A stretch of DNA of 64,000 bases from Blastocatellia bacterium (GTDB lineage: Bacteria; Acidobacteriota; Blastocatellia; Pyrinomonadales; Pyrinomonadaceae): contig PMSM01000009.1 in the NCBI GenBank assembly GCA_003168335.1, positions 1-64,000 on the forward strand, read 5' to 3'. Made by a program: the position numbers and the translations under genes. Of this stretch, positions 1 to 64,000 are shown piece after piece; position 1 is the stretch's first letter, and every line of letters starts with the position of its first letter. The notes below the pieces were generated by a model. That model saw nothing but the letters and a program-made list of their open reading frames with translations, ran no database searches and was not told where the DNA came from.

Positions 1-55
1 CAAGTTGTCGATGACAAGCCCGCTGATTCCGCTCGCGTCCAACGATTTGTTATAC
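1..55 (-). other. attC arm (R''/L'' side), truncated by the window edge
   Basis: Read on the minus strand, bases 55 to 28 give GTATAAC, a short spacer, then CGTTGGACGCGAGCG. This matches the start of an integron attC site (RYYYAAC box followed by the L'' arm), with one mismatch in the box. The same arm, CGTTGGACCGGAGCG, occurs in the complete attC sites near 24.6 and 25.2 kb. The partner arm would lie outside the window. The position left of the integrase fits a cassette array. Confidence 0.55.
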
Positions 56-180
56 CGCGCCCAAGTGGGTCGCGCCGACCATTCAACGCCGGGCAGAGCG
101 CGCGACCAATTTACATGTTTCCACCACACCATCATATTTGTCGCGCGCGATGGCGGCCACCTGGACGACATGCCAAACAT
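1..180 (-). CDS. Partial integron-cassette ORF running off the left edge
   Basis: An open frame of 60 codons starts at an ATG (178-180) and is still open at base 1. The translation is Trp/Arg-rich (VWWKHVNWSR) and its last part, RYNKSLDASGISGL, is a read-through of an attC-like arm at 28-55. It sits where the first cassette of the neighbouring integron would be expected, on the strand opposite to the integrase. No family is recognised. It could be a genuine cassette protein whose C-terminus is encoded by the recombination site, or a chance frame. Confidence 0.3.
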   Translation of the reverse strand, partial: MFGMSSRWPPSRATNMMVWWKHVNWSRALPGVEWSARPTWARYNKSLDASGISGLVIDNL

Positions 181-429
181 GCTCGTTTGCTGTTTTCAAA
201 ACGCGGCGCGGCATAACTATTAATTATGCATCACGCACCATAATAGCGCGATACGGGGAATTATGCGTTAACCATAATACTCTCGATCCCGCTATAAAAC
301 ATCAAACCTTCCGTCAGCCTGAACAGCAAATTTATGGCTACGACACTCTTCTCTAGCGCAGAGAAAGCCTTTCGTAGATGCGCGGTTCCTGCCGGATCAT
401 AATCCCCTCGCGTGCGGTATTATGCGTCG
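181..429. promoter_or_regulatory. Region between intI and first cassette; possible attI
   Basis: This AT-richer stretch lies between the integrase start and the first putative cassette, where attI and the cassette promoter normally sit. On the minus strand it holds repeated GCATAATT words and a GTTATGC box (211-217), about 30 bp before the cassette ATG. GTTATGC departs from the GTTRRRY consensus, so the attI assignment is tentative. No conserved gene is seen here. Confidence 0.3.
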
Positions 430-932
430 ATGATGGCGAAGAGAAAGCTGCTCGATCAAGTGAGCGATGTTGCTCGCTTCAGACATCTCAGCCTACGCAC
501 CGAAGAAGCCTACCGCAATTGGATCAAGCGCTACATCCTTTATCACGGCAAGCGTCACCCAAAAGAACTGGACGCCGAGCATGTGCGTTCCTTCCTTACC
601 CACCTCGCGGTGAACGAGAAGGTCGCTGCTTCGACCCAGAACCAGGCGTTCAACGCGCTGCTGTTTCTTTACCGGCAAGTGCTGAAGACGGAGCCGCTGA
701 ATATCGAAGGAGTCGAACGCGCGCGTCACTCGCGCAGGTTGCCGGTGGTCTTCACGAAGGCAGAGGCGACCGCCGTAATTGCCAAGATGAAAGGCGAGCA
801 TCAGTTGATTGCCGGATTGCTGTATGGCGCCGGGCTGCGAATCATGGAAGCGGTGCGGTTGCGGGTCAAAGATATCGACTTTGGGCGCGGCGAAATAACG
901 GTGCGCGACGGTTCACCCCGTGAGATAAATCT

Positions 933-1205
933 ATGAATGAATATTGTTATGTCTATGTCCTGCGTTCCCTGAAGGATCAAATGTTTTATGTGGGATTCAC
1001 GAAGAATCTGACGGGAAGAGTCGAAGCGCACAACGGAGGCCTGGTTCCTTCGACAAAGCGACGGACACCAATGGAACTTGTGTATTGGGAAGGGTGTCGC
1101 AACCAATCGGATGCCACTGACCGAGAAAAATACTTGAAGTCTTCGTGGGGAAAGCGATACATCAAGAATAGATTGCGAAACTATCTCACGGGGTTCACCC
1201 CGTGA
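933..1205 (+). CDS. Small GIY-YIG nuclease of the insertion element
   Basis: A single-domain GIY-YIG endonuclease of 90 aa (UvrC-like / COG2827 type). The GIY-like strand is YVYVLRS near residue 6, the YIG-like strand FYVGFTKN near 19-26, the catalytic Arg is in GRVEAHN near 29, and the metal-binding Glu is in DREKYLKS near 70. The last residues (YLTGFTP) and the stop are encoded by the palindrome at 1182-1209. The codons are more A+T-rich than in the flanking integrase, which suggests transfer. Freestanding proteins of this kind are common and often of unknown role. Here it is the sole gene of an inserted element, so it may promote the element's mobility; that is an inference. Confidence 0.85.
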   Translation: MNEYCYVYVLRSLKDQMFYVGFTKNLTGRVEAHNGGLVPSTKRRTPMELVYWEGCRNQSDATDREKYLKSSWGKRYIKNRLRNYLTGFTP

Positions 1206-1233
1206 GATAAAGAACGAAAGCTATCTCACGGGG
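1182..1233. repeat. Hairpin plus terminal repeat of the GIY-YIG element
   Basis: TATCTCACGGGG occurs at 1182-1193 and 1222-1233, and its complement CCCCGTGAGATA at 916-927 and 1198-1209. The central pair forms a 12-bp stem with a 4-base loop. The four half-sites alternate around the nuclease gene, as a duplicated hairpin would. Confidence 0.85.
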
Positions 1234-1714
1234 TAAAGGCGAGCAGGATCGAGTGACGATGCTGCCGAGGGCTTTAAAAGAACCACCGTCGCGGCAAATC
1301 GGAGCCGCGTGTAAGTTGCACGTGGATGACTTGAGGCGAGATTTCGGCGCGGTGTACTTGCCGTATGCTTTGGAAAGAAAATACCAGAATGCCGCGAAGG
1401 ATTTTATCTGGCAATACCTGTTTCCCGCGGAGAAGCTCTCAGCCGATCCACGTTCGGGAAAGACCAGACGGCATCATGTTTCTGAGCAGAGCGTGCAACG
1501 CGCCGTAAAGTCGGCGTTGCGGGCGGCCGGAGTAAGGAAGAATGGAAGCTGCCACGCGTTTCGGCACAGCTTTGCAACTCACCTTCTGGAAGACGGATAT
1601 GACATTCGTACCGTCCAGGAACTACTGGGTCACAAAGACGTCCGTACGACGATGATTTACACGCACGTTCTTAATAAAGGCGGCAGAGGAGTGCGGAGTC
1701 CGCTGGATAGTTAG

Positions 1715-2025
1715 AAGCCGGAAACGCATTTTCCATATTCCATTTGATATTGAAGAGAGAGAACCACGCGTCTTCTTTGGAGTGCGCTGACTTGTCAGCG
1801 CTTTGGCCGGCGTGACAAGTCGCGCCTTTTGAAAGCGGCGACAGGTCGCCGCACTCCAAAGCAGTAGCCCTTCCTTACGGTCGGGCTACTGACCCACTAC
1901 GGCTACATGGCCATGTGCGAAGTAATCGGATTGACCCGTCGAGCCACCGAGCGCGCGCACCTGGGCTCTTTCGGAATCTTGGTGCCTTGGTGTCTTTGTG
2001 GTGAACTCCCTTTTTCCGCAGCCTG
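1715..2025. repeat. Gene-free stretch with palindromic repeats
   Basis: No gene is seen in these ~310 bases. TTTGGAGTGC (1776-1785) and GCACTCCAAA (1851-1860) are inverted ends around two inner hairpins (GCGCTGACTTGTCAGCGC and GGCGACAGGTCGCC). It is followed by an AGTAGCCC / GGGCTACT hairpin (1863-1890); a related copy lies near 25804-25830. The stretch then ends in a simple sequence rich in TTGGTGTCTTTGTGGTG-like words. These look like interspersed palindromic repeats, not coding DNA. Confidence 0.7.
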
Positions 2026-3153
2026 CTAGATGCTGGTTTCGTTGCGTGCGCGTTGGTGATGCCGTTCGATTGCAAACTCGATCAGTTGATCTATCACGCG
2101 AGGAAAAGAAATTCCTGATGCTTCCCACATCTTGGGAAAGCCCGACACATCGGTTAGTCCGGGAAGAGTGTTTATTTCGTTGACCAGCAAATCGCCATCC
2201 GGCTGCAAAAAGAAATCAACCCGCGAGAGTCCCGCGCCGTCAATCGCCTGGTAAGCTTTGACGGCCATCTGCTGAATTCTTTTGGCCGTGGCTTTTGACA
2301 CCCTCGCCGGCACGACAAACTCGACGTGCCCGGTGCCGGCATACTTCTCAGTGTAATCAAGAAAGCGCGCCGCTTCATCGTGGACCACATATTCGCCCGG
2401 CAGGCTCGCCTGGGGTTGGTCGTTTCCCATCACCGCACACTCAAGCTCGCGTCCGGCGACGGCTGCTTCCACAATTATTTTGCGATCGTAACGCGCGGCC
2501 AACTTAATGGCTCGCGCCAGCGAGGCCTTGTCGATCGCTTTCGATATTCCGACGGAAGAACCCAGGTTCGCGGGCTTCACAAAGGCGGGAAAACCGATGC
2601 TGCGCACGACTCGCCTGGAAACACTTTCAGGCTTGCTCTCCCATTCTGTGCGCAGGAACCACGCGTACTCGCAGATGGGCAAGCCGGCGTCTTTGAACAG
2701 CGCCTTCATCGTCACCTTGTCCATCCCGCATGCCGACGCCAGCGTGCCGCAGCCAACGAAAGGCACAGCCGCCATCTCCAGCAAGCCCTGAAGCGTGCCG
2801 TCTTCGCCGTACGTTCCGTGCAGGACCGGAAAGACTACATCGATCGGTTCCGCCGCGCCCACGTTGCCGCTCAGCCGCATCAATCCAGCGCGCGAAGGAT
2901 CGCCGGCGATCATCACGTCTTCCTTCTTCCCGCCCCGCAGGCGCGCCGAGAGTAGGCGCTGCGTCGCTTTCGGCAATAACTCCGCCGCGGCTGCGGGCGC
3001 CAGCCAGTTCCCTTCCTTGGTGATGGCTACGGGGACAACTTCGTACTTCGTGGCGTCCATCGCTTCGATCACCGCACGCGCGGAACGGATCGACACTTCA
3101 TGCTCGCCCGAACGGCCACCAAAGATGACGCCAATGCGAAGTTTCTTAGTCAT
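2026..3153 (-). CDS. ddl: D-alanine--D-alanine ligase
   Basis: An ATP-grasp enzyme of 375 aa that makes the D-Ala-D-Ala dipeptide for peptidoglycan. The N-terminal GVIFGGRSGEHEVS signature, PVLHGTYGEDGTLQG near residue 110, KPANLGSSVGISK near 195, and the C-terminal metal-binding NEINTLPGLT near 325 are all present. A longer TTG-started frame to 3174 is available, but those codons lie in a palindromic repeat (3170-3187), so the ATG at 3153 is preferred. The last ~15 residues (ERHHQRARNETSI) look unconserved. It stands alone on the minus strand; the peptidoglycan-recycling genes at 9.5-13 kb are functionally related. Confidence 0.95.
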   Translation of the reverse strand: MTKKLRIGVIFGGRSGEHEVSIRSARAVIEAMDATKYEVVPVAITKEGNWLAPAAAAELLPKATQRLLSARLRGGKKEDVMIAGDPSRAGLMRLSGNVGAAEPIDVVFPVLHGTYGEDGTLQGLLEMAAVPFVGCGTLASACGMDKVTMKALFKDAGLPICEYAWFLRTEWESKPESVSRRVVRSIGFPAFVKPANLGSSVGISKAIDKASLARAIKLAARYDRKIIVEAAVAGRELECAVMGNDQPQASLPGEYVVHDEAARFLDYTEKYAGTGHVEFVVPARVSKATAKRIQQMAVKAYQAIDGAGLSRVDFFLQPDGDLLVNEINTLPGLTDVSGFPKMWEASGISFPRVIDQLIEFAIERHHQRARNETSI

Positions 3154-3169
3154 TGAGTTTTCATTGTCC

Positions 3170-3251
3170 GACAAACTTCAGTTTGTCGCTAAGTGGCACA
3201 GACTTTAGTCTGTGATTAGGTTTCAGATCCACAGACTAAAGTCTGTGCCAC
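3170..3251. repeat. Cluster of ACTTYAGT-core palindromes between rocF and ddl
   Basis: GACAAACTTCAGTTTGTC (3170-3187) is followed by a pair of hairpins in inverted arrangement: GGCACAGACTTTAGTCTGTG (3195-3214) and its complement (3230-3249). The paired hairpin recurs almost unchanged at 55788-55852, and the first hairpin recurs at 55268, 55318 and 56256. Confidence 0.9.
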
Positions 3252-4217
3252 TTACAAAATCGTTTTCCCGAGCGCCGACAGAATCAGCTCAACACCCAGT
3301 TCGGCTGTGCGATTATTCAAGTCGAGCGCGGTATTGATCTCGACCACTTCCAGCGAGCGCATGCCGCCGTCCTCGGCGATCTTTTCCATCGCCAGATGGG
3401 CTTCGCGGTAACTCAGCCCGCCGCGGACCAGCGTACCGGAACCCGGCGCGTCTCTGGGATCCAGCGCATCAACATCAAAGGTGACTGCGTATCCGGCAGT
3501 TCCCTGCCCCGCAATCTGAATCGCTTCGTCCATACAGACAGCCAGGCCTCGCTCATCGATCTCGCGCATGGTAAAGAATCGCAGGCCGAGTTGCCGGATC
3601 AATTCGCGCTCACCCGGATCGATGTCCCGGGCTCCGACATGCGCGCATAGCCGGGGATCAAACTTTGGCGCAAAGCCCGCGACGTTCACCAAATCCGGCG
3701 CGCCATAACCCAACAGCACAGCCAAAGGCATGCCGTGAATGTTACCAGATGGCGAAGTCTCCGGCGTATTCATGTCGGCGTGCGCGTCAAAGTAAACCAG
3801 ACCTAACCTCTCGTCGCCCTTGCGAAACGCCTTGACCACTCCGGCGAGCGACCCGATCGCAATTGAATGATCACCACCAATGGTGATCGGCAACTTACCC
3901 CCGTCGGCAATCGCTTCCACTTCAGAGGCCAGCCGTTCACACGCCGCATGAATCTCAGCGAGGTACTTTACCTTTTCATTAACTGCCGGCAGCGAATGCG
4001 GCCGTTTGAAGGGCAGATCACCGAGATCCTCAACTTCATAGCCGAGCTTTGCGATTCGATCGGTAAGCCCGGCAACCCGAATTGCGCCGGGCCCGAGATC
4101 GACACCGGCCATGCTCTGGCCAAAGCTCAGCGGCACTCCGAGCAGACTCACATTCTTTCCCGCGCCGGGAAGATCGCGACTGATTGGTTTCTCTCGTTTA
4201 TCCACAGTTTGAGTCAT
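3252..4217 (-). CDS. rocF: Arginase (ureohydrolase family)
   Basis: A 321-aa manganese ureohydrolase that hydrolyses L-arginine to ornithine and urea. The metal-ligand motifs are in order: GGDHSIAIG, FDAHADMNTPE, then FDVDALDPRDAPGSGT. The end EVVEINTALDLNNRTAEL fits arginase better than agmatinase, and SGNIHGMP just after the DAHAD motif is an arginase-type substrate loop. The start is ATG 4217; a longer frame to 4247 would overlap the next gene. No urease or ornithine gene lies nearby, so its pathway cannot be read from context. Confidence 0.88.
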   Translation of the reverse strand: MTQTVDKREKPISRDLPGAGKNVSLLGVPLSFGQSMAGVDLGPGAIRVAGLTDRIAKLGYEVEDLGDLPFKRPHSLPAVNEKVKYLAEIHAACERLASEVEAIADGGKLPITIGGDHSIAIGSLAGVVKAFRKGDERLGLVYFDAHADMNTPETSPSGNIHGMPLAVLLGYGAPDLVNVAGFAPKFDPRLCAHVGARDIDPGERELIRQLGLRFFTMREIDERGLAVCMDEAIQIAGQGTAGYAVTFDVDALDPRDAPGSGTLVRGGLSYREAHLAMEKIAEDGGMRSLEVVEINTALDLNNRTAELGVELILSALGKTIL

Positions 4218-4230
4218 GCAGCAAGTACAC

Positions 4231-5121
4231 CTACGGTCCCCACTCAAACGCTACTTCAGAAATCGCGGTGTCATCAGTCGATCCTGGATTGGTTCCGTGG
4301 TAGACGGATTTGATTACTAACTTCACCCAGCGCGTCTTCACCGATCCAACCTCAGCCTTCTGACTGTCCATGCGATCATCGAAGGTCAAATCGCGCGAGC
4401 TGCCGTCGGAAAAATACGCGGTCAGGGTCGCGATGCAATTGTTCTCTGCCCAGATCGACGGGCTCTTGAAATAGCCGGGCTGGATCAGTATGCGATGAAG
4501 ATTGATTTCCCGATCAAAATCAAACCGAATCCACTCGCCGAGGCCCGGGCCGTCCACCCCTTCGATCCAGGCGGTGCTGCGCTTGCCGTCCATCGCGTTG
4601 GCGGCATAGTAAGTGTTGGCTTGCACGGCCAGGCGAACGGAAGATGCGCTTGGAGTGATCTTCAAAGGCGTGCCCGTTTGCGATTCGGATGAGGCTATTT
4701 CTGTCGATGGACTCGCGCTCCGCCCCGGTTCCGGTGACGCCGGAGTGCTCTTTCGATTAGTGTTCGGTTCGTTAGTGCTGGTCTTTGCCGATTCGTTTCC
4801 ACCAGATTGCCGCAAAACAAAATAGGCCGCGATGCCCACCAGCGCCAGCAGCAGCAAGGCGATTGCAACCACGCCGGCGGTCAAGATGGGATTGGACTGT
4901 CGCGCCTCGCTCGGGGCGGCGCGGAAGTCTCCGACATTCGGGTAAGACGGAATCGTAGAACCGGCCGATGACTTTAAGGTGGGCTGCACGCGCGGCGGCA
5001 GAATCTCAGTGGTCGGCGGTTCGGCGTCGCGAGTTACCGCCGAGAGCGTACTGCCGTCTTCAAGACAAAACCTCAGAGTGTTGTCTTCATACTTACGATT
5101 GCATTTTGGGCAACGCTTCAT
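4231..5121 (-). CDS. Zinc-ribbon membrane protein with C-terminal NADase-type glycan-binding-like domain
   Basis: A 296-aa protein. It opens with a zinc ribbon (MKRCPKCNRKYEDNTLRFC), then a disordered Pro/Ser/Thr stretch, one transmembrane helix near residues 80-103, and a low-complexity linker. A C-terminal beta-sandwich follows (NAMDGKRSTAWIEG, then GEWIRFDFD) of the discoidin-like / NADase-type glycan-binding kind. The layout suggests a cytoplasmic ribbon and an extracytoplasmic sugar- or ligand-binding domain. Such chimeras are frequent as uncharacterised proteins in Acidobacteriota. Its function is unknown. Confidence 0.75.
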   Translation of the reverse strand: MKRCPKCNRKYEDNTLRFCLEDGSTLSAVTRDAEPPTTEILPPRVQPTLKSSAGSTIPSYPNVGDFRAAPSEARQSNPILTAGVVAIALLLLALVGIAAYFVLRQSGGNESAKTSTNEPNTNRKSTPASPEPGRSASPSTEIASSESQTGTPLKITPSASSVRLAVQANTYYAANAMDGKRSTAWIEGVDGPGLGEWIRFDFDREINLHRILIQPGYFKSPSIWAENNCIATLTAYFSDGSSRDLTFDDRMDSQKAEVGSVKTRWVKLVIKSVYHGTNPGSTDDTAISEVAFEWGP

Positions 5122-5127
5122 AAGACC

Positions 5128-5360
5128 TATCCGCAGATTTCACAGATTACACAGACTGAGCAAGGAACTACGACATCGGAGTGGTTTCCTATTGGAGATT
5201 TCCTTGCCAGGTAAAACCGATCCACGAAAATACACGAATCGGAGCCAATCCTATTGGTGCAATTTCGTGTGACTTCGTGGATCGTTTTTTTCTAAAGGAC
5301 ACACCAACCGCCCTCCCTCCTTATCTAAATCTGTGAAATCTGCGTAATCTGTGGGCTGAT
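5128..5360. repeat. Nested inverted repeat
   Basis: Outer arms read GCAGATTTCACAGATTAC (5131-5148) and its near-complement around 5330-5357. Inner arms are CGATCCACGAAAATACACGA (5218-5237) and its near-complement TCGTGTGACTTCGTGGATCG (5265-5284). The whole unit could fold as one long hairpin. Variants of both arms occur at 5932-6058 and 34548-34609. Confidence 0.8.
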
Positions 5361-5361
5361 C

Positions 5362-5913
5362 TTATACCACGACGCCGTTTGATTTTTCTTTGATGATCGC
5401 GACCGCCTCTTCAGGCGTACTGGCGAAATCAAGTATCTGAACATCGTTGTCGCTCACGGCCAGGTGGCGCTGCCACTCATTCACAATCGGCGGCCAGCAA
5501 TCACCAAGCAGGATCAGCGGCCTTGGTTCGAGCACGCGCGTTTGCAGCTTGTTCCACACCAGAGATATTTCCGTCACTGTGCCCATGCCGCCGCGCAGAG
5601 CTATGTAGCCAACCGATCGCGTAATCAATCTCTGCAGCCGTTCATAGAAATGTTCGGACGGAACCTTCTCGGTAAGATAACGATTCGGTTCAGACTTGAA
5701 CTGGTTCATCGTAATGCCAAGCACGCGCCCCCCGCGCTCATGCGCGCCACGACTAGCTGCTTCCATCACGCCGGCGTAGCCTCCGGTGCAGACCGTGAAT
5801 CCTGCATCAGCAAGTAGCTCGCCGACGCAGAGCGCCTGCTCGTATTCAAGGTCGGTCTCGCGACACTTTGAACCACCAAAGATAGTTACGATTCGTTCGT
5901 TGGAGTCGCTCAT
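5362..5913 (-). CDS. LOG-family (SLOG) Rossmann-fold protein
   Basis: A 183-aa protein of the lysine-decarboxylase-like/LOG family. Characterised members release free cytokinin-type bases from nucleoside monophosphates or act as nucleotide-binding proteins. The N-terminal IFGGSK strand, the GGYAGVMEAASRGA loop and the RGGMGTVTEISLVW motif (usually PGGxGTxxE) are visible. The Pro of the classical motif is Arg here. It lies between repeat-filled gaps, so there is no operon context. The substrate cannot be assigned. Confidence 0.8.
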   Translation of the reverse strand: MSDSNERIVTIFGGSKCRETDLEYEQALCVGELLADAGFTVCTGGYAGVMEAASRGAHERGGRVLGITMNQFKSEPNRYLTEKVPSEHFYERLQRLITRSVGYIALRGGMGTVTEISLVWNKLQTRVLEPRPLILLGDCWPPIVNEWQRHLAVSDNDVQILDFASTPEEAVAIIKEKSNGVVV

Positions 5914-5931
5914 CTAATTACCGGGAAACAC

Positions 5932-6058
5932 ATCCACAGATTTCGCTGATTACACAGACAATGACTAAACAGCGAGGTTGATCGTACATTCCCTTCTCAA
6001 TTCCACTATAACCTTTTTCTTAGCAGGTAAATCCGTGAACTCTGCGTAATCTGCGGAT
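5932..6058. repeat. Inverted repeat related to 5128-5360
   Basis: ATCCACAGATTTCGCTGATT (5932-5951) is complemented by the stretch AACTCTGCGTAATCTGCGGAT (6037-6057). It is the same repeat family as the outer arms at 5128-5360, and it ends at the stop codon of the methyltransferase gene. Confidence 0.75.
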
Positions 6059-6744
6059 CAGCGCTCGCCGCTTATCATTAACGACCCGGCGCGCCTGTAT
6101 TCTTCATAATCCTCCCGGCTCTTGAAAGAGCTGCCGGTGTAATTCTCGGGGATCGGCGTGGGATCAATTAACCGCTCATCGCGAATGTTCGTGAAACCCG
6201 CGTCGATGAATAACCTACGATAGTCGTCTGTGCTGAGAAGTTCGACCGGAACATTCAACGTATCAATCCACTGATGCGTGGCTTCGTTTTCCCAATAAAG
6301 ATCCACGACCGCGACGAATACGCCGCCCGGCTTCAGCACCCGGTGAATCTCTGCCAACGCCCGCGGAATATCCCGGTAGTAATAGAGCGACTCCATGGAA
6401 AATGCATGCGTGAATTCATTGTCGCTAAAGGGCAGTCGCTCGGCGCTGGCTGTTTCGAAGTCGACGTGAGGAAACGACATGGAAGATTCACGAGCGATAC
6501 GAATCATCTCATCGGAAATATCGATGCCGGTTACGCGACCTTTGATCGCAGAGCCCGCCAACAAACGACTCGCCCATCCCGATCCACAGCCAACATCCAG
6601 CACGCGCGCACTGGCCGGGACGCGCATGCGCTCGATTGCCTGCGTGCCGACTGGGCGATGTCCCTTCTCCATGCTCTCGCCTTTGCCGGCGCGGGCCCAT
6701 TGGTTGAATTCGATGCGGAGTTGCTCTTGCGGATCGTTAGTCAT
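6058..6744 (-). CDS. Class I SAM-dependent methyltransferase
   Basis: A 228-aa methyltransferase of the Methyltransf_11/UbiE-like type. The SAM-binding motif I is VLDVGCGSGWASRLLA near residue 45, motif II is VTGIDISDEMI, and the post-motif segment is EIHRVLKPGGVFVAVVDLYW. The C-terminal part shows no family-specific sequence that would name a substrate. The start at ATG 6744 is chosen because the longer frame (to 6786) overlaps the upstream peptidase gene, which ends at 6762. Confidence 0.82.
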   Translation of the reverse strand: MTNDPQEQLRIEFNQWARAGKGESMEKGHRPVGTQAIERMRVPASARVLDVGCGSGWASRLLAGSAIKGRVTGIDISDEMIRIARESSMSFPHVDFETASAERLPFSDNEFTHAFSMESLYYYRDIPRALAEIHRVLKPGGVFVAVVDLYWENEATHQWIDTLNVPVELLSTDDYRRLFIDAGFTNIRDERLIDPTPIPENYTGSSFKSREDYEEYRRAGSLMISGER

Positions 6745-6761
6745 TGCCGATGCTGGAAGGC

Positions 6762-7769
6762 TCAAGGCTTTCCGTCCTTGGTCCATTGCGGTTTGAAATC
6801 AGAGTTCGCCAACCATCTGACTGGCCCGACCATTGAGGCGATCGACTCGGCCATATGCGCGAAATCGATGTGCGCCAAATCGTCGCTGGGCTGGTGGTAA
6901 TCGCTGTGCAAACCATAACTTGAGACTGTGTGCGCGATGATGCCCTTCCTGGCCAGAACATAGTTGTCCGAACGTTGAAAGAAGTGCTGCTCAGGATGCG
7001 GGTCGGCCACGAGAAGTGCGCCGTGTGCCGCCAACTCCGCACCAAGATCTGAACGATCGTATCCGGTCAACCAAAGTGTATGTGCCGCCACTGCCTTATC
7101 CGGCCGGCCAATCATTTCAAATTCCAGGTTAGCCACAAAACTTTCGACCGGAACCGGCGGATGTTCCTGAAAATACCTCGCGCCGTAACCGCCAATCTCT
7201 TCGCTCCCAAACAACGCAAACACGACGGTGCGTTTTGGCTTTGGACCCGAGGCCAGCGCTTCTGCCAACTCCAATACTGCGGTGACGCCGGAAGCGTCAT
7301 CGTCCGCGCCGTTGTAGATGTTATCGCCCTTCACTTCCCGCCCGATGCCCAGATGGTCCAGATGCGCCGACAGCAGCACCGTCTCCTGCGCCAACTTTGG
7401 ATCGCGGCCACGCAAGATTCCGACGACATTGGTCGTAGTGGCTTCTTGCGGCGGCGCATCCGGCACGCCCCGCTGTCTCCTCAAAAACTTCACGGTTTGC
7501 AAATAACCACCATCGTCGCCGGCGGGCTCAATCTTGAGCAGTTTCAACTGGGACGCGATGTACTTCGCCGCCGCCAACTCATCCGTGGTTGCACTCCCCC
7601 GTCCACGCATTTCATCACTCGCCAGGGCCTGCATGTACTTCCGCACAGACTGCTGCGAGACAGTCGCTGTCCCGCCCTGCGCGACTTTCTGCGTTTGGCC
7701 CCAGCCCGCGGAGGCCATGACCAGGAGGAGGAGGCCGATCAGCGTTCTGCGTCTTCTTTGAATCTTCAT
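6762..7769 (-). CDS. Secreted M28-family zinc peptidase
   Basis: A 335-aa exported aminopeptidase-like enzyme. It has an N-terminal signal peptide (MKIQRRRRTLIGLLLLVMAS, cleavage after GWGQ). The M28 zinc ligands are visible: SAHLDHLG, YNGADDDASG, the catalytic Glu in FGSEEIGGYG, and the later HTVSSYGLHSDYH. The upstream frame to 7859 crosses a palindromic repeat and is not taken as coding. The gene ends 18 bases before the start of the methyltransferase, so the two may be cotranscribed. Confidence 0.9.
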   Translation of the reverse strand: MKIQRRRRTLIGLLLLVMASAGWGQTQKVAQGGTATVSQQSVRKYMQALASDEMRGRGSATTDELAAAKYIASQLKLLKIEPAGDDGGYLQTVKFLRRQRGVPDAPPQEATTTNVVGILRGRDPKLAQETVLLSAHLDHLGIGREVKGDNIYNGADDDASGVTAVLELAEALASGPKPKRTVVFALFGSEEIGGYGARYFQEHPPVPVESFVANLEFEMIGRPDKAVAAHTLWLTGYDRSDLGAELAAHGALLVADPHPEQHFFQRSDNYVLARKGIIAHTVSSYGLHSDYHQPSDDLAHIDFAHMAESIASMVGPVRWLANSDFKPQWTKDGKP

Positions 7770-7812
7770 ATAACTGTTCGTCAAAGGGTCGTGCCTAAAT
7801 ATAGCGGCGTTT

Positions 7813-7874
7813 AGAGTACCAACTTCAGTTGGGTTCTTTCTTCCAGCAGGAATGCCCAACTAAAGTTGGTACTC
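7813..7874. repeat. Paired palindromes with ACTTYAGT core
   Basis: GAGTACCAACTTCAGTTGGG (7815-7834) and its near-complement CCCAACTAAAGTTGGTACTC (7854-7873) face each other. Each is itself a hairpin. The plan matches the pairs at 3195-3249 and 55788-55852 but with a different stem. A relic of the same stem occurs near 29861. Confidence 0.85.
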
Positions 7875-7927
7875 TGAACACCGCTCTCCAGGCTAAGCCA
7901 CCAGCTCGTCGAGTTAGTGAATTGAAA

Positions 7928-9238
7928 CTACGGACGCAAACGATAAAGCATTCTGGGGAACGGAATTGTCTCGCGGATGTGCTCGATGCCGCACATCCAG
8001 GCGGTGCAGCGTTCGATGCCCATCCCGAATCCCGCGTGCGGCACGCTGCCATAGCGCCGCAGATCCAGATACCACTCGAACGCCTCTTTGGGCAGGCCGT
8101 GCGCGGCGATCTGTTGCTCCAGGAACTCAAAGGAGGTCGTGCGTTCACCGCCGCCGATTACTTCCCCATAGCCTTCTGGAGCCAGCACGTCGACTCCGAG
8201 CGCGATTTCATCTCGCTCCGGATCGCGCTTCATATAAAAAGCTTTGACCGCGGCCGGGTAATGATGGACCATCAACGGCTGGTCGTACTTGCTGGAAAGA
8301 TAAGTTTCATCCGGAGCGCCGAGATCCCCGCCCCACTCGAATTTATTTTCCACTTCGCCCCGCTCGAATCCTTCGTGCAGGATCTTTACCGCCTCGTCAT
8401 AGTGCAGGCGCGGAAACGGCGGCACGATTGCTTCCAGCTTTGACCTGTCGCGCTCGAGCGTTTTCAATTCCTCAACTCGCTCATCGAGCACGCGCGCCGC
8501 GATGTACGAGAGAAACCTTTCCGCCAGATTCATCGCGTCATCAAGCGTCGCATAAGCCATCTCTGGCTCGACCATCCAGAACTCCGTCAAGTGTCTTCGC
8601 GTTTTCGATTTCTCAGCCCGAAAAGTCGGGCCAAAGCAGTAGACCTTTCCAAACGCCGCGGCAGTCGCTTCGTTATAGAGCTGACCTGACTGTGTCAGGT
8701 AGGCCTTCTCGTCGCCAAAGTAATCGACTTCGAACAACGTGGTCGTGCCCTCACATGCGGCCGGTGTAAAGATCGGCGTATCCGCCAGGGTGAAGCCGTC
8801 GTTGTCGAGAAAGTCACGCACGGCTTTCACTACTGTATGCCTCACTTTGAGGATCGCGTGCTGCTTCTTTGAGCGCAGCCAGAGATGCCGATTGTCCAAA
8901 AGGAATTCCGGGCCGTGTTCTTTCAGCGTGATGGGAAAGTCGTGCGCGTTCTGGACAACCTGCGCGTCGCTGACGTCGACTTCAAATCCGCCCGGCGCGC
9001 GGCTGTCCGCCCGCACGCGACCGGTCACAATCAACGCGGACTCCTGGCCCAAAGGCTTTAACGCCTCCCAGATTTCCGGTGACACAGAATTCTTCACGAC
9101 CACGCCCTGCACGATCCCGGTGCCATCGCGCAATTGCGGAAACATCAGTTTCCCGCTGGAACGCAGGTTGTAGAGCCAGCCCTTAAGCGTGACTTCTTCG
9201 CCGACGTGCTGGGAAAGATCTTTTATGTAAGTTTGCAT
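7928..9238 (-). CDS. asnS: Asparaginyl-tRNA synthetase
   Basis: A class II aminoacyl-tRNA synthetase of 436 aa charging tRNA-Asn. An N-terminal OB-fold anticodon-binding domain ([15 protein letters not shown]) precedes the catalytic domain. Motif 2 is [20 protein letters not shown] and motif 3 is [15 protein letters not shown] followed by [21 protein letters not shown] is typical of AsnS rather than AspS. Length is normal for the family. The ATG is at 9238 with an AT-rich leader upstream. Confidence 0.95.
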
Positions 9239-9279
9239 TTAATTGTAAATAATAATTTGGGATAAACGCTTCGCGCAAA

Positions 9280-9495
9280 GTCCGCGCAGCGGACGTATGA
9301 TAATAGCCCGGCACTTTAGTGCTGGGATTCGGAATCAGTAAGACCCAACAGTCCGTGAAACGGACGGCTGAAACTGATCTAGCAAACCGAAGCCCTGGCC
9401 TCAGTCGTCGGCTTCGCGGACTTTGGCTTCTTACTACGCCACTGATCCCAGCGAATGAATCGCCGGGCTCTTATCATACTTCCGCTGCGCGGACT
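9280..9495. repeat. Nested hairpin element, copy 1 of 3
   Basis: The ends are inverted: GTCCGCGCAGCGGAC (9280-9294), TATGATAATAGCCCGGC and a hairpin with ACTTTAGT core on the left. The right side has CGCCGGGCTCTTATCATA and TCCGCTGCGCGGAC (9481-9494). Inner hairpins include GTCCGTGAAACGGAC (9351-9365). The same plan is seen at 15698-15891 and 16565-16881. The right end overlaps the last codons of the kinase gene. Confidence 0.8.
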
Positions 9496-10544
9496 GAATC
9501 CGAACTGATTCGCTCGTTAACCATCCGCCGCAGGACCGGAAAACGATCGAGCCATTCAGCCGCCTGCAGCACAATCAACAAAGTTGGCTGAATATGCCTC
9601 TCATAGAAAGCGCTCCGACCGCAGACCGCGGTCTGATACGAGAAGGTGCCGATCGCTTTCAACCCTCGCTGAATCGTCATCAACCGAAATTCCTTGACGA
9701 AATCGTCAGGGTCAATCGGATCCAGGCCGAGCCGTCGCCGCTCTTCAAGAAAAAACAAACGGTGCCCGCGCACTTCGGCCAAAGAAGGCGGCTCAGGTTG
9801 CCGGTCCATCAACAGTGACACCAGATCATAACTGGCCGGACCCAGACGAGCATCCTGGTGATCCACGATCCGTATCTGACCCTGTTTGTCGACCAGCAGA
9901 TTTGCCGAGTGATAGTCGCGATGACAAAGCACGCGCGGGCACGCCGACAACTCGGCGGCGACATCATTCAGTTCAACTTTCAACTCTGCCGCTTCACCAT
10001 GCCGTAATGTCTCGCCGCGCAGGCTGCCAAAGTAATGCTCAAAAAAGAAATCCAACTCCCAGGCCAGCTTGGCCTCGTCAAAGGCCAGCCTGCTGGCGAT
10101 TGAATCGCGCGCGAACGCGTGGGGAGTGGCCGCCTGGATGCGCGCGATCAGCTCAACTGCCCGCTCCAGCAAAGTTTCGCACTCTTCTTCGGAAGCAGTT
10201 TCGAAAACCTGGCACAACTGATTGTCACCGAGGTCTTCCTGCACGATGATTCCCACCGCACCATCCGTCTCATAAACTTTCGGGACGGGGAGTCCGCATT
10301 CCAGGAATAGGCTCGTAACATCGAGGTAGGGATGGACCTCAGGGTCGAACGGCGCAGGATAAACCGCGGCCACGGCAGTCGCGCGTTCCCAGGGGATGCG
10401 AAAGTACTCGCGGGTCGAGGCGTCCGGCGTCAGCGCGACAATCTTTGGTGTGCGCGCGCTTTGGCGTTGCGCCAAATAGCTCGCAAGCCGGTCGCCAGCG
10501 CTCGCGGTGAACGCATTCGGGCTGTTCTGGATGGCTGAACTCAT
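9474..10544 (-). CDS. Sugar kinase of the aminoglycoside phosphotransferase fold (AmgK-like)
   Basis: A 356-aa phosphotransferase. The kinase loop is CHRDYHSANLLVD (catalytic Asp), followed by the metal-binding IVDHQDARLGPASYDLVSLL. The fold is shared by AmgK, which phosphorylates MurNAc or GlcNAc at the anomeric carbon in peptidoglycan recycling. The next gene upstream (10628-11611) is a MurU-like nucleotidyltransferase, and amgK and murU are neighbours in pseudomonads, which supports this role by inference. The last residues (SSDSVRAAEV) are encoded by the end of a repeat element, so the C-terminus may have been replaced. Confidence 0.8.
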   Translation of the reverse strand: MSSAIQNSPNAFTASAGDRLASYLAQRQSARTPKIVALTPDASTREYFRIPWERATAVAAVYPAPFDPEVHPYLDVTSLFLECGLPVPKVYETDGAVGIIVQEDLGDNQLCQVFETASEEECETLLERAVELIARIQAATPHAFARDSIASRLAFDEAKLAWELDFFFEHYFGSLRGETLRHGEAAELKVELNDVAAELSACPRVLCHRDYHSANLLVDKQGQIRIVDHQDARLGPASYDLVSLLMDRQPEPPSLAEVRGHRLFFLEERRRLGLDPIDPDDFVKEFRLMTIQRGLKAIGTFSYQTAVCGRSAFYERHIQPTLLIVLQAAEWLDRFPVLRRMVNERISSDSVRAAEV

Positions 10545-10627
10545 GCGGCGAAGGGAAACACCTGCAAAGCGAAGTAGACTCTGATCATTCGGGCGCTTGG
10601 CGGTGATCGCTTAATCAGCGAATCTTA

Positions 10628-11611
10628 TCACTGCGATAAGGGGACGACAAAGTTAAGACCCGCAACGTAACCCTTGAGAGCCTTGGCGGGCGGCGCCATC
10701 CCCGAAATAAGTTCACCTCGCACCACCGCCACGTCGTCCAATCGTTCGCCCGCGGGCACGCGCACGCCATCACCCAGAATTGCCCGCCGGACAGACGCTC
10801 CTTTTTCCACGGTCACGTTATTCCACAAAACCGAGTCATGCACCTCTCCCTCTTCATCGACCGACGGATTCCGGCCCATGTACACGTCGCGTCCCTGCCG
10901 GCGCAGCAGCGCCAGACTGATGTCCAGATACCGTGTGAGCGTGGAAAGTTCGTACCACATTCCGGCAGCGACGTGCGCCGCGATTCGCTCCCCGTTTGCT
11001 ATCGCCCGCGGGTACACTGACGTCGTCGAGTGTGAAAAGACGCCGCGGGGAATGTAATCAAATATCCGCGACTCGAGAATCTGAATGCCAGTGAACATCA
11101 GTGGCGGATCGGCTTGCGAGTCCGGCGCCAGCGGCCCGGGCATGCCGCCAAAATTACTGACCAGGCCATCCCGCGTCTCGACGATGCTGAAGCGCTCGTG
11201 CTTTGGGTTGCGGAGCAGAATCAGTGTGGCGAGGGCTTTTTCTTGCCGGTGAGTCTCCAACGCGGCTTTCAAATCAAGATCGGTGATCAACTTTCCATTA
11301 ACTACGACAAAGGTGTCGCCCTCGAGGAGGTGCCGTGCATTATCCATTGCCCCGCTAGTGCCCAAAATCACGGGCTCGTGAACATATTGCAAACGAACCC
11401 CGAACTGGCTGCCATCCCCGAGCGCGCTGCGAACCGATTCAGGTTCATGATGGAGGTTCACTACCACATCAACAATTCCATGCCTCGCCAGATACTCAGC
11501 TACATAGCCGACCAGCGGCTTACCGAGAACCGGTAGCGCCGGCTTGGTACGGTCAGAGGTCAACGGCCAAAGCCGCTCGCCGTATCCCGCTGCCAGAATC
11601 ATCGCTTTCAT
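10628..11611 (-). CDS. Sugar-1-phosphate nucleotidyltransferase (MurU-like)
   Basis: A 327-aa NDP-sugar pyrophosphorylase. The N-terminus has the nucleotide-binding signature MILAAGYGERLWPLTSDRTK with a PALPVLGKPL continuation. HEPVILGTSGAM and VVNGKLITDLD follow, then a C-terminal region with left-handed beta-helix-like repeats (DSVLWNNVTVEKGASVRRAI). Together with the kinase downstream (83-bp gap) it would convert a sugar-1-phosphate into a UDP-activated sugar, as MurU does for MurNAc. The family also includes GlmU- and mannose-type enzymes, so the substrate is inferred from context. Confidence 0.82.
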   Translation of the reverse strand: MKAMILAAGYGERLWPLTSDRTKPALPVLGKPLVGYVAEYLARHGIVDVVVNLHHEPESVRSALGDGSQFGVRLQYVHEPVILGTSGAMDNARHLLEGDTFVVVNGKLITDLDLKAALETHRQEKALATLILLRNPKHERFSIVETRDGLVSNFGGMPGPLAPDSQADPPLMFTGIQILESRIFDYIPRGVFSHSTTSVYPRAIANGERIAAHVAAGMWYELSTLTRYLDISLALLRRQGRDVYMGRNPSVDEEGEVHDSVLWNNVTVEKGASVRRAILGDGVRVPAGERLDDVAVVRGELISGMAPPAKALKGYVAGLNFVVPLSQ

Positions 11612-11924
11612 TGTCCAGACATTCTAGCAGAGGTGTTCGGAGTTCCGACTTGGGTCAACGTTCGATCAAGTTAGTTCAAACATGTCTGGTTTCTTCCCCT
11701 CCCTTTTTGGGAGGGATAAGGGGAGGGTTCGAAGCATGAGGCGGACCAGCCCTCTCCCTTGCCCTCCCCCAAAGGAGAGGGAGAAGAGGCGGCATCGCGG
11801 GAAGCTCCCCTCAAAACAAACCTAACTAAAAACCAGTACTCCGAACCGCGTTAGTTGAATCGGCGTCGTTTGGTGTCGTAAGCTAGCGACGCTCAGTTTG
11901 TTCAAAGACTGGCCATCATAATCA
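11612..11924. repeat. Divergent intergenic region with a polypyrimidine inverted repeat
   Basis: No gene is seen. This gap separates the minus-strand kinase/nucleotidyltransferase pair from the plus-strand nagZ, so promoters for both should lie here. The stretch 11692-11789 contains CTTCCCCTCCC and GGGAGGG runs that can pair. Similar C/T-rich paired blocks occur at 36243-36377 and 56256-56405. Confidence 0.6.
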
Positions 11925-13076
11925 ATGCCATTCGATAAATTCTATTCACTGCCGCTCGAACAGCAAATCGGACAGTTCTTTTTTGTCGGTCTTCCGGGCA
12001 CCGAACTGGATCAAGAGGCGCGGGCGCTGATCGAAGAGATCAAGCCCGGCGGCATCATTCTGTTCGGGCGCAATATCGAGACGGCTGAACAGGTGCGCCG
12101 GTTGCTTGATGGCGCGCGGGCAATGCTCCCGATAGCACCACTGTGCGGCATCGATCAGGAAGGTGGCCTGGTAGATCGTCTGCGGGAGATTTTCCCGGCG
12201 ATGCCTTCGGCGCGTGCGATTCGCCAACACGGCGACCTTTCGGGAGCGAGATCGCTGGGTCGGATCACTGGCCAAGTCCTGCGAATGTTAGGCTTCGATA
12301 TCAACTTTGCTCCCGTGATGTCAATCATTACGCAAGAACGCAGCCAACTGACGAACGGTCTGTACTCGCGCTCGTTCGGCCGATCACCGGGCGAAGTCCT
12401 GGGCTATACGACCGTCTACATGCGCGGCCTCCAGGCCACCGGCTGTCTCGGTTGTCTGAAACACTTTCCCGGGATTGGCGCCGGCGCGGTCGACTCGCAC
12501 ATCGAGATGCCGATGGTACCACTCTCTCGTGATGACTTGCTGTCACAGGATCTGGCGCCTTACATCGAACTGTTTCAGCGGGCCGACGATCGCGTCCGCG
12601 TGGTCATGGTGAGCCACGGGGGCTTTCCCAACATTGATATCAAGAAAGGCACCACCGGCGGACTGCTCGAGCCGGCATCAATTAGTCCCACCATCGTCTC
12701 AAACCTTTTGCGCCAGGAACTCGGATACAAGCACCTGGTTGTCACCGACGATCTGGAGATGGGCGCGATTGCGAAGCACTGCGAAATTGAGGACGCCGCC
12801 GTGCGCGCGTTTCTCGCCGGTGAGGACATGTTGCTGATCTGCGCCACGCCGGCAACAATCCGGCGCGGTTATCACGCGTTATTAGAGGCGGCTCGCGCCG
12901 GCGCACTCAGTCAGAGACGGATTCAGGCTTCCCTAAAGCGCATCGCCGCTACCAAAGCCCTGGTGAAACCACCGACGCCGCTGGACATGGACAAATACAA
13001 TCGACTCTCAAACGAGATACGGGAGCTGAATGAAACTCTTGAATACCGTTATCCAGGAGAATCCAATGTGCAATAA
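11925..13076 (+). CDS. nagZ: Glycoside hydrolase family 3 beta-N-acetylhexosaminidase (NagZ-like)
   Basis: A 383-aa GH3 enzyme. NagZ removes GlcNAc from anhydro-muropeptides during cell-wall recycling. QIGQFFFVGLPG, GGIILFGRNI, the KHFPGIGAGAVDSHIEMP motif (Lys/His plus the Asp-Ser-His catalytic loop) and VTDDLEMGA with the nucleophile Asp are all present. No signal peptide is seen, consistent with a cytoplasmic enzyme. It is divergent from the AmgK/MurU-like pair and is followed, with an 11-bp overlap, by a peptide-type binding protein gene that may bring in the muropeptides. Confidence 0.88.
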   Translation: MPFDKFYSLPLEQQIGQFFFVGLPGTELDQEARALIEEIKPGGIILFGRNIETAEQVRRLLDGARAMLPIAPLCGIDQEGGLVDRLREIFPAMPSARAIRQHGDLSGARSLGRITGQVLRMLGFDINFAPVMSIITQERSQLTNGLYSRSFGRSPGEVLGYTTVYMRGLQATGCLGCLKHFPGIGAGAVDSHIEMPMVPLSRDDLLSQDLAPYIELFQRADDRVRVVMVSHGGFPNIDIKKGTTGGLLEPASISPTIVSNLLRQELGYKHLVVTDDLEMGAIAKHCEIEDAAVRAFLAGEDMLLICATPATIRRGYHALLEAARAGALSQRRIQASLKRIAATKALVKPPTPLDMDKYNRLSNEIRELNETLEYRYPGESNVQ

Positions 13077-14694
13077 CCCGAAGCTGAGAGCACATTGCCC
13101 TTCGGGGATGCGCTTCATAAAATGTTTCAGCCTAAGCCTGTTGCTACTGACAGCCATTCTTTTGCCGTCGGCCTGCCGGCGCTCCCAAAGCAATATCTTT
13201 GTGATCGCGCTTTCCGATAACATCAAGACAATTGATCCGATCGGCTCGCCATCGGTGGACGCAGCGAGCGAGCGCGTACGGACCTTGATGTTCAATTCGC
13301 TGGTGAAGAAAGACGAGAAGTTCGATTACGTTCCTGAATTGGCTTTGAACATTCAGCGCTCGGACGACGGATTGAGTTTCACCTTTGCCTTGCGCGACGG
13401 AGTGACCTTTCATGATGGACGTCCGTTCACTTCGGCTGACGCCAAGTACACGCTGGACACGGTGCTGGCTTCGACCTTTGCGAAAGCCGCCAGTTTCTTT
13501 GAAGGCTCGGGTGCTACCAGGACCGCCTACATCAAGAGCGTCGAAGCTCCGGACGCACACACGCTGATTATTCGTCTTAACAAGCAGTGGACCGGATTGC
13601 TTCCCAACCTGGTGCCGATCGCGATGATTCCGAAAGACAGTTATGAATCGCAGAAGACGCATCCGCTGGGCACCGGACCTTTCAAATTCAAGAGCTATGA
13701 TCAGGTGCAACAGGTCATTGACCTCGAAGCCAACGACAAGTACTGGGACGGCGCGCCTAAGATTCCCCTGATTCGCGCCCGCGCGATCAGCGAATCCAAC
13801 ACGATGCAGGCCGAACTGCAAAGCGGTCGAGTGGACATCGCTCCATTGGCTACCAGCCTCTCTCCGGATGCCATCAAGGCGTTGGGCCAGAATCCGACCC
13901 TGACTGTGCACCAGTTTGTCGGATCAAACTTGAATCTGCTCACCTTTAATACGACCGAAGCGCCCCTCAACAACGTCAAGGTTCGTCAGGCTATAGCCTA
14001 CGCGATTGATCGCGAGAGCATGGTTCGTGACCTGGTCCTGGGCCAGGGCGCAATTGCTCATTCTATTCTGCCGGAAGGATCGTGGGCTTACGCGAAGGGA
14101 CAAACTTATCAATTTGATCCCGCTCGGGCGAAGCAGTTACTCGACGAAGCAGGCTTTCGCGATCCCGACGGCGACGGGCCGCAGATGCGCTGGGCCAAGC
14201 CTCTCTTGTTTCGTATTTCCGGCAGCAGCGCGGCGGCGCGCCAGTATGCGTCAGTGATCCAGAATTATCTTAAGGATGTCGGCGTGCCGGTGACTATCGA
14301 AACTTCGGAATTCACTACCATGCTCGACCAACTGCGATACGGCCAGTTTCAGATCTCCTACGGCCAATGGGTCGGAGGCAATCAGGATCCGATTTTCTAT
14401 CACGACCTGTTCGCGACTTCGGAGATTCCCACTCAGACGCGCGCGGCTCGCAATCGCAGCCGCTACAGCAATCCCGAACTGGACAAGATTCTTGATGAAG
14501 CCGCTAACACCTACGACCACGCGAAGGCTGCGCCGTTATACGCCAAGGCGCAGGAGATCATCAGCCGCGACATGCCGGTGTTTCCGATGTGGTATCAGGC
14601 GAACATGGTGATCGCCAAAAAGAGCGTCGGCAACATTCAGGTCAATGCCAGTGGTGATTGGGGGTTCGTGAAGGACCTGACGATGCAGCGTTAA
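13066..14694 (+). CDS. ABC transporter substrate-binding lipoprotein, family 5 (peptide/oligopeptide type)
   Basis: A 542-aa solute-binding protein of the DppA/OppA family. A hydrophobic leader ends near LLPSACRR, a possible lipoprotein cleavage site though the -3 residue is Pro. The mature part has the family's IALSDNIKTIDPIGSP start, FTFALRDGVTFHDGRPF, and KVRQAIAYAIDRESMV. The start at 13066 is set by an AGGAGA site 8 bases upstream; it overlaps the nagZ end by 11 bp. No permease or ATPase gene follows, so the partners are elsewhere. Linkage to nagZ suggests a cell-wall peptide ligand. Confidence 0.87.
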   Translation: MCNNPKLRAHCPSGMRFIKCFSLSLLLLTAILLPSACRRSQSNIFVIALSDNIKTIDPIGSPSVDAASERVRTLMFNSLVKKDEKFDYVPELALNIQRSDDGLSFTFALRDGVTFHDGRPFTSADAKYTLDTVLASTFAKAASFFEGSGATRTAYIKSVEAPDAHTLIIRLNKQWTGLLPNLVPIAMIPKDSYESQKTHPLGTGPFKFKSYDQVQQVIDLEANDKYWDGAPKIPLIRARAISESNTMQAELQSGRVDIAPLATSLSPDAIKALGQNPTLTVHQFVGSNLNLLTFNTTEAPLNNVKVRQAIAYAIDRESMVRDLVLGQGAIAHSILPEGSWAYAKGQTYQFDPARAKQLLDEAGFRDPDGDGPQMRWAKPLLFRISGSSAAARQYASVIQNYLKDVGVPVTIETSEFTTMLDQLRYGQFQISYGQWVGGNQDPIFYHDLFATSEIPTQTRAARNRSRYSNPELDKILDEAANTYDHAKAAPLYAKAQEIISRDMPVFPMWYQANMVIAKKSVGNIQVNASGDWGFVKDLTMQR

Positions 14695-14702
14695 CGCGCT
14701 GC

Positions 14703-15041
14703 TCAGGGGTAATCCTCAACGACGGCCTGTAGCTTCCGTTCGCTTTCGCTCGAGACACCGATAAACTCGATGCCTGCTCCGGTCGGCGGCATGCCTTCCA
14801 TCAGGCGAAGTTGATATCGCACGGTGCCTCTCAGATTGATCATTCCCGAGGTTTGTCCAGTCAACTTAAGGTAAATTTCCTGGCCGGAGCTGAGCTCGCG
14901 CTTGGTGGCCAAAAAGCATCCACCGAGACTGAGACTGGTTATCTTGTCGTAGTGCTCACACTCAGGTCCCCAGCCCCAATCAGCAAAGAAGTCCACGATG
15001 ACTCGCGGGTGTCTTCTCAGCTCAGTGAAATCCATCGGCAC
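14703..15041 (-). CDS. PilZ-domain protein
   Basis: A 112-aa single-domain protein. The N-terminal RRHPRVIVDFF matches the RxxxR c-di-GMP-binding motif of PilZ, and ITSLSLGGCFLAT matches the second (D/N)xSxxG-like motif with Ser-Leu replacing part of it. PilZ proteins act as c-di-GMP receptors. It converges with the binding-protein gene (8-bp gap) and ends just after the Sua5 gene start region on the same strand. A c-di-GMP synthase/hydrolase lies in this window at 45.5 kb. Confidence 0.85.
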   Translation of the reverse strand: MPMDFTELRRHPRVIVDFFADWGWGPECEHYDKITSLSLGGCFLATKRELSSGQEIYLKLTGQTSGMINLRGTVRYQLRLMEGMPPTGAGIEFIGVSSESERKLQAVVEDYP

Positions 15042-15046
15042 AGTTC

Positions 15047-15667
15047 TTAAGTTGTCTTGATTTGGTCGATCGCTGTCTGAATTCGCAACCAGCTTACCAC
15101 GCCTTCGCGAATCAGACGCAGATCATCGCCGCACACGTTCACAACAGTTGACGGCTGATCGGTTTCGGCATCACCATCGTCGATAATCAAATCGATTCCG
15201 TGATCAAAATAGCTACTAACTTCCGGCGCAGTTTTCGCCGGCTCCTGATGCGCAGGATTCGCGCTCGTGGCCGTCAAGGCTCCGCCGCAAGCCCGCACCA
15301 GCGCGCGCACCTTCTCATCGCCGGGTAAGCGCACGCCAATCGTTTGCGTGCCGGCCGTGATTTCGCCCGGAACGCCGCGGACGGCTTTGCCGATCAGTGT
15401 CAGCGGACCCGGCCAAAATGTTTTGGCTAACAGATGGAATGTCTGTGAAGGTTCAGCGATAAAGCGCGTGACCTGATCAAGGTCGCTGATCACGATCAGA
15501 ATGGGATTGTGGCTGCCTTTTAGCTGTTTGATTCTCTGGACTGCAGCGCGATTGAAAGGATCTGCGCCCAGACCGTAGAAGGTGTCGGTGCGAAAGGCGA
15601 TGACTCCGCCATTGGAAATCGCGTCCGCGATCTGAGTTAAGGATTCTCTTTTTTGAGGAATGATCAA
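15047..15667 (-). CDS. Threonylcarbamoyl-AMP synthase (Sua5/YciO/YrdC family)
   Basis: A 206-aa protein of the family that makes threonylcarbamoyl-AMP for the t6A modification of ANN-decoding tRNAs. GVIAFRTDTFYGLGADPFNR, the KGSHNPILIVIS lysine motif, FWPGPLTLI, and ALTATSANPA are conserved. It is the short TsaC-like form without the C-terminal Sua5 domain. The PilZ gene begins 6 bp downstream, so the two are probably cotranscribed. Confidence 0.92.
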   Translation of the reverse strand: MIIPQKRESLTQIADAISNGGVIAFRTDTFYGLGADPFNRAAVQRIKQLKGSHNPILIVISDLDQVTRFIAEPSQTFHLLAKTFWPGPLTLIGKAVRGVPGEITAGTQTIGVRLPGDEKVRALVRACGGALTATSANPAHQEPAKTAPEVSSYFDHGIDLIIDDGDAETDQPSTVVNVCGDDLRLIREGVVSWLRIQTAIDQIKTT

Positions 15668-15697
15668 GGACGTGTGTTGAGCAAAGTAGTCGGGTTA

Positions 15698-15891
15698 AGC
15701 GCCGAAGGCGCGCAATGCAATAGCCCAGCGCAACGCGCTGGGTGCAGCGTCATTTTCGCGCCTAAGCCCTGAAAGGGCGAAATAAATTTGCTTGAATCGT
15801 TATGGCGCCCCTTCAGGGCTCAGGTCGCAATCGAGTTGCCCAAAACCCTGGGCTCACGCCCAGGGCTATTACATTCCGCGCCTTCGGCGCT
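15698..15891. repeat. Nested hairpin element, copy 2 of 3
   Basis: The inverted termini are AGCGCCGAAGGCGCG (15698-15712) and CGCGCCTTCGGCGCT (15877-15891). Inside lie ATAGCCCAGCGCAACGCGCT paired against CCCTGGGCTCACGCCCAGGG plus CTATT. A central pair is built from AAGCCCTGAAAGGGCG and CGCCCCTTCAGGGCTC. Each arm is itself a hairpin, so the unit can fold as a branched structure. Confidence 0.85.
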
Positions 15892-15895
15892 CTAA

Positions 15896-16549
15896 TCAAA
15901 TCTTCACGCCATAGCCAAGACCATCACCAACAGGCAAAACCTCTGCTCGCAGTTGCGGATGATTCACGAAGTACCGGTTGAATTCGCGCAAGGCTTCGGT
16001 AGATGGCTGCTGATCCGGCGAGCGAATCTCACCCGCAACCTGGCCACCCCACAAGAGATTGTCACAGATAACCACGCCGCCGGCGCGCAGCTTCGGCAGA
16101 GCCAGATCCAGATAGCCGCGATACTCTTCTTTGACCGCATCAAGAAAGATGAGATCGAATGTTTCGTTAAGCCGCGGAATGACTTCGAGCGCGTATCCTT
16201 TTTCGATCTGCGCCCGCTGACGCAAACCCGCGCGCGTCAGGTACGCTTCCGCCGCCTTGATCATTTCATCGCTTGGATCAACGGTGACGACCAGGCCATC
16301 ATCCGTCATCCCGCGCGCCAGGTGAATCACTGAGTATCCGATCGCCATGCCGCATTCGAGCGCCCGCCGCGCGTTGATAGCGCGGGCTGTGATCTCAAGA
16401 AAACGGGCCACCTCGCGATCTGCAATCGGTACGCCATGCTCGGCGGCGTAAACCTCCATCTCAGCGAGCAAGGCGTCGCTGGGCGGCAGCAGATTATCCA
16501 GATACTCAGCCTGGTCGCGATGAAGAATAGCGTCAATGCGTGCTTTCAT
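15896..16549 (-). CDS. O-methyltransferase (catechol/CCoA-OMT type)
   Basis: A 217-aa SAM-dependent O-methyltransferase of the Methyltransf_3 family. ARRALECGMAIGYSVIHLA near residue 60, VVTVDPSDEM, the metal-binding DLIFLDAVKEEY near 137, and GGVVICDNLLWGGQV are recognisable. The longer frame to 16600 translates the hairpin element at its 5' side, so ATG 16549 is chosen. Substrates in this family range from catechols to tRNA, and context does not decide. Confidence 0.88.
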   Translation of the reverse strand: MKARIDAILHRDQAEYLDNLLPPSDALLAEMEVYAAEHGVPIADREVARFLEITARAINARRALECGMAIGYSVIHLARGMTDDGLVVTVDPSDEMIKAAEAYLTRAGLRQRAQIEKGYALEVIPRLNETFDLIFLDAVKEEYRGYLDLALPKLRAGGVVICDNLLWGGQVAGEIRSPDQQPSTEALREFNRYFVNHPQLRAEVLPVGDGLGYGVKI

Positions 16550-16564
16550 TGATTTATCTGACGA

Positions 16565-16881
16565 GTCCGCGAAGCGGACGATTCGAAAATAGCCCAGCAC
16601 TTCAGTGCTGGGGAACGGATCATATTAAGAAACCAAAGCCCGTGAAACGGGCGACAGAAGTTACAGAACCGGGAGCGGTAGCGACCGGGTGCGAGCACTG
16701 AAGTTGAACACTTGATCTTGAATCTCCGACATTCGTCGCAAGTTGAGCATAGCATCCACTCGCTACGGCTCGGGGCTCCGCACACTCTCTGCCGTCCGCT
16801 TTGCGAACTATTAGACAAACTTAAACGCGTCGCTCCCAGCGATAAATCGCTGGGCTATTTTCGATCGTCCGCTTCGCGGAC
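16565..16881. repeat. Nested hairpin element, copy 3 of 3
   Basis: The inverted ends are GTCCGCGAAGCGGAC (16565-16579) and GTCCGCTTCGCGGAC (16867-16881). Next inside are AAAATAGCCCAGCAC with a TTCAGTGCTGGG return, paired with CCCAGCGATAAATCGCTGGG plus CTATTTTCGA. AAGCCCGTGAAACGGGC is an inner hairpin. No gene is seen in the 372-base gap that this element fills, upstream of the O-methyltransferase. Confidence 0.85.
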
Positions 16882-16921
16882 TGAAAACCCGAAGCCTGAT
16901 CTTCGGTGACGAGATCCTCTT

Positions 16922-18376
16922 TCAGTTGTCCGACTTATCCGGCAGGAGTGACCCGACAGCAACATACCTCCGGCCCAGTCCCAGCTCTCTCAATTTGTGT
17001 TGCAGTGACTGTCGATGCATTCCCAGAACCGCCGCGGCGCGCGTCACGTTGCCGCCGGATTCTTCCAGACAACGGGCGATGTAGCGCCGCTCGAACTCGC
17101 GCCGGTCATCGCGAAAATCAGAAGTGTAAGGAACCGCCAGGTTGCCATTCGGGGAAACTGCAATCGGCTCTACAGAAGTTCTCTGCGCCGAGCTGAGATC
17201 CAAAGCGTTCAGCTCAGCTCCTTCGGACATGATCGCGGCGCGTTCGATCGCATTCTTAAGTTCGCGCACGTTACCGGGCCATTCGTACTCCATCAACTTC
17301 CGCAGCGCATCGCGGCCGATTGGCCGCTCAGGCAAGCGATGACGTTCGGCAGCCTGACGGGCAAAGGCTTCCGCCAGCATCGGAATATCTTCGCGTCGTT
17401 CGCGCAGCGGCGCGATGTCTATGGTCACCACGCGCAAACGATAAAACAGATCCGCGCGAAAATTTCCGTCCGCAATTTCTTCTTCCAGCGCACGATGCGT
17501 GGCGCTGACAATTCGCACGTCCACCGGGATCGATTCATCGCCACCAAGTCTTTCAATCCGTCGCTCTTCCAGCGCGCGCAAGAGCTTTGCCTGCACGTTG
17601 GCGCTCATGTCGCCGATCTCATCCAGGAAGAGTGTGCCGCCGTTGGCCTGCTCAAATTTTCCCCGCCGGCGGGCTGCGGCGCCCGTAAATGCGCCCTTTT
17701 CATGGCCAAAAAGCTCAGATTCGATCAGCTCCGTAGGTAAGGCCGCGCAGTTCACGGCGACGAAGGCCCCGCTACTCCGCACGCTATTCCGGTCGTGCAG
17801 CTCGCGCGCCACCAACTCTTTTCCGGTGCCCGATTCGCCGCGCACCAGCACGGTAGCATCCGTGTCGGCAACCTTCTCGATCATCGCGCGCACGGTCTGC
17901 ATCGCGTCCGAATTTCCGAGTAGAGCTCCACGCTGTGATGTTTCGATCTCTATTCGCCGCCGGAGGGAGCGATTCTCACGACGAAGCCGGATGGTCTCGA
18001 AAGCGTTCTTGACGACCAGGCGAAGATCATCAAGCTCGAAAGGCTTCGAGACGTAATCGTAGGCGCCGCTCTTCACCGCCTGGACCGCCAGGCGCTCGGA
18101 ACCGTGGGCGGTAATGATTATGACCAGCGGCGCTTCAGTCTGGTTGCTCTCGCTTTCGGTTTGCAGTTCCTTTAGGAATTCGAGACCACTGATGCCGGGA
18201 AGATTGACATCGAGCAGCAGCAGATCGAACTTTCGATCACGCATCAACGCGCGCGCTGTCTCGGCGCTATCGGCTTCATCGATGCCGTGGCCGAATGCCT
18301 CCAGCGCGCGCCTGATGCCGTAGCGCGCAGCTTCCTCGTCATCCACCACCAACAATCGCAAGTCGTTCTTTTCCAT
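16922..18376 (-). CDS. NtrC-family sigma-54-dependent response regulator
   Basis: A 484-aa regulator with three domains. The receiver domain (1-120) has the phosphoacceptor Asp in LLLLDVNLPG. The AAA+ domain has Walker A GESGTGKELVARELH, the sigma-54 contact loop GAFTGA, and LFLDEIGDM as Walker B. The Fis-type C-terminal helix-turn-helix is GGNVTRAAAVLGMHRQSL. It should activate sigma-54 promoters on phosphorylation. The membrane histidine kinase at 19303 has the NtrB-like core and is a likely partner, with one gene between them. Confidence 0.93.
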   Translation of the reverse strand: MEKNDLRLLVVDDEEAARYGIRRALEAFGHGIDEADSAETARALMRDRKFDLLLLDVNLPGISGLEFLKELQTESESNQTEAPLVIIITAHGSERLAVQAVKSGAYDYVSKPFELDDLRLVVKNAFETIRLRRENRSLRRRIEIETSQRGALLGNSDAMQTVRAMIEKVADTDATVLVRGESGTGKELVARELHDRNSVRSSGAFVAVNCAALPTELIESELFGHEKGAFTGAAARRRGKFEQANGGTLFLDEIGDMSANVQAKLLRALEERRIERLGGDESIPVDVRIVSATHRALEEEIADGNFRADLFYRLRVVTIDIAPLRERREDIPMLAEAFARQAAERHRLPERPIGRDALRKLMEYEWPGNVRELKNAIERAAIMSEGAELNALDLSSAQRTSVEPIAVSPNGNLAVPYTSDFRDDRREFERRYIARCLEESGGNVTRAAAVLGMHRQSLQHKLRELGLGRRYVAVGSLLPDKSDN

Positions 18377-18448
18377 GCTGACTCCCCCAGAGTTTAATAC
18401 TTTTCGAGGGGTTTTGCTTGCGTGTGGCGTGCCAGACTGGGGAGCTGG

Positions 18449-19111
18449 TCAGTTACCTGAACGTCGGGCTGCAACCACGACTACAATCGCGTCGCCGGAT
18501 GGGCCCATATGCAGGGTTCCGGCAATGACCGGAACGCCTTCGCGCATGCTGATGTCTGTGCGCAGCCCAATGGCCTCGTAGTTAACAGCCGGCAGCACCA
18601 TGCCGGTGGTTGACGCAGTGGTCGCGTTGGCTGGGGCAGTCACGATCGGCACGCGCGAGCCAAATCTGAAGTCGTTCATGCGTACAACTTCCAGGCCGCC
18701 CTGGTCCGCCGACAACTTCACCAGCGCCGTGAACTGGCTAAAGCTGGGATTGCTCGTCATGGAATTGGCGGGAACCACAAACGGCCCACCAACCCAACTC
18801 ACGTCCAGACGGCCGTTGTTCCGCACTCGATTCACGAACGTCCCCGCCAGGCTGTAATGCTTGAACGTGAGCGCTTCGTGAAGTCGTTTCATAACGGCAT
18901 CGAGAGCGACGGGTATCCTTCCGTCCTCGGTCTCACGATTCGTGGCCAGTATTAGATAGAGCTGGGTGTCGAGATTCGTTTCGTCCTCGCGCACCGCCGA
19001 CGAGCGGGCGGCCTGACTTGAGTCCTGCGCGAACGCCGTTGGCGCCATAATCGTAAGCACGCAACAGAGGGCCAGAAAGATCACCCGATGTCGTCTGGTT
19101 GAAATCATCAC
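18449..19111 (-). CDS. Secreted protein of unknown function
   Basis: A 220-aa protein with a clear signal peptide (cleavage after TAFAQ near residue 29). The rest has no recognised domain: TNLDTQLYLILATNRE, then a Ser/Thr/Ala-rich middle and a C-terminal VPVIAGTLHMGPSGDAIVVV strand. It lies between the NtrC-type regulator and the histidine kinase on the same strand and may be under their control. Similar proteins are probably annotated hypothetical. Function cannot be given. Confidence 0.7.
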   Translation of the reverse strand: MMISTRRHRVIFLALCCVLTIMAPTAFAQDSSQAARSSAVREDETNLDTQLYLILATNRETEDGRIPVALDAVMKRLHEALTFKHYSLAGTFVNRVRNNGRLDVSWVGGPFVVPANSMTSNPSFSQFTALVKLSADQGGLEVVRMNDFRFGSRVPIVTAPANATTASTTGMVLPAVNYEAIGLRTDISMREGVPVIAGTLHMGPSGDAIVVVVAARRSGN

Positions 19112-19302
19112 TCGATTCTCCTTGAAGAATTAAAAGTAGCGATTGCTCGCGGGCAGGTTGGTTGCTCGCCCATAGCTGACACGCCGCGGTCCGGCGAAAG
19201 TTCCCGACAAAAGCCAGCTTGATTAAATGTTTAGGATTCCGATTCTATAAACATTTGGCTCCTAACGGAGCCGTCGGAAAAGCGAGGGAATCAATCCGCA
19301 TC

Positions 19303-21372
19303 TTACACTTGTTCATTCACCGGCAACCTCACTTCAAACCTCGCGCCCTCGCCGTTCTGTGATGGCGCCAGCCGCGCCGAGCCGCCCGCTTCTTCCATGC
19401 GCTTGCGCACAATCGCGAGCCCGAGACCTGTGCCGCGTTGACGGGTAGTAAAGAACGGTTCCCAAATTTTTGTTTGCATCTCAGGCGCGATACCCGGCCC
19501 GCTGTCGTTAACTGCAAAGATGATCTCGTGGCCGTCAACAAAGGATTCAATGACCACGCTGCCGCCCGCGGGAGTTGATTGCAAAGCATTCAGGATGAGA
19601 TTTGATAGCGCGTCGCGAATCGCGGCGGTTTGCACTCCGTCCAGTTCCAGCGCTCCACCAACACGACATTGCAAGGTGATGTTGCGTTCGTCCGCCTCAG
19701 CCCGAAAGAGACTGTTGACGCTTCGCAATAACTCGTCCGCGCGGCAAGGAGGGGCGGCCGGTGTTCTCTTGCTGGCGAAGCTGAGCAACTGTGTGACGCT
19801 CTTGCTCAGACGATCAGTCTCACCGACGATCAAACTTAGGTCGCGCGCATGCTGACTGTTGAGTGCTTCGTCCTCGCTCATGACCTGAGCAATCGACTTG
19901 ATCGCGGATAGCGGGTTCTTCACTTCATGCGCCACGGTGGCGGCCATCTGACCCAGCGCCGCCAGTCGCTCACCTTCAGCTACCTTTCGCTCCAGCCGCA
20001 CGTTTTCCTCAACCAGCCGGCAATCTTGGATGGCGATCGCCACCTGACCGGCGAGCACTTCCAGCACCGCGCGCACATCCGGCGTCAAAGCACTCGGCGA
20101 GGCTTCAATCAACAGCAGTCCGGCGTTTCGATCTTCGCGACGCAGAACATAGGCGACGTTGTACTTCTGCTCCCCGAAAGCCAAATCGTCTTCCAACTCG
20201 GTTATGCCGGCTGTCTCTGCCGTGTGTAAAAGATCTCCTGTCCATCGCGACTCGTCAGCAATCCCTGGCGTTGATTTCATCTCATCGTCGGTTGGCCGCA
20301 AGACAATCTTCACGCGCCGTAAGGAGAGCGCACTGGCGGTTTGTGATTCAATGAAGGCAAGTAACTCGGGAAGGCGGCGATACTGTCCAGCATGAGCGCC
20401 GATGTGAGCCACAACTTCGCGGTAGAGCGCGGTCTCGCGTTCGAACAGCGCGCGAAATCGCTTTTCTAACCAGCCGCGCAAAGGGGCCGCGAGCAAAGTC
20501 AACGCGAGGATAAGAATCGCTTCGATGACGCCGGCGCGCAGACCGTAGCGCGAGTTGGCCCAGTCGCTGATGCGTCGTATCCCATAAAGATAAACGGCGA
20601 GCACCAGCGCCGCGAACGTCGCGACAATCAAACTCTCTTTAATGATCAGTTCAAGAAAACGATAGCGATAGATGTAGTACGCCAGCAGGGCCGAAGGCAG
20701 AAGCGATCCCAGATTAGCGAAGGTCTGGAGATAAAGACCCGCCGCAGTTCCCTTGCCCAGCCCGAGCCCCAGAGACGCCAGGATCAAAACAGCGATGGCG
20801 ATGAACGAGCCGGCGAGGGTGCGCAGAGTTCGCCGTTCACTTCGCGACGAAGAGCGCCGCGCGACTAATAGTTCAGTAATGGCCACGAGCGCCAGCGAAT
20901 AAACGGCCCAGAGCGCAAACGGCAGGACGAACTGGGAGAGCTTCGCGATCATTGGTTGGTACGGTCCCATCCAGATGTGCGGTATTGTGACCAGCAGGAA
21001 CAGACAGGGAATGTAGGAAAGATAAACCCGAACGCGCTCAGTGCGAGTGAGACCACGTCCTTGCGCACTGGCCCACAGGTGTATGTGAACGTGCAGCAAA
21101 AGTGAGTAGCAAACGGTGATACTGATGACGGCTATGGTATTGGCTAGCCGCAGGACGGGAACCCACCGCGCCACGTCCAATCCGAGCATGCTGCGCAGAG
21201 TGACGATCAGATTCCCAGCGTGCCAACCGGCCATGCACAAGCCCAAACTGAGGAGCAGGCGCTGAATGGGCACCAGCCCCAGACGCTGCTTGAACAGGAG
21301 ATACCCCATCCACAGCGGCAGCACCGCGCCAAGACTGTACCCGATAAGTTGGAGGGCTTCGAGAAGGGTCAT
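19303..21372 (-). CDS. Membrane sensor histidine kinase with GAF-like domain
   Basis: A 689-aa kinase. About seven N-terminal transmembrane helices span residues 5-300, then a GAF-like region (roughly 330-460). HisKA follows with the phosphoacceptor His in VAHEVKNPLSAIKS near 480, and a HATPase_c domain with NLILNALQST, NDSGPGIAP and GTGLGLAIVRKRMEEAGG. This core is NtrB/PrsK-like and fits an NtrC-type partner, which lies two genes downstream. It borders the integron cassette array on its 5' side. Confidence 0.92.
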   Translation of the reverse strand: MTLLEALQLIGYSLGAVLPLWMGYLLFKQRLGLVPIQRLLLSLGLCMAGWHAGNLIVTLRSMLGLDVARWVPVLRLANTIAVISITVCYSLLLHVHIHLWASAQGRGLTRTERVRVYLSYIPCLFLLVTIPHIWMGPYQPMIAKLSQFVLPFALWAVYSLALVAITELLVARRSSSRSERRTLRTLAGSFIAIAVLILASLGLGLGKGTAAGLYLQTFANLGSLLPSALLAYYIYRYRFLELIIKESLIVATFAALVLAVYLYGIRRISDWANSRYGLRAGVIEAILILALTLLAAPLRGWLEKRFRALFERETALYREVVAHIGAHAGQYRRLPELLAFIESQTASALSLRRVKIVLRPTDDEMKSTPGIADESRWTGDLLHTAETAGITELEDDLAFGEQKYNVAYVLRREDRNAGLLLIEASPSALTPDVRAVLEVLAGQVAIAIQDCRLVEENVRLERKVAEGERLAALGQMAATVAHEVKNPLSAIKSIAQVMSEDEALNSQHARDLSLIVGETDRLSKSVTQLLSFASKRTPAAPPCRADELLRSVNSLFRAEADERNITLQCRVGGALELDGVQTAAIRDALSNLILNALQSTPAGGSVVIESFVDGHEIIFAVNDSGPGIAPEMQTKIWEPFFTTRQRGTGLGLAIVRKRMEEAGGSARLAPSQNGEGARFEVRLPVNEQV

Positions 21373-21477
21373 CAGAGACCTGACCGACGGTCGAGAGATC
21401 TGAATTGAACAGCCTTGAGGATATCACCATCACGGGAGGACTAAGGAGTCGGAGTGAGCGTAGTTAACGAGTTGGAA

Positions 21478-21565
21478 GGCAGCGTCCGAGTTAACCGGCG
21501 CGCCGATTAGCAACTGAAGTCATTGACGCCGACCACCCGACCCTTTGGCGCCCAACGAGTTGTCG
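21478..21565 (-). other. Degenerate attC site after the VOC-protein cassette
   Basis: On the minus strand CGACAACTCGTTGGGCGCC (R''/L'' side) follows the VOC gene stop by about 20 bases. It is later answered by CGCGCCGGTTAACTCGGACG and a decayed R' (CGCTGCC in place of CGTTAGGC). A second half-site-like word, CTTCCAACTCGTTAAC, lies just beyond (near 21462). The site is recognisable but eroded. Confidence 0.5.
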
Positions 21566-21586
21566 ATCGGCAGCCGGGCGATCACG

Positions 21587-21904
21587 TCAGCTGGTCAGAT
21601 TGTAAATCAGTCCAAATGGATCTCTGACGTAGCATCTGGGAAAGTCCGGTTCGTCTTTGATGATCTCGCAGCCTTCTTTCGTCAGCCGAGCTTTAGCCTC
21701 TTCGATATTCTCGACCGTGACTTCGAGTACCGGTCCGAGCTTTGGGCCCTGCTCAATGAAAAGGTTTATATGCGGGCCGTGGATACTGATTAGGTTAGGC
21801 GCCTCGGCAGTGATCTCGAACCCGAGCCCTCTGACGTAAAATGCCGCCGCTATTTTTGGGTCCGGCGCTTGAATCAGGATATCGGTGCCAAACTTGTTTC
21901 CCAT
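21587..21904 (-). CDS. VOC-superfamily (glyoxalase/bleomycin-resistance fold) protein, cassette-borne
   Basis: A 105-aa protein of the vicinal oxygen chelate fold. The N-terminal strand and helix read DILIQAPDPKIAAAFYVRGLGFE, with LISIHGPHINLFIEQ in the middle and the typical end CYVRDPFGLIYNLTS. VOC proteins include lyases, dioxygenases and antibiotic-binding proteins, and are common in integron cassettes. One repeat unit is present, so it would act as a dimer. The stop is about 20 bp from a degenerate attC. Substrate unknown. Confidence 0.82.
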   Translation of the reverse strand: MGNKFGTDILIQAPDPKIAAAFYVRGLGFEITAEAPNLISIHGPHINLFIEQGPKLGPVLEVTVENIEEAKARLTKEGCEIIKDEPDFPRCYVRDPFGLIYNLTS

Positions 21905-21936
21905 TAAGCCTCCCTTTTAAGAAATTCAAGACTGCC

Positions 21937-22046
21937 GCCTAACGTCAGAGTTCAGGTGGCGCGGCCGAACACCATTCAAGCAACGATCTCATGAACAGGT
22001 TTGAGAAACGCGCTGTTCCGCGTTCCGGTCTAACGAGTTGTTGGGC
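21937..22046 (-). other. attC site of the epimerase cassette
   Basis: The minus strand starts with GCCCAAC (R'', 22046-22040), followed by AACTCGTTAGACCGGAACG (L''), and ends with GCGCCACCTGAACTCTGAC (L') and GTTAGGC (R', 21943-21937). The boxes match RYYYAAC and GTTRRRY exactly. Length is 110 bp. The arms can pair into the single-strand hairpin used by integrases. Confidence 0.9.
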
Positions 22047-22082
22047 CGCGGTTTTTAGCATTCAGAGTACTCGCACTACCAT

Positions 22083-23237
22083 CTATTTCCTGCTGGCATG
22101 CCAGGCAGCCAATACTTCAGCTTCGCGTTCCGGCTTTATTCCTGCCCGCATTTTCAACTGTCTGCTGGTCGGCTGTTTTCTAAACCAATCGAGCGTGGCC
22201 CTTGTGGTGTCGTAGAGTGGACGAAATGTCAGTCCCTTGCTGACCGCCTTGTTGATATTCATCGTTGAATAACCAATCTCTGGCCCGTGTGGTGAAGTCC
22301 AGATCGGGATATCGTCGATGATTTTTTCGCTGCTGAGAAATTTGTCGTCTACCCAGGTGAACCGAGCATCAGAGTTCGTTGCTTTCTTGATCTCGTCAAG
22401 CATCCGCCCCATCGTCAACTTCGATTTAGGTCCGACGGCATTAAAGCTTCCGGTGGTGCCTTGCTCAACCATGCGCATAGTCCACTCAGCCAGATCGCGC
22501 GCGTCGATGATCTGAATCGGGTCGGCAGTAGTTCCGGGTGCTAATACCTCACCGCCGCGTTCGACGCGAACTGGCCAATAGGTAAACCGATCAGACTCAT
22601 CGCCGGGACCCACTATATACCCGGGACGAATGACTAGCGTCTTCCCCGGAAACCACTTTTCAGCTTCAGCTTCCGAAATCGCTTTGAGAGGTCCGTAAAG
22701 AGCAAAGTTGTTGGCGCGCATAGTCGCATTAGTCTCTCTCATCGGATCCGCTCCAGCATATTTCGCCAGCGGCGCGGTCTCATCCATTCCCGGCTTGCTG
22801 GTGTCTGCATAGACCGAAATCGTTGAAATGAAGACATAGCGATCGACATTGCCCTTCAGGATTTGCGCCGCATCGCGGACCCAAACTGGCAGGGTGGTTG
22901 GAATGTCGATGCATACATCCCAGGTTCTGCCTTTGAGCGCATCGAGTTTGCCGTTGCGGTCGCCGATTAACTGTTCGACTTCTTTTGGCAATTCACCGGG
23001 ATGCGTGCGGCCGCGATTGAACACAGTGACCTGGTGGCCCCGACTGAGCGCATACTTAACTTGAAATGGCCCCGTGAAGCCCGTGCCACCCAGAATCAGA
23101 ATGCGCAGACTCTTTGCAGCGCGGTTGGTAGTTCCGACTCTCGCTGAGAAGGCTGTTTTGCCGGTGATCAGATTCAAACCGGCAGTACCGCCGACCATGG
23201 CCGAGAGTTTGAGAAACATTCTTCTACTTATTGACAT
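22083..23237 (-). CDS. Exported NAD-dependent epimerase/dehydratase-family protein, cassette-borne
   Basis: A 384-aa short-chain dehydrogenase-fold protein of the extended (epimerase) type. SISRRMFLKL at the N-terminus is a Tat-type signal, so it is probably exported. The nucleotide-binding motif is ILILGGTGFTGPFQ near residue 47. A YGPLKA sequence near 180 occupies the place of the YxxxK catalytic motif. It resembles secreted isoflavone-reductase-like or CSP41-like epimerases. At 1155 bp it is long for a cassette gene. Its substrate is unknown. Confidence 0.8.
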   Translation of the reverse strand: MSISRRMFLKLSAMVGGTAGLNLITGKTAFSARVGTTNRAAKSLRILILGGTGFTGPFQVKYALSRGHQVTVFNRGRTHPGELPKEVEQLIGDRNGKLDALKGRTWDVCIDIPTTLPVWVRDAAQILKGNVDRYVFISTISVYADTSKPGMDETAPLAKYAGADPMRETNATMRANNFALYGPLKAISEAEAEKWFPGKTLVIRPGYIVGPGDESDRFTYWPVRVERGGEVLAPGTTADPIQIIDARDLAEWTMRMVEQGTTGSFNAVGPKSKLTMGRMLDEIKKATNSDARFTWVDDKFLSSEKIIDDIPIWTSPHGPEIGYSTMNINKAVSKGLTFRPLYDTTRATLDWFRKQPTSRQLKMRAGIKPEREAEVLAAWHASRK

Positions 23238-23382
23238 CTAGTTCGCTCCCAAGAGATTTCAGAGTACCGCCATCAGCACCCTTCGCCCAAATTAACCGGG
23301 CGGCTGACAAAAGCGAGTTGTGCGACGCTCAGGGCATTAACTTATGCTGACTGTTCTCAGATCGAGCACGTCGCCCACCGAC

Positions 23383-23457
23383 AGCAACCGGTACGGTCGT
23401 CCCGGCGAACCATTCAAGTCTCGGATAAAGCTGGTTGAGCCAGAGAGGTTGAGTGGC
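23383..23457 (-). other. Possible eroded attC after the collagen-like cassette
   Basis: Just past the collagen-like gene stop the minus strand reads CCACTCAACCTCTCTGGCTC, in the place of R''/L'', and later GACTTGAATGGTTCGCCGGG, resembling the centre and L' of the intact sites. No clear R' box is present. Another AT-poor 100 bases to 23280 hold no gene. Confidence 0.3.
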
Positions 23458-24038
23458 TATGGACTAACCACCATCACATTGAATTGTGCTCCGGTCGCAA
23501 TGTCGCCGCCGGCGACGATCCAGCGTCCAGCGGGGCAAGTTCCAAAACTCGCACTGCCGGTATAGGTCAAATTCATATTTGAATTGGGATTGGTGTTTGA
23601 TCGTCCGGCATTAATTCCGACTATCGCCGTCACAAATACCAACGCGTTAGCGTTACCGTTTATCGCGGGGTTGTCCATAACGCTGAAACTATTGAATGGA
23701 CCACAGGTGTTAGCAACTGTGCGCGTGTGCCTGAAGGTTACTATGTTTGCCCCAGAGCATGCCGGTCCTTTATCGCACGTTCCCTGAGGTCCCACCGGTC
23801 CCTGAGGTCCGGCTGGCCCCTGAGGCCCCACGACGCCCCAGCTGATTGGGGTTTCGTGGTACCGGCAATCGCTTACCGAGTTGACCCGTCGAAGGTTCCC
23901 GTTCGCGTTGTTATAGCAAGCCTGAATCGTACTCGGAGCCGGGGCCGCGTACACCGTTACAAAGGCTATCAGTGCCGTCGCACAAAGAAACGTAAGCAAG
24001 CAAATTATTGTCAGCGGACTATTCTTAAGCGTCTTCAT
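23457..24038 (-). CDS. Secreted collagen-like repeat protein, cassette-borne
   Basis: A 193-aa exported protein. A hydrophobic signal sequence (residues 8-32) is followed by CYNNANGNLRRVNSVSDCRYHETPISW, then Gly-Pro-Gln triplets (GPQGPAGPQGPVGPQG, near 73-88) and a C-terminal beta-rich domain with Cys residues. This layout is frequent among Acidobacteriota surface proteins. The triplets suggest a short trimeric stalk. Role unknown. It begins 40 bases after the stop of the next gene, too close for an intact attC between them. Confidence 0.75.
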   Translation of the reverse strand: MKTLKNSPLTIICLLTFLCATALIAFVTVYAAPAPSTIQACYNNANGNLRRVNSVSDCRYHETPISWGVVGPQGPAGPQGPVGPQGTCDKGPACSGANIVTFRHTRTVANTCGPFNSFSVMDNPAINGNANALVFVTAIVGINAGRSNTNPNSNMNLTYTGSASFGTCPAGRWIVAGGDIATGAQFNVMVVSP

Positions 24039-24060
24039 TTGGGAACTCCTCTCAGGTCGC

Positions 24061-24077
24061 CGGTCGGCGCGTTAGGT
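24061..24077 (-). other. attC-like half site
   Basis: The minus strand shows ACCTAAC (24077-24071), an exact RYYYAAC box, then GCGCCGACCG, immediately after the stop of the 24079-24483 gene. The expected partner arm is missing, because the next gene starts at 24038. This could be a truncated site, leaving two cassettes fused. Confidence 0.45.
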
Positions 24078-24078
24078 A

Positions 24079-24483
24079 TCAATCACATGCAAAACGAAAG
24101 CCGGTAACCAAGGCATAGTTTTTACGCCGTGGTAATTCCTCCCCGGCCGTCGTGACACGTAAGCGATTGCCGTAGGCATCTGTAAAGAGAAACGAGCAGG
24201 CCGCGACACCTGTACCCGCACATGATTCAACTTCGACGTAGCCTTTGCGCCAGAAGAGTCGACCATTCCCATTCGAGATGTCGGGATCAATACCAGAGTC
24301 GTTGAAAGACTTTGTTTGCCAGGGCTGCCAGCCAGCAGCCAAGAGCTTCTTTCTGGCTCTGTGATAACTTAACTCCGTGATGGCCGGAAGCTTCGCATGC
24401 CTTTTTGGAGCGCAAGGTTTATCTTGCGCTAGAACGCTACCAGCTGCGAAGCCGCAGATTAGAAATGCAAGCAAAGTTTTCAT
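24079..24483 (-). CDS. Small secreted protein of unknown function, cassette-borne
   Basis: A 134-aa protein with a signal peptide (MKTLLAFLICGFAAGSVLAQ). A PASTA-like beginning, AITELSYHRARKKLLAAGW, is followed by a domain with paired Cys residues (VESCAGTGVAACSFLF) and a conserved-looking end (GFRFACD). The start at ATG 24483 follows a TGGAGAAG site. A longer frame to 24552 would translate the attC site. No family is recognised. Confidence 0.7.
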   Translation of the reverse strand: MKTLLAFLICGFAAGSVLAQDKPCAPKRHAKLPAITELSYHRARKKLLAAGWQPWQTKSFNDSGIDPDISNGNGRLFWRKGYVEVESCAGTGVAACSFLFTDAYGNRLRVTTAGEELPRRKNYALVTGFRFACD

Positions 24484-24508
24484 GTCTTCTCCAGGAGTGA
24501 GGTTAGCC

Positions 24509-24623
24509 GTCGAACGGTTGAGTTGAACGGGCGGCGCGGCAATTACATTCAACCGTCGAATCTATCAATCAAGTTGCGAAACACGTTCAGCGCGCTCCGG
24601 TCCAACGATTTACTATGTTGCGC
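24509..24623 (-). other. attC site
   Basis: The minus strand begins GCGCAAC (R'', one mismatch from RYYYAAC, 24623-24617), then CGTTGGACCGGAGCGCG (L''). It ends CGCCGCCCGTTCAACTC (L') and GTTCGAC (R', 24515-24509; degenerate). Length 115 bp. The R'' box overlaps the last codons of the upstream cassette gene. Confidence 0.8.
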
Positions 24624-25069
24624 TCATCGAACGGCGTGTCCTTTTGGATTTCGACACCGAATGATAGCAACCAATTACAGATGGTCTTTCGGGAGCGTCT
24701 GTCACCCATGACAACATATCAACCCTCCATTCACGACAGTTGGGACCATAGATGAGTTCGACGCGATCTGGTTCCACTTTCCCGGATTCCGTCAGATATC
24801 TTTTCAAGCTACCGGCGCGCGCTTTTGCCCCGTAGGAGATCAAGTAGCCCTTAAAATGCGGATTGTCCTTTAAGAACAGGGCGGAAACCGTCAAGCGATT
24901 CGTTCTGCGTTTTGATGCTTACTGATTTGTCATATACGTAGAAGAGGGAGCCATAATCGACAGCTACGTTGGGTTCCGTCTTCTGTGCTTGGTTAGAAGT
25001 TTGCGGCTGCTGCGCCACACATAGACCAAATAGCACAAGAAGTACGCTCAGACATTCAACAGCCCGCAC
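24613..25069 (-). pseudogene. Frameshifted secreted protein gene, cassette-borne
   Basis: Two overlapping frames look like one gene. The upstream part has a signal peptide (VRAVECLSVLLVLFGLCVAQ, GTG at 25069) and continues to VSIKTQNE. The downstream frame picks up at RLTVSALFLKDNPHFKGYLIS and runs to the stop at 24613. A one-base change near 24895-24905 would join them into about 150 aa. The GYLISYGAKA, then ERVELIYG/REWRVDM-type pattern, resembles an Acidobacteriota family of exported proteins with a GYxIxYG strand. It is either a real frameshift, recoding, or a sequencing error. Confidence 0.65.
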
Positions 25070-25101
25070 CAGGTAATGTCGACAGCGGAAATCAGTAAGC
25101 A

Positions 25102-25207
25102 ACCTAACATAGCAGTTGACCGGGCGGCGCGTTTTCATTCAACCCTCGCCGCACCAAACATCTTAGGAAACACGCTCCCGCCGCTCCGGTCCAACGAGTT
25201 GTTGGGC
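25102..25207 (-). other. attC site (best preserved in the window)
   Basis: The minus strand starts GCCCAAC (R'', 25207-25201), then AACTCGTTGGACCGGAGCGG (L''), and ends GCGCCGCCCGGTCAACTGC (L') and GTTAGGT (R', 25108-25102). Both boxes match consensus. Length 106 bp. It starts 7 bases after the stop of the 25214 gene. Confidence 0.92.
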
Positions 25208-25213
25208 GGCGCG

Positions 25214-25582
25214 CTACTTCAACCTTTCGAACTTAATGGTTCCCTCGCCATGAGATCCGTGCTTGATGGCGCCGGACATTGTGTCGCCGTCAACTCGCAG
25301 ATCGACCTTGTCGAAAGCCACCGTCCGCCCCGGCTGTGGCGACGTCTTCATGGTGAGCTTTCCCTTCTTGAGCTTGCCAGTGATGGGAATCGGATCCTTC
25401 TCGCTCGGCCCCACCCAACCAGTCACGACGTCACCAGTTTGCCTGAGCGATGCGATCCCGATGATCGTGCCATCCGCTGTAGAGATTGTGACCCGCCACC
25501 TTCCCGTCACATCGGTCGCGAAAGTTGCAGGGGCCATTAGTGCCAACAACAAGAGACTCAGTAGCACACGTTGACTTCTCAT
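25214..25582 (-). CDS. Secreted beta-rich protein of unknown function, cassette-borne
   Basis: A 122-aa protein with a signal peptide (MRSQRVLLSLLLLALMAPA, cleavage after TFA). The mature part alternates short beta strands: TDVTGRWRVTISTADGTIIG, DVVTGWVGPSEK, and KLKKGKLTMK. The pattern resembles lipocalin-like or DUF-type small barrels. The start at ATG 25582 follows a GGAGG site; the longer frame to 25615 is not needed. It is the first gene of the preserved array. Function unknown. Confidence 0.72.
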   Translation of the reverse strand: MRSQRVLLSLLLLALMAPATFATDVTGRWRVTISTADGTIIGIASLRQTGDVVTGWVGPSEKDPIPITGKLKKGKLTMKTSPQPGRTVAFDKVDLRVDGDTMSGAIKHGSHGEGTIKFERLK

Positions 25583-25860
25583 GAATGCCCTCCTTACGTG
25601 GGTGGCGCACAGCAAGCACGCTGGTCCAACCTACCTCCGATGGAAGCGCCCCCAACAGCAATAGACGATGCCGTGGGTGCCCCTCGTCTTCACGCTTCAC
25701 TTCCACACGTCCGCCCAACATGTATTGTGCGACGGATCCGTCACGCAAGTACGGAATACATGATCTTATAGCTCAGTCCCGTGTGAGCCTAAGAATGATA
25801 ACGCCCTCCCTGACGGTCGGGCTACTGCCCCGACCTCCCGGCGCGCTGCTCAGCTCAGCG
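25583..25860. other. Upstream end of the cassette array
   Basis: No convincing gene is seen. The minus strand has a GTTGGGC box (25719-25713) that fits an R' site, possibly the remnant of the attC of a lost upstream cassette. A GCCC/GGGC hairpin near 25804-25830, with GGTCGGGCTACTG, repeats the one at 1863-1890. Confidence 0.35.
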
Positions 25861-28008
25861 TCAGTCCTTGCCCGACTTCAGACCACGCTCTTCAAGCAGC
25901 GGCTCGACGCTCGGACCGCGGCCGCGGAAAGCGCGATACAGCGTCGCAGCATCCGCCGTGCCTCCGGGCGCAAGGATCATGTCGCGATAGCGTTGCCCGT
26001 TCGCACGGTTCATCCCGCCGTGTTCCTTGAACCAGTAGTAAGCGTCGTCGTCGAGGACCTCGCTCCAAAGGTATGCGTAGTAACCGGCGGCGTAGCCGTT
26101 GTCCCAGATATGCGAGAAGTAGGCCGTGTGATATCGCGGCGGCACTTGCGGCATATCGATGTGAAAGTTACGCAACGCCGTCTGCTCAAAGACGTCCAGA
26201 TCCTGTTGCGGCTGATCCGGCGTCAGGCTGTGCCAGGCCATGTCGAGCAGAGCGGCGGCGAGGTATTCCGTCGTCGCATAACCCTGATTGAAGGTGCGCG
26301 CCTTCTTGATCTTTTCGACCAGCGCCTGGGGCATCGGCTTACCGGTTTGATAGTGCTTCGCATAGTTGGCAAACACCGCCGGATCCAACGCCCAGTGCTC
26401 GTTGAACTGCGACGGAAACTCGACGAAGTCGCGCGGTACGCCGCCGAGGGTGGGATAGCGCACAGTTGAGAACATGAAGTGCAGGGCGTGTCCGAACTCA
26501 TGAAACATCGTGGTCACGTCATCGAAGCTCAGCAGGGTCGGCTGACCCGGAGCGGGCTTGGTAAAATTCGTGCAATTGAAGACCACGGGCTTGGTTCCGA
26601 GCAGACGGCTCTGATCGACAAAGCTGTCCTCCCAGGCGCCGCCGTTCTTATTCGATCGTGAGAAGTAGTCACCATAGAAGAGGGCGAGTGACTTGCCGTC
26701 AGCATCGAACACTTCGAACACGCGCACATCGGGCTGATAGACAGGTATGTCCTTGCGCTCTTTGAATGTGAGGCCGTAGAGCTTGTTCGCGGCAAAGAAG
26801 ACGCCGTCAAAAAGCACATGCTCCAGCTCGAAATAAGGCTTCACCTGCGATTCGTCGAGATCATATTCGGCTTTGCGCACTTTTTCAGCGTAGAACTCCC
26901 AGTCAGCAGCGCCGAGTTGGAAGCCGCCGTTCTGCGCGTCGATCAATTTCTGCATCTTCGCCACTTCGCCACGTGCTTTGGCCGTCGCTGCCGGCACCAG
27001 ATCGGTCATTAATTTTTCGGCGTTCTGCGGCGTCTTGGCCATCTGGTCGTCCAGAACGTAGGTCGCGTAGTTCGGATAGCCAAGCAGCTTCGCGTGTTGC
27101 GCGCGCAGTTGCGCCAGGCGCATGACGATCGCTTTCGTGTCGTTGGGGCCGCCGCGGTTGCCGCGAAGTATCGAAGCGTTAAAGAGCTTCTCGCGAAGAG
27201 CGCGGTTCTCCAGTGATGAGAGGGCGGGCTGCTGGGTCGTGTTCCGCAGACTCAGCACCCACTTGCCGTCGAGCTTCTGCTCCTTGGCTGCCTCGGCGGC
27301 GGCCGCGATATCGCCGTCGCTTAACCCCGCCAGCTCGGCCCGGTCAGAGACGATGACCGCGGAAGCGTTGACGTCGGCGAGCACCTTGTCGGTGAATTGG
27401 GTCGTCAGCTTCGACTCTTCCTGATTGAGGGCGCGGAGAGTTGTCTTGTCGGCCTCCGAGAGCTGGGCGCCGGCGCGAACGAAGTTCAGATAGTAACGCT
27501 CCACCAGAAACTTGCTCTCGGGATCCAGCTTGAGGGCGGCCCGCTGATCGTACAACGTCTTCACCCGGGCAAAGAGTTTTGAGTTCAGGTAGATGGTGTC
27601 CTGATGCGCGGCCAGCTTCGGCGCTTCCTCGGCCTTGATCTTTTGCATCGCGTCGCTGGTATTTGATTGAGAGAGGTTGAAGAACACCTTGGTGACGCGG
27701 GTCAGGAGATCGCCCGTCCGCTCCATCGCCTCGATGGTGTTGGCAAACGTTGGCGCGCCCGCGTTGTTGGCGATCGTCTCGATCTCGGCGATCTGCCGCT
27801 TCATTCCTTCTTCGATCGCCGGCGTGTAATCGCTATCCGTAATCTTATCGAACGGAGGCGCCTGAAACGGTAGCGTGCTGGCGGTAAAGAACGGATTTGA
27901 GGCGGCGACGTGAACCGTGGCGTTAGCGGTTCGCGACGGCGCAAACTGAATGACCAACAGACCCGGGACGACGAGTGCGACGAACTGTCTGATCCGATCA
28001 AATCTCAT
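25861..28008 (-). CDS. dcp: Exported M3-family metallopeptidase (peptidyl-dipeptidase Dcp type)
   Basis: A 715-aa zinc peptidase. An N-terminal hydrophobic leader (FVALVVPGLLVIQFAPS) suggests export. The zinc motif HEFGHALHFMF sits near residue 480 with the downstream Glu ligand in FVEFPSQFNEHW. YWFKEHGGMNRANGQRYRD and the family's C-terminal ARG-rich end are present. Length is normal for Dcp, which removes dipeptides from C-termini. It borders the cassette array and appears monocistronic. Confidence 0.93.
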   Translation of the reverse strand: MRFDRIRQFVALVVPGLLVIQFAPSRTANATVHVAASNPFFTASTLPFQAPPFDKITDSDYTPAIEEGMKRQIAEIETIANNAGAPTFANTIEAMERTGDLLTRVTKVFFNLSQSNTSDAMQKIKAEEAPKLAAHQDTIYLNSKLFARVKTLYDQRAALKLDPESKFLVERYYLNFVRAGAQLSEADKTTLRALNQEESKLTTQFTDKVLADVNASAVIVSDRAELAGLSDGDIAAAAEAAKEQKLDGKWVLSLRNTTQQPALSSLENRALREKLFNASILRGNRGGPNDTKAIVMRLAQLRAQHAKLLGYPNYATYVLDDQMAKTPQNAEKLMTDLVPAATAKARGEVAKMQKLIDAQNGGFQLGAADWEFYAEKVRKAEYDLDESQVKPYFELEHVLFDGVFFAANKLYGLTFKERKDIPVYQPDVRVFEVFDADGKSLALFYGDYFSRSNKNGGAWEDSFVDQSRLLGTKPVVFNCTNFTKPAPGQPTLLSFDDVTTMFHEFGHALHFMFSTVRYPTLGGVPRDFVEFPSQFNEHWALDPAVFANYAKHYQTGKPMPQALVEKIKKARTFNQGYATTEYLAAALLDMAWHSLTPDQPQQDLDVFEQTALRNFHIDMPQVPPRYHTAYFSHIWDNGYAAGYYAYLWSEVLDDDAYYWFKEHGGMNRANGQRYRDMILAPGGTADAATLYRAFRGRGPSVEPLLEERGLKSGKD

Positions 28009-28132
28009 AAGCGATCCAGATCCCCCTGCGCGGATGATTTGACGAACTTTCTAATTAGAACTGCCGCGCTGTTTTTTGGCACTACGATAACGTGCACCTT
28101 CGCGGTCGTGATCTATTTTGCCGATCGCCGGA

Positions 28133-29680
28133 CTATTGCCCCAGCGTGCCCAGCGTGATTTCAGTCCTGCGATTCTTCGCCCGACTAGCAACCGTCGTGT
28201 TTGGCGCTACCGGATTCGCCCCGCCCAGACCGCTGGCCTGAATCCGCGTAACATCGACACCGGCCGCTGCAAGTCGCTCAGACAAAACTCTTGCCCGATC
28301 CTGTGTCAGTTGTTGCAGCGCCGCTTCGTCGCCGCGATTGTCGGTGAAGGACTCAATTGAGATTTGATAATTGGGATTGTTGGCGAGCAGGGCGCCAATC
28401 TGATCGAGCTTTGCCGCCGCTGCCGCGACCAGATTCGCGGACCGTGGACTTGCCCAGATCGCCTCAGCCAGGACGAGCGTCATGCCGCGGTTGCCGTCAC
28501 GCACTGCGCCGAAACGGGCCAGGGTCTGCTTCAGCGTCTCGGCGGCGGCGCGCTGATCGACGGCGCGCTTTTCATTCACGCGGCTTGCGTCCTCAGCCTG
28601 CTTCTCGCCTTCGATGCGGGCCAGTCTGACCTTCGCATCTTCAGAGTCAGCCCGCACCGTTTGTATTTCTTCGCGCAGCCGCGCGATTTCGGTGCGCGCA
28701 TCCCGTAACTTCTCCGTCGCATTCACCGCGTCGCGTTCGGCGAGTTCGCGCCCGTGACGTTCTGTATCCAGTTCTGCTTTCAAGCGGGTAATTTCCTGGT
28801 TGGCGGTATCCGCATTGTCTTCGGCCTTGCGCACGGCGAGATCGCGGCGCTCAATTTCTTCGCGGCGCTCGCGCGATGCGCGACGCACCAGGGCCATGTC
28901 TTCCGCTTTCGCTCCACTACTGATTGCCTGCCGAGCGAGGATGTCGATTTCTCGTTCAGCCTGCCTCATGCGCAAGGCACTTTCGGCCTGTTGTAGATCG
29001 GCTTCGGCGGTGCGCAGTTCATTAGGCGCATCGCGCTCCGCTCCCGCATAGCGCGCCAGATTAATCGCCTGCCGCGCACCGAGCAGCACTACCGGGATAT
29101 CGCGAAAGTCCGACTCGGCAATCTGAGGTACGCTCGCATCACGGAAATAATCACTGGTGTTACCGATGTACTGAATTTTCGAGGTCTCAACCTGTGCGTC
29201 CCGTATCGTAGCCGGCGCCATGTTCTCCATCACCACCATACGGCTGGGCGAGTGAACAAGAAAGTGTGGCTCAGCGGTGATTACCAAAGCGAAAGTTTGC
29301 AGGGAAGTGGTCACGTCAATCTTCGAATCGATCAGACCGCTGCCGCTGCGCTTTATCTCGCCGAGGTTATCGACGTGCCCATCTGGCGAAATCGCCCACA
29401 GAACATACGTCGTGTACACGCCCCCGAGTTCGTATGCGCGCGGCAGGTTATCGAGGTGTAGCTCAACCCGAGTGCCGCGACGGCTCTGCCGTCTTACCTT
29501 CGCAGAGCCCTTCAGACGCGGCAGACGGGTGGTGCCATGAAACGGGACGTCGATGGTCTGGTCCAGAGGGTACGTGATCGCGATCGTAGTACGCCGCGTA
29601 TCGTTCTGCGCAAACGCGCCGCTGGCGGAAATAAGAACCAAACACGCAAAAACTGCGAATGACTTAAGCGATCTGTTCAT
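28133..29680 (-). CDS. OmpA-domain protein with long coiled coil
   Basis: A 515-aa exported protein. Signal peptide MNRSLKSFAVFACLVLISAS is cut after GAFAQ. A beta-rich N-terminal region (40-230) precedes a long charged coiled coil (about 240-400; Glu/Arg/Ala-rich). A C-terminal OmpA-like peptidoglycan-binding domain follows (IESFTDNRGDEAALQQLTQD, then NRRTEITLG). It probably anchors an envelope structure to peptidoglycan. The start at 29680 fits the signal peptide; the upstream frame to 29809 does not. Confidence 0.85.
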   Translation of the reverse strand: MNRSLKSFAVFACLVLISASGAFAQNDTRRTTIAITYPLDQTIDVPFHGTTRLPRLKGSAKVRRQSRRGTRVELHLDNLPRAYELGGVYTTYVLWAISPDGHVDNLGEIKRSGSGLIDSKIDVTTSLQTFALVITAEPHFLVHSPSRMVVMENMAPATIRDAQVETSKIQYIGNTSDYFRDASVPQIAESDFRDIPVVLLGARQAINLARYAGAERDAPNELRTAEADLQQAESALRMRQAEREIDILARQAISSGAKAEDMALVRRASRERREEIERRDLAVRKAEDNADTANQEITRLKAELDTERHGRELAERDAVNATEKLRDARTEIARLREEIQTVRADSEDAKVRLARIEGEKQAEDASRVNEKRAVDQRAAAETLKQTLARFGAVRDGNRGMTLVLAEAIWASPRSANLVAAAAAKLDQIGALLANNPNYQISIESFTDNRGDEAALQQLTQDRARVLSERLAAAGVDVTRIQASGLGGANPVAPNTTVASRAKNRRTEITLGTLGQ

Positions 29681-29911
29681 GCCACAAACTCCCGGGACCT
29701 GTGTATTTCGATCGGACCGCGCTCCACTGCAGTCCGACTTGATTGATGCAAGACCCTCGATCATTGTTGCCGAAGGGGACCAAACTGGCAAGTTATGAAG
29801 TGAGCGCAAGGCGAGTTTAGCGGGCCGACTTCAATCGGGTCGTTACCGCCTGAGCAAGAACCCAACTAGAGTTGTACTCTGCTACCAGCGGTGCCCGTGA
29901 AGGTCAGCGAG

Positions 29912-30082
29912 TTAGCGAGTAAGTGATCGCTGGTACGCTTTAGTGCGCCGGTCCTGCACAAATTGGCTTAGAAAGAGGGAGATGGCGACCAGTAGAAGGA
30001 TGTGGACCATGCCGCCTTTGTGGAGCAGAAACTTTTCGACGAGCCAGATAACAACAAAAAGGGAGCCTACGATCCAGAGCAT
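29912..30082 (-). CDS. Small membrane protein, DUF5670 (lmo0937-like) family
   Basis: A 56-aa two-helix protein found by translating the minus strand: it begins MLWIVGSLFVVIWLVEKFLL and continues HKGGMVHILLLVAISLFLS. The pattern MLWxIxxxLxxxWLxxx, then GxxxHILLxxAIxxxL, is characteristic of this small family, which is widespread and uncharacterised. It lies between the OmpA protein and the beta-propeller protein, on the same strand, and overlaps an unlikely antisense frame. Confidence 0.72.
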   Translation of the reverse strand: MLWIVGSLFVVIWLVEKFLLHKGGMVHILLLVAISLFLSQFVQDRRTKAYQRSLTR

Positions 30083-30121
30083 TTCGAAATCAGTTTCCTT
30101 TGCTGGGTATCATGTAAGGTT

Positions 30122-31693
30122 TTAGCGGTTGGGCCGGGCCGTCACCCGCGGAAATTCCATCGCGCGCAACGCCGTGCGTGATGGATCGCCGGCAATCAAG
30201 AGCGCGCCAGAACCAGAAGGTATTACAACTATCGAGCGCCGCGCCAGTGAAACTGAATGATTCGCGACTAACGCGGCCGGCTCATTGTCTTGCCACACAA
30301 CTGATCCGTCGCGGCCCGACAGTGCCAGCGCAAAGGTCTGACCGCCGGCAATCACAACGTCAAGCACTTGATCTCCATTAATGTCGGCAAAAGCCACCGT
30401 CTCGCTTTCGTTGGAGACGTTTGCTTGCCAGAGCGTCTTGCCGTCGCCGGCGCTGACTGCTACCACGCGCCCCTGATCGGTCATCATGATCACTTCCGGC
30501 CACCCATCACCGTCGAGGTCCGCCGCGGCTAAAGTACCGCGCGGCGCATCGTCTTTGATCGAAACCATTCCCAGAGTACGCAAGTCGTCAGCGGTCAAGG
30601 CCGTCAATCCACCCCTGGTGCCGACCAGGATCAGATCGCCCCGTCGCGCTCTGATCAAAAGCGGCGCGGTGGTTGCAGGACTGCCGGCGTCGCCCGAGCG
30701 AACCACGGCGCCCGCCATATCGCGGATCTCAACCTGCCCGGAGTCGTAGGCCAGGGCTACCTGACCATTGCCCCGACCAACGAGTGGAGCCGGCGCACCC
30801 ACGACGCGATGCGGCAGCCTGATCTGAGTCAGAAGGTGTCCGTCATTCGCGTCGAGAATCATCGCGCGCTGGAGCGAATTATCGATCAGGAAGATTTCTG
30901 AAGAGCGGTTGTTGCTGACCACCGTTCCACTTGAAGTAGTAGCCGGCAGAGTAGCTCGCCAAAGCTCACGACCAGTCGCGCCTTCGTTCGCAGTGACCAT
31001 GGCGCCCGACAACACGACGACATTATCAAGGCCTGATCGCTGACGGAGCAGGACCAATGCACCCGGCACGGCCCGCGTCGAGTTACCTGTCTGCGGCTTC
31101 CGGCCCGTGCTCCATAAGGCAATGCCGCTGGCTGAATCCAGCGCGAAGACGACGCCGTCGCCGTTAATGCCGACCAGATCGAATTTTTCCGGCGAACGCA
31201 GATGTCCCAATACCGGATGCGCAACATCGCCGACTGCGGCACGCCAACCACCGCGAGCCACAATCGGGCTGACGGCAACCCTGGTGCGGGATGAATTATC
31301 GCTGGGCGTAGTTTTTTGGCTAGGACCCGGCCTCTCTGGCGCAGTTGCCAGTCTCACTTGAATAATTCCGGCGGCAGAGAACTCACCCAGCGTGTTCGTC
31401 AAAGGCGCTATCCGCCAGAAATATTCGCCCGGGTTGAGATCGTTGACTTGATAGCCGTTGCCTGCAACTACGCGGTCGAACACGATGTCCGCAAACGCGT
31501 TGTCGCTTGCCAGTTGCAGCCGATAACGGGACACACCGGGCCGTGCTCCCCAGTGGAGGTGAACCTCAGTTCCGGCTGTTTGAGAATTGTTCTGTGACTG
31601 CACGCCCTGTGCGAGCACCAAAACTGGGCCGGGCAAAAGCATTGCGGCGGTCAGCAGCAAAACGCGGAGGTGGCTTGAGCAGTACATCGTCAC
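30122..31693 (-). CDS. Exported PQQ/FG-GAP-type beta-propeller protein
   Basis: A 523-aa exported protein. A signal peptide (VLLLTAAMLLPGPVLVLAQ) is followed by a fibronectin-like region (LHWGARPGVSRYRLQLASD to 105) and a linker. A beta-propeller follows with repeats such as GLDNVVVLSGAMVTANEGAT, ADLDGDGWPEVIMMTDQGRV and ADINGDQVLDVVIAGGQ, where the DxDGDG motifs bind calcium. It may bind or scaffold ligands. No catalytic residues are evident. Confidence 0.8.
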   Translation of the reverse strand: MTMYCSSHLRVLLLTAAMLLPGPVLVLAQGVQSQNNSQTAGTEVHLHWGARPGVSRYRLQLASDNAFADIVFDRVVAGNGYQVNDLNPGEYFWRIAPLTNTLGEFSAAGIIQVRLATAPERPGPSQKTTPSDNSSRTRVAVSPIVARGGWRAAVGDVAHPVLGHLRSPEKFDLVGINGDGVVFALDSASGIALWSTGRKPQTGNSTRAVPGALVLLRQRSGLDNVVVLSGAMVTANEGATGRELWRATLPATTSSGTVVSNNRSSEIFLIDNSLQRAMILDANDGHLLTQIRLPHRVVGAPAPLVGRGNGQVALAYDSGQVEIRDMAGAVVRSGDAGSPATTAPLLIRARRGDLILVGTRGGLTALTADDLRTLGMVSIKDDAPRGTLAAADLDGDGWPEVIMMTDQGRVVAVSAGDGKTLWQANVSNESETVAFADINGDQVLDVVIAGGQTFALALSGRDGSVVWQDNEPAALVANHSVSLARRSIVVIPSGSGALLIAGDPSRTALRAMEFPRVTARPNR

Positions 31694-31743
31694 CTACTAA
31701 TAAACGACGAATTGCGTACTCGTTCCCCTGGCACAGTGGCACC

Positions 31744-32502
31744 TCAGGGATTTTCGTTGAGTTTGTACCCGACACCGCGAACAGTCAGCACATAATGGGG
31801 CTTTCTGGGGTCAGCTTCCAACTTCTTTCGCAGCCGGTTGATATGCGGGTCGATGTTGCGCTGATAACCTTCATATTCAGTGCTCCACACACGGTCGAGC
31901 AAATCGTTGCGCGACCAGGCACGGCCTGGCTCTGATGCCAACAGTTCCAATATCTGAAACTCAAGCGGAGTGAGATCGATACTGGCGCCGCCGCGAGTAA
32001 CTTCGTGACGCCGCCTATCTACCACCAGGTCTCCAATCTCCAATCGATCCTCGTCACTCCCCTCCGGCTTGCCAGTCTGACCGCGCCGCAAGAGTGCTTC
32101 GATCCGGTATTCGAGTTCACGTGGGCTGAACGGCTTTGCGAGGTAATCGTCGGCGCCTGCTTCAAAACCGGCGACCTTATCATCGAGCATGTCGTGCGCC
32201 GTCAGGAAAAGCGCCGGCGTATCGATGCCGCGTTCGCGCAACTTTCTCAATAGCTCAAGCCCCGACATTTCCGGCATCGAGACATCCAGAATAAAGCAAT
32301 CAAAACTGTCCGTCGTGACCGTCTGGAGCGCCGCTGCGCCACTCTCTTTTTCGGCAACTTCAAATCCTAAGCGCCGAAAATACTCAGCCAGGAGCGTACG
32401 CATCTCGACGTTGTCATCGACAATCATCAATCTCCTGGCATTGGTGTTTGTAGGTTGGGGATCCACGACAGTTTTCCTTGCGCTAACCTCAAACCGAAAC
32501 AA
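31744..32502 (-). CDS. OmpR-family response regulator
   Basis: A 252-aa regulator. A variable N-terminus precedes the receiver domain (LMIVDDNVEMRT; phosphoacceptor Asp in FDCFILDVSMPEMSG; Lys in YLAKPFSPREL). The C-terminal winged helix has SIDLTPLEFQILELLASEPG and the recognition helix region NRLRKKLEADPRKPHYVLTVRGVGYKL. No kinase is adjacent, so its partner is unknown. It is divergent from the ABC exporter downstream. Confidence 0.93.
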   Translation of the reverse strand: MFRFEVSARKTVVDPQPTNTNARRLMIVDDNVEMRTLLAEYFRRLGFEVAEKESGAAALQTVTTDSFDCFILDVSMPEMSGLELLRKLRERGIDTPALFLTAHDMLDDKVAGFEAGADDYLAKPFSPRELEYRIEALLRRGQTGKPEGSDEDRLEIGDLVVDRRRHEVTRGGASIDLTPLEFQILELLASEPGRAWSRNDLLDRVWSTEYEGYQRNIDPHINRLRKKLEADPRKPHYVLTVRGVGYKLNENP

Positions 32503-32590
32503 CTGTAAACTAATCGGCTCGGTCCAAAGCCTGCTCTATTTTGATCTCTGAAACCTCAGGGGTGTGGCTTTAGTATGTACAGCCTTTGCC

Positions 32591-32620
32591 TTGACGTCAA
32601 ACGATTAGGCTAAGTATATT
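32591..32620 (+). promoter_or_regulatory. Candidate sigma-70 promoter for the ABC exporter
   Basis: TTGACG (32591-32596) and TATATT (32615-32620) are spaced by 18 bases, 68 bases before the exporter start at 32688. Both hexamers are close to the consensus. The regulator gene is divergent from the same gap. Confidence 0.5.
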
Positions 32621-32687
32621 GCGTGGTTGTTACCGTGGACCATACTCGATTCCCTTCCTTAATCAACGATTCAGACATTGATCTGAG

Positions 32688-34496
32688 ATGCGCGATTTTC
32701 GGCGGCTGCTAAGATATCTTCTGCCCCACGGTGGCACCTTCGCCATTGCTACGTTCGCAATGATTGCCGTGGCTCTGCTGGAAGCCGCCACCGGAGCATT
32801 GGTCATTCCGATCGTTGATCAGGCGCTAACGCCGGGTAGCGGACATCGCACTCCGACGCCTTTCGGACTGGAGAAGCTAATTCCGCCGTCGGGCCTGGCT
32901 GCCTGGCGGACAATCGCGCTGCTGCTGGTTATCTTTACGATCGTAAAAGGGGTAGCTGATTATTTCTCAACCTACTTGATGGCCTATATCGGCCAGTCTT
33001 CCATTCTGCGCCTGCGGCAGGAGCTTTACAGTCACCTACTCTCCCAATCGGCCAAATTCTTCGAACGCCACCGCACGAATTACTTAGTCTCTCGGCTTAT
33101 TTCCAGTGCCGCGGCGATCGAAGCTGCGGTTACGGTTACGCTGCGGGACATGTTGCGCGAGAGTTTCACCTTACTCGCTTTGCTGGGGACCGCTTTTTAC
33201 TTGAACTGGCGAGTCACCCTCGGTTCGCTGCTGATTGCTCCGCCTATCGTAGCGTTGACGATGCGCTTTGGTATCTCTCTGAGAAAACTCGCGCGTGAAT
33301 CTTTCGAGGGTAGCAAGCGTTTGACAGACACCGCGCAGGAAGCGCTGGCCAATCAAAATATTGTTAAGGCTTACCGGGGCGAAACGCGTGAACGAAATCG
33401 CTTCACCAAAGTGGCTGAACACATTCGGCGCGCCAATCTGCGCTCCGCCAGCATTTCCGGAATGGCGCCCCCGCTTATCGAGTTGATCGGTGTCCTTTTC
33501 ATCGTTGGCCTGCTCTTCTTTGGCGAACGCGAAATCAGACTTGGCCGGATGGACTTGGCCCAGTTTGCCGCGATTTTGCTCTTTGTGGGCCGCAGTTATG
33601 ACCCAATGCGAAAGCTTTCGCGGCTGCATAACTCAATCTCGCAGGCGCTCGCCGCCGCGCAGCACGTTTGGGAAGTGATGGACGAACATGCCGAGATCGA
33701 GGAAAAGCCCGACGCGGTCGATCTGCCACCCTTGCAACGCGAGATCGAATTTCGCGATGTTCATTTTGGCTATGGCGACGAATCGCGGGCCGTGTTGCGC
33801 GGCGTCAGCCTGACGGTTCCCGCCGGCAAGCTGGTAGCGCTGGTAGGAGAATCAGGCGGCGGCAAGTCGACGCTCACAAAACTCCTGCCGCGTTTTCACG
33901 ATCCGACTTCGGGTGCGGTCCTGTGGGACGGCATAGACCTTCGTGACGTGCGCGTGGCGAGTCTACGGAAGCAATTGGCTTTGGTAACTCAGGAAACCGT
34001 TCTCTTTAACGATACTGTGCGGTATAACATCTCGTACGGCCGGCCTGATGCCACCGACGAGCAACTCCACAACGCCGCCAGGACCGCGCTGGCGCACGAT
34101 TTCATCGTTGAGCTGCCTGATGGTTATGACACGATAATTGGCGAGCGGGGGACTTTCCTGTCCGGCGGGCAAAGGCAGCGACTCGCAATTGCGCGCGCGG
34201 TCCTGATCGACGCTCCGACGCTGGTACTCGATGAGGCGACCTCGGCGCTGGATGCCGAGTCCGAGCAATTGGTCCAACGGGCGATCGGAAACCTGATTCG
34301 CGACCGCACGACCATGGTGATTGCTCATCGTTTGTCGACAGTTCGCCGGGCTGATCTAATAGTAGTCATGGAACGTGGTCGGATTATCGAACAAGGCACA
34401 CACGCAGAGCTACTGGCCCAGGGCGGACAATATCAACGGCTCTATGAATTGCAGTTCGCTGACGAAGAGGACGAGATGGGGAGCTGTAAGCGGTGA
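32688..34496 (+). CDS. ABC exporter, fused permease and ATPase (MsbA/LmrA type)
   Basis: A 602-aa half-transporter acting as a homodimer. Six transmembrane helices occupy residues 1-310, and the nucleotide-binding domain follows. It has Walker A GESGGGKST near 388, Q-loop LVTQETVLFNDT, the signature LSGGQRQRLAIARA, Walker B TLVLDEATSALD and the switch His in IAHRLST. MsbA relatives flip lipid A core or export lipids and drugs; the substrate is unclear. It is followed by the yicC-gmk-rpoZ block but separated from it by 191 bp. Confidence 0.93.
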   Translation: MRDFRRLLRYLLPHGGTFAIATFAMIAVALLEAATGALVIPIVDQALTPGSGHRTPTPFGLEKLIPPSGLAAWRTIALLLVIFTIVKGVADYFSTYLMAYIGQSSILRLRQELYSHLLSQSAKFFERHRTNYLVSRLISSAAAIEAAVTVTLRDMLRESFTLLALLGTAFYLNWRVTLGSLLIAPPIVALTMRFGISLRKLARESFEGSKRLTDTAQEALANQNIVKAYRGETRERNRFTKVAEHIRRANLRSASISGMAPPLIELIGVLFIVGLLFFGEREIRLGRMDLAQFAAILLFVGRSYDPMRKLSRLHNSISQALAAAQHVWEVMDEHAEIEEKPDAVDLPPLQREIEFRDVHFGYGDESRAVLRGVSLTVPAGKLVALVGESGGGKSTLTKLLPRFHDPTSGAVLWDGIDLRDVRVASLRKQLALVTQETVLFNDTVRYNISYGRPDATDEQLHNAARTALAHDFIVELPDGYDTIIGERGTFLSGGQRQRLAIARAVLIDAPTLVLDEATSALDAESEQLVQRAIGNLIRDRTTMVIAHRLSTVRRADLIVVMERGRIIEQGTHAELLAQGGQYQRLYELQFADEEDEMGSCKR

Positions 34497-34547
34497 GTTG
34501 ACCGGTCGTTCGCGATTGAAAAAGAAGACCATGAGTTTACGGAAGTT

Positions 34548-34609
34548 TTCGTGTGATTTCGTGGATCGTCTTCTGCCGAGCACGGAATCGATCCACGAAA
34601 TCACACGAA
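34548..34609. repeat. Inverted repeat of the 'cacgaaatcacacgaa' family
   Basis: TTCGTGTGATTTCGTGGATC (34548-34567) is complemented exactly by GATCCACGAAATCACACGAA (34590-34609). It is the same repeat family as the inner arms near 5218-5284. Confidence 0.85.
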
Positions 34610-34656
34610 TCGGCACTAATGAAATCCGTCAAGTCAATTCAGCGACGTGATTTATC

Positions 34657-34685
34657 TGCAACTGCTAACTGCTAACTGCTAACTA
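34657..34685 (+). repeat. Short tandem repeat upstream of yicC
   Basis: The heptamer AACTGCT is repeated about three times, ending just before the yicC ATG at 34688. It takes the place of a ribosome-binding site, and no Shine-Dalgarno sequence is visible. Confidence 0.75.
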
Positions 34686-34687
34686 TT

Positions 34688-35566
34688 ATGAAATCAATGA
34701 CCGGATTTGGCCGCGGCGCAGCCAGCGGCGACGAGTTCACAGTGGCGGTCGAGATCAAGACCGTAAATAATCGCTACCTCGACATCCATCTGCGCCTCAG
34801 TCAGGAGCTATCGCCACTCGAAATGATTATTAGAAAGCGCGTCGGAGCGCGCCTTTCCCGCGGCCGGGTCGATCTGAATATTAATTTTGAGCGGACCGGG
34901 ACGACTACCTACGAGGTCAACCGTCCCTTGATTGCCGGCTATGTCAGCGCGATGCGCGACATTCAGCAGCAGTTCAACCTGTCTGGTGAAATCGATGTCA
35001 GTTCCGTGGCTCGCCTTCCCGGCGCGCTGGCGCCCGCGCGCGACGGCCTCGACGAAGTGAACACGACCGGACTGGAACGCGCCCTCGATGAAGCGCTGGA
35101 CAGTCTTGAGCACATGCGCGAAAGCGAAGGCGCTGCTCTGACCGAAGAGATGCGAATACGCGTAGCGAAAATCGAGGCCGAGGTGCCCATCATAGAAGCG
35201 GCGGCCGCGGGCCTGGCCGATGCATATCGACAGCGCCTGCAAAAACGCGTTGGCGAGCTGATCGCTCGAGGTGGTCAGACAGTAGAACTTGACGCCGGGC
35301 GGCTGGCACAGGAAGTTGCGTATCTGGCAGATCGCAGCGACATCAGCGAGGAACTCGCGCGCCTGCGCAGTCACCTCGAGCAATTTCGCGCAGCCCTTGC
35401 TGCCGAAGGCGAGGTGGGAAAGCGTCTCGATTTTCTGTTGCAGGAACTTAACCGCGAAGCGAATACGGTGCTGTCCAAATCGACTGAGATTTCAATCAAA
35501 GACGCGGGACTGGCTATCAAAGCCGAGGTTGAGAAACTGCGCGAACAAGTGCAAAATGTTGAATGA
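34688..35566 (+). CDS. yicC: YicC/YloC-family endoribonuclease
   Basis: A 292-aa protein of the YicC family, implicated in RNA turnover and small-RNA degradation. It starts MKSMTGFGRGAA, the family signature, with IKTVNNRYLDIHLRL nearby. The C-terminal DUF1732 region is GKRLDFLLQELNREANTVLSK. It overlaps gmk by 11 bp, and the yicC-gmk-rpoZ order is common in bacteria. No ribosome-binding site is visible; a tandem repeat precedes the start. Confidence 0.93.
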   Translation: MKSMTGFGRGAASGDEFTVAVEIKTVNNRYLDIHLRLSQELSPLEMIIRKRVGARLSRGRVDLNINFERTGTTTYEVNRPLIAGYVSAMRDIQQQFNLSGEIDVSSVARLPGALAPARDGLDEVNTTGLERALDEALDSLEHMRESEGAALTEEMRIRVAKIEAEVPIIEAAAAGLADAYRQRLQKRVGELIARGGQTVELDAGRLAQEVAYLADRSDISEELARLRSHLEQFRAALAAEGEVGKRLDFLLQELNREANTVLSKSTEISIKDAGLAIKAEVEKLREQVQNVE

Positions 35567-36236
35567 ATTAGCTAACGCAATTGATACTGAAAGCTCGAAC
35601 GTCGCGGGTGGACGTGGGATGCTGATTGTCGTCAGCTCACCATCGGGCGGCGGCAAGGGTACCTTGATCGATCGCGTCCTCAGGACCGTGCCCGGAGTTA
35701 GTTACTCGATTTCTTACACCACTCGCGCGCCGCGAGGAACTGAGCAGGACGGGCACGAATATTTTTTTGTTTTGACCGCAGCGTTCGAAGAAATGATTCG
35801 CCGCGGCGAGTTCCTTGAATGGGCAAGTGTCTACGGCTACCTGTACGGCACCAGCCTGGCGCAGGTCGAACGCGAACTCAAGGCCGGGCACGACATTATT
35901 CTAGAGATTGATGTCCAGGGCGCGGCCAGCATTCGGAAAAAGATCGATGACGCGGTTTCGATTTTCATCCTGCCGCCATCGTTTGAGTTGCTCCGCCAGA
36001 GGCTAGTGGCGCGCGGGACAGACTCGCCGGCAGATTTGGAAAGACGTTTACGCGGCGCTCCGGCTGAGGTTGAGCAGCACCGCAATTTCCAGTATGTAAT
36101 TCTCAACGACGATATCAACCGCGCTTCGCAGCAACTGGCGGCCGTAATTTACGCCGAGCGCGCCCGGCGCGAGCGACAGTCAGCAAGGCTCACAGAAACG
36201 CTCGCGGATTTCGGGCAGTTCTCCGGAAAACTCTAG
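35556..36236 (+). CDS. gmk: Guanylate kinase
   Basis: A 226-aa kinase converting GMP to GDP. The P-loop is SPSGGGKGT, followed by SYTTRAPRGTEQDGHEYFF, the GMP-binding segment WASVYGYLYGT and IDVQGAASIRKK. The start at ATG 35556 adds about 21 residues before MLIVVSSPSGG; the ATG at 35619 is a close alternative. The start overlaps the yicC end by 11 bp, indicating translational coupling. Confidence 0.94.
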   Translation: MLNELANAIDTESSNVAGGRGMLIVVSSPSGGGKGTLIDRVLRTVPGVSYSISYTTRAPRGTEQDGHEYFFVLTAAFEEMIRRGEFLEWASVYGYLYGTSLAQVERELKAGHDIILEIDVQGAASIRKKIDDAVSIFILPPSFELLRQRLVARGTDSPADLERRLRGAPAEVEQHRNFQYVILNDDINRASQQLAAVIYAERARRERQSARLTETLADFGQFSGKL

Positions 36237-36242
36237 TTTGTT

Positions 36243-36377
36243 CGGTCCGCAATCTCCCTCCCCCCGCTGGGGGAGGGTTGGGGTGGCGGCTTGTACGCGT
36301 CAGTCCCTCTCCTCCACTCCCTCTCCCAGTCGGGGAGAGGGGAAACTGCGATGCGACAAACCAAAAGTTTGTCGGAC
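36243..36377. repeat. C/T-rich repeat block with GTCCGACAAAC end
   Basis: CTCCCTCCCCCCGCTGGGG and GGGAGAGGGG-type tracts are followed by GCGACAAACCAAAAGTTTGT and CGGAC (36353-36377). A near copy is at 56256-56405, including GGCTTGTACGCG in the middle. It lies between gmk and rpoZ. Confidence 0.8.
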
Positions 36378-36406
36378 ATGACCATCGGGAGGTCCACATA
36401 TATAAT

Positions 36407-36658
36407 ATGGTGACAGCAGACGAAGAAGTTGACGAAACGACAGAACAGCCGCAATCACCAGAGATCGATTCCAAATATCGTCTGATTATTTTGGCGGCAA
36501 AGCGCAGCAAACAACTTCAGCGCGGGGCCCGCCCGCGCATCGAAATCGATCCGGCCAAGCATAAACCCACGCGAATTGCTTTGGAAGAGGTTGTCCAGGG
36601 CAAGGTCCTTTTTCACACTACGCAAGACGGCGACGAAGAACCTGCTAAAGAATCGTAG
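36407..36658 (+). CDS. rpoZ: RNA polymerase omega subunit
   Basis: An 83-aa omega subunit, which helps assemble RNA polymerase and is part of the ppGpp site in some bacteria. SKYRLIILAAKRSKQLQRGA and KPTRIALEEVVQGKV are the conserved helices. An acidic N-terminal extension (MVTADEEVDETTEQ) is common outside Proteobacteria. The ATG at 36407 has a GGGAGG site upstream. It follows gmk, the usual neighbour. Confidence 0.92.
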   Translation: MVTADEEVDETTEQPQSPEIDSKYRLIILAAKRSKQLQRGARPRIEIDPAKHKPTRIALEEVVQGKVLFHTTQDGDEEPAKES

Positions 36659-36688
36659 TTCGGGCAGCCGCCGCTTTGCGTGGCCTGC

Positions 36689-38395
36689 TCACATCCCTTT
36701 GTAATCCGGCCCACCGCCACCTTCCGGCGTGACCCAATTAATAATCTGGTAAGGATCCATGATGTCGCACGTCTTGCAATGGACGCAGTTTGAGAAATTG
36801 ATTTGCAAGCGACGTTGACCGTCGCCGTTGTCGGCCATTTCATAGACGGCCGCCGGACAGAAGCGTTGACAAGGGTTGCCATACTCTTCCGCGCAGCGCG
36901 TGGCACAAATGTTGGTGTCCAGAACGTGCAGATGCGCCGGCTGATCTTCATTGTGAGCAACTGCGGCATGATAGACATCGGTCACTTTGTTGAAAGTGAG
37001 TTGCCCGTCAAAGCGTAAATCCTTGTACCGCTGTGCCGGATCGTCCCCGCGATACCCATAGGCGGACAGCTTCTGCATCGCTTCATGCCCGGGCTCCTGA
37101 TGATCGCGATCAAAAATTCCCCACGCACGACCACCGGTGATGTACTGCAATCCCGCATTCGCCATTCCCAGCCAGCGCCCATGACGAAAGCCCGCATGAA
37201 AGTTTCGATAGCGGCGCAGCTCCGGCGTAATCCAACTTTCTTTCACCCGGCCTTCAAAACTCTGTAACCTGGAGGCGGAAAAGTCTCCGGCCAGTAAAGC
37301 CTCGAAGATCGTTTCGGCCGCGAGCATGCCGCTCTTGATCGCTGAATGAATTCCCTTCAACCGCGCCGCATTCAGAAAGCCCGCGCTGTCGCCTACAATC
37401 AGCACTCCGTCAGCGTAAAGTCTGGGCATCGCGTGCCACCCGCCGGCCACCACCGCCTTGGCGCCATAGCGAATCAGCTTGCCGCCAGCCAGCAGTTTGG
37501 CGAGGAAGGGATGCGATTTGAAGCGCTGAAATTCTGCATGCGGATCAATTAACGGATCGCGGTAATCCAGGCCCGTGACGTAACCCAGATTCACCACCCG
37601 GTTCTGCATTCCATAAATCCAACCGCCTCCATAGGTCCATTGGTCGGAAGGAAAGCCAAGCGTGTGCGTTACGCGACCCGTCGGGTACCGGTCGTCCGGA
37701 AGTTCCCAAAGCTCTTTCACACCCAGGCTGTAAACCTGCGGCTCGCGTCCTTCATCAAGACCAAGACGTGCGACGATCTTCTTGGTTAAGGATCCACGAA
37801 CACCCTCGCCCAGCACCGATACCTTCGCCAGCAAATCCACGCCGGGCTCAAAGTTGGGTTTGCGCTTCCCTTCCTTGTCGATACCCTTGTCACCGGTACG
37901 CACCCCGACGACGCGATCCGCCTCGTCGTAGAGCATCTCTGCGCCAGGAAATTCCGGAAAGATGTTGACTCCGGCCGCTTCACATTTCTCTCCCAGCCAG
38001 GCCGTCAGCCGATTGAGCGAGACGATGTAATAACCATGATTCATCAGGGGCGGCGGCGTGATGGGCGAGCGAATCGCGTGTTTGCCGGTAAGGTAAAGAA
38101 AATGATCCTCTTTGACTGGTGACTCGAGCGGTGCGCCTGCCTCGACAAAGTCGGGAATCAACTCAGCCAACCCGCGGGGATCCATTACGGCACCGGAAAG
38201 AATGTGGCCGCCAATAGACGAACCCTTTTCAATAACAGCGATTTGAATTTCGCCGAGCGGCTTTCCTTCCCGAGTCCCGTTGGCGACAGCCTCATTGTGT
38301 GTGTTCACCAAACGCGTCAGATGCAGCGCGCCACTCAGGTTCGCCGGTCCCGCGCCGACAAAGACAACATCCATTTCCAAACTTTCGCGTTCCAT
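36689..38395 (-). CDS. Electron transfer flavoprotein-ubiquinone oxidoreductase
   Basis: A 568-aa flavin and 4Fe-4S enzyme passing electrons from ETF to quinone. The N-terminal FAD motif is DVVFVGAGPANLSGALHL, then IGGHILSGAVMDPRG. KGIHSAIKSGMLAAETIFEAL is typical of ETF-QO. The C-terminal ferredoxin-like cluster has CATRCAEEYGNPCQRFCP and NCVHCKTCDIMDPYQIINW with the cysteine ligands. It converges on rpoZ (30-bp gap). No etfAB lies in this window. Confidence 0.93.
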   Translation of the reverse strand: MERESLEMDVVFVGAGPANLSGALHLTRLVNTHNEAVANGTREGKPLGEIQIAVIEKGSSIGGHILSGAVMDPRGLAELIPDFVEAGAPLESPVKEDHFLYLTGKHAIRSPITPPPLMNHGYYIVSLNRLTAWLGEKCEAAGVNIFPEFPGAEMLYDEADRVVGVRTGDKGIDKEGKRKPNFEPGVDLLAKVSVLGEGVRGSLTKKIVARLGLDEGREPQVYSLGVKELWELPDDRYPTGRVTHTLGFPSDQWTYGGGWIYGMQNRVVNLGYVTGLDYRDPLIDPHAEFQRFKSHPFLAKLLAGGKLIRYGAKAVVAGGWHAMPRLYADGVLIVGDSAGFLNAARLKGIHSAIKSGMLAAETIFEALLAGDFSASRLQSFEGRVKESWITPELRRYRNFHAGFRHGRWLGMANAGLQYITGGRAWGIFDRDHQEPGHEAMQKLSAYGYRGDDPAQRYKDLRFDGQLTFNKVTDVYHAAVAHNEDQPAHLHVLDTNICATRCAEEYGNPCQRFCPAAVYEMADNGDGQRRLQINFSNCVHCKTCDIMDPYQIINWVTPEGGGGPDYKGM

Positions 38396-38629
38396 AAGCT
38401 CCTCAATCGTTCAGCTATAGAAAATGAATGACCGTTCAGTTTGGAGTATAGCAGAGGAAGAAGAGGCACGAAATCGGGGATAGGAAAAGAGATGTCTGTC
38501 GGAATGCTCTAGTCGTTAGTCATCGCTTTTCGATTTCTCAACGTATTATCCAACCGGGGCCCGATAGTATATAGCTCTGCTGCTTCGCGTATGGTACTTT
38601 TTTGTATCCGATCCTCGGTTAAAGGACAG

Positions 38630-39931
38630 ATGGTAGTGAATATTCCGAATCAGAGATTGATAGCTATAGTCCTCCTGGCTTGTCTATGCTGTAGTAGCGT
38701 CAGCGCACAGCAACTCATCTCGTCTGAGCAATTCACCTCGGACTTTGATTCCATGTGGTCGGGTTTGCGGGATAACTATGTCTACTTCGATAAGAAAGAG
38801 ACCGATTGGAATAGAGTCCGAGAATTGTATCGCCCCATGTTGGCTGGTGTTAAGACTAGGAGCGATTTCGTTACTTTGCTCGAAAGAGTTTTGGACGAAC
38901 TTTACGATAATCATACGAGCCTCAATACCAACCTTAAAACCTCTCCCCGATTGGTCCCTACCGGCCTCGACATCTGGGCAGAATGGAGCCGAGGGCGAGC
39001 CGTCATCGCGCAATTACGCGGCGGGTTCAGCGCCGAGCAAGCCGGACTCAAGGTCGGGATGGAGATCATGGCAATCAACGGATTGCCGGTTGCAGAAGCT
39101 GTCTCCCGTCGTCTCCCTAAATCTTTACGGTCTATCCACGATGAGGCGCGAAATTGGGCATTGAGAGCTGTGTTGGCCGGAACGCATGACCGGCAGAGAA
39201 TCATTTCTGCTAAGAATCAGAAGGGACTAGTGTCTATTTATAAATTGGACTTACCCACACACACTACTGTGGACAATTACCGGTACGTGCCAAAAGTAGA
39301 ATGGAAGATGTTGCCGAGTCAGATTGCCTACATCAAAATCAATGATCTGATCTCGACGGAAATGGTCTTGCAGTTTGATTCTGCACTGGAGGAGGTTAAG
39401 GGCAGTCGCGGTTTGATTCTGGATTTACGCGACATACCGAGAGGTGGCAATACAGATGTCGCAGAGCCAATTATGGGTCGTCTGATTGACCACGGGACGG
39501 GCTATCAGGAGGTTCTTCCGCTCCATGAACCCAAATACATCAAAGAGGTATCTCCGAGAGGAAGTTGGACGTATAAAGCACCGATGGTAGTGCTCGTCAA
39601 TCGCTGGACAGGCAGTATGGGCGAGGGCATGGCAGTTGGGTTGGATGGAATGAAGAGGGCCACGATTGTCGGAACGCGAATGGCCGGGCTAAACGGCGGC
39701 ATTTTCAATCTGGAGCTTCCGCATACGAAGATCGGAGTCACATATGCCGGAGAAAGGTTGAATCACATCAACGGGACGCCGAGAGAGAATTTTGTCCCGC
39801 CCCTTTTGGTTAATTTAGTGGGCAGTAGATTGCGTCGCTTAGACGACCCAATCTTCGAGGTCGGCTACAAACACCTGAGAGGGCTAATCAACGGGCAACC
39901 GAACCACGGATTCAAGCCGCCGCCTCGTTAG
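38630..39931 (+). CDS. Secreted S41-family peptidase with PDZ-like region
   Basis: A 433-aa C-terminal processing-type peptidase. A signal peptide (MVVNIPNQRLIAIVLLACLC) is followed by a cap region, a PDZ-like segment (RGGFSAEQAGLKVGMEIMAI) and the S41 core. IKINDLISTEMVLQFD leads on to the serine region NRWTGSMGEGMAVGLDGM with the probable catalytic Ser. ATG 38630 follows AAAGGACAG. Codon use is more A+T-rich than in its neighbours, which hints at recent acquisition. The target is unknown. Confidence 0.82.
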   Translation: MVVNIPNQRLIAIVLLACLCCSSVSAQQLISSEQFTSDFDSMWSGLRDNYVYFDKKETDWNRVRELYRPMLAGVKTRSDFVTLLERVLDELYDNHTSLNTNLKTSPRLVPTGLDIWAEWSRGRAVIAQLRGGFSAEQAGLKVGMEIMAINGLPVAEAVSRRLPKSLRSIHDEARNWALRAVLAGTHDRQRIISAKNQKGLVSIYKLDLPTHTTVDNYRYVPKVEWKMLPSQIAYIKINDLISTEMVLQFDSALEEVKGSRGLILDLRDIPRGGNTDVAEPIMGRLIDHGTGYQEVLPLHEPKYIKEVSPRGSWTYKAPMVVLVNRWTGSMGEGMAVGLDGMKRATIVGTRMAGLNGGIFNLELPHTKIGVTYAGERLNHINGTPRENFVPPLLVNLVGSRLRRLDDPIFEVGYKHLRGLINGQPNHGFKPPPR

Positions 39932-40074
39932 CGTCTCTTTCCACCCTCCATGGTGCGTCGAATATTGAACGTTGTTCCCCCGGCGCGCGTCGGCGCGTGA
40001 ATCACGATCGGGAAGCGCGTCTACGGCCTTTCATCGTCTCGTTCTCTGGTGTAGACTTGTCGCCTTTCGTGCTT

Positions 40075-40875
40075 ATGGGGTTGGCCCTTTCCAGAAAAAC
40101 CATCGTTACTCTTGTGGGCTTGACAGCGTTATCTGCCTCGCTGGCATTGGCCTTCACTAACGCGCGGTCCGTAATTAGAGGACGGAATTCGCCGCCGGCA
40201 AGCTCGCGCCTCAGCGAGCTGCCGCCGATCATTCTCTGGGCGTGGGAGCGGCCGACTGATCTCAGATTCATCAATCCCAAAGTAACTGGCGTAGCTTTTC
40301 TTGCCCGCACCATTCGACTTGACTCAGGTGACGTCGTGATTCGACCGCGACTGCAAACCTTAAATCTACCGGGTGCGGTTCGGGTGATCGCCGTGGCGAG
40401 AGTAGAAACAAACAAGCCGGAACTCTCTGTGCAGCAGCGCGAGAAACTGGCCGAGGCCTTAGCGGACATGGCCCGGCTCCCAAATGTTTCACACATTCAA
40501 ATAGACTTTGACGCTACCCAGTCAGAGCGCAAGTTCTACCGCAACGTGATTGTTGAGGTTCGCCGGCGCTTGCCTGACACGGTCGGATTGTCGATCACCG
40601 CGCTCGCTTCGTGGTGCACGTATGACGACTGGATTTCCGATCTTCCGATCGATGAAGCTGTCCCGATGTTATTTCGAATGGCCGCCGATGGAAAGCAAAT
40701 CGCCAACCGGCTGGATGCGGGTGAGGATTTCATCGCTCCCCTGTGTCGTCACAGTTACGGCATCTCTACGGATGAACCGCGCGCAAATCTTTCTGCGGCG
40801 CGGCGAATCTACGTTTTCAACCCTAACCCGTGGACCGAAAGTTCGGTCCGCGCCATTCTGGAGTCAGGACAATGA
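40075..40875 (+). CDS. DUF3142-type exported protein
   Basis: About 266 aa from ATG 40075 (a GTG at 39997 is possible). A hydrophobic segment, TIVTLVGLTALSASLALAF, is an uncleaved anchor or signal. PIILWAWERPTDLRFI and IQIDFDATQSERKFY match DUF3142 proteins, which have a TIM-barrel-like glycosyl hydrolase fold in predictions. Its end overlaps the start of the next gene (ATGA at 40872-40875), so the two are translationally coupled and probably work together. Confidence 0.75.
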   Translation: MGLALSRKTIVTLVGLTALSASLALAFTNARSVIRGRNSPPASSRLSELPPIILWAWERPTDLRFINPKVTGVAFLARTIRLDSGDVVIRPRLQTLNLPGAVRVIAVARVETNKPELSVQQREKLAEALADMARLPNVSHIQIDFDATQSERKFYRNVIVEVRRRLPDTVGLSITALASWCTYDDWISDLPIDEAVPMLFRMAADGKQIANRLDAGEDFIAPLCRHSYGISTDEPRANLSAARRIYVFNPNPWTESSVRAILESGQ

Positions 40876-43175
40876 TCTCAAAGAACTCGTGCAAGGCACT
40901 CGTTGCGCTCGCATTGATCGTGGCGGTCTCGTTCATTCTGCCGCAACGCACCCAGGCCTGCGGGCCCTTTTTCACCGACGCAATCTTCGTTTACTCAAAG
41001 CATCCTGATCTCTCGCTGGAGGGCTTTGCGGCCGGCAAACTCGGCGTTTTAAGCCCGACCTGGGCTCGATCTTACCTCGTCGCTGCTTATCGAAATCTGG
41101 CCGGGAACCGCCTCAGTGACACTGAAGCGAGAGGCATCAAGAGTGTCTGGGACGATCGCTTGGGTCTCACCAGTGTGGAATCCAACGATGATCAGTGGAT
41201 CAAAAAATGGAATGAGGCGCGCGGCAAAGTCCCCGGCGTCGCCACGCCGCCTGAGATCAAAGCTTATCGCAACCAGGAGAAGCCGCACGAGTATGAAAGC
41301 TATTTGAACTGTCAACAGGACGCTTTTGAAAATGCCGAATCCACGTTGAGTGAGCGGATTAAGCGGCTCGGCGCCGACAGCGCAGCCGTGCGCGAGTGGG
41401 TCGCGGCGCAAGACACGGTTTTCTCGAACTGCGGAGAGGGCCGGCACATTCCGGAAGCCGCGCGCCCGGATCAAGACGCGCTGATTCGTGCGGATCGCGC
41501 TTATCAAATCGCCGCGGCGAACTTTTACTCGACCAATTTTGACGAAGCGAAACAGCAGTTTGACTTAATCGCTCAAGACAAGTCTTCGACGTGGCGCGAC
41601 AAGGCCGGCTATCTCGCCGCCCGTTCGATGTTGCGTAAAGGAAGCTTTGCCGATAAAGAAGAAGAGCGCCGCCCGGCCCTGGCCGAAGCCGAAACTCGGC
41701 TTAACGCGATCCTTAAGGATAATTCAGTTGTTGCATCACATCACGCAGCGACGAGGTTATTGAACCTCGTGGGTCTACGCCTGCACCCGGAAGAAAAACT
41801 TCATCAGATCGCGAACACACTCGTAAAGAAAGACGCGAGCAAAGATTTCAAGCAGGACGTTTGGGACTACACCACACTCTTAGACAAGTTTCTCGGCGAT
41901 GGCTCAGAGGACACTGACAAGAAGACTATTCCAGCGAAGGCGCCTGCCGGATCAACAGTTTGGGTTGATCCGCTAAGCGCTTGGATATTCGCGTTCCAAA
42001 GCGATTCACCAAGCGCCCTGAATGAATCGATCGAAGTGTGGGAACGCGATCATTCAGTGCCGTGGCTCGTGGCATCTATGACAAAGGTGGCCGGGTCGCA
42101 TCCAAAAGCTGAATCGTTGTTGAAAGCGGCCGCGAATGTTGACCATGACTCGCCCGCTTTTCCCTCAATAGCGTTCCATAGTGTTCGAATTCTCATCGAG
42201 AGCGGCCGTTCTGCTGAGGCGCGCGCGATGCTGGATAAGATTCTGGCGACCGATCGTCAGAGGTTGTCACCATCGGCGGTCAACCTCCTGCTCGCCCAAC
42301 GAACCGCGCTGGCGCAAAACCTGGAGGAGTTCCTTCAAAGCGCCCCGCGCAGACCGGCGGGCTTCAGCGATGACAGCGATGATCGTGAGATCCCTGACGA
42401 AGAGAGTTCGATTAAGGATATTACCAAGGGCGCGGAACTGTTCTTCGATCTTGACGGCGCCAACGCCTTCAATAAAGCCATGCCGGTCGCGTTAATCCGG
42501 GACGCGGCCCGCAGTAAGACCCTCGCAGCGAATTTGCGCCGCGACGTCGCTCAGGCCACCTTCGTGCGCGCGGCATTACTCGATGACCGGGAAACTGCGT
42601 CCCAAGCCGCCGTTCTTCTCCAGGAAATGTATCCGCAGTTGAAAGAGTTTCTTGCGTCCTATCAGAAGGCCACCACGCCTGACGCCCGGCGCTTCGCTGC
42701 AGCCTTTCTTTCCTTGAAGTTTCCGGGCCTCAGACCTTATGTGTCAGCCGGTCTCGGACGCAGGACTGCAGTCGAAGAGGTCGACAGCTATCGCGACAAT
42801 TGGTGGTGCACGGAGCCTCCCACACCCCAGAATATCCCGATGGGTGACGACGAAGAAGGCAAAGCCAAAGCGAAGCCAATTACGCCACCGGAATTCCTGA
42901 AGTCGTCCCAGGCTTTGGCGGCAAGCCAATTTGCCGCGCTGCAAGCTGTCGGCACAGCGCCAAACTATCTCTGCCGCACAGCTATAGCATGGGCAGAGAA
43001 GAATCCGGCTGATCCGCGCTCGCCGGAGGCGTTGCACCTGGCGGTGAGGTCAACGCGCTTTGGCTGCACCGACAAGGAGACCGGTCGCTGGTCCAAAGCT
43101 GCTTATGATCTGCTGCATAGTCGTTACCCAAACACTACGTGGGCCAAGAACACAAAGTACTGGTTTAAAGGATAA
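40872..43175 (+). CDS. Large exported helical-repeat protein of unknown function
   Basis: A 767-aa protein from ATG 40872, coupled to the DUF3142 gene. A signal peptide (VALALIVAVSFILP) ends before QACGPFFTDAIFVYS. The rest is mostly alpha-helical with tetratricopeptide-like stretches (RADRAYQIAAANFYSTNFDE, then SSTWRDKAGYLAARSML). A CGPFFT start after the cleavage site is seen in a family found next to DUF3142 genes. No catalytic motif is recognised. A late Cys-bearing end, RFGCTDKETGRWSKAAYDLL, lies near the C-terminus. Confidence 0.72.
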   Translation: MISKNSCKALVALALIVAVSFILPQRTQACGPFFTDAIFVYSKHPDLSLEGFAAGKLGVLSPTWARSYLVAAYRNLAGNRLSDTEARGIKSVWDDRLGLTSVESNDDQWIKKWNEARGKVPGVATPPEIKAYRNQEKPHEYESYLNCQQDAFENAESTLSERIKRLGADSAAVREWVAAQDTVFSNCGEGRHIPEAARPDQDALIRADRAYQIAAANFYSTNFDEAKQQFDLIAQDKSSTWRDKAGYLAARSMLRKGSFADKEEERRPALAEAETRLNAILKDNSVVASHHAATRLLNLVGLRLHPEEKLHQIANTLVKKDASKDFKQDVWDYTTLLDKFLGDGSEDTDKKTIPAKAPAGSTVWVDPLSAWIFAFQSDSPSALNESIEVWERDHSVPWLVASMTKVAGSHPKAESLLKAAANVDHDSPAFPSIAFHSVRILIESGRSAEARAMLDKILATDRQRLSPSAVNLLLAQRTALAQNLEEFLQSAPRRPAGFSDDSDDREIPDEESSIKDITKGAELFFDLDGANAFNKAMPVALIRDAARSKTLAANLRRDVAQATFVRAALLDDRETASQAAVLLQEMYPQLKEFLASYQKATTPDARRFAAAFLSLKFPGLRPYVSAGLGRRTAVEEVDSYRDNWWCTEPPTPQNIPMGDDEEGKAKAKPITPPEFLKSSQALAASQFAALQAVGTAPNYLCRTAIAWAEKNPADPRSPEALHLAVRSTRFGCTDKETGRWSKAAYDLLHSRYPNTTWAKNTKYWFKG

Positions 43176-43217
43176 GGGATTGGCAGGGCGCAATAACTGC
43201 GCCTTGGCGGGAACAGA

Positions 43218-45311
43218 GTGACGGACCACAAACACACAAATAACTTAATCAACGAAACCAGTCCTTACCTGGTGCAGCACGCGCACAATCCGGTCGATTG
43301 GTATCCGTGGGGCGAAGCGGCGCTCAGCAGAGCGCGCGCCGAGAACAAACCGATCCTGCTCAGCATCGGCTACTCCGCCTGTCACTGGTGCCACGTCATG
43401 GAGCACGAGTCGTTTGAGAATGAAGACATCGCGGCGCTGATGAACGAGAACTTTGTGAACATCAAAGTTGACCGCGAAGAACGGCCGGATCTCGATCAGA
43501 TTTATATGAATGCCGTTCAGATGATGACCGGTCACGGCGGCTGGCCAATGACCATGTTCCTTACGCCTGAGGGCGTGCCTTTCTATGGCGGCACTTATTT
43601 TCCTCCCAGCGACCGCTATAACATGCCGGGGTTTCCGCGCATCCTGGCGAGCGTTTCTGAAGCTTATCGTTCGCAACCGGAACAGGTCGCCAGCACTGCA
43701 TCCACGATGCTTGGCGAGTTAAGGCGAGTAGGGCTGGCCGAAACCTCTCGGGAATTACTCACCACCGAGGTCCTTGACAGCGCCTTTCGCCGCATCTCGG
43801 CCAACTATGACCGCACCAATGGCGGATTTGGCGGAGCGCCCAAGTTCCCGCCGGCAATGAACCTGGAGTTTTTCCTGCACACCTATCATCGCACGGGTTC
43901 CAGCGAAGCTCTGGAGATGGTTGAACATACCGCCCGTAAGATGGCCGAAGGTGGTATGTACGATCAGCTCGGCGGCGGATTTCATCGCTATTCGGTTGAC
44001 GCACAATGGCTGGCGCCACACTTCGAGAAAATGCTCTACGACAACGCCCTGCTCTCACGAATGTACCTGCACGCGTATCAGGTCACTAAGAACCCCGAGG
44101 CGCGTCGGGTCGCCGAGGAGACGCTTGATTATGTCGTCCGGGAGATGACCGACGCCCGCGGTGGTTTCTACTCGAGCCAGGATGCAGATTCTGAAGGCGA
44201 GGAAGGAAAGTTTTTTGTTTGGTCGCGCCAGGCAGTTCTTGATGTCCTGGGTGCGGGAGACGGAAATCTTTTCTGCGAGTACTTCGACGTGACTGACGGC
44301 GGAAATTTCGAAGGACAAAACATCCTGCACATAACCTCGTCAATTGAAGATGTCGCCGTCCGGAACAAGATTTCCGTCGCACAACTACAGGCGACCATCA
44401 AAACCGGCCGGCAAAAGCTTTTCGAACTTCGCGAGCAAAGGGTCAAGCCGGGCCGGGACGAGAAAGTTCTGACCGCGTGGAACGGGTTGATGCTCGCCAG
44501 CCTCGCTGAAGCTTCGGCGATTCTCGAACGGTCTGATTACAGAAACGTCGCGGAAGCCAACGCGCGTTTCCTGCTCGCCCATCTCCAAAAGGACGGCCTG
44601 CTTCTCAGGAGTTACAAAGATGGTGAGGCAAAACTAAACGCCTATCTTGAAGATTACGCCTGTCTCATCCATGGCTTGATCTCTCTGTATGAGGCCACTG
44701 GTGAACTAACTTGGATCGAATCTGCCGTCTCGCTCGCGGATAAGATGATCGAGCAGTTCTGGGACGAGAGCGCCGGCGGCTTCTTCTTCACGGGAAACCG
44801 TCACGAGCAATTAATCGTGCGCACGAAAGAGTTCATGGACAACGCCACTCCCTCAGGAAATTCAATCGCTACGCTCTCGCTGCTGAGATTGGGCCTGCTT
44901 ACCGGGAACGAAGACTATCGTCGTCGCGCCACCGCAGTCCTGCGACTAATGGCCGACCAGATCCGGCGTTATCCGCAAGCTTTCGGTTTTGCCCTCAGCG
45001 CGGTGGACTTTTATCTGGACTCGCCGCTCGAGATTGTGATCGTAGGGTCTCCCGATCTTCGACTGGACGAGCTCCTGCGAACCGTCTGGCAGACATATCT
45101 CCCTAACCGCGTAGTCGCACTCTGCCGGATGGAACACGAGCAGGCTGAGGCGCTGATTCCCCTTTTCACCGGTCGCAACACGCTTGCTAGCCAGCCGACT
45201 GCATTTGTTTGCTGGGCTAACACCTGCCAAAAGCCGGCTAATACCCCTGAGAATCTCCTCAAACAACTGACACCGCAGAGCTCTAAGTCGCCCGTTCTTT
45301 CGACCTCCTGA
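43218..45311 (+). CDS. Thioredoxin-domain protein, YyaL/SSP411 (DUF255) family
   Basis: A 697-aa protein. The N-terminal thioredoxin-like domain has the [13 protein letters not shown] motif near residue 55, and [14 protein letters not shown]-like [17 protein letters not shown] follows. A six-hairpin glycosidase-like (alpha/alpha) domain occupies the rest, with [11 protein letters not shown] and [16 protein letters not shown]. Members are widespread and their role is unsettled. The start is GTG at 43218. Confidence 0.9.
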
Positions 45312-45490
45312 TCCGCCGCCTGAGCCCAAAAACCGAAGAAAATCATTGACGAGATCGGCTTGCGCCAGCTATTCTCTAAGCGGCCAACACTGTTGGCCAA
45401 TGTCAGGCTATTACTAACACGCGATATTTCTCTTTCGGCTCCTCCTCTGGATCAGACCAATCGCCAGGCGAAAGAAGCGGTAATCAATTA

Positions 45491-48025
45491 ATGCGAAAAC
45501 TAAACTGGAAGAGTCTGCTGCTGGTCGGCGGTGTCGCTGCGATTGGCACCGCGATCTTGATGCTTGGAGTAGTGTCCACGGTGCGCCTTCCGATCCTGGG
45601 TTGGCACGGTTTGGGATCATTCATGGTCCTGCTGGTGCTGACGCTGCTGTCCGGCAGATTCACGGTTCCCGTAACCAACGTTGATGGCACCAGTCAGACT
45701 CACAAGTCCGTCGCCGACGCTTTCATATTCCTCGCGGTTATGTTGTACACGACCACTCCGGCAAACAGCCTGGGACCGGCCATCATACTCGCAGCCATTG
45801 TTGGCTTCATCTCCTCATTTTCTCTATCCGAGCGCTGGCCCACCGTCTTTGCGGTAGGCACTTCGATTATCTCCACCTACGTGGCCTCACTGGTTTACAG
45901 GTTCATGGTCTTAACTTTGGCCGGTGGGGCTTTGGATGGAAAGGAAACCGCGCTGGTTCTCGACCTGCTGCTTTTCCCGCTTTGCGTTTTCGGTTTCGTT
46001 CAATATTCCCTCACCACCTTTGGCACGGTTGCGTTCAATTCCTTCTATGCCGGTCACGGCCGCGTCACCGTCTCACAGGAAAGTCTGATTTGGACTTTGA
46101 TTACTCTGGTCGCGAACGTCACCTCCGCCGCCTTGTTCTATTCCGCCATCCACGGCGCCGGACTTCCTTTCCTTTTCGTGGGGGCGCTAATCATCGTCCT
46201 GGTTCATCTTCTTTACCGGTTCAATGAAAAGCGAGTCAGCGAAGTCACGCGGGCGCAAGCCGACAAGGTGCGTTACGTCGAAGAGATCGCCGACTTGCAC
46301 ATGAACACGATCGAATCGCTGGCAATCGCGATTGACGCGAAGGATCAGACGACGCACGGCCATGTGCGTCGCACTCAGATCTATGCCACCGAGATGGGTA
46401 AGCTTTTGAAAGTGAAGGACCAGGAATTACGAGCGCTGGTAGCCGGCGCTCTGCTGCATGATATCGGCAAGCTCGCCGTGCCGGAGTATATCCTCAACAA
46501 ACCGGGTAAGCTGACTGAGGCAGAATTCGCCAAGATGAAGATTCATCCCACCGTGGGTGGCGACATTCTGAAGCGCGTTAACTTTCCCTACCCAGTCGAA
46601 GACATAGTTCGCTACCACCACGAAAAATGGGACGGCAGCGGTTATCCGAAGGGCCTGAAAGCCGAACAGATTCCGCTGGTGGCCCGCATCATCTCGGTGG
46701 TCGATTTTTATGACGCCACGCGCTGTGATCGCCCTTACCGGAAGGGGATGAAGCGCGAAGACTCGCTCACGCTGCTGCAGAAAATGTCGGCCTCGTCTTT
46801 CGACCCCAAAGTAGTTGAGTTCTTTACCAAGCACGTGATCGAGTTCGACCTGCTCATTGATGCCGAGGACATTGGGGAGCAGGTGCCATCGGAAAACATC
46901 GACTTCCTCAATAAATCCAGGCCTGACGCCGGGCTGGCCTCGGACATTCTCGGCTCTCCCGACACCAGTCTGGGTTTCCGCTCAATCACACAGGCCCAAC
47001 GTGAGGTGTTTGCGCTCCACGAAATCGCGCAGACGATTGGTTCCTCTCTGAACATGCACGACACAGTGACGCTGGTGTCCAACAAACTGCGCGCGATCGT
47101 GCCTTTCGATACCTGCATTATTTTTGTAGTCGATGATCGCTCCGGCAAAGCCATCGCCATGCATGTGGTTGGCGACCATTCTGACCTCTTCAGTACGCGT
47201 CGCATTAACGTCGGCGACGGGATCACGGGCTGGGTAATCGCCAACGCTCGCTCAATGTGCAATTCTTCGCCCGAGCTGGATTTAGTGGGGCTGCCTGACG
47301 ACATCGCCCGCAGTTTCCGCGGCGTCCTGGTCTCGCCGCTCGTCCGAGAAGACGGGGCCTTCGGTGCGATCACGCTCTATTCCAAGGGCCGAACATCCTA
47401 CACGACGGAGCACGTGCGCTTGCTTGAGTCGGTCGCCCAACACGCGGCCTCGGCTTTGAACAACGCAATCACGTTCGAGAAGACCAAAGAGAGTGCTTTG
47501 ACTGATCCGCTTACCGAGCTACCAAACGCGCGCGGTTTCTACATGATGCTCGAGCAACGACTGGCCGAGTGTCAGCGTATGAACCGGGAGTCGCTGTCGC
47601 TGATAAGTATGGACGTCGACGACTTTAAGAAGATTAACGATCAGTGGGGACACGCAATCGGTGATCGCCTGCTGGCCAGTATCGCGCGCGTAATTCGCAA
47701 AGAGCTGCGCCAGATGGACATTCTTTGCCGCTATGCCGGCGACGAGTTCGTAGCGATTATGCCGATGGCCTCGCAGTCGATGTCTGAGACGGTGGCCGAG
47801 CGAATCCGCAAAGCAGTCGCGGGACACAGGTTCTCGGTCAGGACGGGTAAGACGGTGGAGGTTTCGATCAGCACCGGAATCTCGTGTTTCCCGGACAATG
47901 GAGAGACCACCGAAGAGTTGCTAACAGCCGCCGCCCGGAACATGCAGCAGGACAAACATACGCGTAAAAATCTGATTAGTCTGTCCACGATGCCGACGCC
48001 GGCCAGAATCGATCACTATACCTGA
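45491..48025 (+). CDS. Membrane HD-GYP / GAF / GGDEF protein
   Basis: An 844-aa c-di-GMP protein. The N-terminal region (1-250) has about seven to eight transmembrane helices. The HD-GYP domain has HDIGKLAVPEYIL and HHEKWDGSGYPKGLK with the metal-binding residues, and should hydrolyse c-di-GMP. A GAF domain follows near 500-650. The C-terminal diguanylate cyclase has CRYAGDEFVAIM, an AGDEF variant, and the RQMD sequence five residues upstream as a possible inhibitory site. One protein may therefore make and break the messenger. A PilZ receptor is at 14703. Confidence 0.93.
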   Translation: MRKLNWKSLLLVGGVAAIGTAILMLGVVSTVRLPILGWHGLGSFMVLLVLTLLSGRFTVPVTNVDGTSQTHKSVADAFIFLAVMLYTTTPANSLGPAIILAAIVGFISSFSLSERWPTVFAVGTSIISTYVASLVYRFMVLTLAGGALDGKETALVLDLLLFPLCVFGFVQYSLTTFGTVAFNSFYAGHGRVTVSQESLIWTLITLVANVTSAALFYSAIHGAGLPFLFVGALIIVLVHLLYRFNEKRVSEVTRAQADKVRYVEEIADLHMNTIESLAIAIDAKDQTTHGHVRRTQIYATEMGKLLKVKDQELRALVAGALLHDIGKLAVPEYILNKPGKLTEAEFAKMKIHPTVGGDILKRVNFPYPVEDIVRYHHEKWDGSGYPKGLKAEQIPLVARIISVVDFYDATRCDRPYRKGMKREDSLTLLQKMSASSFDPKVVEFFTKHVIEFDLLIDAEDIGEQVPSENIDFLNKSRPDAGLASDILGSPDTSLGFRSITQAQREVFALHEIAQTIGSSLNMHDTVTLVSNKLRAIVPFDTCIIFVVDDRSGKAIAMHVVGDHSDLFSTRRINVGDGITGWVIANARSMCNSSPELDLVGLPDDIARSFRGVLVSPLVREDGAFGAITLYSKGRTSYTTEHVRLLESVAQHAASALNNAITFEKTKESALTDPLTELPNARGFYMMLEQRLAECQRMNRESLSLISMDVDDFKKINDQWGHAIGDRLLASIARVIRKELRQMDILCRYAGDEFVAIMPMASQSMSETVAERIRKAVAGHRFSVRTGKTVEVSISTGISCFPDNGETTEELLTAAARNMQQDKHTRKNLISLSTMPTPARIDHYT

Positions 48026-48045
48026 GACAATCTAAAGAGTTCTCT

Positions 48046-48080
48046 GCACGCCAGGCCCCGCTTGGCGTGCTTTTTCTTTC
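48046..48080 (+). terminator. Rho-independent terminator after the HD-GYP/GGDEF gene
   Basis: GCACGCCA (48046-48053) pairs with TGGCGTGC (48063-48070), loop of 9 bases, followed by TTTTTCTTT. It lies 21 bases after the stop codon. Confidence 0.85.
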
Positions 48081-48189
48081 TCCGGTTTTGTCTCACCACG
48101 TCTCTCGCGTATAATCGCGTGAGTTCGCGCACGACATATTTCAGGCCAGCGGCATGCTGGCCGATTCACATTAAGCGGGCACGCTTTAC

Positions 48190-49281
48190 ATGAGCAGTCA
48201 AACTACCGAGCGAAGAGAAAAGTCGAATACTCCGGCGGGTGGCGCAACCGGAGTTCTCGATCCTCCTGCTGAGGCTGAAAACCAGACCCACAGGCAATCT
48301 CCGCCAATCGAAGAAGATCGCCAGACGCTGGTGAAGATCTATCATCAGATGCTCCTGATCCGGCGCTTTGAAGAAAAGTGCGCCGAGTCTTACAGCCTCG
48401 GAAAGATCGGCGGCTTCTGTCACTTGTACATCGGCCAGGAAGCTGTTGGGGTGGGCGCCATTTCTGCGCTTCGCGACGATGACTATGTGATCACCAGCTA
48501 TCGAGAGCATGGGCAGGCCATTACGAAGGGTATCTCGCCGGACGCCGTGATGGCTGAACTATATGGCAAAGCCGGCGGTTGTTCACACGGCAAGGGCGGA
48601 TCGATGCACTTGTTTGATAAGCGCGTGAACTTTCTCGGCGGCCATGGAATCGTCGGCGCACAGATTCCCCTGGCGACGGGCGTGGCGTTCGCGAGCAAGT
48701 ACAAGGAAACCGATCAGGTCACGCTTTGCTTCTTTGGCGAGGCCGCCGTTAATCAAGGCGCTTTCCACGAATCGATGAACCTGGCGCAACTGTGGAAACT
48801 GCCGTGCATTTACATTTGCGAGAACAACCAGTACGGCATGGGGACTTCCCTGGCCCGCGCAATGTCGCTCCAGAACGTGGCTGAGAAAGCTTGTGCCTAT
48901 GAAATGGTTTCCGAATTCGTCGACGGGATGGACGTGCTGGCGATGCGACGGGCGACCCAGCGCGCGATTAAGCGAGCGCGCGAGAATTACTTGCCCACTC
49001 TGATCGAGGCGCGCACGTATCGTTACATGGGGCATTCGATGTCCGATCCCGGCAACTATCGAACGCGCGCCGAAATTGAAAAGTACCAGAAACGCGATCC
49101 GATCAAGACTTTCACCGCGACTTTGAATGATCACGGCATCCTGAGCGATAAGGACATTGCGGACATCGAAGCACAAGTCAAAGCCGAGGTCGAGCGCGCC
49201 GTGCTCTTTGCCGAGGAGAGTCCGGAACCTGATCCGAGCGAGTTGTACACCAACGTCTACGCAAATCCAATTGAGAATTAA
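48190..49281 (+). CDS. pdhA: Pyruvate dehydrogenase E1 component, alpha subunit
   Basis: A 363-aa thiamine-diphosphate enzyme subunit. An extra N-terminal segment (1-50) is Pro/Glu-rich. LLIRRFEEKCAESYSLGKIGGFCHLYIGQEA is the E1alpha start pattern, shown here in part as RRFEEKCAESYSLGK. The cofactor motif is CFFGEAAVNQGAFHESMNLA, where the usual GDG is GEA, then ICENNQYGMGTS. RTYRYMGHSMSDPGNYR is the phosphorylation-loop region. It is followed after 3 bases by the beta subunit. Alternatives are other branched 2-oxoacid dehydrogenases, but E1alpha of PDH fits best. Confidence 0.93.
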   Translation: MSSQTTERREKSNTPAGGATGVLDPPAEAENQTHRQSPPIEEDRQTLVKIYHQMLLIRRFEEKCAESYSLGKIGGFCHLYIGQEAVGVGAISALRDDDYVITSYREHGQAITKGISPDAVMAELYGKAGGCSHGKGGSMHLFDKRVNFLGGHGIVGAQIPLATGVAFASKYKETDQVTLCFFGEAAVNQGAFHESMNLAQLWKLPCIYICENNQYGMGTSLARAMSLQNVAEKACAYEMVSEFVDGMDVLAMRRATQRAIKRARENYLPTLIEARTYRYMGHSMSDPGNYRTRAEIEKYQKRDPIKTFTATLNDHGILSDKDIADIEAQVKAEVERAVLFAEESPEPDPSELYTNVYANPIEN

Positions 49282-49284
49282 CTG

Positions 49285-50265
49285 ATGCCTGTAATGACCA
49301 TGCGCGACGCTCTAAACCAGGCGCTCCGCGAGGAGCTGGCCCGCGACCGGAGTGTCTTTCTGATGGGTGAAGAAGTCGCCGAATACCAGGGCGCCTACAA
49401 AGTGACTCGGGGACTGCTCGAAGAGTTTGGGCCCAAGCGGGTTATCGATACGCCGATCACTGAGTTGGGATTTACCGGGCTGGGTGTAGGAGCGGCCATG
49501 GTTGGCCTGCGTCCGATCGTCGAGTTCATGACGTTCAACTTCTCGATTCTGGCGACCGATCAGATCATCAATTCAGCCGCCAAGATGCTTTACATGTCAG
49601 GCGGCCAGTTCAAAGTCCCGATCGTGTTTCGCGGACCGGGTGGTTCGGCTTATCAGGTTTCTTCGCAGCACTCGCAGGCAATCGAATCGTGGTACGCCTA
49701 CTTCCCTGGCCTGAAAGTCGTGATGCCTTCGACGGCGGCAGATGCCAAAGGACTCTTGAAGAGCGCAATTCGCGACGACGATCCGGTAATTTTCATTGAG
49801 CAGGAACGCCTGTACGGAATGAAAGGTGAAGTGCCGGAAGACGAGGACTTCACGATCCCGCTCGGCGTCGCCGAAGTGAAACGCGAAGGCACGGATGCTA
49901 CGATCGTCGCCCGGTCGTTGATGGTGCCGGTGGCCCTTAAGGCCGCCGAAGAACTCGCGAAGGACGGCCTGTCATGCGAAGTAATCGATCCGCGGACGAT
50001 TCGGCCGCTCGACATTGACACTATCGTTGAGTCAGTGAAGAAAACCAATCGGGTAGTTATTGCTGAAGAGTCACATCCGTTCGCCGGCGTTGGGGCTGAA
50101 ATCAGCGCCGAGATCAATGAACGAGCTTTTGATTATCTCGACGCGCCGGTAAAGCGTGTTTCCGGCGTCGATGTGCCGATGCCCTACGCTAAGAACCTCG
50201 AGCGGCTGGCAATTCCGGATGTGGAAGAAGTCATAGCCGCTGTGCGCGCGGTTGCTTATTTGTAA
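49285..50265 (+). CDS. pdhB: Pyruvate dehydrogenase E1 component, beta subunit
   Basis: A 326-aa subunit that completes the E1 active site. [57 protein letters not shown] and the C-terminal [18 protein letters not shown] are conserved. The 3-bp gap after pdhA shows cotranscription. Its end is 78 bp before the E2 gene. Confidence 0.95.
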
Positions 50266-50343
50266 GCTCATCCGGCTGACCTGTCGATTAGCTCGGAACT
50301 ACTGGCAACTAACTAGCTGACTAGAGACTGACCGCTAACAAAG

Positions 50344-51639
50344 ATGGCCACACAAGTCGTAATGCCGAAGCTGTCACCCACGATGGAAGAGGGCCAGCTT
50401 GCGCGTTGGTTGAAGAAAGAGGGCGATAAGGTGGCGATGGGCGAGCCGCTCGCCGAAATCGACACCGACAAAGCGACCATGGAAATGCAGGCGCTGTCGA
50501 ACGGTGTGCTGCGCAAAATTCTGATTAATGAAGGTGAAAGCGCGCCACTTGGACAGCCCATCGCCATCATCGGCGAACCTGACGAAGACATCTCTGCTCT
50601 GCTCAAAGCAGCCGAAGCCGCATCAGCAGCGCCGGCGAAAGAGTCTCAGCCAGTCGCACAGGAAGCGGCAACCCCAACTTCCAGGCCCTCAGTTTCCGTC
50701 AAAGAGAGCGAGCCGGTCACCCAACCATCGAGAGATGATGGCCGGCAGTTGATCTCGCCAATCGCGGCCCGGATGGCCGCCGAAGCCGGCGTCAATCTCA
50801 AATCTCTGCAAGGCAGCGGCCCGGGCGGGCGCATCGTCAAACGCGACATTGAAGCCGCGGTGACAAACAAACAGGCGAGCGCATCGGCTGCGCCACGATT
50901 GCGCGGGGTTGGTTTACTTCGACCAACAGAGAAAGGCGCCGTCTATGGTCCGTCGGGTTATCGTGATGAACCGCTGAGCGAGATGCGCCGCACCATAGCG
51001 CGACGCCTGGTGACTTCGCTGGGCCCCGTGCCGCATTTCTTTCTGACCAGTGAGATCGACATGGATCGCGCCGCGGACATGCGACGTTCCATTAACGAGC
51101 TATACCCGGACATCAAACTTAGCGTCAACGACATCATCATAAAGGTCGCCGCGGCCACCTTGATCCAGCACCCGCAGGTCAACGCCTCGTTTCAGGATAA
51201 GACCGTCCGCTATTACGAACATGCAGACATCGGCGTGGCCGTCGCCACAGACAACGGTTTGATTACGCCCGTGGTGCGCGCGGCCGATGCGAAATCGCTG
51301 CTGGAGATAGCGGGTGAAGTGAGGGAGTTGGCCGAACGTGCCCGGGCCCGCAAGCTGCAGCCTGACGAATATACCGGAGCGACCTTCTCAATCAGCAATC
51401 TCGGAATGTTTGGGATCGACGAGTTCACCGCCGTCATCAATCCGCCTGAGGGCGCGATTCTGGCTGTGGGAGCCATGACGCCGAGACCAGTCGCCAGGGA
51501 CAACGAAATTGTGATCAGGCAGACGATGCGCGTCACGATGTCATGTGATCACCGGGTCATTGATGGCGCCATCGGCGCGCAGTTCCTGCGCACCTTCAAA
51601 CAGATCATGGAGAACCCGCTTTATCTTTTCTTAAGCTAA
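50344..51639 (+). CDS. pdhC: Dihydrolipoamide acetyltransferase (PDH E2)
   Basis: A 431-aa E2 component. The N-terminal lipoyl domain has the lysine in EIDTDKATMEMQ. An Ala/Pro/Glu linker leads to the peripheral-subunit-binding domain (ISPIAARMAAEAGVNLKSLQ, GSGPGGRIVKRDIEA). The catalytic acyltransferase domain ends with MSCDHRVIDGAIGAQFLRTF, whose HxxxDG motif is the active site. Only one lipoyl domain is present. No E3 gene follows; lipoamide dehydrogenase must be encoded elsewhere. Confidence 0.95.
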   Translation: MATQVVMPKLSPTMEEGQLARWLKKEGDKVAMGEPLAEIDTDKATMEMQALSNGVLRKILINEGESAPLGQPIAIIGEPDEDISALLKAAEAASAAPAKESQPVAQEAATPTSRPSVSVKESEPVTQPSRDDGRQLISPIAARMAAEAGVNLKSLQGSGPGGRIVKRDIEAAVTNKQASASAAPRLRGVGLLRPTEKGAVYGPSGYRDEPLSEMRRTIARRLVTSLGPVPHFFLTSEIDMDRAADMRRSINELYPDIKLSVNDIIIKVAAATLIQHPQVNASFQDKTVRYYEHADIGVAVATDNGLITPVVRAADAKSLLEIAGEVRELAERARARKLQPDEYTGATFSISNLGMFGIDEFTAVINPPEGAILAVGAMTPRPVARDNEIVIRQTMRVTMSCDHRVIDGAIGAQFLRTFKQIMENPLYLFLS

Positions 51640-51670
51640 TGGGTCGCAAGCTCAATTTGCGCTGAATTCA

Positions 51671-51697
51671 GATCGGGACGATTCCCGATCTTTTTTG
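51671..51697 (+). terminator. Rho-independent terminator after the PDH operon
   Basis: GATCGGGA (51671-51678) pairs with TCCCGATC (51683-51690), loop CGAT, followed by TTTTTT. It lies 32 bases after the pdhC stop. Confidence 0.9.
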
Positions 51698-51716
51698 TGA
51701 CTGAAACCCTGTAACC

Positions 51717-52655
51717 GTGCTGCGCAACCTCAGATCCAAAAGCGCTGCGGCGCCGCATCTCGCCCTGATCGCGGTGCAAGTCCTGTTCGCGACCTGGCCC
51801 ATCGTCGGCAAGATCGCTCTGCGCACCATGCCGGCAGTTGCCCTCGTAGGCTTTCGGGTCGCGGGAGCTTCGCTGACACTCCTGTTCCTCGCCAGAATGA
51901 GCGGCAGGCTGCAAACGATCAAAGCTGCCGATTGGCCCTTGCTCATCGTCTCGAGCATGCTCGGCCTGGTCTTGAATCAATTGCTGTTCACCAAAGGCCT
52001 TTCGATTACCACGGCAATCAACGCGACCCTGCTGAGCACCACCATTCCAGTCTTCACCTTGCTGGTAGGCGTCATCCTCGGAACGGATCGCGCCACGCTC
52101 CGGCGCTTGCTGGGAATAGCGCTCGCCGTCAGTGGAGTGCTCTACCTCATCGGGCCGGGGCGGGCCCAGTTCTCTTCCGCCACTCGCGCCGGCGATTTGC
52201 TGATCGTTTCGAACTCGCTTTGCTTCGGGGCCTATATCGCGGTGTCAAAGGATCTGGTCAAGCGATACAACACGCTAACCGTCATGACCTGGATTTTTGT
52301 CGTCGGTTGCGTGGTCACGGTGCCCGCCGCCGCCATCAGCCTGGCGCACATTTCGCTAAGCAGTATTTCGTGGACAGTGTGGCTCGCGATTCTCTACATC
52401 GTCCTGTTGCCAACTGCGGGCGCTTACTACTTGAACGCGTGGGCCCTGGCGCGCGTGGCGCCGAGTACGGTCGCGGTTTACATTTACCTGCAGCCGCTGA
52501 TTGCGTTCGTGGTGGCGCCGATGATTCTGGGCGAATCGCTCAGTTCACGAACGGTGATTGCTTCGCTGTTAATCTTTGCCGGAGTTTTGGTGGTCACTCG
52601 ACGCAGGCAGAAGGCGGCGGCCAAAGAAGTGTCCGACCACCCGGAGGCAGTTTGA
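51717..52655 (+). CDS. EamA/DMT-family transporter
   Basis: A 312-aa inner-membrane protein with about ten transmembrane helices in two EamA repeats. FATWPIVGKIALRTMPAVAL and GVLYLIGPGRAQFSS belong to the first half. LARVAPSTVAVYIYLQPLIA and APMILGESLSSRTVIASLLI end the second. Members export amino acids, nucleosides or drugs; substrate unknown. Start is GTG 51717, after the terminator, so it is transcribed separately from the PDH operon. Confidence 0.9.
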   Translation: MLRNLRSKSAAAPHLALIAVQVLFATWPIVGKIALRTMPAVALVGFRVAGASLTLLFLARMSGRLQTIKAADWPLLIVSSMLGLVLNQLLFTKGLSITTAINATLLSTTIPVFTLLVGVILGTDRATLRRLLGIALAVSGVLYLIGPGRAQFSSATRAGDLLIVSNSLCFGAYIAVSKDLVKRYNTLTVMTWIFVVGCVVTVPAAAISLAHISLSSISWTVWLAILYIVLLPTAGAYYLNAWALARVAPSTVAVYIYLQPLIAFVVAPMILGESLSSRTVIASLLIFAGVLVVTRRRQKAAAKEVSDHPEAV

Positions 52656-52717
52656 AGTCTAGTTGATCAGGGCTCTCATCCGAAGATCCAAGACTACCGC
52701 CATTGATCGATCTTAGT

Positions 52718-52885
52718 TCACTTAAGCTGCTGCCCGCACTCGCGACAATTTGTTCGCCGTCTCGCGTTCAGCGTCGCGCATGACCCGCAGCGCACATACA
52801 TGGCGCGCGCGAACCAGTGAGTTATGGCATAGCTACCGCCAAGAATCGCGACAGCTATGCCGATATTTAGCAGCGTCTCTTTCAG
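52718..52885 (-). CDS. Possible small membrane zinc-ribbon protein with a CTG start
   Basis: Minus-strand translation gives about 55 aa: a hydrophobic helix (LLNIGIAVAILGGSYAIT) and a Cys4 ribbon (VRCGSCATLNARRRTNCREC, ending GQQLK). The pattern is clearly protein-like. No ATG, GTG or TTG lies between the upstream in-frame stop and the helix; the first plausible start is CTG (52885). The gene may start at CTG, or its start may be lost. Confidence 0.45.
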   Translation of the reverse strand: MKETLLNIGIAVAILGGSYAITHWFARAMYVRCGSCATLNARRRTNCRECGQQLK

Positions 52886-52948
52886 GTTGTGTCCAGCCTG
52901 CTTCTTAGACTGCTAACGCAAAATCGACCTGCGATTGCTCCTGGCTGG

Positions 52949-53767
52949 TCAGGCCGCCCGCTTTGAACTCTGCTCGTCTCGCGGTGCCACCTTGTAGGTT
53001 TCTACAATGTAGACCTGGTATCGCCGCCCGCGCTCGTAGCCCTGCCGAAAGGGCGGCGTGGCCGAATCGGACCCATACGCTTGCAGTAAATTCGGAGCCA
53101 TGTCTTGACCCGACTTGCCTCGCCGGCCGGGATGCAATGCGGCTTCGAAACCGAGTCGATACTTGGCCTCATCGAGGTTAAAGTCTCCGCCTTGACTGAC
53201 GTAGTGTTCCTGTTCTGCGTCACGCAAGCCGATCCACCATTCCGCACGGGCGGCATCAACCGTCTCCGCCCCCGCCCGCGCCAGTTCGGCGCGAGCATTC
53301 TCTGCTATTAGCTCATCATCCGCAAAGGCCATGACTACCGATCGACCTCGGCGCAGCGCGTCTTCATAAACGTAGAGTTCATCGTGCGGCAGGCCATCCG
53401 CCATGGCCTTCTCCAGCGCATCACCGGCTACGGCTCCCACCGTCGCGCCGCCTGCTCCGAGCAACGCTGCCCCAAGCAGTCCCAGCGCGATCACCGGCCC
53501 AACGCCGGGCACCAGCAACGAAGCCACCACCGCTCCGGCAGTAGCGCCGCCGGCTACTCCCATCGCAGCCCCCACCGTTCCGCCCAGCGCCTTGCCCATC
53601 CCGGGCTGTTCGGTGTCGTCTGTGGGAACACTCGCCTCGATTTCGGCCTCAGATGTGTGCGGTGTTAGTACGGTTATTCGATCCTCCGGAATGCCTAAAG
53701 TTCTCAGAATCGCTGCGGCACGCCTTGCGTCTGCTAGTGAATTAAAGATTCCTGCAATGCTTTCCAT
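52949..53767 (-). CDS. Glycine-zipper stress-associated-type protein
   Basis: A 272-aa protein. The first 50 residues resemble a general-stress-like domain (ESIAGIFNSLADARRAAAIL, then GIPEDRITVLTPH). A glycine-zipper segment follows, with alternating Gly/Ala helices (ALGGTVGAAMGVAGGATAGA near 58-77), then a soluble tail (EAKYRLGFEAALHPG). It is likely membrane-associated. GGAGGACTAAACAC precedes ATG 53767, so the longer frame to 53833 is not used. Function unknown. Confidence 0.75.
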   Translation of the reverse strand: MESIAGIFNSLADARRAAAILRTLGIPEDRITVLTPHTSEAEIEASVPTDDTEQPGMGKALGGTVGAAMGVAGGATAGAVVASLLVPGVGPVIALGLLGAALLGAGGATVGAVAGDALEKAMADGLPHDELYVYEDALRRGRSVVMAFADDELIAENARAELARAGAETVDAARAEWWIGLRDAEQEHYVSQGGDFNLDEAKYRLGFEAALHPGRRGKSGQDMAPNLLQAYGSDSATPPFRQGYERGRRYQVYIVETYKVAPRDEQSSKRAA

Positions 53768-54008
53768 GTGTTTAGTCCTCCGCTTTCGAAAACTCCTTGC
53801 TCGCACTGTGCCACAGCCGCACGAACGGCACACGTTTGTATCACTTTGTTAGTGGAAAGATCATCACAACACATTTCCTGGTCGATTCTATTAGTTATTG
53901 AGTGAAGCAAAACGGTGTGTTAAGGTTGTGAGTGATCAGGGCATCACAACTCAGGAAAACGGGAGCGAGACACCAACAGTGTTCGATATCGTAGAAAAGG
54001 AATGGCCG

Positions 54009-54365
54009 ATGTCAGTCGGCGATGGCAAAGCGCAGCGCAAGAAGAGACCGCGGATACTCGCCATTACCACCGATTGCTGCACCGGATGCGCCGGCTCGCC
54101 CGCTTGCATCGAATACTGCCCGATCGAAGCTTGCATGTTTTGGATCCCGGACGAAGATCACCCACCCTTCGGCCGTATCGAAGTCGATCCCTACCTCTGT
54201 ATCGGATGTCAGAAGTGTACGAGTAAAGGACCCGACGGGGCATTTCTGGACGGCTGTCCATGGGATGCGATTGAGATGATTCCCACCGATGATTGGGAAG
54301 CAGTGCACGGAATTGTGTTGCCGGACTTGCCTCCTGAACCGCCGCCCGCCACAGTCGCAGGCTAA
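54009..54365 (+). CDS. 4Fe-4S ferredoxin
   Basis: A 118-aa ferredoxin. ITTDCCTGCAGSPACIEYCP and DPYLCIGCQKCTSKGPDGAF, followed by DGCPWDAIEM, provide the cysteines for two clusters, with a long insert between them. It is an electron carrier of unknown partner. ATG 54009 follows AAAAGGAA; an earlier start at TTG 53898 or GTG 53928 would add a plausible but less conserved N-terminus. Its end overlaps the convergent HEAT-protein gene by 4 bp. Confidence 0.83.
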   Translation: MSVGDGKAQRKKRPRILAITTDCCTGCAGSPACIEYCPIEACMFWIPDEDHPPFGRIEVDPYLCIGCQKCTSKGPDGAFLDGCPWDAIEMIPTDDWEAVHGIVLPDLPPEPPPATVAG

Positions 54366-55216
54366 TTTCCGCGACTCTTAATCGCTTTGACCGCCGCTGC
54401 TGCCGTCGTTTCCGCACTGGCGTCTGGCTGTGCGTACGACTCTATTGCCGGCAAGTCATCTTTGGTACCAACGTAGGCCAGCGCCTGTAGCGCGTCGTTC
54501 ACACTTGCCCGGTCGGGCGCTAACCAAACGATGGTCTGACCCGCGGCAACAGCGTCTCCTTCCTTAACCGCCAATTTGCCAATTGCCCCGTCCACCGGTG
54601 AACGAAACTCCTGCACCGCATTCGACGCGTCACGAATTCTCGCCAGCAAACCTCCCGCACTGATCTTCGAGCCCTGCGACAAGACACTAACGACGATCCC
54701 CCCGATCGGTGACTTTGTCTCGAATGGCTGCAGCATCGCGCGCAACTCTGGCCGGCCTGAGGCATCACCAAACCTCACCAGTTGCAAAGCCGCGTTGCGA
54801 CGCACGAGGGGCTCGCTGTCTCCGAGCAGACTAATCAATGCCTGTTGAAACTCTGCCGACTTGTTATCCTGACCCATGACCCAGGCGGTGGTCTTGCGAA
54901 TCTCGCCGGTCGGACTTTTGGTAAGCGCGATTACCTGCGGATAAAACCTCCTGGCGCTGGGATCCCCTCGCTCGATCTTCTCTTCAACCCGAGACAGCGC
55001 ATGTTGTATGTGGCGCGGATTTTTCTCGTCAGCCAGATAGGCAGCGATGTCCTCGTCCGAAAGATCGCGACCAAACCAGGTGCCGTACCAGGTGAGGAAC
55101 GGCACCACAATGAATAGCACCGCGACGATAATCAGTGGCAGAGACGCCCGCCGAGGCTTTGGTGGAACGGGGACCGAGGTTTTTTCGGCGTTTGCGTCCA
55201 CGGAAATTCCAAACAC
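54362..55216 (-). CDS. Membrane protein with HEAT-like repeats and a lipoyl-like domain
   Basis: A 284-aa protein. One transmembrane helix (LPLIIVAVLFIVVPFLTWYG near 26-45) is followed by HEAT-like helices (EIRKTTAWVMGQDNKSAEFQ, EPLVRRNAALQLVRFGDASG). A biotinyl/lipoyl-like hammerhead comes next (ETKSPIGGIVVSVLSQGSKI to GDAVAAGQTIVWL), but its hairpin has no obvious lysine attachment site. A HEAT tail ends it. It is the distal gene of the oxidase cluster on this strand and may help assemble it; this is inferred from position. Confidence 0.72.
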   Translation of the reverse strand: MFGISVDANAEKTSVPVPPKPRRASLPLIIVAVLFIVVPFLTWYGTWFGRDLSDEDIAAYLADEKNPRHIQHALSRVEEKIERGDPSARRFYPQVIALTKSPTGEIRKTTAWVMGQDNKSAEFQQALISLLGDSEPLVRRNAALQLVRFGDASGRPELRAMLQPFETKSPIGGIVVSVLSQGSKISAGGLLARIRDASNAVQEFRSPVDGAIGKLAVKEGDAVAAGQTIVWLAPDRASVNDALQALAYVGTKDDLPAIESYAQPDASAETTAAAAVKAIKSRGN

Positions 55217-55267
55217 TTGAAAGGGTTCCTATTCTTGAAGTGCGGCGGCAAGCAGTGCGCCACCTTG

Positions 55268-55337
55268 TCCGACAAACTTCAGTTTGTCGTTGATCTGCAG
55301 TTTACTCAACCTGAAGCGACAAACTGAAGTTTGTCGA
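55268..55337. repeat. GTCCGACAAAC palindrome pair
   Basis: GTCCGACAAACTTCAGTTTG (55268-55287) and CGACAAACTGAAGTTTGTCG (55318-55337) face each other. Related copies are at 3170, 36353, 56256, 56382, and 58001. Confidence 0.88.
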
Positions 55338-55345
55338 ACACAGAG

Positions 55346-55777
55346 CTATGGTGAAGGATAGAGGTGATACAGCATCAAGTAAACCAGGACGCCGGTGATC
55401 GACACGTACAGCCACATCGGCAAGGTCCAGCGAGCAATTGCCTTGTGTCGCTGAAAGTCACCCCGTTTAGCGCGTCGCACGGTAATTATTATGAAGGGCA
55501 CAATCACCACCGCCAGAAACGTGTGGGTAGTCAGGATCGTGAAATAGATCGGCCGGGCAATTCCCTGCCCGGCAAAGCTCGTCACGCCGTGATGCGCGTG
55601 ATAGACAAGATAGGAAATCAAAAACAGTACCGAAGCCGTCAGCGCAGCAAGCTGGCAGTTGCGATGAGCCAGCACTCTCTTTCGCCGAATGAAGTAATAG
55701 CCGCTTGAAAGGAGTACAAAGCTCGAAGCGTTCAGGGTTGCATTAAGATGCGGGAGAACCGAGTAGTAGTCCGTCAT
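55346..55777 (-). CDS. DUF420-family membrane protein (oxidase-associated)
   Basis: A 143-aa protein with four transmembrane helices. LPHLNATLNASSFVLLSSGY, KRVLAHRNCQLAALTASVLF, and SYLVYHAHHG match DUF420, a family often encoded next to cytochrome oxidase genes and related to CtaM, needed for oxidase assembly in Gram-positive bacteria. The conserved His residues could bind heme or copper. It lies in the same direction as the ctaC-ctaE genes. Confidence 0.85.
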   Translation of the reverse strand: MTDYYSVLPHLNATLNASSFVLLSSGYYFIRRKRVLAHRNCQLAALTASVLFLISYLVYHAHHGVTSFAGQGIARPIYFTILTTHTFLAVVIVPFIIITVRRAKRGDFQRHKAIARWTLPMWLYVSITGVLVYLMLYHLYPSP

Positions 55778-55787
55778 TAATTAAAAT

Positions 55788-55852
55788 GTGGCACAGACTT
55801 TAGTCTGTGGTGCAGCACGTTGAAGGAGAACACAGACTAAAGTCTGTGCCAC
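55788..55852. repeat. Paired ACTTYAGT-core palindromes
   Basis: GGCACAGACTTTAGTCTGTG (55790-55809) and CACAGACTAAAGTCTGTGCC (55831-55850). It is nearly identical to the unit at 3195-3249, 52 kb away. Confidence 0.92.
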
Positions 55853-55865
55853 TTTTTGCGTGTGG

Positions 55866-56249
55866 CTATTCTTTTTCCTTGCCCGCTTTCATTTGTGCGA
55901 CCATCCGATTTACGTCCGGCGGCATCGCTCTCCCTTTAGCATCTTTCAGGGCCGGAATGTTATGACCGCCGCCCGCAGCCAATCGCGACGCCGAGCCGCC
56001 ACCTGCCGCGGCCAATTGAGGCGCGGAGCCGCCACCGGCCGCCGCTCTCTTTTCCAGTCGGCGCGATAAGAACTCCATGCCCGGAACCGCGAGGAAGGAA
56101 AGAGCAAACACCAGCGGGACCACGATAAAAAATAGTCCATCGGTGCTGATGATACTGCCGCCGGCGAAGAGATCGTACGCGATAAGAGCGAAAAAACCCG
56201 CCGCGCCGATGACGCAAATAAGATTCAGTAATGATTCTTCGCGTTTCAT
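55866..56249 (-). CDS. Small membrane protein of the oxidase cluster
   Basis: A 127-aa protein. Two transmembrane helices (residues 6-25 and 36-58) are followed by an internal repeat, AAAGGGSAPQLAAAGGGSAS and RLAAGGGHN, then a charged end. ATG 56249 is chosen because a longer TTG-started frame lies in a palindromic repeat. No family is recognised; its place in the oxidase cluster suggests an accessory role. Confidence 0.65.
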   Translation of the reverse strand: MKREESLLNLICVIGAAGFFALIAYDLFAGGSIISTDGLFFIVVPLVFALSFLAVPGMEFLSRRLEKRAAAGGGSAPQLAAAGGGSASRLAAGGGHNIPALKDAKGRAMPPDVNRMVAQMKAGKEKE

Positions 56250-56255
56250 TTTTGT

Positions 56256-56405
56256 GTCCGACAAACTTTAGTTTGTCGCATTCCAATCTCCCTCCCCGCT
56301 GGGGGTGGGTTGGGGTGGGGGCTTGTACGCGCCATGCCCTCTCCCCTAGCCCCTCTCCCATCGGGAGAGGGGAACCACTAAGCCGACAAACTGATTTTGT
56401 CGGAC
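56256..56405. repeat. C/T-rich repeat block flanked by GTCCGACAAAC ends
   Basis: GTCCGACAAACTTTAGTTTG (56256-56275) opens the unit and GCCGACAAACTGATTTTGTC plus GGAC (56382-56405) closes it. The middle has CTCCCTCCCCGCTGGGGGTG and GGCTTGTACGCG, as at 36243-36377. Confidence 0.85.
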
Positions 56406-56409
56406 TACC

Positions 56410-56625
56410 TTAATGTTTCCTGGCGGCCGGCTTTGGCCGTTCGACCAATTCTTCGTATCCGCAGCGTTCGCACTGCCACAGGGGATACACGGCGTTTGGA
56501 TCAGCGGCGTTCTGGTACACGGCTCGTTCCGACGGGATTATTTTTCCGCCGCAGCGTGGGCAAGCGCGTCCGCGGGTGGTGCGCTTTTCGACGTCGATAT
56601 TCAGCAACTGGCTTTGATCGTCCAC
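56410..56625 (-). CDS. Small zinc-ribbon protein
   Basis: A 71-aa protein from GTG 56625, preceded by GGAGATGTGAA. CPRCGGKIIPSERAVY and WQCERCGYEELVERP form a Cys4 zinc ribbon. It overlaps no other gene in this form, and sits between two oxidase-cluster genes. A longer frame to 56748 is unlikely, since it reads into the next gene. Role unknown. Confidence 0.62.
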   Translation of the reverse strand: MDDQSQLLNIDVEKRTTRGRACPRCGGKIIPSERAVYQNAADPNAVYPLWQCERCGYEELVERPKPAARKH

Positions 56626-56662
56626 TTCACATCTCCGGTCCTGCCGCGTCGTCGTTTGTCTA

Positions 56663-56911
56663 TCAGCCGGATTTGCGATGACGATAAGCCAGAACAAAAA
56701 TCGTGCAAAAGATTGAAACCGGCGGCACCAGCAACACGAGCGTCCCAATGTTCAGATTCCGGGCAAAGACGCTGTTTGATCCGATCGAGGCGCGGCACAT
56801 TACACACTGGGCCAGCGCCGATTCGGAACACAGAGCGAACAACGACAATACGGCTATCGCCGTCAAGATCGAACGCAGTATCGACTGGTGCCTTGCTTGC
56901 AACACGCTCAA
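56663..56911 (-). CDS. Small CxxC membrane protein of the oxidase cluster
   Basis: An 82-aa protein. A hydrophobic signal-like helix (SILTAIAVLSLFALCSESAL) is followed by AQCVMCRASIG with a CxxC motif and a second transmembrane helix (LNIGTLVLLVPPVSIFCTIF). It ends with a basic tail. The CxxC outside the membrane might bind copper or heme. It begins 5 bp after the subunit IV gene stop, so the two are cotranscribed. Confidence 0.72.
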   Translation of the reverse strand: MSVLQARHQSILRSILTAIAVLSLFALCSESALAQCVMCRASIGSNSVFARNLNIGTLVLLVPPVSIFCTIFVLAYRHRKSG

Positions 56912-56915
56912 AAAC

Positions 56916-57269
56916 CTAATGGCTTTCCGCGGCCGGTTCGGCCGCTCCCTGATAACGCAACCCCTTCGATCGAAAACTGTCCGGAAAAAATACCAGCAGC
57001 ATCAGGCAGATGCAGATGACCACCGCCGGTACAATCGTCAGCACCAGATTCAAGCGTTCGAATCGCAGGTGCATGAAGTAGGCGACGATCAATGCCGCCT
57101 TGATTATCGAAGCGCCCAGCAAGATCACCAGCATGTAAATCACCGGGAGTTGTATGTAGCCAAGGAAAACCTCGAAGCCGGTCAGCAGCAGCAGCCAAAC
57201 CCAAACCGAAATGAACAGTTTGAGGCTTCCGGCAAAATGCTCGTCATCGCCAATCGCGTGTGTAGTCAT
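56916..57269 (-). CDS. ctaF: Cytochrome c oxidase subunit IV (bacterial type)
   Basis: A 117-aa protein with three transmembrane helices. LKLFISVWVWLLLLTGFEVF, the IKAALIVAYFMHLRFERL motif typical of prokaryotic COX IV, and a third helix are present. It is a small, non-catalytic subunit of heme-copper oxidases. ATG 57269 (MTTHAIGDDEHF) is chosen; the longer frame to 57284 is possible. It follows the subunit III gene by 25 bp. Confidence 0.88.
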   Translation of the reverse strand: MTTHAIGDDEHFAGSLKLFISVWVWLLLLTGFEVFLGYIQLPVIYMLVILLGASIIKAALIVAYFMHLRFERLNLVLTIVPAVVICICLMLLVFFPDSFRSKGLRYQGAAEPAAESH

Positions 57270-57294
57270 TCTCGCATCCTCCAAACCCGGTCAC

Positions 57295-57939
57295 TTACTT
57301 CTTCGGATAGATCGACAGCAGATAGATCATCGGGAAGACAAACATCCAGACCAAATCGACAAAGTGCCAGTACAGCCCGCTGATCTCGACATCTTCATGT
57401 TTCAGTTTGTTGACCCGTCCCGCGACAATCAGCAGGTAAATACAACCGGTGGCGACGTGGAACATGTGCATGCCGGTGATGCCAAAGAAAGTCGCGCCGA
57501 ATAGCGGTGTCGCGCCGGGCCACTTCGCGGCCCACTCAGCGGGCAATTGAAACGGCGTCAACCCTTCAGAGATCAAATGGCGCCATTCGATCGAGTGCAG
57601 AACAATAAAGGTGACGCCCAGGACTGCCGTCGCGATAATCCACTTGCGCGCGGTGGACCGCTGCCCGCGCGAAGACGCCGACACCGCCATCACCATCGTC
57701 AAGCTGGACGACAAGAGCACCAGCGTCATGACTGACGAAAATACTATGCTGGGATAAAACTTGAATGGCGTCGGCCAGACATTGGACGCGCGCAAATACG
57801 CATAGCCAATCAGGAGTGCAGAAAACGTAAGCGAATCGGACATGATGAAGAGCCACATGCCCAGCTTTCTGTGGCCCACGCGATACGGCAGCGCCCCGCC
57901 GCCCCAATCGCTCGAAATAGCCTGTGCTTCAGTTGCCAC
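57295..57939 (-). CDS. ctaE: Cytochrome c oxidase subunit III (copy 1)
   Basis: A 214-aa protein with about five to seven transmembrane helices. KLGMWLFIMSDSLTFSALLI is the subunit III start, with WRHLISEGLTPFQLPAEWAA in the loop and TGMHMFHVATGCIYLLIVAG and WHFVDLVWMFVFPMIYLL late, the last a family signature. It stabilises the catalytic core and proton uptake. A second, diverged subunit III gene lies upstream in the operon. Confidence 0.93.
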   Translation of the reverse strand: MATEAQAISSDWGGGALPYRVGHRKLGMWLFIMSDSLTFSALLIGYAYLRASNVWPTPFKFYPSIVFSSVMTLVLLSSSLTMVMAVSASSRGQRSTARKWIIATAVLGVTFIVLHSIEWRHLISEGLTPFQLPAEWAAKWPGATPLFGATFFGITGMHMFHVATGCIYLLIVAGRVNKLKHEDVEISGLYWHFVDLVWMFVFPMIYLLSIYPKK

Positions 57940-57964
57940 CAGTCACCTCCAACAGAACTTTTGT

Positions 57965-58023
57965 GCGACGAGCTTTAGCTTGTCGTTCCGAACTGGATAT
58001 CGACAAACCAAGGTTTGTCGGAC
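57965..58023. repeat. Palindrome pair between the two subunit III genes
   Basis: GCGACGAGCTTTAGCTTGTC (57965-57984) and CGACAAACCAAGGTTTGTCG plus GAC (58001-58023) belong to the GACAAAC family. Confidence 0.8.
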
Positions 58024-58026
58024 CTC

Positions 58027-58716
58027 TTACTTCCAAAGGAACAAAAGGGAAAACAAAGCGACCCAAAGTCCATCCATGAAATGCCAGTAGATCGTGGCCG
58101 CGCCGGCCGCGCCTGCGCGTAGAAGTTCACCTTCGATCGTGCTGCGCTTCCTGGTCGTGCGCAGCAGTAAGTAACCCAAAGCCAGAATCCCGCCGAGCAA
58201 GTGCAGGCCGTGCGCGGCCGTGAACAGATAGAAGAAAGAGCTGTGCGGATTGCTGGCCACGTAAACTCCCTGGCGCACGAGTTGTCGCCAGGCGAGAATC
58301 TGCGACGCCAAAAATGCCAGCCCCAAAGCAACCGTAATCATTAACCAACGGGTATAGCCTGCATCACTCTGCTGTTTCAAAGAACGCCGCGAAACTTCCA
58401 TCGTAACGCTGCTGATCAAAATCAACGCGGTGCTTAGCCAAAGCACCTTCGGCATCGCAATCGGATGCCAATCATTCCCCGATGCTGAGCGCACGATGTA
58501 CGAGCTGATTAGCGCGACAAACAGCATCAGAATGCTGCCGAGGCCCAGCCACACGCCGATGCGATAGCGATCGCCTGAGTAGCGCAGCGACTCGCCACCC
58601 TGACCACCCCGCCCGCCGCCGTTTTTGGGAAAGCCGTTGCCACCACGAAGACGCGGCCCGCCGCCGACAGTGGTGTCGATTACTCGCTCAGTGCTTGTGA
58701 CCATTGCCATTGCCAC
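58027..58716 (-). CDS. Cytochrome c oxidase subunit III (copy 2)
   Basis: A 229-aa paralogue of the copy at 57295. A Gly-rich N-terminal tail (GGGPRLRGGNGFPKNGGG) precedes RIGVWLGLGSILMLFVALIS. Late segments FFYLFTAAHGLHLLGGILAL and YWHFMDGLWVALFSLLFLWK match subunit III. The two copies differ clearly, so they are not a recent duplication. The start overlaps the ctaD end by 29 bp. Confidence 0.9.
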   Translation of the reverse strand: MAMAMVTSTERVIDTTVGGGPRLRGGNGFPKNGGGRGGQGGESLRYSGDRYRIGVWLGLGSILMLFVALISSYIVRSASGNDWHPIAMPKVLWLSTALILISSVTMEVSRRSLKQQSDAGYTRWLMITVALGLAFLASQILAWRQLVRQGVYVASNPHSSFFYLFTAAHGLHLLGGILALGYLLLRTTRKRSTIEGELLRAGAAGAATIYWHFMDGLWVALFSLLFLWK

Positions 58717-60574
58717 TTGCCTCTCCTAAACCACCAGAAATATCCGGACCTTCAGGTTCTGTCTGCATGATGAAATCCTTCGCCGCGCCGGGCACCGAAA
58801 ACTCGTAGGGTCCGCGATAAACCTCAGGCACAACTCCGGCGAAGTTATCGTGCGGGGGCGGCGTCGCCGTAGTCCATTCGAGCGTCGTCGCGTCCCAGGG
58901 ATTGTCGCTGGCCTTCTTGCCCTTGAACATGCTCCAGAAAAAGTTGAAGTAGAACACGATCTGGACGGCCGCGGTGATGAGTGCCGCTACGGTCACGAAC
59001 AGAACCAGCCCGTGCGCGCTTTTCAAGAACTCGTACTCGCCAAAATTCGCATAGCGACGCGGCATGCCGACCATGCCCATGGCGTGAAACGGAACGAAGA
59101 TGGCATAGACGCCAATGAAAGTGACCCAGAAATGGACCTTGCCCAGGCTCTCGTTCATCATGCGGCCAAACATTTTCGGAAACCAGAAATAAGTAGCGGC
59201 AAACATCCCGAAGATTGACGCGACGCCCATCACCAGATGGAAGTGCGCCGTCACGAAGTAAGTGTCGTGGAAGAAAAAGTCGAGAGACGTCTGGCCCAAC
59301 ACCAGCCCGGTGATTCCGCCGGCCACGAACAGCGACACGAACCCAATCGCGAACAGCATCGGAGTCGTGAAGCGAATCTTTGCGCCCCAGAGCGTGCCCA
59401 ACCAGTTGAAAGTCTTAATCGCTGAAGGCACACCAATCGAGAGCGTTAGGACTGAAAACGCAATGGCTGAGTATGGACTCATGCCGCTGATGAACATGTG
59501 ATGGCCCCAGACAAAGAAGCCCAGCATGCCGATCGCAAAGATCGCAAACACCATCGCGCGATATCCGAAGATCGGCTTGCGCGCGAAGGTCGAAAGAATG
59601 TGCGAGGTCGCGCCCATGCCTGGCAGAATCGCGATGTAAACTTCGGGGTGGCCAAAGAACCAGAACAAGTGTTGCCACAAAAGCGGCGAGCCGCCGGTGT
59701 GTAGCGGTACCAGCGAGCCGCTCACGTACAAGCCGCCCGGAATGAAGAAGCTGGTGCCGGCAATTCGATCCAGAAGCAGGAGGATGCCACCAGCCAATAA
59801 CACCGGGAACGATAGCAGCGCCAGTATCGCCGTGGTAAACCAGGCCCAGCAGGTCAACGGCATGCGCATCATGGTCATACCCTTCGTGCGCATGTTGATT
59901 AAGGTAGTGATGAAATTTAGAGCGCCCAGCAAAGACCCGACACAAAAGATGGCGATGCTGATAATCCAAAGGTTGACGCCGGCGCCTTGCCCGGGCCCGG
60001 CGACTTTACCCAGCGCGCTCAACGGCGGATACCCGGTCCATCCGCCAATCGGCCCGACCGTCCCGCTGCCCGCTGCAAAAGACTCACCCAGCTTCGAGAA
60101 CCATGAGCCAATCGTGAGGTTACCCTCGGCAAAGATCGCCAGCAGCAAGACCACGAAGCCGACGAGCGTGACCCAGAACGACATCATGTTCAGCACGGGA
60201 AACGCCATGTCTTCGGCGCCTATTTGAATCGGCAGGAAGTAGTTACCAAAGCCCCCCTGAGGGGCGGTGGTAAGCACAAAGAAAACCATTATGGTCCCGT
60301 GCATCGTCACCAGCGAGAGGTAGAACTCGGGGCTCATGATCCCACCGGGCGCGCCGGTCGGAAACAGGGTGGCCATAATTGGCCAGTGAGTACCCGGCCA
60401 GCTCAAGTTCAGGCGCATCAATATCGACATGACCAGTCCCACCAAGACAGCCGTCAGCGCCAGCAGAATGTACTGGATGCCGATCACCTTGTGATCGATA
60501 CTGAAGATGTATTTGCGAATGAAACCCGTCGGCGCTGGGTGCCGGTGAACTTCTTCGTGAGTTGCCTCTGCCAT
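58688..60574 (-). CDS. ctaD: Cytochrome c oxidase subunit I
   Basis: A 628-aa A-type heme-copper subunit with about twelve to fourteen helices. The heme a ligand His is in VTMHGTIMVFF, and the active-site motif FWFFGHPEVYIAILPGMG has the cross-linked His-Tyr. WGHHMFISGMSPYS with the copper-B His residues and HDTYFVTAHFHLVMG are all present. It reduces oxygen to water. It lies in the order ctaC-ctaD-subunit III-subunit III-subunit IV on the minus strand. Confidence 0.96.
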   Translation of the reverse strand: MAEATHEEVHRHPAPTGFIRKYIFSIDHKVIGIQYILLALTAVLVGLVMSILMRLNLSWPGTHWPIMATLFPTGAPGGIMSPEFYLSLVTMHGTIMVFFVLTTAPQGGFGNYFLPIQIGAEDMAFPVLNMMSFWVTLVGFVVLLLAIFAEGNLTIGSWFSKLGESFAAGSGTVGPIGGWTGYPPLSALGKVAGPGQGAGVNLWIISIAIFCVGSLLGALNFITTLINMRTKGMTMMRMPLTCWAWFTTAILALLSFPVLLAGGILLLLDRIAGTSFFIPGGLYVSGSLVPLHTGGSPLLWQHLFWFFGHPEVYIAILPGMGATSHILSTFARKPIFGYRAMVFAIFAIGMLGFFVWGHHMFISGMSPYSAIAFSVLTLSIGVPSAIKTFNWLGTLWGAKIRFTTPMLFAIGFVSLFVAGGITGLVLGQTSLDFFFHDTYFVTAHFHLVMGVASIFGMFAATYFWFPKMFGRMMNESLGKVHFWVTFIGVYAIFVPFHAMGMVGMPRRYANFGEYEFLKSAHGLVLFVTVAALITAAVQIVFYFNFFWSMFKGKKASDNPWDATTLEWTTATPPPHDNFAGVVPEVYRGPYEFSVPGAAKDFIMQTEPEGPDISGGLGEASGNGNGHKH

Positions 60575-60613
60575 CGCGGTTCTCCTCTAGCTGAAAAGAA
60601 GCAAAATCGAAAC

Positions 60614-61459
60614 TCAGTACTGCGGTAGTTGATACTTGTTCAGCAGTTCGTCCTTACGGGCCTGGAACTTGTCCTGCGGCAAGGCGATGAGTTCGCTGAA
60701 TTCGTTTTCCGGCAAAACGAGCATGTAGGATTTCATCTTGTAGTGATTCATTCCGCACAGCTCAGCGCAGGCTATCTCATACTTGCCAGTCTTGGTGACC
60801 GTGAAGTGGACCGGAATGGCCATGCCTGGAACCAGGTCCTGCTTGAACCGGAGTTGCGGCACAAAGAAGCTGTGCGTTACGTCCTTCGATTTCAGGATTA
60901 GTTCAACCGGACGATTTACCGGGACCACCAGAGTCGAGACGACCGAGTCGTCCTTGGCATTTGGATCAGTATCATCCAAACCGACATAGTTCAGGGCCGA
61001 GTCGTCTATCAGCTTTGGATCGGTGCGGCCGAAGACGGTGTCCTTGCCCGAATAGTGAAAATTCCAACTGAATTGCTGGGCGACAACTTCGATGGTATAG
61101 GATCCGGGGGGCGCCGCGTGCAGGTGCAGCGAGGCCCAGACTTTCTGTCCCATGATGGCCAGACTGATGAAGATGACCGCGGTCACCACAGTCCAAACGA
61201 CTTCGAGCCGGTTGTTTCCATGCGAATACGTCGCCCGGGCAGTGCTGGCTGTATCGCGAAACTTCCACACCACCCAACCCAGTCCGATCTGCGCCGCCGC
61301 GAAAGCTACACCCACCACGATGATCGTGATCATGAACTGGCTGTCGACGCGTGGACCGTGCTCAGAGATGGCTTCCGGAAACCACCAGCGTTTGCTGACA
61401 AACATCCAAACGGAGCCGAGCGTTATGATCCAGATGGCTATTGCAAGAACACGTCCCAT
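60614..61459 (-). CDS. ctaC: Cytochrome c oxidase subunit II
   Basis: A 281-aa subunit with two N-terminal transmembrane helices (6-22 and 44-66) and a periplasmic cupredoxin domain. The CuA motif is CAELCGMNHYKMKSYMLVLP with the ligands His, Cys, Cys, Met. There is no CXXCH heme c motif, so this is an aa3-type and not a caa3-type subunit II. It accepts electrons from a soluble or membrane cytochrome c, not identified here. Confidence 0.95.
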   Translation of the reverse strand: MGRVLAIAIWIITLGSVWMFVSKRWWFPEAISEHGPRVDSQFMITIIVVGVAFAAAQIGLGWVVWKFRDTASTARATYSHGNNRLEVVWTVVTAVIFISLAIMGQKVWASLHLHAAPPGSYTIEVVAQQFSWNFHYSGKDTVFGRTDPKLIDDSALNYVGLDDTDPNAKDDSVVSTLVVPVNRPVELILKSKDVTHSFFVPQLRFKQDLVPGMAIPVHFTVTKTGKYEIACAELCGMNHYKMKSYMLVLPENEFSELIALPQDKFQARKDELLNKYQLPQY

Positions 61460-61508
61460 CGAATATCTCCTTAAAGAGTTATAGGTCGTATAAGTCCTAG
61501 ATGACCTA

Positions 61509-62426
61509 TCACCTATTTAGAACCATCACCCCGAACAACAGCGGCAAGTACAGCACTGAAGCCAGCAATAATTGGCGGGCATGCTGGTTCGATTTTGAAA
61601 GCGCGGCGCGAATGCTGGTGCCAAGGAATAAAAGACCGAGCGTCAGGGCGGCGATGAGATAGAACCTGCCCGAGATCCCCAGGAAGGCCGGCAGCAGACT
61701 TACCGGCACGAGCATCAACGCGTAGAGAATGATTTGCTGCCCCGTCACCCGGCCATCGGGTTCGACCACGGGCAACATGCGAATACCTGCACGCCCGTAA
61801 TCTTCTCGATACATCCACGCGATAGCCAGGAAATGCGGAAACTGCCACAGGAACAAAATCGCAAACAACACCAGAGCCGCGACGTCGATTTCGCCGCGAG
61901 CTGCCGTCCAACCCATCAGCGGTGGCATCGCACCCGGAAAGGCGCCGACGGCCGTACAAAGCGAGGTCCGCGTCTTCAAAGGCGTGTACAAAAAGAGGTA
62001 GCCGGTGATGACGGTCAAGCCCAGCACTGCCGTCAGGACATTCACCGACAAGGCGAGATACAACTCAGCAGCCAGGATAAGCGCAATTCCGAAACACAGC
62101 GCCTCGAGGGGAAAAAGCCGGCCCGTCGGCAGCGGCCGCTCGGCAGTGCGATGCATCAGACCGTCGAGGTCGCGCTCCATAAATTGGTTCAGCGTCGCCA
62201 GGCCGGATGAGAGCAAAGCGATCCCAATCATCGCGTGCGTGAAGGTCAGGTAATTGACCGCGCCGCGCGAGCCGAGGCAGAAGCCGGCGGCCGAAGTCAG
62301 CACGATCAGGAAAGTGATCCGCGGCTTGGTCAGTTCAATATAGGCGGCTACGCGGGCCTTCGCGCGCGGTGGCGCGCCGGCTTCGGCAACAGCGTTTGGA
62401 TGCAGCTCTATCGCAACAGTCTTCAT
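61509..62426 (-). CDS. ctaB: Protoheme IX farnesyltransferase (heme O synthase)
   Basis: A 305-aa UbiA-type prenyltransferase that makes heme O from heme B. KARVAAYIELTKPRITFLIV starts the enzyme. The NQFMERDLDGLMHRTAERPL region carries the Asp-rich substrate motif, and YTPLKTRTSLCTAVGAFPGA is a family signature. About nine transmembrane helices. It is next to ctaA, which uses its product. Confidence 0.95.
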   Translation of the reverse strand: MKTVAIELHPNAVAEAGAPPRAKARVAAYIELTKPRITFLIVLTSAAGFCLGSRGAVNYLTFTHAMIGIALLSSGLATLNQFMERDLDGLMHRTAERPLPTGRLFPLEALCFGIALILAAELYLALSVNVLTAVLGLTVITGYLFLYTPLKTRTSLCTAVGAFPGAMPPLMGWTAARGEIDVAALVLFAILFLWQFPHFLAIAWMYREDYGRAGIRMLPVVEPDGRVTGQQIILYALMLVPVSLLPAFLGISGRFYLIAALTLGLLFLGTSIRAALSKSNQHARQLLLASVLYLPLLFGVMVLNR

Positions 62427-62495
62427 AAAAACACTTACTTCTTACTTTTGGTTTCGAATGCTTGGAAAACTCTGAGAACCTTTTGCGCCGATCGC

Positions 62496-63410
62496 CTAAG
62501 CCGGAGCGAGGACATATTCCTGGCGATCTATGCGCAGCAGCCGGAACACTCTCAATGTCAAAACGATCGTGGTGGCAAAAACCAGCGCCCCGCACGCGAC
62601 GTGGGCCACCGTCACCGAGATCATCGGAGTAAGCGGCTGCGGATCGTAGGGCGATGCCGCGCGTGTAATGTATGCGGCCAGACCCAGGAGCAACTGAATA
62701 AACAAAAACGTCACCGCGACCAACGCCGGCCTTGTCAGATATTTCTCAGTCCGGTGCCGCAACCACACAGTTGCTACAGTGGCCCCCAACACCAGTGTGA
62801 CGACGATTGCGCCTCCCACATGAGCGAGCAGCAAAGCCGTCGGCAGATCCTGGTCCCACGTCGCTGAGTGGCGCAACGTTGCACCAAGCACCAGCTGGGT
62901 AAGAATCACCGCCAAAGCCACCACGCACAACGCGCGAATCGAAACGCCCTCGCCGTCTTCGGTGACGCTGGAATCCGGTGTCACCCAACTGCGCGAGGTA
63001 AACACGGCCAGACTAACCGTAATGAGAAAGAACAGCTGCGCCAGCGTCGCGTGCGCCGCTGAAACAACCAGAGGCAAATTCATCTTCACCGTCAGACCGC
63101 CGAGCAATCCCTGGGCGATTACGCCACCCAACGCGATCCAGCCGAGGCGCTTCACCCACGAACGGCGCTCGCGCACCTGCAGGTAAATCGCCAGCGCGAT
63201 GGTTAGCAGCCCGACGGCCGTGGCTACTATGCGGTGGCCGTGCTCCCAAAAAAGATTGCCGACCATCTTGGGAAAGAATGTCCCGTTAGATCGCGGCCAA
63301 TCAGACGTAGCCAGGCCAGCGTCGTGACTGGTGACATTCGCACCCGCAATTATAAGAAAGAACGTCGCGCACGCTACCAGCAACGCGAAGCGATGAACAC
63401 CTTTGGACAT
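62496..63410 (-). CDS. ctaA: Heme A synthase
   Basis: A 304-aa membrane protein of the COX15/CtaA family converting heme O to heme A. About eight transmembrane helices. Conserved segments include GTFFPKMVGNLFWEHGHRIV with the heme-binding His, VSAAHATLAQLFFLITVSL, and RHSATWDQDLPTALLLAHVG. Its presence fits an a-type oxidase in the same operon. It lies 69 bp upstream of ctaB on the same strand. Confidence 0.93.
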   Translation of the reverse strand: MSKGVHRFALLVACATFFLIIAGANVTSHDAGLATSDWPRSNGTFFPKMVGNLFWEHGHRIVATAVGLLTIALAIYLQVRERRSWVKRLGWIALGGVIAQGLLGGLTVKMNLPLVVSAAHATLAQLFFLITVSLAVFTSRSWVTPDSSVTEDGEGVSIRALCVVALAVILTQLVLGATLRHSATWDQDLPTALLLAHVGGAIVVTLVLGATVATVWLRHRTEKYLTRPALVAVTFLFIQLLLGLAAYITRAASPYDPQPLTPMISVTVAHVACGALVFATTIVLTLRVFRLLRIDRQEYVLAPA

Positions 63411-63418
63411 AAAACTTT

Positions 63419-63494
63419 CGGATTGCGAATTTGCGATTGCGGATTGAAAAGCCGTTCAGCTCCAATCCGCAATTCGCAATTCGAATTTCGCAAT
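63419..63494. repeat. Inverted repeat of Alu-like 'aatccgcaattcgcaatt' words
   Basis: GGATTGCGAATTTGCGATTG (63420-63439) is answered by AATCCGCAATTCGCAATTCG (63464-63483). It fills the gap between ctaA and the partial cupredoxin-like gene and appears non-coding. Confidence 0.75.
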
Positions 63495-63498
63495 TATC

Positions 63499-64000
63499 TT
63501 AGTGCTTCATCGGCATCGGGAATTCGATTGCCGGCAACATCTGCAACGAACTGGGCTGTCCCAGAGCGCTGGCGCCGAACGAGAAGTCAGCCGGAGCCGA
63601 TCCCTTGGCCGGAACGGTCACTTCCATTGTCTTCTCAGTCCCGTTGGCTCCGCCTTCGTGCCATGCAACCACGGTGTACTTGCCTGGTGGCACGCCCTTG
63701 ATCGTGAAACTGCCATCCTCGGCGCTGACGGCAAAGAACGGATGCTTGGTCACGCCCACATAGGACTTCATCCACGGATGCTGATTACACTTGACCGGTA
63801 TCAGCACCTCGGCAACCGCCAGCTTGTGCGTCATCGACGCGGCGCCGTTGGGTTGCGACTGGTTCCAGTCGGGATTGTTCTTTGGGGTGAAGTGAATGTT
63901 GTGCGTGGTCGGATCGCTGTTCGTAATCGTGATTGGCTGATTAACCATCACGCCCAGGACGTGCGGCTTATAGTGACAGCCGTTCTGATCCAAAGCGGCC
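63499..64000 (-). CDS. Cupredoxin/carboxypeptidase-regulatory-like protein (5' end missing)
   Basis: A partial protein of at least 166 aa that continues beyond the window. A plastocyanin-like beta-sandwich is seen: YKPHVLGVMVNQPITITNSD, DPTTHNIHFTPKNNP, VKCNQHPWMKSYVGVTKHPF, then GVPPGKYTVVAWHEGG of a carboxypeptidase-regulatory-like fold. Cys/His residues near CNQHPWM could bind copper. It lies at the head of the oxidase operon on the same strand, and similar proteins are found beside oxidase or methylamine genes. Confidence 0.82.
   Translation of the reverse strand, partial: AALDQNGCHYKPHVLGVMVNQPITITNSDPTTHNIHFTPKNNPDWNQSQPNGAASMTHKLAVAEVLIPVKCNQHPWMKSYVGVTKHPFFAVSAEDGSFTIKGVPPGKYTVVAWHEGGANGTEKTMEVTVPAKGSAPADFSFGASALGQPSSLQMLPAIEFPMPMKH

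Follow-up and report, generated by a model that had tools for sequence, protein, structure and literature searches.

Off-target insertion of integron cassettes has been demonstrated mainly in laboratory systems. Among described structures, the one closest to the locus that we report here is the CALIN, which IntegronFinder defines by at least two attC sites, cassette-like genes in one orientation and the lack of an adjacent integrase (PMC9024848), and our locus is like it in each of these respects. In Xanthomonas, an ancestral integron has been followed by repeated loss of the integrase, and about half of the genomes carry CALINs elsewhere on the chromosome (PMC12444791). Our array and its genomic setting resemble these Xanthomonas CALINs with an inactivated intI; the latter recur at a few conserved loci, whereas our array is absent from the same locus in all relatives tested. 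The secondary sites used by integron integrases follow a GNT rule (PMC10127599), and an attG route for cassettes has been described (Loot et al. 2024, as related in PMC12901181 and PMC12444791). For the Acidobacteria, a covariance model built from chromosomal acidobacterial attC sites was published in 2021 (PMC8352920), and because this phylum-specific model exists, the remark in a first, sequence-only reading of our DNA that integrons are little studied in the phylum is only partly true.

The DNA comes from Blastocatellia bacterium, a member of the Pyrinomonadaceae, and comprises the first 64,000 nucleotides of contig PMSM01000009.1 (hereafter the window; its contig is C6). The interval 21478-25207 is a small, decaying CALIN of up to six cassettes in one orientation (Table 1), and its attC sites are of the kind that the family's integrons use. 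Three attC sites lie within 3.3 kb, where a CALIN needs at least two less than about 4 kb apart, and the nearest intI is 20 kb off and split. A complete integron, with a functional intI and an attI by the array, is not what we find: the array is distant from the split intI, on its 3' side, and its sites are fewer and more eroded than those of complete integrons. It is an already known kind of structure without fundamental difference from other CALINs (PMC9024848), save that it shares its contig with a broken intI and belongs to a phylum with few described examples, and its worth lies in the comparative setting within one genus. The sequence-only reading had named the interval a CALIN, which the three attC sites and the absence of an adjacent integrase bear out; the array extends slightly past the upper end of the interval it gave, to the core site listed in Table 1.

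Table 1. Predicted features of the array and of the split integron in the window; positions count from the first letter of the window, and bit scores are those of covariance model R1.
Feature	Position	Strand	Description	Score or match
Half attC (5' half)	1..55	-	partial site, cut by contig edge	28.8 bits
Integron integrase intI	448..1711	+	TIGR02249 halves at 448-915 and 1220-1711; interrupted at about 922-1231	
GIY-YIG endonuclease-like ORF	933..1205	+	in the intI insert	Pfam PF01541, E 3e-16
attC 6 remnant	21470..21571	-	R''/L'' half alone recognisable; ACAACTCGTTGG at 21552-21563	
Cassette 6 gene	21587..21904	-	VOC/glyoxalase-like protein	Pfam PF00903
attC 5	21937..22046	-	R'' and R' intact, L'/L'' pairing decayed	43.5 bits, E 1.3e-9
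Cassette 5 gene	22083..23237	-	NAD-dependent epimerase/dehydratase family, Tat-like signal	Pfam PF01370
attC 4 remnant	23285..23326	-	variable loop deleted; R''-like GTCGCAC + AACTC ... GCCGCCCGGTTAA + TTTGGGC	
Cassette 4 gene	23457..24038	-	secreted DUF7452 protein, collagen-like stretch	Pfam PF24249, E 5e-9
R''-like heptamer ACCTAAC	24071..24077	-	possible last remnant of attC 3, judged from sequence alone	
Cassette 3 gene	24079..24486	-		no Pfam match
attC 2	24509..24618	-	R'' decayed (ACATAGT), L''/L' and R' kept	35.1 bits, E 2.6e-7
Cassette 2 gene	24613..25138	-	split: ORFs 24851-25138 and 24613-24894 in different frames	
attC 1	25102..25207	-	R'' GCCCAAC, L'' GTTGGACCG, L' CGGTCAAC, R' GTTAGGT; intact	60.0 bits, E 3.9e-14
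Cassette 1 gene	25214..25582	-	small secreted protein	weak, sub-threshold Pfam match
Core site GTTGGGC	25713..25719	-	upstream edge of array; left boundary of cassette 1	

With both strands of the interval read, covariance model R1 finds three predicted attC recombination sites (attC 1, 2 and 5), all on the minus strand and 106, 110 and 110 bp long, which falls within the 105-115 bp estimated earlier. The three complete sites of that estimate are confirmed in number, but only attC 1, the best match of the window, has every box complete and both arm pairs kept. There, R'' is followed after 5 nt by an L'' with one extra base, and L' after 6 nt by R'; 8/8 L''/L' pairs form around the single extrahelical base. 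This geometry is identical to that of class 1 attC sites (aadA1, GES). A strict descriptor, which requires the complete attC consensus and an L''/L' arm with a bulge, recovers aadA1, aadB, GES and two further attC from class 1 integron plasmids, each with 5 nt, an extra base at the fourth L'' position and 6 nt, and over the whole window it matches a single place, attC 1 on the minus strand, with shuffled sequences giving 0-1 matches. With a relaxed descriptor, chance matches swamp all sites except this one, which scores 27.1 against 24.6 in the best of four shuffles. A plasmid integron of Kovacikia, taken as a reference, yielded one attC and proved of little use. The R''/R' consensus with complementary arms (RYYYAAC ... 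GTTRRRY) is present at attC 1 and attC 5, and the paired L''/L' with an extrahelical base is lacking at the latter; attC 2 has one mismatch to the consensus in R' and, by inspection, 7/8 L''/L' pairs.

At least two eroded sites had also been proposed, and shared box words are indeed found at 21.5 and 23.3 kb, but both remnants lie below detection by the model (R1 at most 5 bits, the noise level). The arm word GCCGCCCGGTTAA recurs exactly at 23292-23304, within the attC 4 remnant, and the box word ACAACTCGTTRG has three minus-strand occurrences where 0.03 are expected. The heptamer ACCTAAC was given no weight: it would pair perfectly with the R' of attC 1, but given the consensus this has a chance of about 1 in 16. 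The suggestion that a gradient from intact to eroded sites records the age of the array fails, as decay is not monotonic: the site at 21.9 kb outscores that at 24.5 kb, and the most eroded positions are those at 24.07 and 23.3 kb.

The model R1 was trained on 24 aligned attC sites adjoining intact integrases of related genomes, with plasmid references among them and none from the window or its genome. The published Acidobacteria-type attC model (PMC8352920) covers the same phylum, whereas R1 was built from the family's own intI-adjacent arrays. The training structure covaries strongly: 91.8% of its cells are paired, compared with 66% after shuffling and 28-39% when the structure is slid. The scores of the three sites (60, 43.5 and 35.1 bits) stand against zero significant matches in controls that total 396 kb. 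Of these, 273 kb from other soil genomes gave 0 matches at E<=0.05, and 123 kb of syntenic loci of relatives gave a single, non-significant one (13 bits, E 0.59). Across the 64-kb window, all matches other than the three sites stay under 12 bits. A covariance search had been named beforehand as a test by which the array might be refuted, and attC sites are what it found.

Six minus-strand ORFs lie among the attC sites, in accord with the six same-strand genes first counted, except that gene 2 runs over two frames; it is probably frameshifted, and no intact homologue of it was found. The gene of cassette 1 has no homologue in 118 genomes of the family and was dropped as a marker of the same array elsewhere. 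Homologues of the cassette 5 epimerase occur in soil Acidobacteria, Verrucomicrobia and Gemmatimonadetes, and nucleotide homology breaks off 12 nt upstream of the start codon and, at the stop end, 13-15 nt within the gene, limits that would fit a captured cassette. As a sign of cassette traffic the epimerase was rejected, with attC sites in 0 of 30 homologous loci. The lack of a homologue for cassette 1 and the occurrence of epimerase homologues outside cassettes were counted against ectopic insertion, and the mobility of these genes is putative.

The split intI, which the sequence-only reading had called broken, is the genome's only integron integrase; it is interrupted by an insert of roughly 300 bp with inverted repeat ends and a GIY-YIG ORF. 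A search of the window and of the genome's other attC regions revealed an attC half, cut off by the left edge of C6, upstream of intI, the side where cassettes normally sit. Contig C1 opens with the corresponding 3' half of an attC from the same subfamily, and five or more attC sites follow. Since the two halves lie at the edge of C6 and the start of C1, C1 is probably where the integron's own array lies, across a junction that we infer from sequence and that is not assembled. With its own array probably there, the integron is distinct from the CALIN in the window, which is probably a separate, ectopic element. This agrees with the earlier remark that the array sits on the side of intI where cassettes are not expected: the primary array is probably opposite, and the window array is one of about 13 dispersed loci.

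Those loci, on contigs C1, C2, C4, C6, C7, C13 and C14, hold about 35 attC sites found by R1, with 31 of the 35 matches listed at E<2e-4. They include single-attC loci behind yidC and at the stop codon of a pilin gene, candidate insertions that look like the one in sister genome G116 described below. The yidC locus (C7), whose gene is absent in six of six relatives compared, is a good single-attC candidate that we did not use as proof, its upstream junction being unreadable. With about 13 loci, we estimate that roughly 13% of genomes would have one no more than 25 kb from intI, and distance to intI was rejected as a clue to origin, being statistically empty. Across the family, attC sites are present in 84 of 118 genomes and in all 29 genera, and 44 of 119 genomes have integron-integrase matches (E 1e-40). 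Integrons are the norm in this family of soil acidobacteria.

The array lies between OmpA and a histidine kinase, and in 10 of 10 informative relatives, namely those in which the two genes remain together on a single stretch of contig, no attC is found between them. The two genes are directly adjacent in relative G115 and are separated by unrelated genes in G116, G117 and G118. As the locus lacks the array in relatives, the six genes are not an old operon, and the relatives show the region to be an apparent insertion; conservation of the gene order as an operon, which had been named as a second possible refutation, is not seen among them. The G+C content of the array is 0.537, compared with 0.58-0.59 in the flanks. 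At its upstream edge the array is bordered by an M3 peptidase gene, which in relatives stands at another place and has behind it a small antitoxin-like ORF, a DUF1697 gene or both (G115 and G117). The two flanks of the array derive from different ancestral loci, so that a rearrangement is needed on top of an insertion. The core site at the upstream edge, GTTGGGC, is the exact complement of the attC 1 R'' GCCCAAC, as would be expected for both ends of one cassette. Erosion has made the downstream junction unreadable, and therefore no target triplet can be shown for the window array.

A sister genome, G116, carries one 833-bp cassette between the orthologous M3 peptidase and the antitoxin-like ORF, with an attC that is 83% identical to attC 1. 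This cassette sits exactly at G^TT; with the cassette removed, the sequence reads GTG^TTAGGC, and the rejoined flanks are collinear with those of G115, whose empty site is GTG^ATACGC. The marks of an attG-like insertion are a relative whose site is empty and a GWT target at each of the two junctions, and the G116 cassette has both; for the window array there are the absence from ten relatives and the upstream core site, with the downstream junction eroded. Judged from its junctions, the G116 insertion matches the GNT rule and the attG route. The likeness to insertion at attG or secondary sites lies in the cassette at G^TT, the collinear empty relative and the dispersed single-attC loci; the difference from such insertion, as far as the accounts cited above relate it, is that here the insertions are natural and fixed, and are seen by comparing species within a single acidobacterial genus, not in laboratory assays of recombination.

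We think it fairly likely that the window array arose by IntI-mediated insertion outside attI, at an attG-like site, and was later frozen when a GIY-YIG element split intI. The lineage's IntI would have recombined the bottom-strand hairpin of an attC with a G^WT attG-like site behind the M3 peptidase, and later cassettes may have joined by attC x attC recombination. A rearrangement would then have placed the array, along with the M3 peptidase, in the gap that separates OmpA from the histidine kinase. After the GIY-YIG element split intI, shuffling of the array would have ceased, and the attC sites, together with one gene or more, are now decaying. The insertion is reconstructed for the window array, because the M3 peptidase also moved, and the order of events is likewise a reconstruction. 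We regard as unlikely the alternative that the array is the remnant of a complete second integron at this place whose own integrase was deleted, the view of CALINs as degraded integrons. The erosion of the sites and the occurrence of several intI copies per genome in the family would agree with such a history, but the window has no integrase fragment between OmpA and the kinase, and the only two strong TIGR02249 matches of the contig are the halves at 0.4-1.7 kb. Moreover, none of the ten tested relatives has an attC or integron structure at the locus, which never held intI there, and the single-cassette insertion of G116 is free of an integrase.

We likewise give little credence to the array being a piece of the nearby integron's primary array, moved past intI by inversion or another rearrangement. 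Ordinary chromosome fills the 20 kb in between (ddl, arginase, regulator, kinase), the same explanation would be needed for about 12 other loci, mostly on other contigs, and the upstream edge is a single core-site cassette junction behind the M3 peptidase and not a cut array, even though intI is just 20 kb away, the M3 peptidase and the array lie at a rearrangement relative to relatives, and G115 likewise has a cassette array on the 3' side of intI. It is very improbable that the region is no integron structure and that an ordinary gene cluster merely has inverted repeats, REP-like or due to chance, between its genes. Unconstrained single-strand folding of the region was uninformative and did not recover the attC structure, which the fixed-geometry descriptor and R1 do recover; the folds were unremarkable (best-strand z about -0.2 to -1.5), and R1 fails to detect two to three of the proposed sites. 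Yet an ordinary cluster would have to account for three matches, reaching E 4e-14, to the independently trained R1, for spacing identical to that of class 1 attC, for controls without a significant match and for a clear integron integrase in the genome.

We tentatively propose, with slightly more doubt than confidence, that the family's IntI may routinely sow cassettes through the chromosome at attG-like G^WT sites, so that most cassettes would be found away from the integron, as single-attC or small CALIN loci, and would remain fixed there once intI has gone. With its scattered single cassettes, empty sister sites and broken integrases, the genus opens to study in nature where and how often cassettes land, and whether a CALIN is a degraded integron or an ectopic insertion. 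If IntI does routinely sow cassettes in this way, the genus would hold a natural record, open to dating, of how cassettes integrated off target between species.

The interval bounded by the OmpA and histidine kinase genes is a variable spot within the genus, as judged from the window and the corresponding stretches of related genomes (L130-L133). It is empty in one relative (G115); two others (G116 and G117) have unrelated genes there, spanning about 2 kb, and in a fourth (G118) it measures 6.6 kb. In the window it houses the CALIN, a cassette array without an adjacent integrase, together with an M3 peptidase.

The integron integrase gene, intI, is interrupted in the window by an element of about 300 bp, with recognisable intI sequence on either side. 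This element consists of a GIY-YIG ORF between inverted repeats (TATCTCACGGGG / CCCCGTGAGATA), and the only further GIY-YIG match in the genome lies within a 639-aa frame that is presumably uvrC. In G115, too, intI is broken, reading as two ORFs that overlap. Its 3' side carries at least seven attC sites that point the same way as the gene, the opposite of the usual arrangement.

Several congeners share a hairpin repeat between a RibD-like gene and yidC (L148, L197, L194 and L193), made of four short GC-rich hairpins with AT-rich linkers between them (CGTCCCGTA.GGGACG ... GCCCGTTTACGGGC ... GCTCCTNCGGAGC ... GCCGCTACGCGGC). The Acido-Lenti-1 RNA family (RF01687) has four matches within the window.

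Positions of the features discussed
Feature	Sequence	Position	Strand
OmpA gene-histidine kinase interval	window	21372-28133	
Element interrupting intI	window	915-1235	
Broken intI and attC array	L190 (G115, contig C16)	3990-9290	
Hairpin repeat	L148	about 6260-6430	minus
Acido-Lenti-1 RNA (RF01687)	window	9279-9326	
Acido-Lenti-1 RNA (RF01687)	window	15698-15742	
Acido-Lenti-1 RNA (RF01687)	window	15846-15891	
Acido-Lenti-1 RNA (RF01687)	window	16835-16882	

Three genomes of the family (G001, G025 and G101) each carry at least 32 attC matches, and no integron-integrase match was found in them at E 1e-40. Such attC-rich genomes could reflect either loss of the integrase from draft assemblies or integrase-free cassette reservoirs.
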